In this document: piece after piece, positions 1-45,909 of the stretch
How the letters are laid out: each line of letters starts with the position of its first letter
Position numbering within the stretch: position 1 is the first letter of the stretch
Source: a virus
Reading direction: 5' to 3' (one strand)
DNA length: 45,909 bases
IMG/VR virus record: IMGVR_UViG_3300042326_002433
Location: 1 to 45,909 of that record
Translations under genes and position numbers: made by a program
The notes under the pieces: model-generated
What the model was told of the DNA's origin: nothing
Databases searched by the model: none
What the model saw: only the letters and a program-made list of their open reading frames with translations

Positions 1-2
1 CA

Positions 3-176
3 GCCCAAGAAACTTGCGATGCTGTTGCTGAGCAGATAGTAAACGACGAGTGTAGTCCAAACCCTGGTCTCTGCGAACCGCCTAGCGGAGGCGGAGGCTC
101 ACAGCCTCCAGGTGGCGAAGTAGAACCCCCTAGCGGCGGAGGCGGCGGCGTTATGGGTGGCGATGGGATTCTTTAA
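3..176 (+). CDS. C-terminal end of a Gly/Pro-rich protein (partial)
   Basis: This frame is open from the first bases of the window to a TAA at 174-176, so only the last 57 residues are visible. The tail contains four Cys in its first half and then low-complexity runs of the type PPSGGGG and QPPGGE, ending in GGDGIL. Gly/Pro/Ser-rich tails like this occur at the ends of phage virion or fibre proteins, but that role is an inference. The stretch is clearly richer in G+C than its neighbours because of the Gly and Pro codons. It converges with the minus-strand gene that ends at 188, and no strong terminator hairpin is visible between them. Confidence 0.6.
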   Translation, partial: AQETCDAVAEQIVNDECSPNPGLCEPPSGGGGSQPPGGEVEPPSGGGGGVMGGDGIL

Positions 177-187
177 AACCTTATAAT

Positions 188-676
188 CTACTCATCATTA
201 AAACTAGATAATTCATTTATATACCTCTTACTTTGCTTTTTAATTAACGTAAAGTTTAGAGGTATTTTAAATTTTCTCAATATTTTTATTGCTTGCTTTT
301 CAGTCTCAATTTCTAATTTAAGATAATTTTTACTATTAAATATTGGGTCGTTATTAAACCATTGTAGGAAGTGCGCGTATTCATGAGCTAAAGTATATAT
401 CCATTCCTTTGGCTCTATGTCTTTAACAGCTATTTTTATTTCACCTTTTGCTTTAGATGGATTTAAAAAATATCCGTAAAGACCACCAAAGCCCTTTTCT
501 CCAACAGTATTACTTTCAGCAAATATTAATTTTACCCTGCATCTTCTGCATTGATCTTTTACTGTTTTTAAAAAAAACTTAACATTTTTATTTTTTGTAA
601 AATCTCTTTTAGGTCTTTTTTTAGACTTGAGTTTACTTTTTAACTTCGATTTCTTTTTAATTTTTGAAATCGCCAT
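188..676 (-). CDS. HExxH metallopeptidase-like protein, 162 aa
   Basis: The first 35 residues are extremely Lys-rich (KIKKKSKLKSK type), which suggests a nucleic-acid-binding or disordered tail. A zinc-peptidase signature follows: HEYAH at residues 98-102, preceded by the helix WIYTLA and followed about 20 residues later by an acidic helix (E122, E124, E126) that could supply the third metal ligand. This HExxH plus downstream Glu layout is known in SprT-like and ImmA/IrrE-like families. Which family applies is uncertain. Cys43 and Cys46 form a CxxC pair. The start is the ATG at 674-676, seven bases after a GTGTAT box on the minus strand, with no Shine-Dalgarno sequence, so the mRNA may be leaderless. 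Confidence 0.75.
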   Translation of the reverse strand: MAISKIKKKSKLKSKLKSKKRPKRDFTKNKNVKFFLKTVKDQCRRCRVKLIFAESNTVGEKGFGGLYGYFLNPSKAKGEIKIAVKDIEPKEWIYTLAHEYAHFLQWFNNDPIFNSKNYLKLEIETEKQAIKILRKFKIPLNFTLIKKQSKRYINELSSFNDE

Positions 677-679
677 AAT

Positions 680-685
680 GTGTAT
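680..685 (+). promoter_or_regulatory. GTGTAT box, candidate phage promoter (leaderless class)
   Basis: GTGTAT ends 8 bases before the ATG at 694 (5 bases before an alternative TTG at 691). If the hexamer is a -10 element, transcription would begin at or within about two bases of the start codon. No -35 element is evident. It overlaps the minus-strand box at 684-689 to form the perfect 10-base palindrome GTGTATACAC. Confidence 0.6.
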
Positions 686-689
686 ACAC
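684..689 (-). promoter_or_regulatory. GTGTAT box on the minus strand, divergent partner
   Basis: Read on the minus strand this is GTGTAT, ending 7 bases before the ATG (674-676) of the metallopeptidase-like gene. It shares four bases with the plus-strand box, so one palindrome appears to serve two divergent genes, both with start codons at leaderless distance. Confidence 0.6.
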
Positions 690-693
690 TTTG

Positions 694-972
694 ATGAAAC
701 AATCTATACAGACGCGCATAAAAAACTCCTTAAAGATGTTTGGCAGATCAAGCCTGTCTAGCTATAAGGGTTTTTCTATTGGTGATACAGTTAAGAATGT
801 TAATAATAGTTGTATGCATTACGGAAGTATGGGAACTGTAGTAAAGGTAGAAGCTCTTAAAAACAACTCAGGTTACCTTATTCACTACAAAGTGAACAAT
901 AGCGGATCAACATATAAGCCTGGTGATATTCTATCAAAAACAGAAGATCAATTAGAAAAGGTTCAAAAATGA
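694..972 (+). CDS. Small SH3/KOW-like conserved phage protein, 92 aa
   Basis: After a basic N-terminus the protein contains GFSIGDTVKNVNN, then CMHYGSMGTVVKV, and ends with YKPGDILSKTEDQL. The pattern GDxVxN, Cys, H-[YF]-GSxG, V and PGDxLxKT is one I recognise from short proteins of many large marine phages. It resembles an SH3-like beta barrel, and its function is unknown. The frame also has a TTG at 691. I chose the ATG at 694 because it lies 8 bases after the GTGTAT box, matching other genes here. There is no Shine-Dalgarno sequence. Its stop overlaps the next start (ATGA), so it is the first gene of a five-gene plus-strand unit. Confidence 0.7.
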   Translation: MKQSIQTRIKNSLKMFGRSSLSSYKGFSIGDTVKNVNNSCMHYGSMGTVVKVEALKNNSGYLIHYKVNNSGSTYKPGDILSKTEDQLEKVQK

Positions 973-1466
973 ATAAAAAAAATGTAACACTAAACAAACC
1001 CAGAAGAATTGGAAAAGGTGATCCAGGCTATGGGAAAAAGAAGTTTTATGTTTATGTAAAAAATGATAAAGGAAATATTGTACGCGTAACTTTTGGTGAT
1101 CCTAACATGGAAATTAAAAGGGATAGCGATCAAAGAAGAAAGAATTTTAGATCTCGTCACAGCTGTGATGATAACCCGGGACCAAAACATAAAGCTAGAT
1201 ACTGGTCATGTAAAATGTGGGAAAAAAATAAAAGCGTTAAAGATTATACTTCTTCGAAAATTGATAAAGAAGACTATAAATCATATACCTTTACAAAGAA
1301 AAAATCTGCGAAAAAATTAGCTTCAAAGTTAGGTTGTGAGACCATACAGAAATTTTTTAACATAGATGGGAAGCAGCCAGGACTAAAGCCTAACACTACC
1401 TATTATATGCCCTGTAGATCTAGAGAGCAAATGCACAAGCTTATAACAAAATTTAATAAAAAATGA
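969..1466 (+). CDS. Conserved phage protein with Cys/His/Trp signature, 165 aa
   Basis: The first half carries RRIGKGDPGYGKKKFYVYVK, then VTFGDPNMEIKRDSDQRRKN, then FRSRHSC...YWSCKMW. The block FGDPNM..K.D, RR..FR.RH.C, and YWSCK.W is familiar from proteins of many marine myoviruses and pelagiphages, sometimes beside or fused to prohead assembly proteins. Its role is not established. The conserved RHSC, WSC and nearby residues could bind metal. The second half is Lys-rich (KKKSAKKLASKL) and includes a CETIQKFF helix. Translation is coupled to the upstream gene through an ATGA overlap, and the 3' end overlaps the next start by four bases. Confidence 0.65.
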   Translation: MNKKNVTLNKPRRIGKGDPGYGKKKFYVYVKNDKGNIVRVTFGDPNMEIKRDSDQRRKNFRSRHSCDDNPGPKHKARYWSCKMWEKNKSVKDYTSSKIDKEDYKSYTFTKKKSAKKLASKLGCETIQKFFNIDGKQPGLKPNTTYYMPCRSREQMHKLITKFNKK

Positions 1467-1900
1467 TGCCTTTAGAACTCATTTCTATGTTAGGTGGCGG
1501 AATCACAGGATTTGTGTTTCGTTATTTAGCTGAAAAAAGAGAAAATGATAAACAGCTTGTTGAGAGATTAATATCTTTAAATGAAAATAAAGATAAACTT
1601 ATGAACTCAGCTGTTAAAAGAGTTCCTTTAGATGTTGGTAAAGGTGTTAGGCAGTTGATAGTTTTAGTAGTATTGTTCGCCACTATGGCTGCGCCATTTA
1701 TTCTACCTTTTTTTGGAATACCGACAATTGTAGAAATCGAAGGCTCATCTCCAGAATATATACTAGGACTAGTGCCATCATTTAGTAAAAAGTTTTTTGT
1801 TGAACTTAATGGTTACTTGTACGCAGCAGAGTATAGACAGGTTCTTTTAAGTATAGTTGGCTTTTATTTTGGAAGCGCTGCCGCTTCAAACAAGAGTTAA
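1463..1900 (+). CDS. Candidate holin (three-TM type), 145 aa
   Basis: The N-terminus has a short Gly-rich hydrophobic segment (ISMLGGGITGFVF) followed by a charged helix (YLAEKRENDKQ). A long hydrophobic segment spans about residues 66-90 (RQLIVLVVLFATMAAPFILP), and the protein ends with a hydrophobic stretch terminating in VGFYFGSAAASNKS. A C-terminal GFYFG followed by a short polar tail is typical of the 3-TM holins found in phages and gene transfer agents. The length and topology fit. The following gene is a lipoprotein with a membrane segment, which supports a lysis role. Its ATG overlaps the end of the upstream gene. Confidence 0.6.
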   Translation: MMPLELISMLGGGITGFVFRYLAEKRENDKQLVERLISLNENKDKLMNSAVKRVPLDVGKGVRQLIVLVVLFATMAAPFILPFFGIPTIVEIEGSSPEYILGLVPSFSKKFFVELNGYLYAAEYRQVLLSIVGFYFGSAAASNKS

Positions 1901-1902
1901 TC

Positions 1903-2148
1903 ATGAAATATTTTATTATATTTATATCTATATTTCTAACCTCTTGCTCAATAGCTCCAGAACTAATACCTTCTAATAGAAAAGACTCACCTATGACTTT
2001 AAAATTAAAAGATGGAATAGAAGAACCTGGTGTAAAAAATAACGATTATTCTTGGCTTTTTTGGTACGTTCCTATTACAGCGGTAGTCTTGTTATGGGCT
2101 AAAAGAGAGTTTAGTAAAAATCAAAGCAGGTCTCAAAATGACAAATGA
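1903..2148 (+). CDS. Small lipoprotein with C-terminal membrane segment, 81 aa
   Basis: A signal peptide with lipobox LTSC is visible (Cys15), so the mature protein should be lipid-anchored. Residues about 50-67 (WLFWYVPITAVVLLW) form a second hydrophobic segment, followed by a basic tail. A lipobox plus C-terminal transmembrane segment is the layout of unimolecular spanins, but only about 35 residues separate the two, short for spanning the periplasm. It could instead be an outer-membrane spanin partner or an inner-membrane lysis accessory protein. It sits two bases after the candidate holin and overlaps the next gene by 11 bases. Confidence 0.6.
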   Translation: MKYFIIFISIFLTSCSIAPELIPSNRKDSPMTLKLKDGIEEPGVKNNDYSWLFWYVPITAVVLLWAKREFSKNQSRSQNDK

Positions 2149-2518
2149 AATTTATATTGAAGGATCTGAAAAAAATCTAGATTATATTGAAGAAGTATTA
2201 TTCGCTTTAGCTGCGGAAGTTTCAGGTTCTGTTAAAAAAACATTAACTGAAAAAGCGGCTAAGCACAATGAAAAATATGGGTCTGACTCTTGTAAAAAAA
2301 CATCTACAAGAACTTTAATGACGGTCTTTAGAAGAGGAGTTGGGGCCTATAAAACAAATCCCCAAAGTGTAAGACCTAATGTTACAGGTCCTGAGCAGTG
2401 GGGATATGGTAGAGTTAATGGGTTCTTATATGCTTTAAGAACAGGTTCTTTTAAGAGAAAACCTTTTGATGTAGACCTTCTTCCTGCTTGTCATCCTAAG
2501 AAAAAGAGCAAATCATAA
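2138..2518 (+). CDS. Conserved phage protein with RRGxGAY motif, 126 aa
   Basis: The core reads KKTSTRTLMTVFRRGVGAY, then GPEQWGYGRVNGFLYAL, and ends with DVDLLP. This arrangement (KTS..TL..V..RG.GA, QW...RVN.FL, and D.DLL) is a small domain I recognise from many marine phage proteins, where it is often the C-terminal part of a larger virion or enzyme polypeptide. No biochemical function is known to me. Here it stands alone behind an alpha-helical N-terminal half. It starts after a good AGGT Shine-Dalgarno sequence and its last six bases overlap the convergent minus-strand gene. Confidence 0.6.
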   Translation: MTNEIYIEGSEKNLDYIEEVLFALAAEVSGSVKKTLTEKAAKHNEKYGSDSCKKTSTRTLMTVFRRGVGAYKTNPQSVRPNVTGPEQWGYGRVNGFLYALRTGSFKRKPFDVDLLPACHPKKKSKS

Positions 2519-3151
2519 GCTTGGAATTCTAGCGACTTTACTTTTTCCAAGCCTGTTATTTTTTCTTTCTGCAGAATAGAAAAATATCATATAAGGAATA
2601 TATTGACTTTCTTTACTTCCATAGTTCCATGTGGTTTCTGTTTCTGTCCATAGCGACATTGAAAGATCGTAAGATTGCGCTGTATTTAGTGCGTAATTAA
2701 CAATTGTAGTAGTGTCTATAGATATCTCTTGGGCGACATAAGTTCCGTCATGCTCTATAGATTGCGTTGATATAGTTCCTGAGATAACATCTGGACTTTG
2801 ATAAGCTCCAGAGTTTGTCCAAGAAGTAACTCCTCTGCTTCTTAACCAAGTTGATCCAGCTTCAGTCCAACCTGGGACATTTAAATAGCCTGTCTTAATA
2901 TTAACCATTTCTATTGGAGGGTCGCCTATACCTTCCCATCCAACTTGTTTTAAGACAAGTCTAGATTCAATAAAATTATCTTTAGTAACAGTAGATGGTA
3001 TTAAAAACCTTAACAGGCTAACGTTTTTAACTCCTGATACGTATGAAACTCGTATGTTTGTTTGAGAGCCATTATTTTGTGAGGTTGAATTTGCATTCAA
3101 ATAGTTGTCATTAAGGCAATTTGCAGTAGCGCTTAGTCGTAATAAAGACAT
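2513..3151 (-). CDS. Beta-rich DNRLRE/CBM-like virion or adhesin protein, 212 aa
   Basis: The sequence is rich in Ser, Thr, Asn, Trp and Tyr with alternating hydrophobic strands. The stretch LLRFLIPSTV, ESRLVLKQVGW, and then a Trp-rich segment (GWTEAGSTWLRSRGVTSW) resembles the jelly-roll DNRLRE / carbohydrate-binding type domain, in which a TW motif precedes a Trp-rich loop. Such domains in phages usually sit in fibres or head decorations and bind surface glycans, which is inferred here. The C-terminus is basic (RKNNRLGKSKVARIPSL). It is read from the minus strand, coupled by a TAATG overlap to the 68-residue DNA-binding gene, and has a GAGGT ribosome site. Confidence 0.55.
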   Translation of the reverse strand: MSLLRLSATANCLNDNYLNANSTSQNNGSQTNIRVSYVSGVKNVSLLRFLIPSTVTKDNFIESRLVLKQVGWEGIGDPPIEMVNIKTGYLNVPGWTEAGSTWLRSRGVTSWTNSGAYQSPDVISGTISTQSIEHDGTYVAQEISIDTTTIVNYALNTAQSYDLSMSLWTETETTWNYGSKESQYIPYMIFFYSAERKNNRLGKSKVARIPSL

Positions 3152-3357
3152 TATTTACCTCTAAGTTTTACTTTACCCCTACCCGATTCTTTAACTAATC
3201 CTAGACGCCTTCTCATTTCTCTTATAGACTTTAGGGTTTTTTTTAAATGAACAGAAATATCTAAGTCTCTCATTTTTTCAGCATTCAAGGCCAAAAAATT
3301 CTTTTCCACTTCAGTCCATCTCTTTTTAGATCCGTTTGAAATTAAACTGTTTTCCAT
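3151..3357 (-). CDS. Small Myb/SANT-like DNA-binding protein, 68 aa
   Basis: The segment KKRWTEVEKNFLALNAEKM, then IREMRRRLGL, has the features of a Myb/SANT or HTH fold: an early Trp followed by an acidic helix, then a basic recognition helix of the type seen in phage proteins with SIREMRRRLGL. The C-terminus is Lys/Gly/Arg-rich. A regulatory role is inferred. It is the first gene of a two-gene minus-strand unit and diverges from the sigma-like gene, so it is well placed to act on the shared intergenic region. Confidence 0.55.
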   Translation of the reverse strand: MENSLISNGSKKRWTEVEKNFLALNAEKMRDLDISVHLKKTLKSIREMRRRLGLVKESGRGKVKLRGK

Positions 3358-3376
3358 AGTATTACTAAGTATTACA

Positions 3377-3386
3377 CATTATAATG
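3377..3386. promoter_or_regulatory. Palindromic TATAAT element between divergent genes
   Basis: CATTATAATG is a perfect 10-base palindrome and contains a consensus bacterial -10 hexamer TATAAT on both strands. On the minus strand TATAAT ends 20 bases before the ATG of the 68-residue gene. On the plus strand it lies 52 bases before the sigma-like gene, and no good -35 box is visible in either direction. A host-sigma-70 promoter for early or middle expression is a reasonable guess only. A run of 7 T followed by 8 A lies just beyond it (3399-3413). Confidence 0.35.
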
Positions 3387-3437
3387 ATTAAAGCGCACTT
3401 TTTTTAAAAAAAAGTCCAAATTTACCTAAGATTATAG

Positions 3438-4022
3438 GTGAAACAAAAAGACCCCATCAAAAATTTTTTAAAAATAAATAAATCAAAAGATTGGTCTGTA
3501 TCCTATAGCGAAGTTGTTGAAATTATAAATTCTGTAGCAAAAATACACAGATCTAAAAAATTTGGGTTCATGACAGAAGATGATATAGAGTCTCAAGTTA
3601 AGTTAATATGTCTTCAGCAATTAAAATTTTATGAAAAGTCTAAAGAGACAGATAGAAATCCTAAAAAAAATTTAGAAAAGTGGCTTAATAAAATAGCAAA
3701 GAATAGACTTAAAAATTTTTATAGAGATAACTGTTCTTCTGTTAATAAGAAGCACGCAGAATCTAGAAAAAGATTAGCTAGCTCAGCGAATTCTTTTGAA
3801 GAAACCAATTGTTCTTTTGATAAGAACGCAGTAGTCAATTCAAATATTTACAATACTGTAGAATATGAGGAGCTACAAAAATTCGTCATGGAAAGATTAG
3901 ATCCTATCTACCAAGAAATATTTAAAGCATGTCTTTCTAATGAGGCGGTAACCTCTTACTATCGTAATAAACTAGAATTTAGAATAAAAGAAATTCTGCT
4001 AGAATGGAATAATAATGAATAA
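3438..4022 (+). CDS. Sigma-70-family-like phage transcription factor, 194 aa
   Basis: Residues about 46-100 look like sigma region 2: an acidic DDIESQVKLICLQQL helix, then NLEKWLNKIAKNRLKNFYRD, matching the general pattern of a wL..iakN...d..R helix that melts the -10 element. A second helical part near residues 145-190 (LDPIYQEIFKACL, then a basic helix) could be a reduced region 4 or an equivalent of the T4 gp55 tail. The size is close to T4 gp55. I infer it directs RNA polymerase to the GTGTAT promoters in this window. The start is a GTG without a clear Shine-Dalgarno sequence, and the gene overlaps the next one by eight bases (ATGAATAA). Confidence 0.6.
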   Translation: MKQKDPIKNFLKINKSKDWSVSYSEVVEIINSVAKIHRSKKFGFMTEDDIESQVKLICLQQLKFYEKSKETDRNPKKNLEKWLNKIAKNRLKNFYRDNCSSVNKKHAESRKRLASSANSFEETNCSFDKNAVVNSNIYNTVEYEELQKFVMERLDPIYQEIFKACLSNEAVTSYYRNKLEFRIKEILLEWNNNE

Positions 4023-4839
4023 AAAGTTATCCCAATCTCAAATTAAATTTATTAAAGATAATTTAAATCAAGTTTCAGTTGCAGAAATAGCTAGGCAGCT
4101 TAACTGTTCTTATAAAACTGTCGATAGATATAAAAAGAAAATATTAAATGAAGATTTTAATTTAACTGAAGAAAAACCTGAGATTTTAGAAGTAGATAGA
4201 AATCATTGGATTCAAGATATAGTAAATTCTGCAAGAGGAAGAAGACTTAAAAACATTTTAAATAAAGATGAATGGTCTACGTTTTGTGACGAATGGGCAA
4301 GCTATCATGAGCAACTTGAAGACTTAAATCATACTGAAGAAAATAGTATTGAACAAATTATATTGCTTAAACTAAGAATAGATAAAAATCAATATGATTA
4401 TTCAAAGGCTATAAATCTTAGAGATTCTTTAATGCAGGAAAGCGGAGCAAGAGATATAAAAGAATTAGATCTAACTGACCCGTCGCAAGCTGCTGTTTAT
4501 GAAAAAGTTTTTGCTGCTAGTTTGAGAATGACGGATTTAAATAAAGAATATAAAGACTTGCTTGAAAAAAGCACGAAACTAAGCGAAAGTCTAAATATCA
4601 CGAGAAAGCAAAGAGAAGAAAAAGGCAAAGTTGGAGCTGATACTTTTTTTTCTTTATGCAAAAAGTTCGACTCTAAGAAAACTAGAAATCAAGAGGGTCG
4701 GATGGCCGAACTTCTTAAGATTTCTATGGATTCAAAAACAAATCAGCTTAGAAATGCGATAGAATTTATGGACGGAGAAATGGCTCCTCAACTTTTAGAT
4801 TCAGACACCGTAAAAGAAATGAGATTAAAAAATGAATAA
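4015..4839 (+). CDS. Probable small terminase subunit, 274 aa
   Basis: The N-terminus (residues 1-45) is a helix-turn-helix, with SVAEIARQLNCSYKTVDRYK as its recognisable core. A long helical and charged region follows that could form the oligomerisation coiled coil. This layout (DNA-binding HTH, then coiled coil) and its position upstream of an HNH gene and the large terminase fit a small terminase that recognises the packaging site. No catalytic motif is seen. A HTH regulator is the alternative. It is coupled on both sides through the same eight-base ATGAATAA overlap, so sigma-like factor, this gene and gmd should be made from one transcript. Confidence 0.55.
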   Translation: MNKKLSQSQIKFIKDNLNQVSVAEIARQLNCSYKTVDRYKKKILNEDFNLTEEKPEILEVDRNHWIQDIVNSARGRRLKNILNKDEWSTFCDEWASYHEQLEDLNHTEENSIEQIILLKLRIDKNQYDYSKAINLRDSLMQESGARDIKELDLTDPSQAAVYEKVFAASLRMTDLNKEYKDLLEKSTKLSESLNITRKQREEKGKVGADTFFSLCKKFDSKKTRNQEGRMAELLKISMDSKTNQLRNAIEFMDGEMAPQLLDSDTVKEMRLKNE

Positions 4840-5785
4840 AATAGCAATAGTAACAGGATGTCAAGGTCAAGATGGTTCTTATTTATGCGAATTTCTTCTA
4901 GAAAAAAAATACAAGGTATTTGGCGTCTCTAGAAGATGCTCTTCCAGAGAAAATGATTTTATAAAAAACTTCGCTGATCATGAAAATTTTACTTTGATCA
5001 ACTTAGATATAACCGACGCTTCTGGCATAAATAATTTAATATCATCAGTAAGACCAGATGAATATTATAATTTGGCAGCCTCCTCGCATGTTGGGCAAAG
5101 TTTTAAAGAACCTACAGTATCTTTAAAAAATAACGGAGAAGCTGTAGCAATCGCACTAGAAGCAATTGTTAACAGTAGTCCTCTTACCAAGTTTTATCAA
5201 GCTTCTACTTCTGAGCTTTTTGGAAATTCTCCTGGACCTCAGAGCGAAAGCACGAACTTTGATCCTAGAAGTCCATACGCTGCAGCTAAGCTTTATGCGC
5301 ATAAAATGGTTGGTCTTTACAGAGAAGCTTATGGCATTCATGCTAGCTGTGGAATATTATTTAATCACGAAAGTCCTAGAAGAGGTTTGGATTTTGTAAC
5401 AAGAAAAATAACAAGAGGCATATCAAATTTTATTAAAAATGGACAAAAATTTACTCTTGGTAATTTAGAAGCTAAGAGAGATTGGGGCCATGCAAAAGAT
5501 TATGTAAAAGCAATGTGGATAATGTTGCAGCAAGATCATCCTGATGATTATGTTATTGGCACTGGAGAAACCGCTTCTATTAAAGAAGCTTTAGATTTTG
5601 TTATATCTGTATCTGGAATATCAGAGACGCCGTATGTGATAGACGACAAAATGAAAAGACCGGCAGAGGTAAATTTATTGTGCGCTAATCCTGAAAAAGC
5701 CAATAAAAAACTAGGATGGAAAGCAAGTCTTAATTGGAAAGATGTTTTATATGAAATGTATCTCAGCGACACAAAAGATATTTAA
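4832..5785 (+). CDS. gmd: GDP-mannose 4,6-dehydratase, 317 aa
   Basis: The enzyme converts GDP-D-mannose to GDP-4-keto-6-deoxy-D-mannose, the precursor of GDP-fucose, GDP-rhamnose and GDP-perosamine. Nearly every hallmark is present: the nucleotide-binding GCQGQDGSYL near residues 9-18, SRRCSS, FYQASTSELFG (catalytic Thr/Glu region), SPYAAAKLYAH with the short-chain-dehydrogenase Tyr and Lys, LFNHESPRRG, FVTRKIT, and LGNLEAKRDWGHAKDYVKA. The usual GITGQDG here reads GCQGQDG. It is slightly shorter than many bacterial versions (about 340-370 residues) but no domain is missing. It lies inside a packaging operon, overlapping the preceding gene by eight bases, while the glycosyltransferases sit more than 30 kb away. 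Confidence 0.95.
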   Translation: MNKIAIVTGCQGQDGSYLCEFLLEKKYKVFGVSRRCSSRENDFIKNFADHENFTLINLDITDASGINNLISSVRPDEYYNLAASSHVGQSFKEPTVSLKNNGEAVAIALEAIVNSSPLTKFYQASTSELFGNSPGPQSESTNFDPRSPYAAAKLYAHKMVGLYREAYGIHASCGILFNHESPRRGLDFVTRKITRGISNFIKNGQKFTLGNLEAKRDWGHAKDYVKAMWIMLQQDHPDDYVIGTGETASIKEALDFVISVSGISETPYVIDDKMKRPAEVNLLCANPEKANKKLGWKASLNWKDVLYEMYLSDTKDI

Positions 5786-5791
5786 GTGTAT
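5786..5791 (+). promoter_or_regulatory. GTGTAT box before the HNH gene (leaderless class)
   Basis: GTGTAT begins one base after the gmd stop codon and ends 8 bases before a GTG codon at 5800 (5 before TTG at 5797). No Shine-Dalgarno sequence lies in between. The spacing is identical to that at 680-694. Confidence 0.55.
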
Positions 5792-5799
5792 TATTTTTG

Positions 5800-6174
5800 G
5801 TGAGATCTAAAAGAGGAGATAGAGATTACGAAGGCTATAGAAAATTTAGAGCTGAAGTTCTAAAAAGAGACAATTTTACATGTCAGTACCCAAACTGTTG
5901 CGTAAGACATGAATTAGAAGTGCATCATATCAAAAAATACTCAGAATATCATAGGCTTAGAACAGAAGTATTTAATGGTATCACGCTTTGTAAGGCTCAC
6001 CACAAAAAAATTACTGGAAAAGAATCTGAATATGAATCCATCTTTTTTAAGAAAGTAATAGCTAACAGCAATCAGAATGATTGGGAAAAATTAAATGCGC
6101 CGAAAAGATTCAATAGAAAGAAAAAAGGCAATAAAAACTTTAAAAGAAACAATATACGCAAACGTAATAGTTGA
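5800..6174 (+). CDS. HNH endonuclease, 124 aa
   Basis: The HNH fold is clear: FRAEVLKRDNFTCQYPNC, then LEVHHIKKYSEY, then FNGITLCKAHHKKITGKE. These provide the CxxxxC zinc-type pair, the HH catalytic pair, the central Asn and the final His pair. The C-terminal 30 residues are very basic (KKKGNKNFKRNNIRKR). Small HNH proteins next to the large terminase are known in phages such as HK97, where they take part in DNA packaging, and that role is likely here given the neighbours. Start choice is open: TTG 5797 or GTG 5800. I favour GTG because of its 8-base distance from the GTGTAT box. Its last 80 bases overlap the next gene in another frame. Confidence 0.85.
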   Translation: MRSKRGDRDYEGYRKFRAEVLKRDNFTCQYPNCCVRHELEVHHIKKYSEYHRLRTEVFNGITLCKAHHKKITGKESEYESIFFKKVIANSNQNDWEKLNAPKRFNRKKKGNKNFKRNNIRKRNS

Positions 6175-6640
6175 TTCTAGAGAAAAAAAACCATGGGATT
6201 TTTCCGAAGGTTTGCCGTCTGAATTTTTTGTTAAAAATATAGAAACCAAAGCTTTACCATGTGGCGATTACTCAATTGATGGATTTTGTGATAAAGATGG
6301 AATTATAATAGAACGTAAAAACAGCATAGAAGAAATAATAGGTAATTTTGGAAAAAATTGGGACAGATTTCAAAAAGAACTAGACAAGTTAGCTGAATAC
6401 AAAAGATCATACATAGTGGTAGAGGACGATTTAAGAGATTCTTTTGCTAGATACTCAATACGAAACCCATTAAAAGGAAAATACTTTACGCTTTCTCCAG
6501 ATTTTATCTTAAAAAGAGTCTGCGAAATAGACCACAAATGGAATGTCAAAACTCTATTTTTATCAAATAAATATTTTGCAAAAAAATATGTATGCAACAT
6601 TTTTAAGCACCTAATAATAGAAAGAGAAAATGCAAAATAA
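6095..6640 (+). CDS. ERCC4-type structure-specific nuclease, 181 aa
   Basis: The XPF/ERCC4 nuclease core is visible: VIVDSREKKPWDF near residues 28-40, LPCGDYSI, then IIIERKNSIEEIIGNF, giving the D..RE, GDY and ERK residues that bind metal and cut DNA. The C-terminal part (RFQKELDKLAEYKRSYIVVE) follows the family pattern. Members cleave branched or flap DNA. In phages they may resolve replication or packaging intermediates. The first 27 residues are basic and are encoded inside the 3' end of the HNH gene, since no later start codon precedes the DSRE motif. It overlaps the large terminase start by 11 bases. Confidence 0.85.
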   Translation: MRRKDSIERKKAIKTLKETIYANVIVDSREKKPWDFSEGLPSEFFVKNIETKALPCGDYSIDGFCDKDGIIIERKNSIEEIIGNFGKNWDRFQKELDKLAEYKRSYIVVEDDLRDSFARYSIRNPLKGKYFTLSPDFILKRVCEIDHKWNVKTLFLSNKYFAKKYVCNIFKHLIIERENAK

Positions 6641-8645
6641 TTGGTCAAAAGATCACATAGATGAGTATCTAAATAATGCCTATTTAGAAATAGGTGACAC
6701 TTTTAAAATAACAACTGAAAATGTTTTTAGAGAAAACCTATCTAAAAATGATATTCCAGAAGCTTTAGTTTCTGTATTTAAAGATTTACGATATCTACCT
6801 TTTACCGTTAAGACTCTTTTGAATATGAACCTATTCCCATATCAGATGTCTATACTTAAGACTCTTTGGGATAAAAAATTACCAATGCTTTTGGCGACTA
6901 GAGGCGGCTCTAAAACAACAATGTTAGGATGTTACGCGATCACAAAAGCCTTATTAAATCAAGGCAGTAAAATAGTGGTGGCCGGAGCTGGTTTAAGGCA
7001 GTCTGGATTAGTTTTTGAATCTATGGAAAACATATGGAAAAATTCTCCTATCCTGCAGGATATATGCGGCGCAAATAACGGTCCTAGAAGAGGGGTTCTA
7101 GGTTTTACTTGGGAGATTGGCGAAAGCAAAATTATGGGTATCCCAATAGGAACCGGAGAAAAAATTAGAGGTCTTAGAGCTAACACTATTATTGTTGACG
7201 AGTTTGGCTCTGTTAATCCAGACATTTTTGAAACTGTCATTAGAGGATTTGCTTCTGTACAAAGCAACAATACTTTTGATAAAGTTAAACATCAGTATCA
7301 AATTGAAGCCCTTAAGTCAATAGGTATAGACAGCGACTCTATAGACGAGTTTATAGGAGGCGAAGGATCTGAAGGAAATCAGATAATAATAGCTGGCACA
7401 GCAACATACCAGTTTAATCATTTCTACAAGTATTATATGGATTACTGTAATTTAGTTTATTCAAACGCCAATAAAGGTGAGAAGTGTGAATATGCTGTGA
7501 TAAGACTGCCTTGGGACGAATTACCAAAAGGACTAATGGATAAAACTATTTTAGAGCAGGGTAAAGCTACAATGGATTCGGCCATATTTAAAATGGAGTA
7601 TGGTTGCGTGTTTGCCAAGGATTCAGATGGTTTTTATCCAGCTTCAGCCATTCATAAAGCCACCTGCCCTATCTCGCTTAAAGACGGGGAAATAAAATTC
7701 TTCGTAGAAGATTTTGGTAAAAACAATGCTAAATACGTAATGGGTATAGATCCTGCTTCAGAAAGAGATAATTTTGCAATATCAATTTTAAAATTGGCTG
7801 ACGGACATAGAGAGCACGTTTTTTGTTGGAGTACTAACAGAAAAAAATTTGAAGCTAACAGGAAAAAGAATCCAGCATTTTATGAAGGAATACAGGATTA
7901 TAATACTTTTATTATAAAAAAAATCCATGAGCTATGCAAACGATTTAATATAATTAGAATAAATATAGACTCTGGAGGCGGTGGGCGCTCTGTTATAGAA
8001 GGTCTGAAAGACCCTTCTAAGCTTCAAGAGGGGGGTTTTTGTCTATATGACATAGATGACGAAGAGGTTTCGGATAGACAAGGAGCGCACATAATAAAGG
8101 TTATAGAATTCTCTTCAAGAGAATGGTATGAGTCTGCACACTTCAATCTACTCAAAGATATAACAACTATGCAGCATATTTTTCCTGCCTATGATGCCAT
8201 AGCTGTAGAGCAAAACAGGATTTTAAACGCGGATTATGAAGTCGATGATTTTTCTATTGAAAATATTCAGTATGAGATCGAAGAATGCAAATATCAAACA
8301 ACGCTTATTCAAGAGCAAACAACTCTTAAAGGCCACAAAACTTGGGATCTGCCTAGAATAAAAGGAGTTGTTACAGAAGGTATAAAATTAAGACTTAGAA
8401 AAGATCATTTTACAAGTCTGTTGCTAGCGAATGACGCAGCAAGAAGCGTTTTAAATACGCCTGCTGAGCAAACTAAATTCTCTTTCGGCGGATACTCCCT
8501 AAGAGAGGTTAAATCAAATAAATTTTCTGCTGGCTCTATGTATCAAGGTAAGGGTTTAAAAAAGATGAAAAACCTCAACTCTAATACAAATAGACCCTCA
8601 AATACTTCTAGACGTGACGGAACAAATGGAAGTATTTCATACTAA
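6630..8645 (+). CDS. terL: Terminase large subunit, 671 aa
   Basis: This is the ATP-driven packaging motor and nuclease. The ATPase has a Walker A-like LLATRGGSKTTM near residues 87-98 and Walker B with catalytic Glu in TIIVDEFGS near 186-194, followed by a coupling motif region IIIAGTATYQ. The RNase H-like nuclease domain begins near residue 370 with VMGIDPASERDNFAISI, and a second acidic element is in INIDSGGGGRSVIEGL near 443. The C-terminal 60 residues are Ser/Asn/Lys-rich. It starts at an ATG behind GAAAGAGA and follows the HNH and ERCC4 genes in one operon. The length is in the usual upper range for large terminases. Confidence 0.9.
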   Translation: MQNNWSKDHIDEYLNNAYLEIGDTFKITTENVFRENLSKNDIPEALVSVFKDLRYLPFTVKTLLNMNLFPYQMSILKTLWDKKLPMLLATRGGSKTTMLGCYAITKALLNQGSKIVVAGAGLRQSGLVFESMENIWKNSPILQDICGANNGPRRGVLGFTWEIGESKIMGIPIGTGEKIRGLRANTIIVDEFGSVNPDIFETVIRGFASVQSNNTFDKVKHQYQIEALKSIGIDSDSIDEFIGGEGSEGNQIIIAGTATYQFNHFYKYYMDYCNLVYSNANKGEKCEYAVIRLPWDELPKGLMDKTILEQGKATMDSAIFKMEYGCVFAKDSDGFYPASAIHKATCPISLKDGEIKFFVEDFGKNNAKYVMGIDPASERDNFAISILKLADGHREHVFCWSTNRKKFEANRKKNPAFYEGIQDYNTFIIKKIHELCKRFNIIRINIDSGGGGRSVIEGLKDPSKLQEGGFCLYDIDDEEVSDRQGAHIIKVIEFSSREWYESAHFNLLKDITTMQHIFPAYDAIAVEQNRILNADYEVDDFSIENIQYEIEECKYQTTLIQEQTTLKGHKTWDLPRIKGVVTEGIKLRLRKDHFTSLLLANDAARSVLNTPAEQTKFSFGGYSLREVKSNKFSAGSMYQGKGLKKMKNLNSNTNRPSNTSRRDGTNGSISY

Positions 8646-8653
8646 TAATTTTA

Positions 8654-9247
8654 TTATTGAATACCATGAACAAAAACGTGATTTCCTATACGTATAAAAG
8701 TAGCTTTTACTTTTCGACCGTTAATTAAAACTTCTGCTGTCCAAGATGATTTTTTTGGATTTGCGTCGCTTTGTTTAACAACTATTTTTACCCATCCTTC
8801 ATTATTTTTTCTAGATGCTTTTGCATCTGGATTACAAAATAAATATATTTTTTTAGCCTGGTCTAAAGTTAATCCTGTGCCATTTGTAAAAACAGAATAA
8901 TCAACTTCTGGTATTGAGGTTATCGTTGCTCCTTCCATAGCTTTATTATATCTAATGTTAAATTGTGTGCAGTTAGTAACTCCGTTCCATACTGAAAATT
9001 GCGATCTAGATAAACAGGCTATAACCTCCTTATTTGTTCCATTATATAAAGGATTTGGTACACGCATATAAGATGGTCCGTTTGCTCTATTTGCTATTAC
9101 GTTTCTAACCGCCTTTTGTCCGTTAATTGGCTCACCTTTGCATTCACCATTAAGCGTTGCTATAATTATTTGCTCTTCCGTTTTTCCACAAATTAACTGC
9201 TCAATTGCGGAAAAAATAAAATTAAGTTTATCTATTATTTTTTGCAT
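8654..9247 (-). CDS. SleB-like cell wall hydrolase (probable endolysin), 197 aa
   Basis: The SleB / Hydrolase_2 signature is present: IIIATLNGECKGEPINGQKA near residues 27-46, then VIANRANGP and SQFSVWNG near 92-99. The Glu in the GE..GEP..GQ motif is the expected catalytic acid. Members cleave peptidoglycan. In a phage this is most simply the endolysin. No cleavable signal peptide is obvious, so export would need a holin. It stands alone on the minus strand between large terminase and portal. Its ATG lies seven bases after its own GTGTAT box, with no Shine-Dalgarno sequence, so it seems to be switched on with the morphogenesis genes. Confidence 0.85.
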   Translation of the reverse strand: MQKIIDKLNFIFSAIEQLICGKTEEQIIIATLNGECKGEPINGQKAVRNVIANRANGPSYMRVPNPLYNGTNKEVIACLSRSQFSVWNGVTNCTQFNIRYNKAMEGATITSIPEVDYSVFTNGTGLTLDQAKKIYLFCNPDAKASRKNNEGWVKIVVKQSDANPKKSSWTAEVLINGRKVKATFIRIGNHVFVHGIQ

Positions 9248-9254
9248 GAATTTT

Positions 9255-9260
9255 ATACAC
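9255..9260 (-). promoter_or_regulatory. GTGTAT box for the endolysin gene (leaderless class)
   Basis: On the minus strand GTGTAT ends 7 bases before the endolysin ATG (9245-9247). The downstream bases AAAATTC contain no ribosome-binding sequence. This is one of only four minus-strand copies I found, and one of two that precede a gene. Confidence 0.6.
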
Positions 9261-9340
9261 TTTCAAAATGTTAAAAATTATATTTAGGAATCATTAGTGC
9301 TATAACTTTTCTATTTACTTTATATACATATTACTCCAAT

Positions 9341-9346
9341 GTGTAT
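9341..9346 (+). promoter_or_regulatory. GTGTAT box before the portal gene (leadered class)
   Basis: GTGTAT, here extended to GTGTATACA, ends 22 bases before the TTG start of the portal gene, with GAGGT in between as a ribosome site. The 121-base gap 9248-9368 holds this box and the minus-strand endolysin box. The remaining A+T-rich bases show no gene. Confidence 0.6.
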
Positions 9347-9368
9347 ACAATTGCATTGAGGTTAGATC

Positions 9369-11357
9369 TTGGAAAAAGAAACTTTTTACACTTCCACAAA
9401 CAATGAAAAAAATGAAGCCTTATCTAAGCATGCTAAGGCTATGTCTTCAGTAGATCCATCACAAATGGCTTTTGGTGGCTTTTACTCTAATGTTGAGGAT
9501 GGAATTTCTGTTAGGCCGCCATTTACTAGAAAAGCATGGGAAAGATTTAGACCAAACGAAAGAATTCCCTCTAAAGATATAGAGATAATGACTGCCTGCA
9601 GGGAAGCCTATGAAAGTGTTGGTGTTATAAGATCTGTTATAGACCTTATGACAGAGATTGCTGTAGAAGGTATTGAGCTTGTTAGTGAAAATGAGAATAT
9701 TCAAAACTTCTTTAAGCAGTGGTCAGAAAAAGTGAATCTTAAAGAAAGAGCTGAAAGATTTGCTAATTATTTTGTTGTTGAAGGAAATGTCGTAGCGGGA
9801 AGAAAATTTGAATCTATAGACATGCCTGCCGTTAGAAGAATGAAGCGAGACTCTGTTAACGCAGCCATAAAATCAAAAATTCCTTTAGAGTACGTTTTTT
9901 ATGATCCTCAAACTATATCTTTGATTGGTGGCGACTTAGCTATATTTTCTGGAGTTAAAAAATGGGCTATTAAATTGGGCTCAAAGAACATAGCTCATTT
10001 TAGAGGCTTGGTCAAAAAGGAAGGAGAGTCAGTACTAGTAAACTTTCCTAAAGAAGTTAAGGCGGCAATTTTGAATGGAAAAGGTAACGGAGATGTATTG
10101 ATCCCATTATCTGAAGATTCCGTATATGTAGCTCATTATAAAAAGAAAGATAGCGATATTTGGGCAAAAAGTTTTATTTATAGTATATTGCATGACGTTA
10201 TTTACAATGAAAAATTACGAATGGCAAAAATAAGCGCGTTAGACAGCTGGTATAACTCTGTAAGATTATGGAGGCTTGGCGATCATAAGGAAGAAATTTT
10301 GCCAGATTTAGGTTCTATCGTTAGGTTGTCTAATGTTTTAGAAAATCACAGCGGAGGAACTTTAGATATTATTTGGGATTCCATGTTAAGTTATGATCAG
10401 TATTTTCCTCCAATTGAAAAATTAGAGAACTTTACTGAAAATTATGAATCAATGCTCCTTGGCTTGGGTGTTCACAAAAGCCTCATAGGAGGAAATTCTT
10501 CTGCTGGAGGTTCTAATGATTCTTTTATGGGTTTAAGAAACTTAATGAAAAGAATAGATGGCATTAGAAGAGCAATTACAGACTGGATAAATGCTGAAGT
10601 TTCTATAATTTGTGAGGAACTTTCATTTCAAAATAAGCCTCGCATAAAGTTTAATGTAGACAATTTATTTGATCAACCTAGTTATTTTAAACTTTTAACT
10701 GAGTTAAATGACAGAAATGTTATCTCTAATCAAACAATTGTAGAAAAAATTGGTGAAATGTGGGATATTGAAAAATCTAGGCTAGATGCAGAAGAAAAAT
10801 TAAGAAAAGATTCGCTTGTGCCAGAAAAATTAAGTCCTTTTATTCAGACAAAAATTTCTGACAGTAATCATAAAAAGAATAAAGAGCTTGTAAATATAAA
10901 GACAGAAAACCCTCCATCTTCACAAAACAATAAAGAGCCGATTAAAACGAATGGTAGACCAAATGGCTCAAAAGATACGGTCAAAAGAAAAGTATCAAAA
11001 AGAATACGGGCAGAGCATTTAGATTCTGCTACTAACTTTCACAATAAAATTGAAGATATTTTAGAGGCCTTTTATTTAGATAAATTTAAACTATCCAACA
11101 AGAGGCAGTTAAACAGTTCTCAGAAAAATGAAATAGACGTAGCCAAAGACAGGGTTTTAGCAAAATTTAAAGGCGCTGATTTAACTGCAGAAGAGATTTT
11201 AGAGGTTTCTCAGTCAGACTCTGTTGAATATCAAGATTTTAAGATCAAATTAAACAAAGAAATTAAGAAAATAAAGTCTCCCACAGTGAACAGTGTTAAA
11301 ACTCTAAAAAACTTTATTATTGCTAATAAATTATCTAAAGTGTATCAAATACCATGA
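9369..11357 (+). CDS. Portal protein, 662 aa
   Basis: Portal rings form the DNA entry vertex of the head. The evidence is both position (between large terminase and protease/capsid) and sequence: AYESVGVIRSVIDLMTEIAV near residues 75-94 matches the start of the portal core, and ENFTENYESMLLGLGVHKSL then ITDWINAEVSII fit the clip/stem helices. The last 160 residues are a Lys-rich, low-complexity extension (PPSSQNNKEPIKTNGRPNGS) with helices, longer than in compact portals. The start is TTG, preceded by GAGGT. The final codons contain a GTGTAT box that seems to serve the next gene, and the stop overlaps the next ATG. Confidence 0.85.
   Translation: MEKETFYTSTNNEKNEALSKHAKAMSSVDPSQMAFGGFYSNVEDGISVRPPFTRKAWERFRPNERIPSKDIEIMTACREAYESVGVIRSVIDLMTEIAVEGIELVSENENIQNFFKQWSEKVNLKERAERFANYFVVEGNVVAGRKFESIDMPAVRRMKRDSVNAAIKSKIPLEYVFYDPQTISLIGGDLAIFSGVKKWAIKLGSKNIAHFRGLVKKEGESVLVNFPKEVKAAILNGKGNGDVLIPLSEDSVYVAHYKKKDSDIWAKSFIYSILHDVIYNEKLRMAKISALDSWYNSVRLWRLGDHKEEILPDLGSIVRLSNVLENHSGGTLDIIWDSMLSYDQYFPPIEKLENFTENYESMLLGLGVHKSLIGGNSSAGGSNDSFMGLRNLMKRIDGIRRAITDWINAEVSIICEELSFQNKPRIKFNVDNLFDQPSYFKLLTELNDRNVISNQTIVEKIGEMWDIEKSRLDAEEKLRKDSLVPEKLSPFIQTKISDSNHKKNKELVNIKTENPPSSQNNKEPIKTNGRPNGSKDTVKRKVSKRIRAEHLDSATNFHNKIEDILEAFYLDKFKLSNKRQLNSSQKNEIDVAKDRVLAKFKGADLTAEEILEVSQSDSVEYQDFKIKLNKEIKKIKSPTVNSVKTLKNFIIANKLSKVYQIP
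11340..11345 (+). promoter_or_regulatory. GTGTAT box inside the end of the portal gene (leaderless class)
   Basis: The codons for the Val-Tyr pair five residues before the portal stop read GTG TAT. The box ends 8 bases before the ATG of the protease gene, and no Shine-Dalgarno sequence is present. The distance is exactly that of the intergenic leaderless examples. Confidence 0.5.
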
Positions 11358-13396
11358 AAATTTTTAATTCAGAAAAGCATATAGCTGATAAGATTCTACA
11401 AAATAGAATTACTGCAGACGCTAGTCTTATATTAAACAATAATTCTGACGTAAAACATTTAGCTTTTGCTTGTCAAGGTAATGCTTGCGCAATGTCAGCT
11501 CTAGGAGGCGCTGATTGGAAGATAACAGACGACGTTACGCCAATATCCTCCATACTAGTGACTGACATATGGAATGCTAATGGTGATCTTTTTACTGCAG
11601 AAGAAATTGTAAAAGCATCTGAAACTCCAATATTTAAACCAATTAACTGGATGCATAGAGGTTCTGAAGACAGTGAAAATGAGAATATTGGGGTAATGGT
11701 AAAATCTATGCTTGTTAGTGGGGATTTGCCTTCTATTGATTTTATGAATGATGTTGATAAAAACAAATTTTTATCTTCTTCTAATAAAACTACATCTGGA
11801 AAAGTCCATATAAAACAAGATGGTCTTATTTGGTCACAGTATTTTCCTTCATATGCTGAGAAGATAAAAGCCGGTATAGAAGATAGAAATCTTTATGTTT
11901 CTATGGAATGCTTTTTTGAAGATTTTGGATATTGTTTAAGAAAAAATGAAGATGACGAAAACATTATTTACGTAGATCGTAATGAAGAAACTTCTCATAT
12001 ATCCGATGACTTGACCGCTTATGGGGGTAGAGGTTATACCAAATATAATGGAAAAAAATATCAGGTTGGAAGATGGCTCAAGAATATAATTTTTTCAGGT
12101 CAAGGTATAGTTATAGAGCCTGCTAATAAAAAGAAAGGTAAAATATTGAGTATCATAATAAATAATAAATCCAAAGCGGCATTAGAAGGGGCTAATGCTG
12201 TTCCGCCAGCTTCATCGGTACCTTTCCCTACTTACCAAAGTACAAATTCTCCACTAAATCCTGATGAAATGCAATTAAATCCTGACGCTAAGTTGGGTCA
12301 ACCAAATATGTCTCAGGACCCTCAGAAGTTGGCTGACAGAGCCAATAAACCAAAAACAGAAGAATTGCCTGCTGATGGACTTCTTTTTTATTCCGCTAAG
12401 GAAGCAGAAAAGGTAGGTACAATAGAACTTGGTTGCACAGGAAGTCATTTATATCAATCCGATAGGCATTCTGATCAGCCTCTTCTTTATGCTGCCCTTA
12501 TGGGTGATCCTACCGATTTAGAGCAGCAAATGAAGGTTCCTATGTATAGACCTTGTGCTGATGAAAGAGAGCTTAGGTTTATTTTACAAGAGCTATCAAA
12601 AAAGGGCGTTACGCAGTTAATGCGTGGGGGTAAAATTGAACAAACTCAAACTACTTCTTTTCAACCAAGCGTTCCTGGCGGAGCAGGAGACCTTCCTTCA
12701 AAACCATCTCAATATCTAGTAAATACTGGAAACCCGCAGCAGGGACCTTTTTATGGCAGAGGTTCAGGTTTAGATGAATCTAATAATTTAGTGTATAAAA
12801 AAAATAGAGTAAATCAAATGGAAAACTTAACAGAAGAAGAAGTTATCAATCATGTAGATAATGCCGCAGAGGTAATTAAAGACCTAAGCGGTGAAAATGC
12901 TCAGTACAAAAATGCAATTGAGGTGGCTACTGCTCACATTAATAACCTCAATAAAGATCTTTCAGAATACGAAAGAGCAGTGAATGAGGCAGCTGCGCAT
13001 ATTCAAGTATTAAATCAAGAGTTACATTCCTATAAAGATTTTGCGCGCGAAGTAGAAGTTATCGCTGATAAGGCTTACACTAACAAAATTGGTGAGGATA
13101 GACTCAAGGAAATGCAGTCTATCGTTGGAGATCAGTACACTAAGGCGGACGTTGCTGAATTAGCGTCTCTTGATGATAAGGGCTATAATGCTCTTAAAAA
13201 TGCTGTTTCAAAGATATCCAAAACCATAGATAAAGAGTTAGAAGAAAACGAAAGAATTAAAAAGGCAGAAGCGGCTTTAAAGCGATCAAAATTTATTCCT
13301 GCTAAAGCCAACATGGTTTTAAATCAATCATCAGAGAATAAAGTAAATCCAGCGGAAAACCTCGTAGGTTTTACGTTGACTAGAAAAAGAAAATAA
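11354..13396 (+). CDS. Prohead protease with C-terminal scaffold domain, 680 aa
   Basis: Residues about 50-270 resemble a prohead maturation protease: ITDDVTPISSILVTDIWN, NGDLFTAEEI, IFKPINWMHRGSE with a candidate catalytic His, then IGVMVKSMLVSGDL and LYVSMECFFEDFGYCL, a pattern of protease domains in large phages. Residues about 290-480 are Pro/Gln/Gly-rich with a small conserved part (LLFYSAKEAEKVGTIELG). Residues 489-680 form a long charged coiled coil typical of scaffolding proteins, ending in a basic tail (TLTRKRK). A fused protease-scaffold with a nested scaffold-only product is known from lambda C/Nu3. The catalytic Ser is not assigned with certainty. Confidence 0.7.
   Translation: MKIFNSEKHIADKILQNRITADASLILNNNSDVKHLAFACQGNACAMSALGGADWKITDDVTPISSILVTDIWNANGDLFTAEEIVKASETPIFKPINWMHRGSEDSENENIGVMVKSMLVSGDLPSIDFMNDVDKNKFLSSSNKTTSGKVHIKQDGLIWSQYFPSYAEKIKAGIEDRNLYVSMECFFEDFGYCLRKNEDDENIIYVDRNEETSHISDDLTAYGGRGYTKYNGKKYQVGRWLKNIIFSGQGIVIEPANKKKGKILSIIINNKSKAALEGANAVPPASSVPFPTYQSTNSPLNPDEMQLNPDAKLGQPNMSQDPQKLADRANKPKTEELPADGLLFYSAKEAEKVGTIELGCTGSHLYQSDRHSDQPLLYAALMGDPTDLEQQMKVPMYRPCADERELRFILQELSKKGVTQLMRGGKIEQTQTTSFQPSVPGGAGDLPSKPSQYLVNTGNPQQGPFYGRGSGLDESNNLVYKKNRVNQMENLTEEEVINHVDNAAEVIKDLSGENAQYKNAIEVATAHINNLNKDLSEYERAVNEAAAHIQVLNQELHSYKDFAREVEVIADKAYTNKIGEDRLKEMQSIVGDQYTKADVAELASLDDKGYNALKNAVSKISKTIDKELEENERIKKAEAALKRSKFIPAKANMVLNQSSENKVNPAENLVGFTLTRKRK
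12791..12796 (+). promoter_or_regulatory. Internal GTGTAT box driving a nested scaffold gene
   Basis: GTGTAT occurs in frame as Val-Tyr codons inside the protease gene and ends 21 bases before an in-frame ATG at 12818. That is the same distance as for the decoration-protein (21) and tail-tube (21) promoters. A weak ribosome site (TAGAGT) lies between. Confidence 0.5.
12818..13396 (+). CDS. Nested scaffolding protein from internal start, 192 aa
   Basis: This is an in-frame internal product of the protease gene, beginning at Met489 (MENLTEEEVINHVDNAAEVI). It comprises exactly the coiled-coil portion: heptad-like helices with repeats such as EVATAHINNLNKDLSEYERA and EAAAHIQVLNQELHSYKDF, then a basic C-terminus that could bind capsid. 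The start falls 21 bases after a GTGTAT box. Phage lambda makes its scaffold Nu3 from the 3' part of gene C in a comparable way. The start is inferred from spacing and domain boundary. The ribosome site is weak. Confidence 0.5.
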   Translation: MENLTEEEVINHVDNAAEVIKDLSGENAQYKNAIEVATAHINNLNKDLSEYERAVNEAAAHIQVLNQELHSYKDFAREVEVIADKAYTNKIGEDRLKEMQSIVGDQYTKADVAELASLDDKGYNALKNAVSKISKTIDKELEENERIKKAEAALKRSKFIPAKANMVLNQSSENKVNPAENLVGFTLTRKRK

Positions 13397-13416
13397 TTTT
13401 AATTTTAAAATAATCT

Positions 13417-13422
13417 GTGTAT
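13417..13422 (+). promoter_or_regulatory. GTGTAT box before the decoration protein gene (leadered class)
   Basis: GTGTAT lies in the 47-base gap after the protease gene and ends 21 bases before the ATG at 13444. AAAGGT between them is a good ribosome site. It would also transcribe the major capsid gene up to the terminator at 15064. Confidence 0.65.
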
Positions 13423-13443
13423 AAAACTTAAAGGTAAAATAAA

Positions 13444-13959
13444 ATGGCACTAAAACCCGATAGAAACATAGTAGATGAAGACATTTCGTTCTTCGCGGCC
13501 ACTGGCTGGGCCTACGGTTCAGCTAGAGGCGGTATAGTTGTACCAACAGGCAATACCGCAACAGGCCCATCTGGCGCTGCAATGGATCAGTCAGCTAACC
13601 AGGTTTGGTACGGCCTTAATCCAACAGGCGCTGGACAACCACTAGGCGTTCTTATGAACGATGTAGTTAACATCGATCTAACTAGACAAACCCTTAACCC
13701 CTACAAGTCAGAAGCTCAAGTAGGCGATAAAGTTCTAGTCGCTAGAAAAGGATATGTTGTAACAAATATGATTTATCCAAGCGCTGGCATTACAGTTGGA
13801 GGTAAGGCTTATTTAGGCCCTTCAGGATACATTACTCCAAGTAGCGGAATATTACCTGGCACTTGGGGTGTCGCTAATCTTACAAGCGCTTTCCAGGTAG
13901 GCAAATTCTTGTCGTTGTTAGACGAAGATGGCTACGCCAAGGTTTATATAGATTTATAA
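13444..13959 (+). CDS. Probable capsid decoration/stabilisation protein, 171 aa
   Basis: This protein is rich in Gly, Ala, Thr and Pro, beta in character, with no Cys and few long helices. Typical stretches are GIVVPTGNTATGPSG and QVGDKVLVARKGYVV. The VGDKV...GYV part resembles the small barrel of head-decoration proteins. Its place directly before the major capsid protein, as with lambda D and its analogues, supports that role. The gene is better codon-optimised for high expression (more C-ending codons) than its neighbours, as is the capsid gene. Spacing to the next gene is 21 bases, with AGGT before the capsid ATG. Confidence 0.65.
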   Translation: MALKPDRNIVDEDISFFAATGWAYGSARGGIVVPTGNTATGPSGAAMDQSANQVWYGLNPTGAGQPLGVLMNDVVNIDLTRQTLNPYKSEAQVGDKVLVARKGYVVTNMIYPSAGITVGGKAYLGPSGYITPSSGILPGTWGVANLTSAFQVGKFLSLLDEDGYAKVYIDL

Positions 13960-13980
13960 ATAGAAAGTAGGTAAAAAACT

Positions 13981-15042
13981 ATGAACAATTCAATTAAAGC
14001 AAGCGTAGACACAGAAGAATTAACCACAGAAGCAAAACAGCTTCTAATTAATGCGGGAAGTAATGATAAGAACGTTGCTCTTAGAGCTCAGGCGTCTATA
14101 GCGCAAGGTATAGCTGCAGCTCTTAACGAGAAGGCAGTTGCTGTAGAAGGTCCTATCAGAGAGGGCATCCTTGATGGTGATATAGTTTCAGATATTTTCG
14201 TAACCGAAGATTTTACTGAAACCACCGACTTAAGAATTCCTCTTGATCTTTTAGCTCCAGGAACTGAGAAAGAGCACGTGGCTTATGTTATACCTGACCA
14301 CGGCAAAATTCCAATGCGTAGAGTTGAGGCTGATTACATTCAGCTTAATACCTACTCAATTGGTAGCTCAATCGACTGCACTAGAAGATTCTTAAAGCAT
14401 GCTAGATACGATGTCTTAAGAAGAATGATTGAAGTTCTTAATATGTCTTTCGTTAAGAAAAATAACGATGACGGCTGGCAAACTCTTTTAGCTGCAGCAC
14501 AAGGTCGTGGTATATTAGCTTATGATGCAGATGCTCCAGCGGGCTCATTCACTCCTAAGCTTATCAGCCTTATGAAAACTGTAGTTCGAAGAAACGGTGG
14601 AGGAAACTCAACTAGTACCGCTAGAAAGAAATTGACTGATATATACATGTCACCAGAGGCTTTTGAAGACATGTCTGCTTGGGGTGCTGGTCTAGTTTCT
14701 GATGACATTAGAACTCAAATTCAAAGAAGTGAAGAAGGCGCTGTTAGAGGTATGTATGGCGTAAACTTCCACGACTTGGACGAACTTGGTGTTGGTCAAG
14801 AGTATCAACTCTACTACAGCAGCACCTTAGGTGGTTCTTTAGGGCCAAACAGCGATGAAGAACTCGTCGTCGGTTTAGACCTTTCTCAGCCAGACAAGTG
14901 CTTTATTCACCCAGTAAGTCAAGAAATTGAAATCACAGAAGATGAAAATCTCCATAGACATGGATTAGTTGGCTTCTATGGTTCGATGGAAGGTGGATGG
15001 GCTGTTCTAGACGTTAGAAATGTTTTAGCTGGCTCATTCTAA
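13981..15042 (+). CDS. Major capsid protein, 353 aa
   Basis: The order portal, protease/scaffold, decoration protein, capsid is standard for HK97-fold phages, and the 353-residue size fits. An N-terminal helical part (residues 1-45) is followed by EGPIREGILDGDIVSDIF, the segment TTDLRIPLDLLAPG, then IQLNTYSIGSSIDC and a C-terminal LHRHGLVGFYGSMEGGWAVL. The RHGLVGFYGSMEGG part resembles the closing strand of capsid proteins in large phages. No clear protease cleavage site can be assigned by eye. It is followed at once by the strongest terminator in the window, and codon use suggests high expression. Confidence 0.8.
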   Translation: MNNSIKASVDTEELTTEAKQLLINAGSNDKNVALRAQASIAQGIAAALNEKAVAVEGPIREGILDGDIVSDIFVTEDFTETTDLRIPLDLLAPGTEKEHVAYVIPDHGKIPMRRVEADYIQLNTYSIGSSIDCTRRFLKHARYDVLRRMIEVLNMSFVKKNNDDGWQTLLAAAQGRGILAYDADAPAGSFTPKLISLMKTVVRRNGGGNSTSTARKKLTDIYMSPEAFEDMSAWGAGLVSDDIRTQIQRSEEGAVRGMYGVNFHDLDELGVGQEYQLYYSSTLGGSLGPNSDEELVVGLDLSQPDKCFIHPVSQEIEITEDENLHRHGLVGFYGSMEGGWAVLDVRNVLAGSF

Positions 15043-15063
15043 ATTTTAGTTATCTAAATAAAG

Positions 15064-15093
15064 ACCACCGCTTTCGAGCGGTGGTTTTCTTTT
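15064..15093 (+). terminator. Rho-independent terminator after the capsid gene
   Basis: A 9-base perfect stem ACCACCGCT / AGCGGTGGT encloses a TTCG tetraloop and is followed by TTTCTTTT. It is the only textbook intrinsic terminator I see. It ends within one or two bases of the next GTGTAT box, so termination of the capsid unit and initiation of the next are packed together. Confidence 0.92.
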
Positions 15094-15099
15094 GTGTAT
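15094..15099 (+). promoter_or_regulatory. GTGTAT box abutting the capsid terminator (leaderless class)
   Basis: GTGTAT directly follows the terminator T-tract and ends 7 bases before ATG 15107. The intervening TTAAAAT has no ribosome site. Since nothing transcribed from upstream should pass the terminator efficiently, the downstream neck genes need a promoter here, which strengthens the case for the motif. Confidence 0.7.
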
Positions 15100-15106
15100 T
15101 TAAAAT

Positions 15107-15577
15107 ATGGCACTAGCATATACAAAAAATAACATAAGCCCAACCTCGAATGCAGCTTTTGTAGGTCATGGACCATTAAATCATCCCTCCCTTGCCGTTG
15201 GGCAGCAGGGAAGTTTTACTGAAACGCCAACTGGTTACAATTTCTCAAGAGCCGCAAAAAGAGAGCCTTTTTCTTTAGGTACTGGAATGGTTGTTCCTAC
15301 AACTGGACGTTTTATATTTGACAGCTCTTTATACGGCCAAAAAGGCCCATTCTATAAGTTACTAGTATTAAATCCTGGAAGTAACCGTATTTTTGTAGGC
15401 ATAAATACGCCTACTGGCTCTATGCAAATAAGCAAGGGTTTACCCATAGGAAGCGGAGAAAGTTACGAATTTGGTGGAGATGGTGCTGATGTAATTAGAA
15501 GTGCTTGGGCTATCACAGAGGACGCTACAGGAACTGTTCAAGCTTACGGCCAATACGATAATTTTGGTATACTATAA
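15107..15577 (+). CDS. Small beta-rich virion protein, 156 aa
   Basis: I do not recognise the family. The sequence is Gly/Ser/Pro/Asn-rich with beta-type alternation (FYKLLVLNPGSNRIFVGINT, GSGESYEFGGDGADVI) and very few Lys or Glu. That composition and its place between major capsid and neck genes suggest a second head decoration or capsid-associated protein. The segment NPGSNRIFVGI...SGESYEF looks like a small jelly-roll of the sort seen in tail or head appendage proteins. It is the first gene after a terminator and promoter. It ends at the A of the next ATG (TAATG). Confidence 0.5.
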   Translation: MALAYTKNNISPTSNAAFVGHGPLNHPSLAVGQQGSFTETPTGYNFSRAAKREPFSLGTGMVVPTTGRFIFDSSLYGQKGPFYKLLVLNPGSNRIFVGINTPTGSMQISKGLPIGSGESYEFGGDGADVIRSAWAITEDATGTVQAYGQYDNFGIL

Positions 15578-16098
15578 TGTCTACTTACTCTACATTAATA
15601 ACTGGATTAAGGTATTACATAGGAGATATAAGTACACCTTATTCTTACTCTGATTTTGACCTAAATCAATATATTGTTTTGGCTGCTCAGGCGGCAGTTT
15701 CAGAATTATCAGTTTTACCAACGACATATACTGTAGATTTAAATTCGCTAACTATAAACCCAGACCCAACTACAGATACTGCAAATAAAGGTTTATCAAA
15801 TTTATTCATACTTAAAGCGGCAGTTATATTATCTATGTCTGAAGCTAGAAAAGATGTAGCTAAATACGGCGTTAGGATAAAAGATGATTTGACCTCCTAT
15901 GATGGAACAGCCGCCCTAAAAGGTAGACAAGAATCATTAAAAACGTATATTGAAAATTACGAAAAAACTAAATGGGAATGGGAAAGAGGCAATAAATACG
16001 CAGGAAGGGCAATTCTTGGTCCTTACGAAAGTGCAGATTTGGGTTACACGACAACAAACTTTACTTATTATCCCGAATATGGTCCAGCTAGGAGATAA
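15577..16098 (+). CDS. Probable head-tail connector (adaptor), 173 aa
   Basis: This is a helical protein of the size expected for the gp6/gp15-like adaptor that docks under the portal. N-terminal LRYYIGDISTPYSYSDFDLN is followed by the helix QYIVLAAQAAVSELSVLP, a beta hairpin, and a second helix LFILKAAVILSMSEARKDVA, then an acidic and Trp-rich C-terminus (YEKTKWEWERG). The Tyr-Ser-Asp...Leu opening plus AAQAA helix is common in adaptor proteins. Function is inferred from fold pattern and position. It is coupled to the previous gene by TAATG. Confidence 0.55.
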   Translation: MSTYSTLITGLRYYIGDISTPYSYSDFDLNQYIVLAAQAAVSELSVLPTTYTVDLNSLTINPDPTTDTANKGLSNLFILKAAVILSMSEARKDVAKYGVRIKDDLTSYDGTAALKGRQESLKTYIENYEKTKWEWERGNKYAGRAILGPYESADLGYTTTNFTYYPEYGPARR

Positions 16099-16100
16099 AA

Positions 16101-16613
16101 TTGACTTACGTACCTGACAGCATAAAAGACTCTTGGAAGCAAATCTCTCAGGCTTTACTAGAGTCTGAGGGTGGTGTGGGGAGTAAATGCAAATTATTTT
16201 TTCAAAATGAAATAATTGCAAGCTCAGAAAAAGGCTTTCAAGATATTGTAAGCTCTAAGCCTAGATTTATGCCTAGTTATGGAGGTATTACCACACCTAA
16301 TTCTATGCCTGGTTACGAAGATTCTGCTTTTACCTCTGCAAGTGGTTTTTATCAAGGCGAAAAATTTAAAATTATATACGGAAAAATATACGGAAACCCT
16401 AAAGATTTTGATAACACCATATTTGCACAGGGTTCAGTAAATGTTTGGAAGTTAGTTTGTGATAAAAAATATATACCAGACATTATGCGTGCTTCTTATG
16501 CTGTTTTTTATGCCGACTCTGATAAAGAGTTTAAAACTAAATTATCAAAACCTCCAATTACTTATGGCCTAGGAGCTGATGTAAACGCAATGTCTTACTG
16601 GGCGGATTTTTAA
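16101..16613 (+). CDS. Probable neck/head-completion protein, 170 aa
   Basis: There is no recognised motif. The gene starts with TTG two bases after the adaptor stop, behind a GGAG ribosome site. The central part alternates beta strands (FKIIYGKIYGNPKDF) and a C-terminal segment YAVFYADSDKEFKTKLSKPP. Its position after an adaptor gene suggests a head-closure (stopper) or neck protein, but sequence alone does not show it. The stop overlaps the ATG of the following gene by one base. Confidence 0.45.
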   Translation: MTYVPDSIKDSWKQISQALLESEGGVGSKCKLFFQNEIIASSEKGFQDIVSSKPRFMPSYGGITTPNSMPGYEDSAFTSASGFYQGEKFKIIYGKIYGNPKDFDNTIFAQGSVNVWKLVCDKKYIPDIMRASYAVFYADSDKEFKTKLSKPPITYGLGADVNAMSYWADF

Positions 16614-17680
16614 TGGCTAGAGAAGCAAACATTAGAATTGATTTAGACATTAAAGCTGCAGCTAATGACAGCCTTATTAAAAATGCTGTAGGTGCTATTT
16701 TTGGATCAAAAGAAATAAAGCAAAGCATATTAACAAATGTTTGTAAACTTTGTTCTCCTAGAATGACCAAAGCTGCAAATAAATATATATCTCAATATGT
16801 TTTACCAAAAATAACAAAACATCCAAATATAGACTTTACTAGACCAGAAAACGTTGATTATAGAGGTGCTTTAGGTATACCAAAAAGATTTAATTACGCC
16901 AAACTACGAGCATATTTTAAAAAGGCTTACTTTATTAGAGTTACGGCCTGTGGATCTTCGGGTAGTTCAATATCGTTAATTGAATCAAAAATTAGAGACA
17001 TAGCCGAAAAGGCTTATCAACAAACTAGTTTTAGGACTGGTGGTAGGAAAAACGTAGGAAGAAGATTTTGGCTTGAGGAAGCAGACTTGGGAATAACTGA
17101 AGTCTCTTCTGCTTTTCAAGTTTTCCCTTTTCCAGGAGAAACCTTCGAAGATTTTTCATCTATAAATAAATACAGCCGCTCAGGTACTCATATAATGATA
17201 CAGGGAGGAAGTTATGACCCTAATGAATGGAGGCCTGCTCCAGAAGCAGAAAGTATAATAGAAAATACTTTTAAAAAGTACCTACCAAATATAGAAAAAG
17301 CCGCGATAAAAACAGTGCCTAGCTGCTTAAAGCAAGTTAAAAAAAATTTGCAGCTAGCATTAATAAGAGCACAAAGGTCACTACAAAACAGAGCAAAAAC
17401 AATAGGCGGATTAGGAGCTAGTGCAGGAGCAGACGTAAGTCAAGATTTTAAAGGCGCTAATCAAAACTATACTACTGGATTTGCTACAGAGCTTAGAGAA
17501 TTAGACGACGCCATATCTTCAGCAAGTATAGATCAACAAATAGCTAGAGTTGCTGCATTTACTGGCGTTGATCAAGGTGTCTTAAGATTGCAAGTAATTA
17601 AACAAGCTGGCGCACTTGGAATAAATCCTGAAAAATATCTAACTAATTTAGTTAAAACAGTTCTTGGCGAATCTACATAA
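16613..17680 (+). CDS. Uncharacterised neck/tail-completion region protein, 355 aa
   Basis: The first 60 residues are helical (DIKAAANDSLIKNAVGAIFG). A Trp/Phe-containing middle part follows (RRFWLEEADLGITEVSSAF, then FPFPGETFEDFSS), and the last 130 residues are helical with Lys/Gln-rich stretches (CLKQVKKNLQLALIRAQRSL). HK97 gp10-like tail-completion proteins also begin with such an amphipathic helical part, so that is a possible role. The length is larger than usual for that family. It is followed by a 43-base gap with an A-rich ribosome site (AAAAGGAA) before the next gene. Confidence 0.4.
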   Translation: MAREANIRIDLDIKAAANDSLIKNAVGAIFGSKEIKQSILTNVCKLCSPRMTKAANKYISQYVLPKITKHPNIDFTRPENVDYRGALGIPKRFNYAKLRAYFKKAYFIRVTACGSSGSSISLIESKIRDIAEKAYQQTSFRTGGRKNVGRRFWLEEADLGITEVSSAFQVFPFPGETFEDFSSINKYSRSGTHIMIQGGSYDPNEWRPAPEAESIIENTFKKYLPNIEKAAIKTVPSCLKQVKKNLQLALIRAQRSLQNRAKTIGGLGASAGADVSQDFKGANQNYTTGFATELRELDDAISSASIDQQIARVAAFTGVDQGVLRLQVIKQAGALGINPEKYLTNLVKTVLGEST

Positions 17681-17681
17681 A

Positions 17682-17687
17682 GCGTAT
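17682..17687 (+). promoter_or_regulatory. GCGTAT, variant of the GTGTAT box (weak)
   Basis: GCGTAT lies in the 43-base gap before the 17724 gene, one base after the preceding stop codon, with 36 bases to the ATG. The mismatch and the out-of-class distance make it doubtful. It is listed because other inter-operon gaps nearly all contain the motif. Confidence 0.2.
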
Positions 17688-17723
17688 TATATTTGTAATT
17701 AGACTAAAAAAAGGAATTTTGGT

Positions 17724-18659
17724 ATGGGTATTTTTAGAGATATTTCTTATTTCGGACAATTAACTCCAAGAACAATAATTAGAGAAAATATAATAAATAA
17801 AATTTCTCAATCTCTTATTGACGCTGGTGGATATTATAACTTCACTACTGGAATAGTTGGATATGACGGTTACTCTTTAGCTCAATTAAGACCTGCATAT
17901 AGACAAGAATTTAGTAATTTCAGATTTTGGGCAGGAAACAGTTCAAATTGGGTTTGGGAGAGTCAAAATCCAACTTATACTGGAGGTGAAGCTCCGATAA
18001 ATGTTAGTGGAATTTGGATATCTGGATTGTTTTATGCAGAGAATAACGGTGGAGTTTATGATCATTATATAGACTATGCAAGAGGAGGTGTAGTTTTTAC
18101 AAATCCTATGCCTTCTGGTCTTAATGTATTTTGTAATCATTCTGAAAGAGTAGGCTTTGTATATTCTTCGATAGGTCCCGAATATAAAAGAATATTTAAT
18201 GCTCATTTAAGAAATTGGAAAACAACGCCTCCAGGTTCTGGATATGATGAAATGTCTAGTGAATTAAAAGCTTATTTACCCGCAATTTTTGTAGACATAC
18301 GTCGAGATGGTGGAGATCCGTATGAATTAGGATCTTCTGTAAGATTAGATAATTTTTCTGTAAGTTTTGATATTATTTCTGAAGATGTAATATTATATGA
18401 CTTTTTAGTAGATTCTTGTCTTTCCTTGCAAAATCAAACTATTATTGGTTATGATTCTACACAAATAAGAAACTCTGGTTTTTATCCATTAGACTATAAA
18501 GGAAGAAAAAACCCAAGTGGACTTTCTTTATCTGATAGATCTAGCAATTATTTTTGGAAAAACTTAAAATTTAAAGAGGATGCATCGGAAATAGAATCCT
18601 TTATAGCACTGCCTCTAATTAGAGGAGGGGTGGTAATGGATTTAGAAGTAATAATATGA
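17724..18659 (+). CDS. Uncharacterised virion protein of the neck/tail region, 311 aa
   Basis: This is an aromatic-rich, Gly/Ser/Asn-rich beta protein (RFWAGNSSNWVWESQNPTY; VVFTNPMPSGLNVFCNHSER). The C-terminal end, FIALPLIRGGVVMDLEVII, is a hydrophobic strand pair. It precedes the probable tail tube gene, so a tail terminator or tail-associated role is likely by synteny only. No catalytic motif is visible. It has an AAAAGGAA ribosome site. It could alternatively be a head fibre component. Confidence 0.4.
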   Translation: MGIFRDISYFGQLTPRTIIRENIINKISQSLIDAGGYYNFTTGIVGYDGYSLAQLRPAYRQEFSNFRFWAGNSSNWVWESQNPTYTGGEAPINVSGIWISGLFYAENNGGVYDHYIDYARGGVVFTNPMPSGLNVFCNHSERVGFVYSSIGPEYKRIFNAHLRNWKTTPPGSGYDEMSSELKAYLPAIFVDIRRDGGDPYELGSSVRLDNFSVSFDIISEDVILYDFLVDSCLSLQNQTIIGYDSTQIRNSGFYPLDYKGRKNPSGLSLSDRSSNYFWKNLKFKEDASEIESFIALPLIRGGVVMDLEVII

Positions 18660-18662
18660 ATT

Positions 18663-18668
18663 GTGTAT
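18663..18668 (+). promoter_or_regulatory. GTGTAT box before the tail tube gene (leadered class)
   Basis: GTGTAT lies four bases after the previous stop codon and ends 21 bases before ATG 18690. An AGG-containing ribosome site (GATTAGG) sits between. Confidence 0.6.
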
Positions 18669-18689
18669 TTAATCTAAGAAGATTAGGCC

Positions 18690-19796
18690 ATGTCAACTAG
18701 AATAAATACAAATAATAGGCTTTTTTATGCAGTTGCTGCTGTAGGTTTTGCGTCTACTGGTGTCACTGGAGCAAACTTCAGAACAGCCTCAGGCGTTCAA
18801 AGCGTTGGTATAGACACAAACTTTAATATTGATAGAGTTTTCCAGTTAGGTCAGTTAGATATCTATCAAAATATTGAAAATATACCAAACGTAGAAGTTA
18901 CAGTAGAAAAAGTTTTAGACGGCACTGCTTTATTACAACACCTCGCAACTCCTTTGACTGGACAAGGTCCAGAATTGATTAGCAGATACTCTAATCAAAG
19001 ATGCGATGTTGCTGTAAACTTTTATCAAGACAATTTGTCGGCCGCTAGCGGTACTGGAACAATGTTAAACCAGTGCTTCATGAGTGGTATGTATCTTAGC
19101 GCTATCAATTTTAATTTGCCTACAGACGGAAATTTTACAGAATCAGTAACCTTAGTAGGCAATAGTAAGAACTGGAGAAATGCGGCTTCTTCTATTCCTT
19201 TCATGCCTAACATGAGTGCTAGCTCGGCTCCTCCAACTGGAGCTGTAGTAAGAAGACAGCATTTAATATTTGGATATAACTCAGACTCATCTTCATCTGA
19301 ATTGTCTTATTTACCAAAACATATTCCAGGTATAGATTCTACTGGATACAACAGAGAATGGCACAGCACTCTAGGAAGTTACTACGCTGGATATGGTGCG
19401 CACATTTCAAACATCCAGATTTCAACTGACTTAGGAAGAACAGAACTTTTCGAGTTAGGTAGAAGAGGCCCATATCATAGATATATCGACTTCCCTGTTG
19501 AAGTTACTTGTTCAATTGAAATAACTGACACCGAAGGCGACGCTATAGTAGCACAAGAAAATGCTGACAATACTACTAATCAAAGAATATTCCTAGTCAT
19601 ACAAGACGGCACAAGGATAGATTTAGGATCTTCTAACAAATTGGTTTCTGTAAGCTCTTCTGGTGGAGACACTGGCGGTGGAAATAGAACTGTGACTTAT
19701 AACTACAGTAACTTCAATAAACTTACTGTTACTAGAATTCCTTCTAGCTTAGACCCTGCTGGAGCTGTAGATAATGAATCGTTCTCGTTTACTTAA
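18690..19796 (+). CDS. Probable major tail tube protein, 368 aa
   Basis: This is a Thr/Ser/Asn/Gly-rich beta protein with patterns expected of tail tube subunits: VGIDTNFNIDRVFQLGQLDI, then NVEVTVEKVLDGTALLQHL, MSGMYLSAINFNLPTDGNF, and FPVEVTCSIEITDTEGDAIV. Tube proteins pair such strands into rings. Its own promoter, high-expression type codon use and position four genes before the tape measure all agree. The C-terminal 60 residues (SGGDTGGGNRTVTYNYSNFN) could be an added surface domain. A tail sheath is not seen next to it. Confidence 0.65.
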   Translation: MSTRINTNNRLFYAVAAVGFASTGVTGANFRTASGVQSVGIDTNFNIDRVFQLGQLDIYQNIENIPNVEVTVEKVLDGTALLQHLATPLTGQGPELISRYSNQRCDVAVNFYQDNLSAASGTGTMLNQCFMSGMYLSAINFNLPTDGNFTESVTLVGNSKNWRNAASSIPFMPNMSASSAPPTGAVVRRQHLIFGYNSDSSSSELSYLPKHIPGIDSTGYNREWHSTLGSYYAGYGAHISNIQISTDLGRTELFELGRRGPYHRYIDFPVEVTCSIEITDTEGDAIVAQENADNTTNQRIFLVIQDGTRIDLGSSNKLVSVSSSGGDTGGGNRTVTYNYSNFNKLTVTRIPSSLDPAGAVDNESFSFT

Positions 19797-19827
19797 TAAT
19801 TAATTAGGTTATAGAGCAATAATAGAT

Positions 19828-20283
19828 ATGAAACTTTATTCAGTTATAATATTTTTATTGATCATTGGATGTGTAAATAAAAATTACAAAAAACAAGAAG
19901 ATTTAGTAGCCGTGGAATCTAACGTATCTACCGTCTCATCGGAAGATATAATTCACGAACAAGGTTTTTCAGAAGATTTAAAAGCTTCAACCGCTAAAGA
20001 TAATGATCATAAAAATGAAGATTTAGTGACTGCTGATTTAGAATTGTTTACATCTGAAAACGAAAGACCTAAGCCTGAGCCTCAAAAAAATATTCAAGAT
20101 GTAAAAAACACTAAAAAAATAGAAGAAAACAACCTACAATTAAATAAGGAGAAAAAAATGGAATTATTATTAAGCTCTACTCTCGGAACAATCTTTTACA
20201 GTATAGTACTTTTTGCTGCTGGCGCTTTAATTGGCGCTCCTCTTTGGTCATGGGTTTCAAAGAAGTTCCCATGGAATAAGTAA
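19828..20283 (+). CDS. Lipoprotein with C-terminal TM: unimolecular spanin candidate, 151 aa
   Basis: A lipoprotein signal with lipobox LIIGC (Cys15) is followed by about 95 polar, Glu/Lys/Asp-rich residues, a hydrophobic segment at about 113-138 (LLLSSTLGTIFYSIVLFAAG and GALIGAPLW) and a short basic end (SKKFPWNK). An outer-membrane lipid anchor plus an inner-membrane C-terminal helix joined by a polar periplasmic linker is the architecture of u-spanins such as T1 gp11, which fuse the two membranes in the last lysis step. The length is similar. It is located between tail tube and chaperone genes. An internal start gives a second product. Confidence 0.6.
   Translation: MKLYSVIIFLLIIGCVNKNYKKQEDLVAVESNVSTVSSEDIIHEQGFSEDLKASTAKDNDHKNEDLVTADLELFTSENERPKPEPQKNIQDVKNTKKIEENNLQLNKEKKMELLLSSTLGTIFYSIVLFAAGALIGAPLWSWVSKKFPWNK
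20158..20283 (+). CDS. Nested 41-residue membrane peptide from internal start
   Basis: The in-frame Met at 20158 is preceded by AAGGAG with a six-base spacer, one of the best ribosome sites in the window, whereas the full-length start at 19828 has none that is obvious. The product is almost only the C-terminal hydrophobic segment plus a KKFPWNK tail, starting MELLLSSTLG. Small membrane peptides of this type can act as holins or as regulators of a full-length partner. The ribosome site is seen directly. Expression and function are inferred. Confidence 0.5.
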   Translation: MELLLSSTLGTIFYSIVLFAAGALIGAPLWSWVSKKFPWNK

Positions 20284-21353
20284 TGAATCAAACAACAAAG
20301 GAAGCCAAGCTTCGCCAGATAATATCTGGCTTTTTTGTTATTAAATATAAAAATAAATTATATAAATATTATGAACCAACTAATGCTGTCATGGCAGATT
20401 TGCCAATATATCTATTTGGAATTGAAGAACAGCTTATTAAAGATGGTTTCATATCTGATGAAGAGTGTAAAAAGATATTGATTGTTCAAAATTTATGGTC
20501 TGAAGAAAAAGAGCAAGAACTTCAAACATGTCATAAAGATATAAATAAATTACATGCAGAAAAACCACAGTATAAATACCAAGAAAAAGCTATAAAATCT
20601 ATAGATTTAGCTATTTCAAAATTAGAGGAAAGGATTCAAGAACTCTCTTCTATAAGAAATTCCATGTTTTCGCAGACTCTAGAGTATCAAAAAATAAACA
20701 GAACAAATCAACTACTATTGTTTTTATCTCTCAACAATATTGATGAGTCTAAATATTGGTCTGATTTTGAATCTTTTGAAAACGATACACCATCTAATGA
20801 GATTGAGGAGCTTTTAAAGTTAACCATAAATACCACTAGATGTAGTGAAAAAGAAATAAGAGAAATCGCTAGAACAGAGCCTTGGAGGACTATGTGGAAA
20901 ACTTCATCAAAAACAGGAATGTCTTTGTTTAAAAGTTGCTCTAGTGACTTGACAAAAAGTCAGTATGAACTTTGTTACTGGTCTAACGTATACGATTCTG
21001 TTTATGAAAGTTCTGATTTTCCTGGTCATGATGTTGTTGACGATGATGAAAGGTTAGACCTTTGGTTTATAGACCAAGCTAATAAGCATAGAAGCAACAA
21101 TGATTCAACACAGATAGCACAAAATAAGAAAATTTTAGGAGCAAAAGAAGTTTTTATTAAAGTTGATACTCCTGACGACGCTAAAAAAGTGTATTCAGAA
21201 ATGAATACTAAGGACTCGCGAAAAATTATAAAGGACAGATTAGACTCTATTGACAAACACGGAAATCTTAATGAGGACAAGCTGCCTGATGTGCAGACTA
21301 ATTTAAGGATGGAGATCAACAGAATGTCTGTTGAAAAGAATAATGGAAGATAA
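20283..21353 (+). CDS. Probable tail assembly chaperone-type protein, 356 aa
   Basis: The gene sits between tail tube and tape measure, where chaperones are encoded. The N-terminal 40 residues look like a small beta/alpha domain (FFVIKYKNKLYKYYEPT), residues about 85-150 form a coiled coil, and the C-terminal half has EKEIREIARTEPWRTMWKTS, YELCYWSNVYDSVYES, and VVDDDERLDLWF. The IAR..PWR..W, WS..YD.VYES and DDD.LD.W pattern is one I recognise from tail-assembly genes of large phages. I see no -1 slippery sequence at its 3' end. The ATG of the next gene lies 11 bases before its stop. Confidence 0.5.
   Translation: MNQTTKEAKLRQIISGFFVIKYKNKLYKYYEPTNAVMADLPIYLFGIEEQLIKDGFISDEECKKILIVQNLWSEEKEQELQTCHKDINKLHAEKPQYKYQEKAIKSIDLAISKLEERIQELSSIRNSMFSQTLEYQKINRTNQLLLFLSLNNIDESKYWSDFESFENDTPSNEIEELLKLTINTTRCSEKEIREIARTEPWRTMWKTSSKTGMSLFKSCSSDLTKSQYELCYWSNVYDSVYESSDFPGHDVVDDDERLDLWFIDQANKHRSNNDSTQIAQNKKILGAKEVFIKVDTPDDAKKVYSEMNTKDSRKIIKDRLDSIDKHGNLNEDKLPDVQTNLRMEINRMSVEKNNGR
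21189..21194 (+). promoter_or_regulatory. Internal GTGTAT box of uncertain role
   Basis: GTGTAT occurs within the 20283-21353 gene, ending 6 bases before an in-frame ATG at 21201 that would give a 50-residue C-terminal fragment. The spacing is one base shorter than the leaderless class. It could be a true promoter for that fragment or for the two downstream genes, or chance. Confidence 0.25.
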
Positions 21354-21654
21354 TAAAACATATTTATATATCAATAATTGCGGGATGGACGAATCTGCTA
21401 AAAAAGTTTTAGAAAATATTCTATCCTCAAATTTTAAGACAGTTTTTGTTGGTGCTGTACATAAGATTGAATTAGAATTTGGTAGTCTTTGGGGAGAGTC
21501 TGAAAAATTAGATGAAGAAAATATGACTTCTGAACAAAGATTTTGGTATGAAAAATTCTTAAAGTTAAGAAGTGAAATATTTGATCAAGGAAATAGAGAA
21601 AGAAAAAAAGCAATTTCTATGCTTAAAAATTTTAACGTACAGGTAAAATCATGA
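21343..21654 (+). CDS. Small uncharacterised protein before the tape measure, 103 aa
   Basis: This is an acidic-to-neutral mixed protein with KTYLYINNCGMDESAKKVLE at the start and a charged helical second half (WYEKFLKLRSEIFDQGNRE). It may be a second tail assembly chaperone, by position. The frame is also open from a TTG at 21331, but the ATG at 21343 is preferred. It overlaps the end of the upstream gene by 11 bases in the +1 frame and shares four bases with the next start (ATGA). No family was recognised. Confidence 0.45.
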   Translation: MEDNKTYLYINNCGMDESAKKVLENILSSNFKTVFVGAVHKIELEFGSLWGESEKLDEENMTSEQRFWYEKFLKLRSEIFDQGNRERKKAISMLKNFNVQVKS

Positions 21655-22307
21655 ACGAAGAAACAAAATTTGTATTTGAAGACAAAAATTATAAGATTAT
21701 AAGACCCACCAACAAAATTAGAAAAGAAAGCGATTCAATTTACGCCAAAGCGTATAGAAAAGCTATAGCTGATGGCTTATTTCTTGAGGCTGAAATAGAT
21801 AATATAATTAAAGCTAGAGGAATTAAAGCCTTTAATGATTCTGAAAAGTCAAATTTAGAGAAATTGATCAGTTCTATTGAGTTAAAATTTACCTCCAATT
21901 CATTTTCTACTATCGATGAAGGAATGGAGCAGTACGAAAAAATAGTAAAGCTTCGAAAAGATATAGAGGAATTAGATAAGGCAAAAAGAGAACTTTCTTC
22001 ACAGTCAGCGTCTCTATACGCTGAAAATGAACGTTTCAATTTTTTAGTGTTTTCTTGCTCTAGAGAGGAAGATGATTCTTTAATTTGGGATGATTTTGAA
22101 GACTATAAAGAAGATACTTCTGAGTTGGCTATTAAATTTTCTTCTGAAATGTTAAGTGTTGTTTATGATGGAGCGAAGAATCTCATGGAAGAGATAAATA
22201 GGGTCAGACCAGAAAATATATGGCTTGAAAAATCTAATCAAACAAATAAAGAGCCTAATTCTGAACCAAAGAGGGTCAAAAAGAAAAGCAAAGAAAATAA
22301 AAGTTAA
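21651..22307 (+). CDS. Helical protein before the tape measure, 218 aa
   Basis: The N-terminus (FVFEDKNYKIIRPTNKIRKE) and a helical charged middle (ADGLFLEAEIDNIIKARGIK, then a coiled coil IVKLRKDIEELDKAKRELSS) are followed by the polar tail GVxx-type KPKRVKKKSKENKS-like Lys-rich end. The combination of a short beta start with RPTNK...AYRKA..DGLFLEAE..... is similar to proteins in the same place in other large phages, probably tail assembly chaperones or tape-measure-binding proteins. It has a CAGGT ribosome site and an ATGA overlap with the previous gene. No catalytic motif was seen. Confidence 0.45.
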   Translation: MNEETKFVFEDKNYKIIRPTNKIRKESDSIYAKAYRKAIADGLFLEAEIDNIIKARGIKAFNDSEKSNLEKLISSIELKFTSNSFSTIDEGMEQYEKIVKLRKDIEELDKAKRELSSQSASLYAENERFNFLVFSCSREEDDSLIWDDFEDYKEDTSELAIKFSSEMLSVVYDGAKNLMEEINRVRPENIWLEKSNQTNKEPNSEPKRVKKKSKENKS

Positions 22308-22309
22308 TA

Positions 22310-22315
22310 GTGTAT
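22310..22315 (+). promoter_or_regulatory. GTGTAT box before the tape measure gene (leadered class)
   Basis: GTGTAT begins in the bases just after the previous stop and ends 23 bases before the TTG start at 22339. GGAG and AGGA sequences lie in between as ribosome sites. Confidence 0.6.
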
Positions 22316-22338
22316 TTTAAGCAGGAGCTTAGGATACA

Positions 22339-25300
22339 TTGTCGGACTTTTTACTTAATTTTGCCTCTCAGGTAAATGTCTCTAGAATAGTAGTTTCGCC
22401 AAGCGTAAAAAACGCGCTTAATTCTATAGTTGGCGGAAAAAGCTTCTCTAAGAAGATAAGATTAGACATTGACACAAAGCAGTTATCTCAAGTCTCTAAA
22501 TTATCTGAAGATTTATTATCATCTCTTAAAAACGCTGTAGCGAAGGTGAAAGTTAAGCCAGAAATAGCTTTTGATGAGTCTAAACTAAACTCCTTTCTTA
22601 CAGAATTAGAACAAATTCCTGAAGTTTTAAAGGTAATAAAAGGCGGGATAGCTGCAATAAAAGCTAATCCTTCAATTATACCAAATCCAGTAAAAGAGAT
22701 CGGCAGACTCTCTGCGCTTAAAACAGCTTTAGTAGAAGTTGGCAGAGAGGCTTCTAAAATATCTAAAATACAAATTAGACCTGAAGTTAGAGCTTTTGAT
22801 GAAACAATATTAAAACTAAAGGGAGAAATAAATAGTCTTCAATCACAAATAGCGAGCATTGAAGGAACTGGAGTTACAGCCCAGTTTAGAAGAGGTGAAC
22901 TATCTACTAAACTGACATCTAAACAGCAAGAGTTAGATTTTGCTTTTGCTGGACAAAGAGAGGCTGTAGCTAGACTTACTCCTGAGGTTAGAAAAGCTAG
23001 ATTAGACGAATTAAAAAGAGAATCTGAAGCTAGAAACATAGCTATAAAAAGTCAGATAAATGCTGAAAAGCTAGCTGAAAAAGAAAGAATATCTGCTGAA
23101 AAATTGGCAGCAAAAGAAAAAATTGCTGCAGAAAAACTTGCGGCTAAAGAAAAAGAACAGGCGCAAAAGAAAATAACTCAACAATTAGCTATTGAAGAAC
23201 GTCAAAGACAAAAAATAAATAAGCTTATTGAAAAAGCAACTCTAGATTTAGAAAAACAAAGAAATACCATTAATTTATTAACTAGTAAAGGCTTGAATGT
23301 TCCGGGAGTTTCTGCTTCACCAACTCAATTAAAGCAAGCTGCAACTCGGCAGATTTTAGGGGAAGGAGTAGATGTTTCTTCTCTATCAGGAGAAGCTTTG
23401 TCAAGAACATTAAAAGGTGCTGAAGATAAGTCTAACGAAGCTAGAAGAGCTTTAAGAGATTTTAATAATGACGTTAGGGCAGTTGCTGCAGGAACTCAGT
23501 CTGGATTTGCAGCAATAGCTAAATATGGAGATACTGCATTTGAGCGTTTAGGCGGTAGAGTCGGTTTAGCCGCAGAAAGAGTTGCTGCCTATATAGTGGG
23601 GGCTGCTGGACTATATACGGTAGCTTCTGCAATTAGAACAGCTATTACAGAGACCGCTCTTTTAGAGAAAGAGATTACAAATCTTCAACAGATTTTTGAC
23701 TCAGGCGAAGGTAGTGTTGATGATTTTACTGGAAGAATTAATGACTTGAGGGATACTGGAGCTGGTTTAAAGAAACAATTTTTTGAACTCTCAATCGCTA
23801 CAGGTACAAGTGCTCTTAATATTGCAAAATCAGCAAAAATTTTAGCTGCGGCAGGCTTCGGTAAAGGCGATGCTGGATTTGAATCTACAATTAGAGCGGT
23901 TACTTTTGCAGAATTAGGACCTAGCTTTGGTAATACAGAAGAAATTATCGATGGACTTATTGCGTCTATAAATCAGTTTAATCTAACCTTACAAGAGACT
24001 CCTTACATTTTAGGTTTGGTAAATGAAACCTCTAAAGCTTATGCAGTTGAATCTCAAGACCTCTTCGAAGCTGTTAAGCGAGGCGGTGGATCTTTTGCTG
24101 CTGTAGGTGGAAGTTTAGAAGACTTTATAACACTCGTTACAGTAACAAGAGAAAAGACAAGAGAAGCGGCTCCTGTAATTGGTACTTTTATTAAAACGTT
24201 ATCTTCAAAACTCTTTGCCCCCAAAGCTAATACTTTATTTAAAGAGATAGGAGTAGATGCTGATAACGTTGTTGATCCTTTCCAAAGGCTCGTAAAACTT
24301 TCTGAGTTTTTTGCGAAAAACAATTTGAGTGCAGCTCAAAAGACAAACATTCTATCTCAAATAGTAGACGCAAGACAAGCGGGTAGATTAGCTGCACTTA
24401 TAGATGGCCTTGATGACTTCCAGAAAAGAGCAAATGCAATTAGAGCTCAAGGCGGATTATCACTTATAGATAAAGCGGAAGAGTCGCTTCTAAGAGACTT
24501 CTTACAAAGAGTTGACGATATAGGCCCCGCTATAGAAAGAATAAAAAACGGTTTCACGGCGTTTGTAGAAGGTATATATAACAATCAATTTACTAGAGGT
24601 CTACTTTCTATTCCTGCGGGATTAACTACAGCTTTAAGTGCCGTAGGACAAAATAAAACTGCAGGAAATTTTGCAAATCCTTTAGTGTTTTCTTCTCTAA
24701 TTTTGGGATTAACAGGTATTATTAGAGGTGCAATTGCCGCCTACAGACAAAACTCTCTAAACGTACAATCAAATACTACATCTTTAAATAATTTAACTGC
24801 CGCAATTAGAACTTTTTCTGCAGGTCTTACAGGAACTGCTGGTGCAGCCGCTGTGGGAAGTGCTGGTTTAGCTGCGGGAGTTGCCGGAGCTGGAAGGTCT
24901 GGATCTGGAGGCCGTGGCATAAGAGGACTTTTTGGTGGATCAGGAATATTCGGATCTGGAGTAAACCCTTTATTGGCTTTAGGTTTAGCTTCAGCCGTTC
25001 CTGGAATTATAAATACTGCCGCTCCAGCATTAGGCGCTTCACCAAAAACGCAAAGCTATCTATCGGGAATTACTTCAGGAGCGACAACTGGAGCTTTAGT
25101 TGGTTTGGTTTTTGGAGCTAAAGGAGCTTTAATTGGAGGTGTTATTGGCGCTATAGTAGGAGGTATAACTACTCTTCTAGAGAATATTTCTATAGATAAT
25201 GAAATTGAAAAATTTACTAAACAATCACGTTTAAGCTTTGGAGCTGCCAACTTAGAAAAATCTATTAGAAGTGGAAGACCTGTAAATAGTAATTTAAATT

Positions 25301-27600
25301 TTGGATCTTTAATTCTTCAAGAGACTTTTAATAAGGCAGACGCTGAAACAAAAAAATCTTTAAGCAATCTTTTACTGCGTGGAGTTTCTAGTACGGACCA
25401 AGAAGGTTTTCAGGATGAAGAATTTGCAGATTTACAAAAAGCTTCTGCAAAAGTAAATGCATTATTGAGATCTGTATTTTTAGAAAATTTAGGTCCAGAC
25501 ACAGTAGAAAATAGAAGAAGGGCCGCAAAAATAACTGCTTCACAGCTTTCTGCTGTTGATTTTGGTGGAATTCAATTTTCTGAACAGCAGTTACAAAAGG
25601 CTTTAGCTCCGCTAATTAACAGCGCAGACTCTTTTGAAGAACTTACGTTTTCTGTTAAGAACCTATCAGAAATTTCAACAGAGGCTGGATTAAACTTAAG
25701 TTTATTATCTAATTCATTAACTAGAACTATTGATACGCAAACCAACTCAATAATAAAATTTACAGAAAATCTTAAAAGATCTAACCTAGATTTTTCTTCT
25801 ATAAGAAATATAATAAGTAGCGCATTCTCTATCCCTAGAGCTCAAGCGCTTGGTCAATCTGCCTCAATAAATGACGCTAAAAATGTTATATCTAGATCTG
25901 GAATATCCCCTATAAATGTAATATCACCTGAAATACAAGGCCTTGCGCAAATAATCAATGGGCTTATCTCTGAATTAGCGTCAACAGAAAATGTTGGCGC
26001 TAGAAGTAGAGTTTTATCATTATTAAATGATGAAGTATTAAGAGGAATAGGAGGGAATACAGCTCTAGAAGAAGGTGAGTCAGAAAATTTAGCTGCCATT
26101 AGAGGCTTTCAAAGCACCTTTGATATTGCTGAACAAATTAGAAGAACATTTGGCGAACTTGGATCTATAGGCCCAAATTCGCAGGCGTTTCTAGATATTC
26201 TAGCAGGCGGAACACAAAGTCTGCCATTTAATGTTAAAGACATCGTTTCAGCTATAGAGTCCAAAGATATCAAAGCTGGTGAGAGAATTCTAGGAATTGA
26301 AGACTCTAGAAGGGCGCTAATTGAACAAGCAAATGCCCTAATAGACGTCCAAAATTTTCAGTTAGAGCAGCAATTACAGATAGCTGAAGCTCTTGTTGAT
26401 GCTACTATTAAAAGAAGAGAAGCGCAGTTTGAAATAACTAAATTAGATGTCGATACAGCCAACTCAATACTTAATTTAAGATCAGCGACAGGTCTTAGTG
26501 GATCTGTTGAGTCTCAAAATCAAGCTATACAAAACCAAAGAATTTTATTATCTAGAGGGGCTCCTTCTGATATATCGGGAGCTGGAAGTTTAATTAATCA
26601 AATTAAAAGTATTCAAGTTGGAGTTCAAAGAGTTATTCAAAGCGGCAGAGTAGGCCTAGGTAACATTAATTTACCTGAAATCCAGTCTATAAACAAATTA
26701 TTGTCACAGTTTGGAATATCTGGAGGAATTAGCAGTTCAGGCTCTGCACCGAAAATAGCTTCTGACTTAGCTACAGCTAGAGCGCTTGTTGAAGATTCTA
26801 TTCAAGTATTTTTAAATAAAGCTCAAGACGCGTTTAAGATATTAGCTGATGAAGTTGATGTTGTGAACAATAAAATACAGTCACAAAGAAATACTTTAGA
26901 GTCTTTCATTGGACAACTATTCTCTGGCTCTGGAGTAGATCAAGTTCTTAATACCCAAAGACTTCAAAGAAGTTCTGAAGATGCAAGATTTCTAATTGCA
27001 GAAGTTCTTAAAGCAAACCCGCAGTTTGGTACGCTTGGAACTACACAAATAGAAACTAGCCAAACAATAGCTCAAGCCGTAGCTCAAAATATTTCAAGCT
27101 TTACATCTCAGCAAATAAATGATTTGCGTTCATTTTTACAGACTGTAGGTTCTAATGAATTCGCAGGAACAAATGTTTCTGGCGAAGAATTATTAGCTGC
27201 AATAAGAGCTTCTTTAGCTGGAAGAATTTCTGATATAACAGGCGTAGCTATAGGCCCTAAGGACATACAGACAAACGCTCAAAAGGCTGAAGATCTTTTA
27301 AGACAATTAGACGAAGAAAGATTGAAAAGAATTCAGGCCCAAGAAGAACTTGCTAGTACTTTAGATGGAAACTTATCTATTATTGGTAATGAAGTAAGCA
27401 CGCTTACTAAGGCTATAGCTGCTATACCATCTGAAATCAAACTTTCAATAACTGGCGTCGATAATATTAGCGTTAATTTTGATTTGAATCAATTAGATAA
27501 ATCTTTAAATGATGTAGGAAATCAAGTATTTAATAGAATAAATGAAAGACTAAGGGAGGCATTCAGAAGATCAGGTATATCTGTACCAGGAATAACTTAA
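22339..27600 (+). CDS. Tape measure protein, 1753 aa
   Basis: This is the length-determining tail protein, also involved in DNA ejection. It starts with a helical segment, contains an 11-residue tandem coiled-coil repeat near residues 242-274, then a TMP core around residues 410-660 (AAYIVGAAGLYTVASAIRTA; LSIATGTSALNIAKSAKILA; VNETSKAYAVESQDLFEAVK), typical of the TP901/phage minor tail family. Hydrophobic Gly-rich segments near residues 900-960 (SGATTGALVGLVFGAKGALI; GGVIGAIVGGITTLL) look like membrane-inserting Gly zippers. The rest is helical. At about 1.5 angstrom per residue it would imply a tail of roughly 260 nm. The start is TTG, chosen because it matches ribosome site and promoter spacing. 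Confidence 0.9.
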   Translation: MSDFLLNFASQVNVSRIVVSPSVKNALNSIVGGKSFSKKIRLDIDTKQLSQVSKLSEDLLSSLKNAVAKVKVKPEIAFDESKLNSFLTELEQIPEVLKVIKGGIAAIKANPSIIPNPVKEIGRLSALKTALVEVGREASKISKIQIRPEVRAFDETILKLKGEINSLQSQIASIEGTGVTAQFRRGELSTKLTSKQQELDFAFAGQREAVARLTPEVRKARLDELKRESEARNIAIKSQINAEKLAEKERISAEKLAAKEKIAAEKLAAKEKEQAQKKITQQLAIEERQRQKINKLIEKATLDLEKQRNTINLLTSKGLNVPGVSASPTQLKQAATRQILGEGVDVSSLSGEALSRTLKGAEDKSNEARRALRDFNNDVRAVAAGTQSGFAAIAKYGDTAFERLGGRVGLAAERVAAYIVGAAGLYTVASAIRTAITETALLEKEITNLQQIFDSGEGSVDDFTGRINDLRDTGAGLKKQFFELSIATGTSALNIAKSAKILAAAGFGKGDAGFESTIRAVTFAELGPSFGNTEEIIDGLIASINQFNLTLQETPYILGLVNETSKAYAVESQDLFEAVKRGGGSFAAVGGSLEDFITLVTVTREKTREAAPVIGTFIKTLSSKLFAPKANTLFKEIGVDADNVVDPFQRLVKLSEFFAKNNLSAAQKTNILSQIVDARQAGRLAALIDGLDDFQKRANAIRAQGGLSLIDKAEESLLRDFLQRVDDIGPAIERIKNGFTAFVEGIYNNQFTRGLLSIPAGLTTALSAVGQNKTAGNFANPLVFSSLILGLTGIIRGAIAAYRQNSLNVQSNTTSLNNLTAAIRTFSAGLTGTAGAAAVGSAGLAAGVAGAGRSGSGGRGIRGLFGGSGIFGSGVNPLLALGLASAVPGIINTAAPALGASPKTQSYLSGITSGATTGALVGLVFGAKGALIGGVIGAIVGGITTLLENISIDNEIEKFTKQSRLSFGAANLEKSIRSGRPVNSNLNFGSLILQETFNKADAETKKSLSNLLLRGVSSTDQEGFQDEEFADLQKASAKVNALLRSVFLENLGPDTVENRRRAAKITASQLSAVDFGGIQFSEQQLQKALAPLINSADSFEELTFSVKNLSEISTEAGLNLSLLSNSLTRTIDTQTNSIIKFTENLKRSNLDFSSIRNIISSAFSIPRAQALGQSASINDAKNVISRSGISPINVISPEIQGLAQIINGLISELASTENVGARSRVLSLLNDEVLRGIGGNTALEEGESENLAAIRGFQSTFDIAEQIRRTFGELGSIGPNSQAFLDILAGGTQSLPFNVKDIVSAIESKDIKAGERILGIEDSRRALIEQANALIDVQNFQLEQQLQIAEALVDATIKRREAQFEITKLDVDTANSILNLRSATGLSGSVESQNQAIQNQRILLSRGAPSDISGAGSLINQIKSIQVGVQRVIQSGRVGLGNINLPEIQSINKLLSQFGISGGISSSGSAPKIASDLATARALVEDSIQVFLNKAQDAFKILADEVDVVNNKIQSQRNTLESFIGQLFSGSGVDQVLNTQRLQRSSEDARFLIAEVLKANPQFGTLGTTQIETSQTIAQAVAQNISSFTSQQINDLRSFLQTVGSNEFAGTNVSGEELLAAIRASLAGRISDITGVAIGPKDIQTNAQKAEDLLRQLDEERLKRIQAQEELASTLDGNLSIIGNEVSTLTKAIAAIPSEIKLSITGVDNISVNFDLNQLDKSLNDVGNQVFNRINERLREAFRRSGISVPGIT
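23062..23160 (+). repeat. Three tandem 33-base coding repeats (hendecad coiled coil)
   Basis: The protein reads AEKLAEKERIS, AEKLAAKEKIA, AEKLAAKEKEQ: three copies of an 11-residue unit. The DNA copies differ at many synonymous positions (AEKL is gctgaaaagcta, gctgaaaaattg, gcagaaaaactt), so they are old or the protein periodicity is under selection. An 11-residue period is typical of right-handed or straight coiled coils. Confidence 0.8.
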
Positions 27601-27601
27601 A

Positions 27602-28222
27602 ATGTCAGCAATTCAATCATTAAATTTATTCTTTCCTGGATCTTTCGCTTCTGCATCAACTGGATTTACTCTGTTTGCTTCGGGAGCTCCTGGCTTACTT
27701 TCAGGAACTCTTCCTTTACATTTATACGCTAAAGAATTGTCAAGCGGATCAGTAACATTATACATGGCCGCTTATAGTAGGCCTGGAGTGTGGGAAGATC
27801 TAGGTTCTTCATGGAATTCTTATAACGTATCGTGTGACGTAACGGCTTCTTATTTTTGCCAAGACTGGGAGTATATACCTTATACAACATCCTCAGCCTC
27901 TGGAGCGGTTGGAAGTCTTGCAATGTTCATGTCTGGAAAGTATAGAGGTACTTTCAATGCTTCAATGCCAATGTTTATTTCGAACAGTGGTCAAGGCGTA
28001 AATGAGGCATATTTGAATATGTTTATGCATGCAGAGGGATCTGATGCATTATCTTCAGGTAATATAACAATTTTTTCTATTGGGCATGATTTTATTAGTT
28101 CGAACATAACTTCTTACATTAGCGGAGCAATGCCTTCGGTAACTGGAGACTTAACAATTTATTGTAGTGGATTAGGACATATTAATAATCACTTTACATT
28201 ATTCACAAGAGGAAGGGTTTAA
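27602..28222 (+). CDS. Repetitive beta tail protein, 206 aa
   Basis: This is a low-charge protein rich in Gly, Ser, Phe and Tyr made of repeated units of roughly 20-25 residues with the pattern L-x-L-[FY]-x-x-G...SG-x-[VIL]-T/P-L-[YF]: examples are GFTLFASGAPGLLSGTLPLH, SGSVTLYMAAYS, GSLAMFMSGKYRG, GNITIFSIG, GDLTIYCSGLG. A Trp-rich insert (WEDLGSSWNSYN; CQDWEYIPYT) interrupts the repeats. Such repeats suggest stacked beta strands of a fibre or tail tip appendage. A host-binding role is inferred. It begins one base after the tape measure stop. Confidence 0.55.
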   Translation: MSAIQSLNLFFPGSFASASTGFTLFASGAPGLLSGTLPLHLYAKELSSGSVTLYMAAYSRPGVWEDLGSSWNSYNVSCDVTASYFCQDWEYIPYTTSSASGAVGSLAMFMSGKYRGTFNASMPMFISNSGQGVNEAYLNMFMHAEGSDALSSGNITIFSIGHDFISSNITSYISGAMPSVTGDLTIYCSGLGHINNHFTLFTRGRV

Positions 28223-28225
28223 AAA

Positions 28226-28231
28226 GGGTAT
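28226..28231 (+). promoter_or_regulatory. GGGTAT, variant of the GTGTAT box (leaderless class)
   Basis: GGGTAT follows the previous stop and ends 7 bases before ATG 28239. The sequence GGGTATATAAAATATG is close to GTGTATTTAAAATATG at 15094-15109, so a one-mismatch version of the same element is likely. No ribosome site lies between box and ATG. Confidence 0.45.
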
Positions 28232-28238
28232 ATAAAAT

Positions 28239-29033
28239 ATGGGAACGCCTTTAACTGGATACACACCTTCAGAGACTTATAAAGACTTACTTAAATTAAG
28301 TAATTCTAACAATGGAATTGACTCTACTTTAAGATTTGTAGGCTGTGGAAGCGGCACAGATAGCAGCATAAAAATTTCTACAACATCAATTGACGTTTCA
28401 GGCTCTGTTTATATGTCTGGAACCTTAATAACAGCTAACGCCTCAGAAATAAATAAAATACATAGAACTGTAAATGATGGAGTTGTGCAGGCTAATAAAG
28501 TTTTAGTTTCAGACATAAACAGAGGTATTAGTACCCTAGGAGGCAATATTAATTGCGTTTCTGAAGGGGGAGGTGTTTCGAATGGAACTATTTTCCACGC
28601 ATCTTTGGGAGCTTATGGTTTAGTTTTAAACGATTTAGGATCAACTTCTTCTGTAGTAATAAACCCTTCTAGCGGTTTAATTCATAAAGCAAAAATAACT
28701 TCTACTTCAACTCCCCTGACATTCCAAGTTCCTGACTTTATGTTGAATGATTATTATGCGGCAGTTAGTAGAGCTTTTTATGTGAAATTATTTGTAGAGC
28801 AAGATTCTGCGGGAGGTAAAGATATTCTTTGGCCTGGAACAGGGCTTGTTAACGGAAACGTTCATTTTCCCTCTGGTCAATGGACTTCTACTGCAGAGAA
28901 ATATCCGAAAATTTCTGGAGCGTCATATTCTCCAGCGTCTGGTGAAATTGATATTTTTGACTTCTGGAGCTATGATTACGGGGTAAATTGGTTTGGACAA
29001 AGAATTGCCTCAGGAATAAAACGATATGGCTAA
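28239..29033 (+). CDS. Tail fibre-type protein, 264 aa
   Basis: The N-terminal third follows a fibre pattern: GTPLTGYTPSETYKDLLKLS, then STLRFVGCGSGTDSSIKIST and a beta element ending SGTLITANASEINKIH. The GTPL.GYTPS.TY..LL start and the ASEINKI closing motif occur in tail fibre or tip proteins of many phages as a virion-attachment part. The C-terminal half is beta-rich and ends with an aromatic block (YDYGVNWFGQRIASGIKRYG), possibly the exposed part. The 3' end overlaps the next gene by eight bases. Confidence 0.6.
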   Translation: MGTPLTGYTPSETYKDLLKLSNSNNGIDSTLRFVGCGSGTDSSIKISTTSIDVSGSVYMSGTLITANASEINKIHRTVNDGVVQANKVLVSDINRGISTLGGNINCVSEGGGVSNGTIFHASLGAYGLVLNDLGSTSSVVINPSSGLIHKAKITSTSTPLTFQVPDFMLNDYYAAVSRAFYVKLFVEQDSAGGKDILWPGTGLVNGNVHFPSGQWTSTAEKYPKISGASYSPASGEIDIFDFWSYDYGVNWFGQRIASGIKRYG

Positions 29034-30510
29034 TGTATATATTGATGGTCGTAAAATTATTCCTGCGCCCTTTTATGCAATATCTCACGATATTAATAGA
29101 TCAGGCGCTGGTAATATAATTTCATGCTCTTACTCTATTACCCTGACAGGCAGTCTAATTGCCAATAAAGGATCTCCAAATAGCACAGGCGCTTTTGGCG
29201 TTGATACAAACGAGGCAATATTTTCTTCAGAAGATAGATTTGGTTCGCTTTTAGAAAAACAAAAAGCTTTAAGAAAATTATGTCTCATAGAGCCTGATTC
29301 AGAAAACGCTAAAAACGTTACAATAGTTCATGTAGATGACACAACAGGTTTAGAGACTGAAAAAACAATTGAATTTAATTATTATGTTAGTAATATAGAT
29401 TTTGAGCCTTCTACTACTACTGACATATCAAATTATACAATTTCGTTTTCTGCTAGCGACATTAAGTTTGGCGGAGAAAGTATAAATCCAACTGAAGAAA
29501 GCTTTAAAGATTTTAATTTGAGATCTGTCAACGACAGTTTTTCTGTAGACTGGTCTAACGATTATGATAACACCATAACAGTTACTAGAAGTGTTAATGC
29601 GCAATCTTTTAAAGTTTATTCTGCAGACCTAACTGAGGAAAGCGGCCTTACTGAATCTTTTGAATATGCTAGATCATGGGTAAATAGTAGATTTGATGGT
29701 GACGTTAGAGACTCGCCTAGCTTAGGCGGCTATCCTATTTTATCTCTTCCAGCTGGTTACGTTTATGTAAATTCTCAGGTTTCAGAGCAGTTCGACAAGC
29801 TAGATGGCTCTTATGGAATAACGGTTAGATGGCTGTATGCGCCTAACATTACCGATAACACCTACTGTTCAGATGATTATTCAATAAATAAAAATCAAAT
29901 TTATGCATCAGGTAAAACTTCTTATAAAATATCTGGAACAATAAAAGGCTACCAAAGTGCTACTAGAACAACAACTGCCTCGACAGCGGCAAAAAACTAT
30001 TTTGAAACATTAACTAATTCTACTTTTAAAAACAGAATAAACGCTGCATTTAATGTTGCGTTAATAGATCTACTTGGACCTATTGTAAATAATTACGTTT
30101 ACAGCCCATTCACTGGAACAGTAACTTACGATCTAGAATTTCAAGAAAAAGCTTCTGACCTTCCATCATGTTTTACTGATGTAGAAATATCTATGTCTTC
30201 AAATGAAGATGAAAGAGTCATTGCTGAAATTGCAATACCTGGCAGAGCTTTAGGTCCAATAATACAAGACATACAAACAAAACAATCTGTTAAAAGATCT
30301 ATTAACGCAATCTTTGCTACAGCTACTGGAATAACAACTTTTTCTTCGATGCCAGGATTAAAAACTTCTGGATTAAATTATATAGAATCGGTGAATGGTA
30401 TCCCTGCAGGAACTGAAAACTCTAGCTTTTGGAAAACTTCTTTTTCACATAATCTAGATTTAAAACAAGGAAAATATAGTATTTCTGTTACTTATGTGGA
30501 GGATAATTAA
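29026..30510 (+). CDS. Distal tail protein candidate, 494 aa
   Basis: The protein starts VYIDGRKIIPAPFYAISHDI and has an N-terminal beta-rich domain of about 180 residues (GNIISCSYSITLTGSLIANK; IEFNYYVSNIDFEP), then a beta domain with Tyr/Trp residues and a C-terminal FSHNLDLKQGKYSISVTYVE strand. An opening G.ki.paP.y.is.d..r marks a group of tail proteins downstream of tape measures in marine phages. Position supports a distal tail or hub-adaptor role. No enzymatic motif is visible. It overlaps both neighbours by a few bases and likely forms an operon with them. Confidence 0.5.
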   Translation: MANVYIDGRKIIPAPFYAISHDINRSGAGNIISCSYSITLTGSLIANKGSPNSTGAFGVDTNEAIFSSEDRFGSLLEKQKALRKLCLIEPDSENAKNVTIVHVDDTTGLETEKTIEFNYYVSNIDFEPSTTTDISNYTISFSASDIKFGGESINPTEESFKDFNLRSVNDSFSVDWSNDYDNTITVTRSVNAQSFKVYSADLTEESGLTESFEYARSWVNSRFDGDVRDSPSLGGYPILSLPAGYVYVNSQVSEQFDKLDGSYGITVRWLYAPNITDNTYCSDDYSINKNQIYASGKTSYKISGTIKGYQSATRTTTASTAAKNYFETLTNSTFKNRINAAFNVALIDLLGPIVNNYVYSPFTGTVTYDLEFQEKASDLPSCFTDVEISMSSNEDERVIAEIAIPGRALGPIIQDIQTKQSVKRSINAIFATATGITTFSSMPGLKTSGLNYIESVNGIPAGTENSSFWKTSFSHNLDLKQGKYSISVTYVEDN

Positions 30511-33500
30511 TGTCAGGATCACAAGTTCAACCTATAAAATTTTTAAACTGTTCAGTTGTGAGTTTTAACTGCTCGATTGGATTTAATTCTTCACCTTCAA
30601 CTTTGTCAGCAACACTAGCTGAAGATTTTGATGCTGGAGATGATTTTGGAGCGGATGATCATGACATTAATGACGAGTTAGGTTCTACGCAAGGCGGTCA
30701 GCCTTTTTTAAATGGAAACCCAGGATCTTTTGCGACTTTTTCAATTCCAGGATCAGATTTTAAATTTGCTGGAATAGTCACCTCGTATAGAAGAAGCAAA
30801 TCTATCGCTGGAAATCTAATAAATATAGAGCTTTCTGATCCAAGAATTTTATTAAATCAAATACCTTTAATTAATGATACAAATCTAGATATTAATAATA
30901 CTGGGTTTAATACAATATCTTGGAATATTTTTTGCGCTCCATCTGTTTTTAATAACCCTATAGATTTAGACTGGTCTGTTGAAGGTGTTAGATTTGATAA
31001 ATTAGCAGTAGCTCTACAGACAAAACTTTTTTCATTTTATAATACTAATTATAAAATTGCTTTCGATTCTTCTTTTTATTCAAATTTAGCTGGAGGTTAT
31101 AGATTAAAACAACAGTCTAGTACTGTTGAAGATGCTATCAATCAAGCGGCTAGAGATTGTGGTATGGACTGGTTTGTTGATATTGATCCTGGCCCAGGAT
31201 GGAATATTATTAAAATTAAAGGAATTAAAAGAAGAAATCAATATAACTTTGAAGACTCAAATGGACTTAGAAGTTTTATAGAAGATAGGGCGAATAGAGT
31301 TTCTTCTTGGGAGATTGGAAGAGAGTTAAGAGAAGAGCCTACCGTTTCAGTTGTAGTAGGAGATAGAGTAAGAACTTTATGGAATACTTCTCCTAATGGT
31401 AATTTTCCTAGACTTTGTGAACTAGGAAACGGAATGGTAATTGATAGACCGCTTGTTATATTAGATTATATCTTTGATCAATATGTAGGAAATATCGCTG
31501 CAAATATACCAACCTTGAACGTGAAAGTTTCTTCTACCAATACTGTAACTAGTATCACCAATAGTACAGATGAATTTGGTAATAATAGAGTTCCTTATCC
31601 AAGAAGAGATAAGGCTCAATCTTCTGTAGTTCGTCGAGGGTATATAGCCACTGAAAATGTCTTAAGAGCAGCCCTACATTCAAAAGCATCATGGGCAACT
31701 ACGGTGTGGTACGAATATAGAAATCCCGCAAATGGATCACTATATCAAGTTCCATATAACACTTATAATTCTTTTGACATAGGTTATGGTTTTGGTGCGC
31801 CATCATCTAATTCAACTTCTCTTTTTAGTATGGACCCCGCTAATATTGGGGTTACTGGACCAGATTTTGATTTTGAACAAGGACAACCTTCATTAACTTC
31901 AGTTGTCACTAGTAATACGAATCCGCTTCGTGAGTCTTTAAAAGACGCGGTATATGAAGCAACTAGACAGATGGCAGAAGATTATTACGGTAAAAAATTT
32001 ATTTGTAGATTACCGTCTTCAACAATATGTGATGACATTGGAACGTCTTATTTTCATAATGAAAAGAAAATACCTATTGAATATGAAATTACAGACGCAG
32101 CTCCTGACATAGCATTTTATAATACATCTGCAAGTATTGGATTGCCAAACTCTTTAATTTACTCAGATTCTAGTTCATTTAAAAATCAAAACGGTTTATT
32201 AAAAGCCTTTGCTTTCATAAATCCATTTTCAATTTTTAATCAATTTTCTAGTTATCAGATAGCTCAGATAGACAAGTCTGAATTAATAAGGGCTGCCAAT
32301 TCGGTCGCAGATATTAACACATCTTCCTTTAATTCAGAAACTCTTTTCTATTCTGGAGTTTCGGTAGAGCCATATCGTTTTGATCCTAGATTTGCGCTAG
32401 TAACCTTAAACTCACATATTAATTGCGGCCTGTCCACTTATAGACATGTCACTCCTTTAACTAGATTTCCAAATGGAAAAATAAAAACTTTCTCTGTGTC
32501 TTATAGACAGGCTTATACTTCTACTACAGATAAGAGCGGAGAATTTTTAGAGTTGATGTCTAAGATTTTTAATAACTTAACTCTTTTAACATACGACAAT
32601 GCAAATTTAAAAGATCCGGTAAATAGCAAACAATTAAATTTATCTTTTGTAAACGACTGTATATCTGTAGATTACTATTTTAGTTTGCAAACTAGCGCTA
32701 TTTCTTTACAGGAACATGTTGGTTTATCAGAATTTAGATTAATAAATCTTGACCCTTCTGAAGGCGTTAGCCATGGAGGCTTTTTTATACCATTACAATG
32801 GAATTATATTAAATATGGTCCATGGGTTAATGGAAATGCATATTCTAGACCAGTAAATCTAATTGAGGATTCAAAACTAAATCCTTGGAACTATGGCAAT
32901 TATGATAGAATGAATGAAGCTGGATCAATAATTGCTGAGAGAGCAAATACTTCAACACATACAATAGCTTATGCAAATATTACTGTAGAAGGGTATCCAG
33001 AATTTAATCTAGGAGGTCAAATAATAACTTCAGAAAACGATGAGATGTGCAATATAAGCGATATATCTATGAGTTTTGATACTGAAGGAATAAAGACAAC
33101 ATATAAATTTAAGAGCTTTTTTGGTCCGACAGGCTTCACTAAGAGATCAGAAATTTCTGCAGTCTCCACTAGCTCTACAAATTCCTTTTCAAATAGGCAA
33201 GAAAATATTAAAGTTTCTAGAATATATGATGATATCTTAGCAAAAATTTACGAAAAGACTGGATCTTCAAATTTTGGAAATAGGGCATCTAGAGGTATTT
33301 TTACTGCCGACTCTTTAGTTTCATCTTCTTCTCCAGTTAATGCAAACCCATCCATTAGCAATGTTAATAGTTTAGACGCTAAGAGGGCTTCTGAATCTTC
33401 TTCAAATTATCCAAATTTAGCAATGGCTCACTTTAGTTCAATTTTTACTCCCTATAGCACTTATCCAACAAAGGCAAAAAATGGACAAGCGCCTACAATA

Positions 33501-33521
33501 GAGGGAGGTATTATTTCATGA
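30510..33521 (+). CDS. Large tail tip/hub protein, 1003 aa
   Basis: This is the second largest tail gene. The N-terminal 120 residues are acidic and Gly-rich (EDFDAGDDFGADDHD), followed by FATFSIPGSDFKFAGIVTSY, which resembles a tail hub ring strand. The middle contains TVEDAINQAARDCGMDWFVD near residue 205 (as in gpD/gp27-like hub proteins that form the central tip), the basic strand WNIIKIKGIKRRNQYNF, and later C-terminal beta domains rich in Asn/Ser/Tyr. Hub function is inferred from the pattern and from its position. It starts at ATG with a GGAGG ribosome site, one base overlapping the previous gene. Confidence 0.5.
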   Translation: MSGSQVQPIKFLNCSVVSFNCSIGFNSSPSTLSATLAEDFDAGDDFGADDHDINDELGSTQGGQPFLNGNPGSFATFSIPGSDFKFAGIVTSYRRSKSIAGNLINIELSDPRILLNQIPLINDTNLDINNTGFNTISWNIFCAPSVFNNPIDLDWSVEGVRFDKLAVALQTKLFSFYNTNYKIAFDSSFYSNLAGGYRLKQQSSTVEDAINQAARDCGMDWFVDIDPGPGWNIIKIKGIKRRNQYNFEDSNGLRSFIEDRANRVSSWEIGRELREEPTVSVVVGDRVRTLWNTSPNGNFPRLCELGNGMVIDRPLVILDYIFDQYVGNIAANIPTLNVKVSSTNTVTSITNSTDEFGNNRVPYPRRDKAQSSVVRRGYIATENVLRAALHSKASWATTVWYEYRNPANGSLYQVPYNTYNSFDIGYGFGAPSSNSTSLFSMDPANIGVTGPDFDFEQGQPSLTSVVTSNTNPLRESLKDAVYEATRQMAEDYYGKKFICRLPSSTICDDIGTSYFHNEKKIPIEYEITDAAPDIAFYNTSASIGLPNSLIYSDSSSFKNQNGLLKAFAFINPFSIFNQFSSYQIAQIDKSELIRAANSVADINTSSFNSETLFYSGVSVEPYRFDPRFALVTLNSHINCGLSTYRHVTPLTRFPNGKIKTFSVSYRQAYTSTTDKSGEFLELMSKIFNNLTLLTYDNANLKDPVNSKQLNLSFVNDCISVDYYFSLQTSAISLQEHVGLSEFRLINLDPSEGVSHGGFFIPLQWNYIKYGPWVNGNAYSRPVNLIEDSKLNPWNYGNYDRMNEAGSIIAERANTSTHTIAYANITVEGYPEFNLGGQIITSENDEMCNISDISMSFDTEGIKTTYKFKSFFGPTGFTKRSEISAVSTSSTNSFSNRQENIKVSRIYDDILAKIYEKTGSSNFGNRASRGIFTADSLVSSSSPVNANPSISNVNSLDAKRASESSSNYPNLAMAHFSSIFTPYSTYPTKAKNGQAPTIEGGIIS

Positions 33522-34888
33522 AAATATTTGGTGACACACATGCCTTAAATCCATTTGAGGCTAGAAATGCAGGAGACAATGCTTCGAGAGATCCTGGCGT
33601 TGCAATGGGTAATGTGCCTGGAGTTTACGATTCATATGCAGCTCGTGGCATGGCAATGAAGATGCCGTTGATTGTAGCTGGTTGGGGATATGACTTATTT
33701 GGCAGACCAGTACCAAATAAAGGAATATCTCTAAAAAAGATGAATGGTCATGACACTGCATTTACAGCGGCAAAAGATTATGGTTTTTTAGGATTTGAAA
33801 ATTCTTTCATTGATGATGTTAGAGGAAGTCCAACGCCTTTTGGAGGAGAAGCTCCAGTTGAGTCTTTCGTTGCTGGAGCATTGGATGTTAGATATAATCA
33901 AAGACACGGCATTTGGGATACTGATCACTATTTTTTTGCTGAAATAACTGGAGTTATAAGAGCCACTGGAACAGGAGTTGATACTAAGAATTATGTTAAT
34001 AGATATTTATGGAGAGAGGTAGATATAAAAGGTCCAGAGTCAGCAAAAGATCCTTTCTCAAGAGATGGTATACAATTCCCAGCAAAAAGCTGGGAAAATG
34101 GTACAATTTTTCCAAACAATTGGGCTTTGAATTTAGCGGAACTATCCAACAATTCAAATGACGCCGTTTATTCTATAGCTCCAAGCGGATCTATAGTAAA
34201 AATTAAAGCATATCTCATTGATAATAATCCTTCAAGTAGAAATGAAAGCGCTCATAAATATAAGCCTTTTTATGTATTTAATTACACCTCAGATGAGACA
34301 GTATTTTTGCGTATAGATTGGAATTCAAGCTTAGGTTATCCGGCACCTCTTGCGGCGGCCGATGCGACTTGGACAAGCATAGGAATGTGCAATAGATTTT
34401 TGTATAGGGCTGAAATCCAGAGGTTTTCTAGTTCACACACTGAAGGTACTGGATCTAGCCCATGGGGAGGTTTTACGCCAGACAATACATTGCCTCCAGC
34501 TTTAAGATACGTTCAAGCAGTAAATATATCAGAATTTAATAACCCGATAGGAGCATTAGGTGTTGTCGCTCCTGGAGTTATAACTGTATCACATGGACCA
34601 TTAACTAGCTCTACGCCCAATCTTAATTGGACTGGAGTGTCTATACCAGTGGGGTCAAGATCTACCTACCCATCAGGCTTTTCCATAAGGCCAATTTGGC
34701 ACAATACTATTGTGGAAGGAAAGAGGCTTAAAGGTCTAGGAAACAGTCTTAATACTTATGGTCCCGTTTATTATTTTTCGATGGCAAATGCTCATGATGG
34801 AGGATGTCTAACTGGAGTATGGCCTTTTAAAAATTTAACTGCAGAAACTGGCGCAGGAGAACATTCGTCCACCAAGAGAACAAACTAA
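33518..34888 (+). CDS. Tail-associated protein, 456 aa
   Basis: No known family was recognised. The N-terminus (DTHALNPFEARNAGDNASRD) contains NPFEARN, then VAGWGYDLFGRPVPNKGISL, which has the look of a phage tail-tip or fibre adaptor that includes a description of position in the virion. The centre and C-terminus are Gly/Ser/Thr/Trp-rich beta (GTIFPNNWALNLAELSNNSN). The protein is more hydrophilic than the fibres nearby. It is likely a tail tip appendage. The start is ATG with GAGGT as ribosome site, and four bases overlap the hub gene. Confidence 0.4.
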   Translation: MKIFGDTHALNPFEARNAGDNASRDPGVAMGNVPGVYDSYAARGMAMKMPLIVAGWGYDLFGRPVPNKGISLKKMNGHDTAFTAAKDYGFLGFENSFIDDVRGSPTPFGGEAPVESFVAGALDVRYNQRHGIWDTDHYFFAEITGVIRATGTGVDTKNYVNRYLWREVDIKGPESAKDPFSRDGIQFPAKSWENGTIFPNNWALNLAELSNNSNDAVYSIAPSGSIVKIKAYLIDNNPSSRNESAHKYKPFYVFNYTSDETVFLRIDWNSSLGYPAPLAAADATWTSIGMCNRFLYRAEIQRFSSSHTEGTGSSPWGGFTPDNTLPPALRYVQAVNISEFNNPIGALGVVAPGVITVSHGPLTSSTPNLNWTGVSIPVGSRSTYPSGFSIRPIWHNTIVEGKRLKGLGNSLNTYGPVYYFSMANAHDGGCLTGVWPFKNLTAETGAGEHSSTKRTN

Positions 34889-34889
34889 A

Positions 34890-34895
34890 GTGTAT
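34890..34895 (+). promoter_or_regulatory. GTGTAT box before tandem tail genes (leaderless class)
   Basis: GTGTAT begins one base after the previous stop codon and ends 8 bases before ATG 34904. No ribosome site lies in the 8-base gap (AGTTTTAT). Confidence 0.6.
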
Positions 34896-34903
34896 AGTTT
34901 TAT

Positions 34904-35548
34904 ATGGCAACAGTAACATTTTATTCTAATGAAGGTTTAGGGGCTATAAATAGCGGATCACAGTCATTTGCTGGTTCTGGAATAGGTTTTTTTGGAAATG
35001 CAGGAGCTTTTTCTAGCGTAAGAATAAATGAATACCAAGATAGAACTTTTTTAACTAACGCGAATGGTACAACTGTCGGCGCTGAAATGGATAACGTAAA
35101 ATATTCTAATCCAACAGGAGCTATCATTTCTAGAGGCGGAGTAAATGACGCTACTCTATGGATTAAGTATATTCCAAATTATAAATCAACTTTAAATATA
35201 AAATTTGCAGATACAAGTTCAGTAAGGACGCAAAACGCAAAAGTTCAAGTATATGATAGGTCCAATATTAATAACGGGCCAGTTGGAGTAATTTGCCAAG
35301 CTTGCGAAGTAGTACATCCAGAAACAAGCCAATCCGTAGAAGGTTCAGGTTCTTCTTCATGGGTTCCATGTAGCGGAAGTGCTCCGTACCTATCGCTTAT
35401 AGATAGTCCTGGTCTTAGCGGTATAAGACCTAGCGGATCAAATACATATTCAACCGTTCACGACTGGTATATTTGTTTGTCAGCTACTCCTACAGGGATA
35501 GGATCTCATACGTCTTTTGGTTTGTATTTTTCTGTTGAATATTTATAA
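34904..35548 (+). CDS. Tail adhesin-like protein A, 214 aa (paralogue of next gene)
   Basis: This is a beta-rich Gly/Ser/Asn protein. Compared with the next gene it shares GIGFFG...RINEYQDRTFL against DIGFGS...RVGTQQDRTYL, then IPNYKSTLNIKFAD against IPNWCAVLNINFGD, and the C-terminal GLSGIRPSGSN..HDWYICLSATP against GPSGINGNISSSGSP..HDWHIAISVEP, both ending VEYL or IEYI. This points to gene duplication. A role as receptor-binding or tail fibre component is inferred from position and composition. Gene A has its own leaderless promoter. Confidence 0.6.
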   Translation: MATVTFYSNEGLGAINSGSQSFAGSGIGFFGNAGAFSSVRINEYQDRTFLTNANGTTVGAEMDNVKYSNPTGAIISRGGVNDATLWIKYIPNYKSTLNIKFADTSSVRTQNAKVQVYDRSNINNGPVGVICQACEVVHPETSQSVEGSGSSSWVPCSGSAPYLSLIDSPGLSGIRPSGSNTYSTVHDWYICLSATPTGIGSHTSFGLYFSVEYL

Positions 35549-36213
35549 TGGCTTTATCGCTTATTTACAGATACATAGGATTTAATGGATCTTCAATAAC
35601 TTATAATAATTTTGATGGTTATGATATAGGTTTTGGTTCTACGGGAAATAATAATTTAATTAGAGTTGGAACGCAGCAGGACAGGACTTATTTAATTGAT
35701 GTTTTCTCCTCCAAATTTTACCGCAATATAAATAACATCCAAAAGAGTGATTCTTCAAAAGCCATCATTTATAATGACACAGCAAAAGATGTCGAATCTC
35801 CTCTGACTGAAATACCAAATTGGTGCGCAGTTTTAAACATTAATTTCGGAGATCCTAGCGGAGTTACTAATTACAATGTAACTTCTGCAAAACTAACAGC
35901 CTCTGGAGTTGGCAATAAAATACAAACCGTGTCTTCAGACTCTGTAAATATATATGTTGCAGAAATATGCAATACTGGAATTAATTTTAATGGCGCAGGA
36001 AGTGGAAGTGCTAATTGGGCCACGCTATCTAATAAGATGAATGCTTTCTTAGAACTTTCCAAAAATCCAGGACCAAGTGGGATTAATGGAAATATATCGT
36101 CCTCAGGAAGTCCGCAAAAAATTCATGACTGGCATATTGCTATATCTGTAGAACCTAAATATCCATCAAATGCTCCATATATGAGCATTTCGTGTATTAT
36201 AGAATACATATGA
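35548..36213 (+). CDS. Tail adhesin-like protein B, 221 aa (paralogue)
   Basis: This is the second copy of the tandem pair, beginning at the A of the previous stop (TAATG). The order of conserved blocks is the same as in protein A: QDRTYL near residue 45, the IPNW strand near 90, GSGSANW near 151, and SGINGN...HDWHIAIS near the C-terminus. Divergence is high at the DNA level. The last codons (SCIIEYI) contain the GTGTAT box for the following gene. A host-range role is inferred. Confidence 0.6.
   Translation: MALSLIYRYIGFNGSSITYNNFDGYDIGFGSTGNNNLIRVGTQQDRTYLIDVFSSKFYRNINNIQKSDSSKAIIYNDTAKDVESPLTEIPNWCAVLNINFGDPSGVTNYNVTSAKLTASGVGNKIQTVSSDSVNIYVAEICNTGINFNGAGSGSANWATLSNKMNAFLELSKNPGPSGINGNISSSGSPQKIHDWHIAISVEPKYPSNAPYMSISCIIEYI
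36192..36197 (+). promoter_or_regulatory. GTGTAT box inside the end of adhesin B (leadered class)
   Basis: GTGTAT in the last codons of adhesin B ends 23 bases before ATG 36221. GAGG, spaced five bases from the ATG, is the ribosome site. This is a promoter candidate embedded in coding sequence. Confidence 0.45.
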
Positions 36214-36220
36214 GGCTTTT

Positions 36221-36433
36221 ATGGGCGAAGAAAATGGTTGGCTTGAATACAAAAAACTAATTTTAGCGGAGCTTACAAGAAGCAATGAAAGACTTTCTAA
36301 GATTGAAAATGAGCTATCTTCCATAAAAGAAGAAATAGCAATTTTAAAAACAAAAATGTATTTTGGTTCAGCTATAGTCGCCGTGATTATTTCTATAGGA
36401 GTCACGTTTATAAGCAACGTAATAAAGGGTTAA
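36221..36433 (+). CDS. XhlA-like small membrane protein, 70 aa
   Basis: An N-terminal amphipathic helix (TRSNERLSKIENELSSIKEE) of about 45 residues forms a coiled coil and is followed by one TM helix (AIVAVIISIGVTFISNVI). This organisation, with a short basic C-terminus, matches hemolysin XhlA-type proteins, which occur in phage lysis modules as holin accessory proteins. It has a good GAGG ribosome site. It could instead anchor a tail component to the membrane during ejection. It lies between tail genes and the last structural gene. Confidence 0.55.
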   Translation: MGEENGWLEYKKLILAELTRSNERLSKIENELSSIKEEIAILKTKMYFGSAIVAVIISIGVTFISNVIKG

Positions 36434-36449
36434 GAAGCTATAATTATTA

Positions 36450-36455
36450 GTGTAT
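36450..36455 (+). promoter_or_regulatory. GTGTAT box before the last plus-strand gene (leadered class)
   Basis: GTGTAT in the 42-base gap ends 20 bases before ATG 36476 and is followed by AAAGGT as ribosome site. Confidence 0.6.
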
Positions 36456-36475
36456 CATATAAAGGTTTTAAAAAA

Positions 36476-36946
36476 ATGAATAATTTAATAGAAAAATTAA
36501 AAGCTCAGATAATGGAATCTTCGGTCATTATGGGAGGACCAGCCCAGATGGGCGATGTTATGCCTATGGGACAACAAATGCAAGGCGGAGAATTAGGTGA
36601 TTTAATGCAAGGAACAGCTCCATCTAGCACAATGAATGGATCAATGCCTATGCAAATGCCTACTGAAATGCCAGAAATAGAAGAAGAGTCTTCTGAAGCT
36701 GCTGAAATGATAAAATCAGATCTTAAGACTCTTATTCGAAACGCTCAGCAAATGCTAGATGCTATTAGCGGATCTATGGAAGTTGAAGAGTGGATGGTTA
36801 GCAAAGTAACTTTGGCTACTGATTATATAGTCTCAGCAAATCAGTACATGTTAAGCGACAACCAAAATGGACACAGCTCATCTATGCCGATGAGCAAGAG
36901 TCCAATGCCAGCTACTCCTAAAATAACTATGGATATGATTCAGTAA
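36476..36946 (+). CDS. Met/Gln-rich protein with a WMVSKVT helical domain, 156 aa
   Basis: Residues about 18-65 are exceptionally rich in Met, Gly, Pro and Gln (MPMGQQMQGGELGDLMQG, MNGSMPMQMPTEMPE). Residues 75-125 form a helical domain with SDLKTLIRNAQQMLDAI then EEWMVSKVTLATDYIVSANQ. The pattern LxxWhxxKhTxAxDYIxSxxxYh is one I know from proteins encoded in marine T4-like and other phages, where it appears as a small stand-alone or C-terminal domain of unknown role. The polar Ser/Met-rich tail repeats SMPMSKSPMPA. A virion-associated role is likely because of the GTGTAT promoter. Confidence 0.55.
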   Translation: MNNLIEKLKAQIMESSVIMGGPAQMGDVMPMGQQMQGGELGDLMQGTAPSSTMNGSMPMQMPTEMPEIEEESSEAAEMIKSDLKTLIRNAQQMLDAISGSMEVEEWMVSKVTLATDYIVSANQYMLSDNQNGHSSSMPMSKSPMPATPKITMDMIQ

Positions 36947-36947
36947 T

Positions 36948-37436
36948 TCACTGAAATATAGATTCAGCTATAGCCTTTTCACACAAAATACTAATTACCT
37001 TGGCTTCTGTCAAGGTAATTCTTTGTCCAGACCAAAACGCCCCAGACTCTTTTTTAGAGCTTATTTCAAGACCAAAAGACAACTCTCCACTAGTGTCAAT
37101 TTGATAAATTTTTAGTATCGTATTTCCATCTTTTGTCTGATGAAAAAGCCCTTTTCCTTTTTGAGTAGTTCCATCTGGATTTCCAAGATGATTCTTTTTA
37201 GCTGAAAAAACTAATATAATTTCTGCCAACTCCTCTAAATCTAGCTTGACTGTTTCTGAGTTTTCTTTCCAAGAAAAGGAAGGGTTTCCTCCGCTATCTT
37301 TTTCTTGATTCTGTTTTGCGATAGTTAAAAAGAAGTTTTTAGTATTTTGATTATATTCCCAAGAAGTAGCCGAACCTTTAGAGTGATCCTTATGACCTGG
37401 TTTATATATCTTATAAGAAGGGTTATACTTTTTCAT
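36948..37436 (-). CDS. Possible ssDNA-binding protein, 162 aa
   Basis: The first 25 residues are Lys/His-rich (KIYKPGHKDHSKGSATSWEY). The body alternates strands and helices: NFFLTIAKQNQ, then LDLEELAEIILVFSAKKNHL, GLFHQTKDGNTILKIYQID, LSFGLEISSK, RITLTEAKVISILCEKAI. Four-strand plus terminal helix units of this type recall the whirly/PC4-like ssDNA-binding fold, so binding of single-stranded DNA or RNA is a reasonable guess but unproven. It is last in the minus-strand operon and overlaps the preceding gene (ATGA). Its last codons contain a 10-base inverted repeat. Confidence 0.4.
   Translation of the reverse strand: MKKYNPSYKIYKPGHKDHSKGSATSWEYNQNTKNFFLTIAKQNQEKDSGGNPSFSWKENSETVKLDLEELAEIILVFSAKKNHLGNPDGTTQKGKGLFHQTKDGNTILKIYQIDTSGELSFGLEISSKKESGAFWSGQRITLTEAKVISILCEKAIAESIFQ
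36993..37020. other. 10-base perfect inverted repeat near the convergent junction
   Basis: AATTACCTTG, an 8-base loop and CAAGGTAATT form a perfect hairpin. It lies in the coding end of the minus-strand gene, about 50 bases past the end of the plus-strand structural genes. No strong T-run follows on either strand, so it is not a standard terminator, but it is located where opposing transcripts meet. Confidence 0.5.
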
Positions 37437-38239
37437 AGTATTATCTCATTTGATTTAATTGAAGATGGCACACTTTCTCCTCCATTAGATTCACCTCTAG
37501 AAAAAGCGTTTAATTTAGCTAAGACTAAATGTGATTCAGAATATGAAAGCATTGAAGTATCATCTTTATTAATGCCCATATAATTAATTAATTTACTTGG
37601 ATTAAGGCCTAACTTGTTAGACATTGTACTGATTGCTATTCTCGCACTGTCAGAAATTGGTCTATTTGACTCTTGGTTTTGCATTTGAAGTTCATCAGCA
37701 TTCAATCCTTCTTGTATTTCTTCTGCTGAATAAATTCTAACTAGACCTAGGCCCTTTCTGAGAGCTCTAGCCTCAGCTTTCGTGGCCGCTGTACCAACGC
37801 TAGATTTGCAGTAAGGCCAAGGAGTGTTATCTTGATTGACGTCAAAAACGTCTGAAATCTTTCTCTCTAAAGATTGACCGTGCTTGATATAAATTATTGT
37901 GCAAAGTACGGACGCGGTTGGATCTAAAGTGGTAGGAGCCTTTAATACGCCCATCTCAGAAGTCACTATATCGCCCACCAAAAGCTTAAAAACTCTTCTA
38001 AGCCCATCACAAGTAGGCATGTTTTGCTTAAGCTCATCTTCGGTAAAGAAAGTCATTACGTAATCAGACCAGTCTTTATCTGTTTCTGTTTTTGTAATAC
38101 CTTTATCTTCAAGAACTTCTTGATTACTAGAATTATTCAACATCTTTTCTAGCTCCTTAACTTTAAGTTTACCTAAATCTTCCGCGTTAAGGTCAGCATT
38201 TTTTAGTAAAAGTTGATTTACAATTTCTAATTTTTTCAT
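37433..38239 (-). CDS. Possible single-strand annealing/recombination protein, 268 aa
   Basis: N-terminal 45 residues look helical (LKVKELEKMLNN). A central domain carries GVLKAPTTLDPTASVLCTII, then RKISDVFDVNQDNTPWPY and GTAATKAEARALRKGLGLVR. The motif T[KR]AEARALRKxLGL followed by a SAEEI sequence appears in phage and bacterial proteins that I associate with Rad52/ERF-like recombination or DNA-binding functions, but I cannot name the family. The C-terminal region adds a helical segment with LNPSKLINYMGINKD. It is encoded with SSB and polymerase subunits and precedes the possible ssDNA-binding gene. The assignment is tentative. Confidence 0.4.
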   Translation of the reverse strand: MKKLEIVNQLLLKNADLNAEDLGKLKVKELEKMLNNSSNQEVLEDKGITKTETDKDWSDYVMTFFTEDELKQNMPTCDGLRRVFKLLVGDIVTSEMGVLKAPTTLDPTASVLCTIIYIKHGQSLERKISDVFDVNQDNTPWPYCKSSVGTAATKAEARALRKGLGLVRIYSAEEIQEGLNADELQMQNQESNRPISDSARIAISTMSNKLGLNPSKLINYMGINKDDTSMLSYSESHLVLAKLNAFSRGESNGGESVPSSIKSNEIIL

Positions 38240-38240
38240 A

Positions 38241-38759
38241 TTAAATCCAATACTTTTCTAAGCTTTGAAGACTAAAATCACAAACTTCCATTTTATCTCT
38301 ATTTAGGTTAGGATATACGCTTTCAAAAACAGTTTTGACAATATCACTAGTAAATATTACATGATCAAAAAAATCAACAAGCTTTTCTATACTAGGCTCT
38401 AGCGTTCTTATTTCTGAAATATCGGATATATACCATATCTTCTTATTAAATATTGAACCACACTCAAAAGCATTTATTGCTCCACGTATAGTTAAACATA
38501 AAACTGAACCATTGTATTGCTCTATCATATGGTTATAAAAAACACCAAAAGGAGCAGCTACGATCGGTTTATTTAAATCGGCAGAAAATACGCATATGTC
38601 ATAATCATATGAATTTTTAGCATATACGCTGTGAGCCAATTGATAATACTCCTGAGACCTTAAATTATCCAAAAGTATAGCAATTGAAGCAGTTGTTGGA
38701 AACCTTGAACCGATTAAAAATGTTTCTGAAATAGGATTAGCGTTTAATAAGCCATTCAT
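38241..38759 (-). CDS. Glycosyltransferase-like or sugar-pathway protein, 172 aa
   Basis: This is an uncharacterised small protein in the middle of a glycosyltransferase block. Alternating beta/alpha patterns are visible (TTASIAILLDNLRSQEYYQL, SYDYDICVFSADLNKPIV, SVLCLTIRGAINAF, VDFFDHVIFTSDIVK), consistent with a Rossmann-like half of a GT-B enzyme, as in the N-terminal part before the donor-binding half. The catalytic half is not present. It may be a partial transferase or an accessory. It starts inside the previous gene (23-base overlap). Confidence 0.4.
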   Translation of the reverse strand: MNGLLNANPISETFLIGSRFPTTASIAILLDNLRSQEYYQLAHSVYAKNSYDYDICVFSADLNKPIVAAPFGVFYNHMIEQYNGSVLCLTIRGAINAFECGSIFNKKIWYISDISEIRTLEPSIEKLVDFFDHVIFTSDIVKTVFESVYPNLNRDKMEVCDFSLQSLEKYWI

Positions 38760-39447
38760 TTTTTAAAATTCTTTCTCTTATCTTAGCCCATTCAGGATTA
38801 ATTTTATCATGATTAGTTACGTTAGTTTTACTTTGCGGGTGTGAATTATAGATAAAAAGAACTTCAGGTAGTCTGAACGCAAAAAAGCCAGACATAACAA
38901 TTCTACACCACAAATCGTAATCTTCTACGTAACGGAAAGATTCGTCAAAGCCTCCGACTTTTTCTAGCGCTTCTTTTTTGACTACAGAATTAGTTGAGAT
39001 TATACATTGATTGTACAGCTTTTCTATATTAAAATTTTCTTTTAGTCTTATAACGCTGTGATCTGGATACTTTTCAACGTAGTCTGAGTATACAATGCCC
39101 ACATTATAGTACTTATCTAAAACATCTATGGACATATTTAGTTTATTGGGAGTATATGTATCATCCGCGTCTAAAAACGCTATATACTCACCACTAGCTT
39201 TAGACACGCCAAGATTTCTTGCCGAAGCAGTGCCTCCATTTTTCTTTTTAAAATACTTTATATCTGCATCTACAGAATCTAGAATTGTTTTCATTACAGA
39301 ATCTGTATTGTCACTGCTTCCATCGTCTACGACTATTATTTCATAAGAATTTTTATCGTAATTTTGATTAACAGCACTCTTTATTGCGTTTGAAATAAAA
39401 AATTGATTATTGTAAGTAGGAATTACTACTGAGCATTTTTTATTCAT
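38737..39447 (-). CDS. Family 2 glycosyltransferase, 236 aa
   Basis: This is a GT-A fold enzyme. The N-terminus CSVVIPTYNNQFFISNAIKS is followed by EIIVVDDGSSDNT, GGTASARNLGVSKASGEY and FLDADDTYTPNKL, which supplies the metal-binding DxD (LDADD, near residue 94). VEDYDLWCRI near 170 is the acidic catalytic-site motif of the family. The reaction is transfer of a sugar from a nucleotide donor. The sugar and acceptor are unknown. The start ATG forms the eight-base ATGAATAA overlap with the upstream gene. Confidence 0.9.
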   Translation of the reverse strand: MNKKCSVVIPTYNNQFFISNAIKSAVNQNYDKNSYEIIVVDDGSSDNTDSVMKTILDSVDADIKYFKKKNGGTASARNLGVSKASGEYIAFLDADDTYTPNKLNMSIDVLDKYYNVGIVYSDYVEKYPDHSVIRLKENFNIEKLYNQCIISTNSVVKKEALEKVGGFDESFRYVEDYDLWCRIVMSGFFAFRLPEVLFIYNSHPQSKTNVTNHDKINPEWAKIRERILKNEWLIKR

Positions 39448-39847
39448 TTGAGCAGTCTACCCTTAGTATAGTTGTATTTTCCTCAAACCAAAACTTTTTA
39501 ATATTTAGTTTGCCGTTTCTGATAAAGTTTATAGAAGCAGCTGTATTGAATGGCGTTTCTATATTTTTACAAACTAAATGAGCCACACCTACATCAAGTC
39601 TAAAATATGCAGCATCAACAAACATTTGGTATATATTTATAAAAGATAAATCTATCTCTGTGGTATTTGATGATATTTTTCTAATTTTAGAAAGTAAGGA
39701 CTCTGCATCCTTAAGGGATTCAAAAGTTCCAGGAAAAATTCTAATAGAGTCTATCTGCTTATCATCAGGAAGCTTTAAGAAGTCCTCTATAGTTATTTTT
39801 TTAAAATCTAAATAATTATCTATTTTATTTGATATGAAATATTTCAT
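39440..39847 (-). CDS. Uncharacterised protein in the glycosyltransferase block, 135 aa
   Basis: I do not recognise this protein. It opens MKYFISNKIDNYLDFKKITI and shows alternating strands and helices, including ITIEDFLKLPDDKQIDSIRI, TEIDLSFINIYQMFVDAAYF, and a C-terminal KKFWFEENTTILRVDC. A part resembles a truncated methyltransferase or a sugar-modifying Rossmann half. The frame is open from a TTG at 39859, but the ATG at 39847 is preferred because GGA precedes it. It overlaps both neighbours and must be co-translated with the transferases. Confidence 0.45.
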   Translation of the reverse strand: MKYFISNKIDNYLDFKKITIEDFLKLPDDKQIDSIRIFPGTFESLKDAESLLSKIRKISSNTTEIDLSFINIYQMFVDAAYFRLDVGVAHLVCKNIETPFNTAASINFIRNGKLNIKKFWFEENTTILRVDCSNE

Positions 39848-40847
39848 GCTTTTTTCCAAGTCTTAGATTGTAGGCTTTGTCAAATAAATTATTCCAAGCA
39901 TCAACAAATTTTTCTATTGAATAATTTATGCATACAGTTTTTCTAGCGGCAGATCCAATTTTTATATAATTGCTATTGTTGTTACAAATATCTACTATAT
40001 TTTTAATCAAAACATTCAAATCATTTGATGATAAAGAGTTTTCATCGTTTAAAACTTCAGCGACCTGTTGATATCTTGTTGAAACAATTGGTATTCCTAC
40101 GGACATGGCTTCAAGCAAAGACATCGGAAGCGGAGAATATTTAGACGTGTTTAAATAACAAGAGCTGTTAGATAGAATATTCGCTATTGTGGCAGGGTCA
40201 TTTATAGGTTCACTTAATCCAGGGTTACTGCCTATCAGTATAAAATCTATCTCTGGATCTATTCTTTGAACGTTATTTTTAATATATTCCCATTCCTTCC
40301 AGCCACAAGCGTAATCCCTTTCCTTTAAGAAGTTGACTATATAAACAACCCTCTTCTTTTTGTTGGGGGTCCAACCCCTAAAAATATTAGTATCAATTCC
40401 GTGATTTATTACAGCCCCGTTGCTGCTACCCCAGGTATTTTTGTTATGTTCAGTAATAAATACATTAAAATCGCTGTTTATTTTTTTAAGGTTTTCTATA
40501 ACATTCCTATCACCTGCAGGCTCGGTGTGATCAATATTAATCACAGGAACTCTAGAAACATTTGAAAAGCCATTAATAATTGACAACTGACTATTTCTTT
40601 CTTGAGAAAGAACAATGTCTATATCATATGGCAGCTCATAAAAATTATTTATCAAAACACAATTTGAAGGAAGCTTTCTGTAAGACTCTTCCCATTTTTT
40701 ACCATTTTCGGGATTTATAATGTAAAAATTATGTCCCGTTCTAGCTAGCGCTTCTTGATAAGATTCGTGAGTTGCTAAAGCAGCTATGTTATATTTATTC
40801 TTTTTTCTTCTATTAATTTTATTTGCAATATAGTTTACTGGATTCAT
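39825..40847 (-). CDS. GT-B fold glycosyltransferase, 340 aa
   Basis: This is a retaining GT4-like enzyme. The N-terminal part (YNIAALATHESYQEALARTG; INNFYELPYDIDIVLSQERN) is a Rossmann-like acceptor domain. The C-terminal donor domain shows VVYIVNFLKERDYACGWKEW, EIDFILIGSNPG and LPMSLLEAMSVGIPIVSTRY, whose E in LLEAM binds the donor nucleotide. The frame extends to an ATG at 40874, but the ATG at 40847 is preferred: it forms a four-base ATGA overlap and has AAAGG six to seven bases before. Donor and acceptor are unknown. Confidence 0.8.
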   Translation of the reverse strand: MNPVNYIANKINRRKKNKYNIAALATHESYQEALARTGHNFYIINPENGKKWEESYRKLPSNCVLINNFYELPYDIDIVLSQERNSQLSIINGFSNVSRVPVINIDHTEPAGDRNVIENLKKINSDFNVFITEHNKNTWGSSNGAVINHGIDTNIFRGWTPNKKKRVVYIVNFLKERDYACGWKEWEYIKNNVQRIDPEIDFILIGSNPGLSEPINDPATIANILSNSSCYLNTSKYSPLPMSLLEAMSVGIPIVSTRYQQVAEVLNDENSLSSNDLNVLIKNIVDICNNNSNYIKIGSAARKTVCINYSIEKFVDAWNNLFDKAYNLRLGKKHEIFHIK

Positions 40848-41953
40848 ATCAAACCTTTCATTTTTTGAGCGCAAGCATCAATAGAAAAACTATCAATAAT
40901 GTATTTTTTATTTATCTGAGCTATATCTAGAGCTTCATTATAGTTTTCATATACATATCTCATTTTTTCACACATTTGAGTAGTAGAAGGATCTATCCAG
41001 TTTTCATCCCACATGTAATAAAATCCAGAACTATCATTCTGCATTCCAAAGACTTTTTTATAATTAAGATCAGTAATCAAAATATCTTTTAACAAGCTAT
41101 TCTTTTTAATGCCAGATATATTAGGAGCAACAACTGGTTTGCCCTTTAGATAAGCTTGAGCGACTGGAAAGCTATCACCCTCTCCTCTAGACATAGAAAC
41201 AAAGCAATGAGAATCATTTTCTAAACCTTGAAGTTCGTAGTCAGATAGCATTTTTGGTATTAGCAGTATGCTTGGATATGTTTCTGGCCTTTTACCAATC
41301 TGGGTTTTTATTTGAGAAATTACTTTTTTAATTTCTTCTTTAGATTGTTCTACGGCTAGTTTGCTTATATAAGTTTTTAGAACCAAACAAACATTATCAT
41401 TGGCAGAAAATTCAGATAAAAAGCTATGCACGAGACCATTCACATTTTTTTTATTCGAAAAATCAGATATCGAATAAAATCTAAACTTGTCTGCTACTCC
41501 ATATTTTTCAAAATTAAATCCAGCAAAATGGTTCAATTCAATATTTTTTGGCTGATCAACTATTTTAATGGGAACCGAAACCCCAGAAGTTTCACAAGCT
41601 TGCTTTTGTTCTTCGGTATTTACCCATATTTCATCCATTATATTGCAGCCATTTTGCCATCCAGAGCCAATAAATCTATCAGTCTCCCAGAAAAAATAGC
41701 CAATATTTTTAACTCCTTCAATTCTCACAAACATTGAAGGTAAGCATTGCTGTATAACAACATCTACATCGTCAAGATCTGAATCTTCAAGACTAGATAT
41801 TTTTTCATTGTTAATATTTGGATGACCGTTAAGAGTAATCCATACTGGCTTTACATTATAGCCAGCTTTTGAAATTGAGTCTATCATTGCACAAGCGGCG
41901 TTTCCATAGCCAGTGCCGTCTCTATAAACAGATATATAAGCTATTTTTTTCAT
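40844..41953 (-). CDS. GT-B fold glycosyltransferase, 369 aa
   Basis: The N-terminus (KKIAYISVYRDGTGYGNAAC) opens the acceptor domain. NIGYFFWETDRFIGSGWQNG near 85-104 and MDEIWVNTEEQKQACETSGV then lead into the donor domain, where FRFYSISDFSNKKNVNGLVH and FVSMSRGEGDSFPVAQAYLK (near 250-269) give the EG.....A donor-binding pattern. The WETDRFIGSGW and DEIWVNT block is typical of a phage and bacterial transferase subgroup. The overlap with the upstream gene is ATGA, with GAGG as ribosome site. Confidence 0.85.
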   Translation of the reverse strand: MKKIAYISVYRDGTGYGNAACAMIDSISKAGYNVKPVWITLNGHPNINNEKISSLEDSDLDDVDVVIQQCLPSMFVRIEGVKNIGYFFWETDRFIGSGWQNGCNIMDEIWVNTEEQKQACETSGVSVPIKIVDQPKNIELNHFAGFNFEKYGVADKFRFYSISDFSNKKNVNGLVHSFLSEFSANDNVCLVLKTYISKLAVEQSKEEIKKVISQIKTQIGKRPETYPSILLIPKMLSDYELQGLENDSHCFVSMSRGEGDSFPVAQAYLKGKPVVAPNISGIKKNSLLKDILITDLNYKKVFGMQNDSSGFYYMWDENWIDPSTTQMCEKMRYVYENYNEALDIAQINKKYIIDSFSIDACAQKMKGLI

Positions 41954-43638
41954 AAAACCTCAGATGGATCGTTATTAATTTCAAATATATTGTTACAATA
42001 CTTATATCTTTGCTCCTCAAAGATATTGAAACCGTTGACTAAAGTCTTAAAAATGTCTAGAATATCTTTCCTAGAAAATCTTCTAGATTGATTTCCATCT
42101 TGTCTTACTTTAGAACGCAAATTCATTAAAAGCTCTTTCTCAGCAACATAACTAGCGTATGAAGTTTTTGGAGGAGCATATGCTTTTACTAAGTAGGAAA
42201 TGAAATCTTCGTCTTGTTCAATGCTGTTTACTGCATCTTCGTTTATATTAATTTTATTTGCTGGAGCAAACCATCTATTGGGATTAAGGGATGGAAGCTC
42301 AGAGAAAATAGCGTCCCATTTATTAAATGTTTGAGTTGTAGTATGGTTAAGTTCGGCAGATTTTCTAGCCTCTTTAGCTAGATCGCTTCTAACATTTTCT
42401 GGCTCCATAAAAAATGCAGAAATTTTATCTGAGCAATCTTTTACAGAAGGCATAGCTCTAACTTGACCTGTCTCTTTATCAGACTCTTCTCTCCATGCGG
42501 CAACTTCTATGCCTCCATACGAGCCACCCATTCTATTCAGTTCATACATAGCAGCATAATCAGTGGCTATTGTGGGAACTCCACAAGCTTTAGCTTCGAT
42601 TAATGGTATCTCTAAAGCTCCTGCGATACTTAATTGGCAATATAAATCAGCACTATTGTAAACAGTAGCCAATTGCTCTCTAGTTAAGCCTAAAGCGGTA
42701 TTTGGTGGGTGCGCAGTATAATTATTGCAAGAGTGACAGTAGCAAACTTCCCCAGCAAAGAAAGAAGCAAAATAATAGCCGCAATGATTGCAGCAATAAG
42801 TCATTACTACTTTAGAAGCCAACTTATATTTAATAATATCTTTTCCAATATCAAATCCAACGTCTGGATAACTTGTATGTAGGTATAAGTAAGTATTATC
42901 TACTAAATTCTTAAGCCCTTTGTCATCCCAAACGCCTAAAGCATCTTTAAATGCTTTCATTAGGTCTGGAAAAAGCTTTCTTGGCTGATTTCTCATAACC
43001 GTTAAAACTAACTTTATGTCTTCTTTGAGACCAAGAAGTTTTCTAGCTTCAGCCTTTGATGTTGGCTTAAAAATATTAAGATCAACACCAGGCATAGCAT
43101 TATTTCTAGCGATAGATATTTTATTGCCGGAATAGTTTTTCACTACCGATAAACCCCAATCGGAATAAGATGTGACCTTATCAACAGATGAATACGTGCC
43201 AATCCATTCTGCGCGAGGAGGTTCAGAATCAACACAAGCCGACCATACATAGTTAAATAGATATCTTGACGGCATTTTTGTGATCCATTCGTCATGCCAA
43301 AAATCTCTATAGGAAAAAACTATGTCTGGTTTAAATTCTAAAACAGCTCTATCAAATCTATAATGACCAAATTGAGCGGTTCTATAATTTTCATTATATA
43401 CTTTTCTCTCTTCTGGATTTGATGGAACTACTGGATATACTTTCCAAGGAACAGATCTAATTCTTGGATCATTATCCTCTACATATGAGGCTAATTCAGC
43501 AACCTCATATTTACCACTAGCATGTAGCTTAGTTAGTAAGTCATGAGCCATCACCGAAAATCCAGTATTTAATCCACTAAACTCAGTAACTAAAAGAACT
43601 CTAGTTTTTTTTGCCTTTTGCAAATCCTGCATATCCAT
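41950..43638 (-). CDS. Family 4-type glycosyltransferase with a Cys-rich zinc-ribbon insert, 562 aa
   Basis: The acceptor domain opens with VLLVTEFSGLNTGFSVMAHD. The donor domain has KLVLTVMRNQPRKLFPDLMK near 210-229 and ends with LYCQLSIAGALEIPLIEAKA (near 332-351), where E in LIEAKA is the donor-binding acid and CGVPTIATDY follows. Between them a ribbon is inserted near residues 280-305: CCNHCGYYF, then EVCYCHSCNNY, with two CxxC pairs that can bind zinc. I recall similar Cys-rich ribbons in a few phage transferases. A C-terminal extension of about 110 residues is helical. The start overlaps the 57-residue ORF at its 5' end and has AAAGG upstream. Confidence 0.85.
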   Translation of the reverse strand: MDMQDLQKAKKTRVLLVTEFSGLNTGFSVMAHDLLTKLHASGKYEVAELASYVEDNDPRIRSVPWKVYPVVPSNPEERKVYNENYRTAQFGHYRFDRAVLEFKPDIVFSYRDFWHDEWITKMPSRYLFNYVWSACVDSEPPRAEWIGTYSSVDKVTSYSDWGLSVVKNYSGNKISIARNNAMPGVDLNIFKPTSKAEARKLLGLKEDIKLVLTVMRNQPRKLFPDLMKAFKDALGVWDDKGLKNLVDNTYLYLHTSYPDVGFDIGKDIIKYKLASKVVMTYCCNHCGYYFASFFAGEVCYCHSCNNYTAHPPNTALGLTREQLATVYNSADLYCQLSIAGALEIPLIEAKACGVPTIATDYAAMYELNRMGGSYGGIEVAAWREESDKETGQVRAMPSVKDCSDKISAFFMEPENVRSDLAKEARKSAELNHTTTQTFNKWDAIFSELPSLNPNRWFAPANKININEDAVNSIEQDEDFISYLVKAYAPPKTSYASYVAEKELLMNLRSKVRQDGNQSRRFSRKDILDIFKTLVNGFNIFEEQRYKYCNNIFEINNDPSEVL

Positions 43639-43774
43639 TTGGCGCCTTTATATTTACTTCTGCTTTAGTCTTATTGTAGAATAATGCCATTATTTCTGAA
43701 TAAGAGAGGTCTCCTTTTAGGAGACCTTCCTTCTTTAAGAAAAGAATTAATTCCTTTAATTTATCGTCACACAT
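43601..43774 (-). CDS. Short bridging gene between SSB and glycosyltransferases, 57 aa
   Basis: A short minus-strand frame begins at the ATG sharing one base with the SSB stop (TAATG) and ends with a stop inside the first 38 bases of the 562-residue transferase gene. The product starts MCDDKLKELILFLKKEG, followed by GDLSYSEIMALFYNKTKAEV and a basic end AGFAKGKKN. It is compact and helical. Tight coupling to both neighbours and filling of an otherwise empty 135-base gap support it as a gene. There is no known family. A stable hairpin (43708-43726) lies within it. Confidence 0.5.
   Translation of the reverse strand: MCDDKLKELILFLKKEGLLKGDLSYSEIMALFYNKTKAEVNIKAPNGYAGFAKGKKN
43708..43726. other. 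Inverted repeat inside the short bridging gene
   Basis: GGTCTCC, a five-base loop and GGAGACC form a 7-base perfect stem, extendable by one A-T pair. On the plus strand it is followed by TTCCTTCTTT, on the minus strand by TCTCTT. The minus-strand operon crosses it in the coding direction. It could attenuate transcription from SSB into the transferases, but the T-run is weak. Confidence 0.4.
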
Positions 43775-44202
43775 TAGAAGGGGACATCCTCTAATTCTAG
43801 AGCTAACTTATCGTTTTGTTTTTGCTGCTTTTTGGGAGCGTTTCTTTGATGAGAGCTTTCATTCTCATTCTTATTTCCTCCGCCCATAAATTCAAAATCT
43901 TCAACGCTAATTAAAATCTTACTTCTCTTTTCTCCATCCTTAGATTCCCAATTTTCTTGCTTAAGATGTCCTTCAATCAGAATAGGATCACCCTTCTTGA
44001 GGTGTGTACTTATAATTGAAGCTCTGTTGCCCCACATTTCACAATCAATGTAGGTGCTATCTTCTCTTTTTTCGCCAGACTTAGTCGTATACCTTCTATT
44101 GATAGCAACTCTAAATCTAACAACATTTGATTCTCCGATAGTCTTTAGTTCTGGGTCTGAAACAAGATTAGCCGCCAAGATTACTTTGTTATAGTTTGCC
44201 AT
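43774..44202 (-). CDS. ssb: Single-stranded DNA-binding protein, 142 aa
   Basis: An OB-fold SSB of bacterial type: NKVILAANLVSDPELKTIGE, VVRFRVAINRRYTTKSGEKR, DSTYIDCEMWGNRASII and KGDPILIEGHLKQENWESKD follow the family closely through residue 105. The linker is Asn/Gln-rich and the C-terminus LELEDVPF matches the acidic peptide (consensus DDIPF) that recruits partner proteins to ssDNA. It coats single-stranded DNA during replication and recombination. It is co-encoded with the polymerase subunit and has an AAAGGA ribosome site and a possible TATAAT promoter. Confidence 0.95.
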   Translation of the reverse strand: MANYNKVILAANLVSDPELKTIGESNVVRFRVAINRRYTTKSGEKREDSTYIDCEMWGNRASIISTHLKKGDPILIEGHLKQENWESKDGEKRSKILISVEDFEFMGGGNKNENESSHQRNAPKKQQKQNDKLALELEDVPF

Positions 44203-44219
44203 TTTTAATCCTTTGTTCT

Positions 44220-44225
44220 ATTATA
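44220..44225 (-). promoter_or_regulatory. Possible TATAAT -10 box before ssb
   Basis: TATAAT on the minus strand ends 17 bases before the ssb ATG, with AAAGGA between as ribosome site, in the 40-base gap after the polymerase gene. A -35 match to TTGACA is not seen. If real, it indicates host-type sigma recognition for this operon, unlike the GTGTAT genes. Confidence 0.35.
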
Positions 44226-44242
44226 GCTGAGCGATATATTTT

Positions 44243-45772
44243 TTATGCGATTTTTACACTTTTTACTGACCAACCATTACCAGTACCAATTAAATTTACT
44301 AAATAATATCCATCTTCACTAATAATTCCTCTAATTTTTTGATAGTCTTCTGGAAAGCATACTACGTTAATACTTCCAGTATTATCTGATATTTTAAATC
44401 TTGCCATTTCTTGACCAGGATTTTTACCCTTCTTTGTTAGTAGAGTTGATATTTCGCTTACTTTTACTGATAGGTTTATCGATGTATTTTTATTGTTCTT
44501 ATAATTTTTAAAACAATCTTTGCAGCTTCCTTCGTCGGATTGATTTAAGTTATAATCATAAGTAAAAGAAAAACCCATTAGATCTTTTTCTTTTGATGCA
44601 AGAATTGGAGAAGAGTCAATAGCCTTTATATCTATAGCTTTAGCTTCAGATTTAACTATTTCCTTTCTGCTTTTTACGGATTGCTTATCTCCACACTCGT
44701 AAACGCAATCAATAAGATCTTTGATTGAATTGAAAGTTTTTTTATGGAAAATAAATTCAATTTCTTTTTTTGTTAATTCTTTAAGCATTAAGAATATTGA
44801 ATTCATTGTTGAGCGTGATATACCATAGTTGTCACAAGCTCCAGAGTTAATCAAGCTTTCTACTGCTTGACCTCTAATTTTATTATCTTCAGAAGCATCA
44901 AAATGCATTCTTAATAATTCGTAAAAACTAGAAGGTCTAGTATTTTCTATACAAGCAGCGTCATTTTCACCAACTTGTTTTATGTGAGATAATCCAAAAT
45001 AAATACTTTTTTTGCCATTTTCATCCACAAAATAAAAGTCTGACTTAGAAATGGATATATCGGGCTTTTTTATTTCGATGCCCAACATTCTAGCCTCATT
45101 TATTAAATCAGAGATTTCTTCTCTAGGCTTTTGCTTACCTTTACTATAAGTTAGGTAAGTGCAATAGAATTCTAGAGGAAAATTTGCCTTTAGATATGCT
45201 GTTTTATAAGACCATAGGGCATATTTTTTAGCGTGAGCATCATTAAAAGCATATCTACCAGCACCTTCAATAAGCTCAAATAATTTTTCGCTAGTCTCTT
45301 TTGATCTTCCGTTTTTTATACATCCATTTATAAATTTATCTTTTAAATCTAAAATTGTTTTTTGATCTTTTTTACCAATACCTTTTCTTAATTTATCAAC
45401 AATGACTAATCTATCGATATAATTTAGATCGGACCAAGCTATTTCGCTTCCGAACTTCATAAGCTGCTCTTGATAGATTAGGACTCCAAGAGTGGGTTCT
45501 AAAATTTTATTAATTGCTTCATCGTTATAGTCAGGCATTTCAGACATTCCAAATTTAACTTTGAAATAGGAATCTGTCATGCCAGCTTCTAGACATGCTG
45601 GTCTAATTAATGAGATAACGGCGCTAAGTTCATTTATATTAGAAGGCTTAATCGTTGAGGCCCATCTTTTTCCAAGATCACTTTCTAGCTGAAAGACGCC
45701 GATAGTGTGTCCATTTTGGATAAGTCTCCAAGCCTTTTCATTTTTTAATGATATATCAGAAGTTGTAAACAT
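44243..45772 (-). CDS. DNA polymerase III alpha, C-terminal half (fingers to OB), 509 aa
   Basis: The protein matches the second half of bacterial DnaE-type replicative polymerases. It opens with KAWRLIQNGHTIGVFQLESD (family: GdT.GVFQLES.G), then SLIRPACLEAGM, ILEPTLGVLIYQEQLMKFGS, VDKLRKGIGKKDQ and FNDAHAKKYALWSYKTAYLK. HhH and OB parts follow (DNTGSINVVCFPEDYQKI). The catalytic palm aspartates lie before the GVFQLES block in full-length DnaE, and no palm or PHP sequence exists in this frame. A clear AAGGAG ribosome site and ATG show a genuine start, so the gene is a split subunit, not a truncated read. The N-terminal half should be encoded elsewhere. Confidence 0.88.
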   Translation of the reverse strand: MFTTSDISLKNEKAWRLIQNGHTIGVFQLESDLGKRWASTIKPSNINELSAVISLIRPACLEAGMTDSYFKVKFGMSEMPDYNDEAINKILEPTLGVLIYQEQLMKFGSEIAWSDLNYIDRLVIVDKLRKGIGKKDQKTILDLKDKFINGCIKNGRSKETSEKLFELIEGAGRYAFNDAHAKKYALWSYKTAYLKANFPLEFYCTYLTYSKGKQKPREEISDLINEARMLGIEIKKPDISISKSDFYFVDENGKKSIYFGLSHIKQVGENDAACIENTRPSSFYELLRMHFDASEDNKIRGQAVESLINSGACDNYGISRSTMNSIFLMLKELTKKEIEFIFHKKTFNSIKDLIDCVYECGDKQSVKSRKEIVKSEAKAIDIKAIDSSPILASKEKDLMGFSFTYDYNLNQSDEGSCKDCFKNYKNNKNTSINLSVKVSEISTLLTKKGKNPGQEMARFKISDNTGSINVVCFPEDYQKIRGIISEDGYYLVNLIGTGNGWSVKSVKIA

Positions 45773-45785
45773 AAAGTAGCTCCTT

Positions 45786-45909
45786 TTATTTATTAACTTC
45801 TGTCTTCTCTACAGTGTTTATTTTTGTGCGTATTTTCGACATAAACTTCATATATCTTTGAAACATATTTTTTGTTATATCGACATCCTCGGACGCATCA
45901 TGGTTTGCG
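45786..45909 (-). CDS. End of a DnaQ-like 3'-5' exonuclease (partial)
   Basis: The last 40 residues of a gene that enters the window from the right. The sequence starts ANHDASEDVDITKNMFQRYM. The pattern H-x-A-x-x-D (HDASED) followed by a helix matches the last catalytic block (ExoIII) of DEDDh exonucleases such as DnaQ or the PolC exonuclease domain, in which His and Asp bind metal and activate water. It precedes the polymerase III alpha C-terminal half by 13 bases, consistent with proofreading by the same replicase. The rest of the gene is beyond the window. Confidence 0.65.
   Translation of the reverse strand, partial: ANHDASEDVDITKNMFQRYMKFMSKIRTKINTVEKTEVNK

Follow-up and report, generated by a model that had tools for sequence, protein, structure and literature searches.

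The window considered here is a virus record from IMG/VR, 45,909 bases long with 34% G+C. On its plus strand, at 11354-13396, lies a gene encoding a fusion of protease and scaffold, 680 amino acids in full length, in which three parts can be distinguished. The first (residues 1-273, 11354-12172) is assigned as a prohead protease domain through its predicted model and the Foldseek matches of that model. Modeled alone, the domain attains a pLDDT of 84.9, and in a viral library it matches predicted structures of named phage prohead proteases, with E-values from 5e-7 to 3e-5. Against the PDB, the model of the domain gave no fold match, so catalysis can only be inferred, and H101, S183, and E185, all among the invariant residues of the domain, are no more than candidates for the active site. 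The earlier note on this DNA had placed a protease-type domain upstream of the scaffold, and the prohead-protease fold of the predicted model bears this out; the domain is best described as a putative head-maturation protease. (A structure model of the whole 680-residue protein, with a pLDDT of 55.7 and no fold match, was set aside in favor of the domain alone.) The protease model also matches Gp19 of Bacillus phage G (E 2e-8).

The second part is a linker (12173-12790), variable in both length and sequence and modeled with low confidence, although one segment (about residues 376-416) is better conserved. The third is the nested open reading frame of 192 amino acids that would begin at Met489 (12818-13396, plus strand) and that consists mostly of long helices (residues 494-645). 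In the full-length model, the long helix begins at residue 494, five residues past Met489, so the proposal that the internal start lies at the boundary between linker and coiled coil holds. A search of PDB sequences with the protease-scaffold protein returned coiled coils only, and among phage isolates neither the protease nor the capsid protein found a match. In one relative (L048, 175-1815, taken together with L029), the linker segment and scaffold make up a separate open reading frame that contains a long insert and apparently does not share the frame of the protease, so far as this can be judged across a gap of 10 bases between these two loci.

At 12791-12796, in frame with the long gene, stands the hexamer GTGTAT, which spells codons 480-481 (Val480-Tyr481). 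Between it and the in-frame ATG at 12818 there are 21 bases, and from Met489 to the stop codon there are 192 codons. The neighboring gene is preceded in the same manner, by a GTGTAT at 13417-13422 and an ATG at 13444, likewise with 21 bases between them. Both the in-frame hexamer ahead of an in-frame ATG and the equality of the two spacings had been claimed from the sequence beforehand, and both claims are correct. Another copy (11340-11345, plus strand) lies 8 nt before the ATG of the protease-scaffold gene itself, within the 3' end of the upstream gene, which occupies the position of the portal. All close relatives examined, save L049, have GTGTAT 5' of the protease ATG, and all close relatives have the element before the neighboring gene, in the form GGGTAT in L048 and L049.

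That neighboring gene (13444-13959) encodes a conserved structural protein of 171 amino acids, matched in two relatives to phrog_563, a virion structural protein (best 1.7e-4); its putative role in head decoration is inferred from position. It is followed by the gene for the major capsid protein (13981-15042, 353 amino acids), identified through phrog_2522, a major head protein that 12 of the 13 family members match (best E-value 5.5e-9), and then by the intrinsic terminator that ends the capsid unit (15061-15088). All are on the plus strand. Directly after the T-run of the terminator come another GTGTAT (15094) and an ATG (15107). The capsid protein of one distant relative (L056, 5971-6975) weakly matches the major head protein of Bacillus phage G (21% identity, E 3e-5).

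The order of these genes is like that of lambda C/Nu3, where the prohead protease gene holds a nested in-frame scaffold gene in its 3' end, with decoration and capsid genes after it. Lambda C, however, is an S49 peptidase (PMC10695390), and no member of the present family has a Pfam match to the S49 peptidase domain.

Conservation of the internal hexamer and start

A scan of IMG/VR found 28 related loci, and 27 of them (identity 42-100%) reach the internal site. The exact hexamer is kept in all 27, inside a hypervariable linker. Four of the 27 do not differ from the window, and it is the other loci that provide independent evidence. For a comparison of codons, 11 representatives with less than 90% identity were used, which are 43-85% identical to one another. 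Among these, there are 46 four-fold degenerate columns with an invariant residue, and 44 of the columns vary in codon. Only P96 (CCA) and V480 (GTG) are confined to a single codon, and GTG is the rarest valine codon, making up about 8% of valine codons outside the V480 site. The naive probability of drawing GTG 11 times is 6e-14, a figure that ignores ancestry and is only indicative. A better control is provided by the five other invariant valine columns, each of which uses three or four codons. Over the codons for V480-Y481, pairwise DNA identity is 1.00, as against 0.29-0.72 for the linker and the start of the scaffold on either side, and GTGTAT is not used for any of the 25 other Val-Tyr pairs that these genes encode. 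Chance falls far short of accounting for the internal copy.

In more distant relatives, the element is found in another frame or in altered form. L055 and L056 (capsid proteins 37-39% identical) carry it inside the homologous gene in a different frame (GT GTA T), followed by a strong Shine-Dalgarno sequence (SD) and then by the ATG of the coiled coil, and in L055 the internal site, CGTGTATATAATAGTA, is the same as its two intergenic elements over 16 bases. Since in distant relatives GTGTA[TC] falls in a frame other than that of the window, it is evidently the DNA word that is selected and not the amino acids. L048 and L049 have GGGTATAA at the internal site (1153 and 4605, respectively) and likewise before the decoration gene (1837 and 5377), and they retain GTGTAT at other genes. 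With GGGTATAA at both places, the internal copy changes together with the neighboring promoter. Perhaps GGGTATAA represents a second promoter class.

A wider set, fetched with the protease domain, comprised more than 580 relatives, among them 61 distinct genes in which the end of the domain is clear. In 59 of these 61, an ATG preceded by an SD lies within 70 codons of the domain end (180 codons for L055 and L056), compared with 52 of 179 control genes that reach the same SD strength under a best-of-six rule. An internal in-frame start where the scaffold begins is therefore conserved. GTGTA[TC] is found within 110 nt 5' of the nested ATG in 30 of the 61, and in an overlapping set it occurs in 32 of 59 genes, against 2.75 expected, in every case in the second frame. 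In the window, the SD-like TAGAG (12805-12809, plus strand) is weak, at -2.4 kcal/mol versus -5.6 to -7.8 in most relatives, where GGAG, AGAGG, or GAGAGG is found. The nested start codon is TTG in relatives L008-L011.

Perhaps the scaffold is made by internal initiation of translation on the full-length mRNA, and the internal GTGTAT is no working promoter. Lambda Nu3 is made by internal translation and, to our knowledge, lacks a promoter of its own, so there is precedent. It also speaks for this possibility that the SD and ATG at the junction are conserved more widely than GTGTA[TC] (59 versus 30 of the 61), and in the half of the wider relatives without a recognizable GTGTA[TC], internal translation alone may suffice. 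In the clade of the window, however, it is the hexamer that is invariant as DNA, while the SD varies and in the window is weak. Internal translation by itself would also leave unexplained why GTGTAT stands 18-21 nt upstream and why it does so in two reading frames. We consider this explanation unlikely.

GTGTAT as a predicted promoter element

GTGTAT occurs 18 times in the window, which is not above chance (the mean of shuffled sequences is 12.5, and 9 of 100 shuffles reach 18), so only its position counts. Eleven of the 18 precede a gene start by 5-23 nt, the top positional enrichment of all hexamers (binomial p ~6e-15), and in relatives 129 of 247 unique sites are near a gene start. Distances to the ATG form two peaks, near 8 and near 20 nt, with 43 sites at 7-9 nt and 59 sites at 17-24 nt. 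An SD is present at none of the short-distance sites but at 48 of the long-distance sites. Two such peaks are what is expected of a -10-like element if the first transcribed base lies about 8 nt past it, so that the message either begins with the A of the ATG and is leaderless or has a short leader. Outside the hexamer there is only a weak TT 19-20 nt upstream; the element would be a single TGTAT without a -35 partner.

Genes directly behind an intrinsic terminator need a promoter, and they therefore provide the strongest test. In 21 of 24 such genes, GTGTAT lies between the terminator and the ATG, and the three exceptions are ORFs called on the minus strand, all of doubtful appearance. (A scan for generic sigma-70 promoters gave the same number of hits as in shuffled sequences and was uninformative.) To judge from its placement, and in the absence of transcript mapping, GTGTAT behaves as the promoter element of this phage.

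Might the element act instead in RNA, through processing or ribosome binding, with the short form coming from a processed transcript? At the 7-9 nt sites, GTGTAT is about as far from the ATG as a ribosome-binding sequence would be. In the long class, however, GTGTAT sits 5' of a separate SD, and in those 21 genes, which directly follow strong terminators, nothing but GTGTAT precedes the ATG, so the element must restart transcription. An action in RNA is very improbable.

A promoter of similar design is known from phiEco32, where the gp36 promoter, tAATGTAtA, is a single element with a start 6-8 bp downstream and the sigma factor has no region 4 (PMC8948821). The present element is likewise single and likewise contains TGTAT, but it reads GTGTAT instead of tAATGTAtA. 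The window encodes a candidate phage sigma factor of 194 amino acids with region 2 only (3438-4022, plus strand). All 13 members of its family match the sigma factor phrog_1740 (best 1.6e-6, the window copy only 0.0073), and 9 of 13 match Pfam Sigma70_r2 (best 0.0034, below cut-off). A region 2-like protein is found in all relatives examined that cover that place; the scores of the window copy are weak and below curated cut-offs. Only the analogy with phiEco32 gp36, and no direct test, suggests that this putative sigma reads GTGTAT.

The sigma-like gene lies just upstream of the packaging genes, and larger relatives encode another sigma besides, which is more clearly recognizable and has both region 2 and region 4. 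A 274-amino-acid ORF (4015-4839) was considered as a partner supplying sigma region 4 and was rejected: many HTH families match it equally well, and it also occupies the expected place of the terminase small subunit. Elsewhere in the record are genes for a GDP-mannose dehydratase (4832-5785, Pfam 2e-105), an ERCC4-type nuclease (6095-6640, Pfam 4.5e-10), a glycosyltransferase (41950-43638, PHROG 9.5e-25), and, near the record end, a DNA polymerase (44243-45772, PHROG 1e-88).

Two predicted products of one reading frame

The best explanation as a whole is that one open reading frame gives two 3'-coterminal products, the scaffold having an internal promoter of its own, and we put the probability of this reading at about 0.83. 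After comparison with relatives, the nested scaffold gene with its own promoter is a well-supported prediction, and that promoter is predicted to lie within the protease ORF; sequence and its comparison are the only grounds for this, there being no RNA, ribosome, or protein data. The earlier note had already proposed such a promoter, and the proposal gains support from the fact that the DNA word is kept whichever of two reading frames it falls in. Almost no credence is left for the idea that there is no nested product and that self-cleavage of the fusion alone separates scaffold and protease, with Val-Tyr serving as a motif of the protein, for instance as a cleavage site: prohead proteases do often self-cleave and Val-Tyr is invariant across the close clade, but the codons are fixed and not the residues alone, the DNA word persists out of that frame in distant relatives, and the conserved SD and ATG would be left without a role.

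If the scaffold does have an internal promoter, an RNA polymerase that is modified by the phage, and that probably carries the region-2-only sigma of 3438-4022, would start at about 12803-12806. This region, 6-9 nt past the element, is inferred from the geometry of GTGTAT and ATG and from the phiEco32 gp36 promoters. The resulting mRNA would have a short leader and would read the scaffold, decoration, and capsid genes up to the terminator at 15061. Capsid assembly needs many copies of the scaffold and few of the protease. With promoters at 11340, 12791, and 13417 stacked on one terminator, the protease should be made least, the scaffold more, and the shell proteins most, so that dosage would rise stepwise from protease to scaffold to shell. 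Since the fusion has its scaffold tail in common with the free scaffold, it may co-assemble with it, which would bring a few copies of the protease into the prohead, where the protease would later remove the scaffold. The shared tail alone proves neither co-assembly nor excess, and the excess of the short form over the fusion remains an inference.

The earlier note was right to name lambda Nu3 as a precedent, but it missed a closer one in the herpesviruses. The short form of UL26 starts in the middle of UL26 (PMC12474303), and in HSV-1 the UL26 ORF contains both the promoter and the transcription unit of UL26.5, to judge by the title of a 1991 paper by Liu and Roizman that PMC4498786 cites. 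As with UL26/UL26.5 (UL80/UL80.5 in CMV), the gene in the window is a protease-scaffold fusion that holds an in-frame, 3'-coterminal scaffold gene. Unlike them, it belongs to a bacterial virus and has a phage-type promoter element with an SD, and experimental proof exists only for the herpesviruses. Homology to the herpesvirus assemblin (peptidase S21) was not detected by PDB sequence or fold match or by Pfam, which does not exclude distant homology. The gene in the window is predicted to work like UL26/UL26.5; its membership in that protein family is not claimed. In the literature, so far as our incomplete coverage extends, we found no phage whose scaffold is reported to have a promoter of its own within the gene for the protease.

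It seems likely that a large group of uncultivated tailed phages sets the ratio of scaffold to protease by a promoter internal to the protease gene and read by a phage sigma, a counterpart to UL26/UL26.5 that would be either convergent or derived from a common ancestor of the viruses with the HK97 fold. Herpesviruses place a promoter inside the protease gene, and lambda, the best-known phage case, relies on internal translation. If phages also have a version driven by a promoter, the two branches of the HK97-fold viruses offer a direct parallel. Promoter words frozen in their codons inside genes may also offer a way to find nested genes from sequence alone, and GTGTAT may serve as a readable late-promoter word for a large uncultivated group, including many genes that appear to be leaderless.

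Sites with GTGTAT 7-9 nt before the ATG, which leaves no room for an SD, are found in the window at 15094, 11340, and 34890 and, on the minus strand, at 9260 and 689, as well as at the 43 sites in relatives. Several of these sites are directly behind terminators, and leaderless late mRNAs are predicted for the class as a whole. At 680-689, the overlapping palindrome GTGTATACAC presents GTGTAT on both strands, so a bidirectional promoter is possible; its minus-strand copy is 7 nt from the ATG of ORF 188-676.
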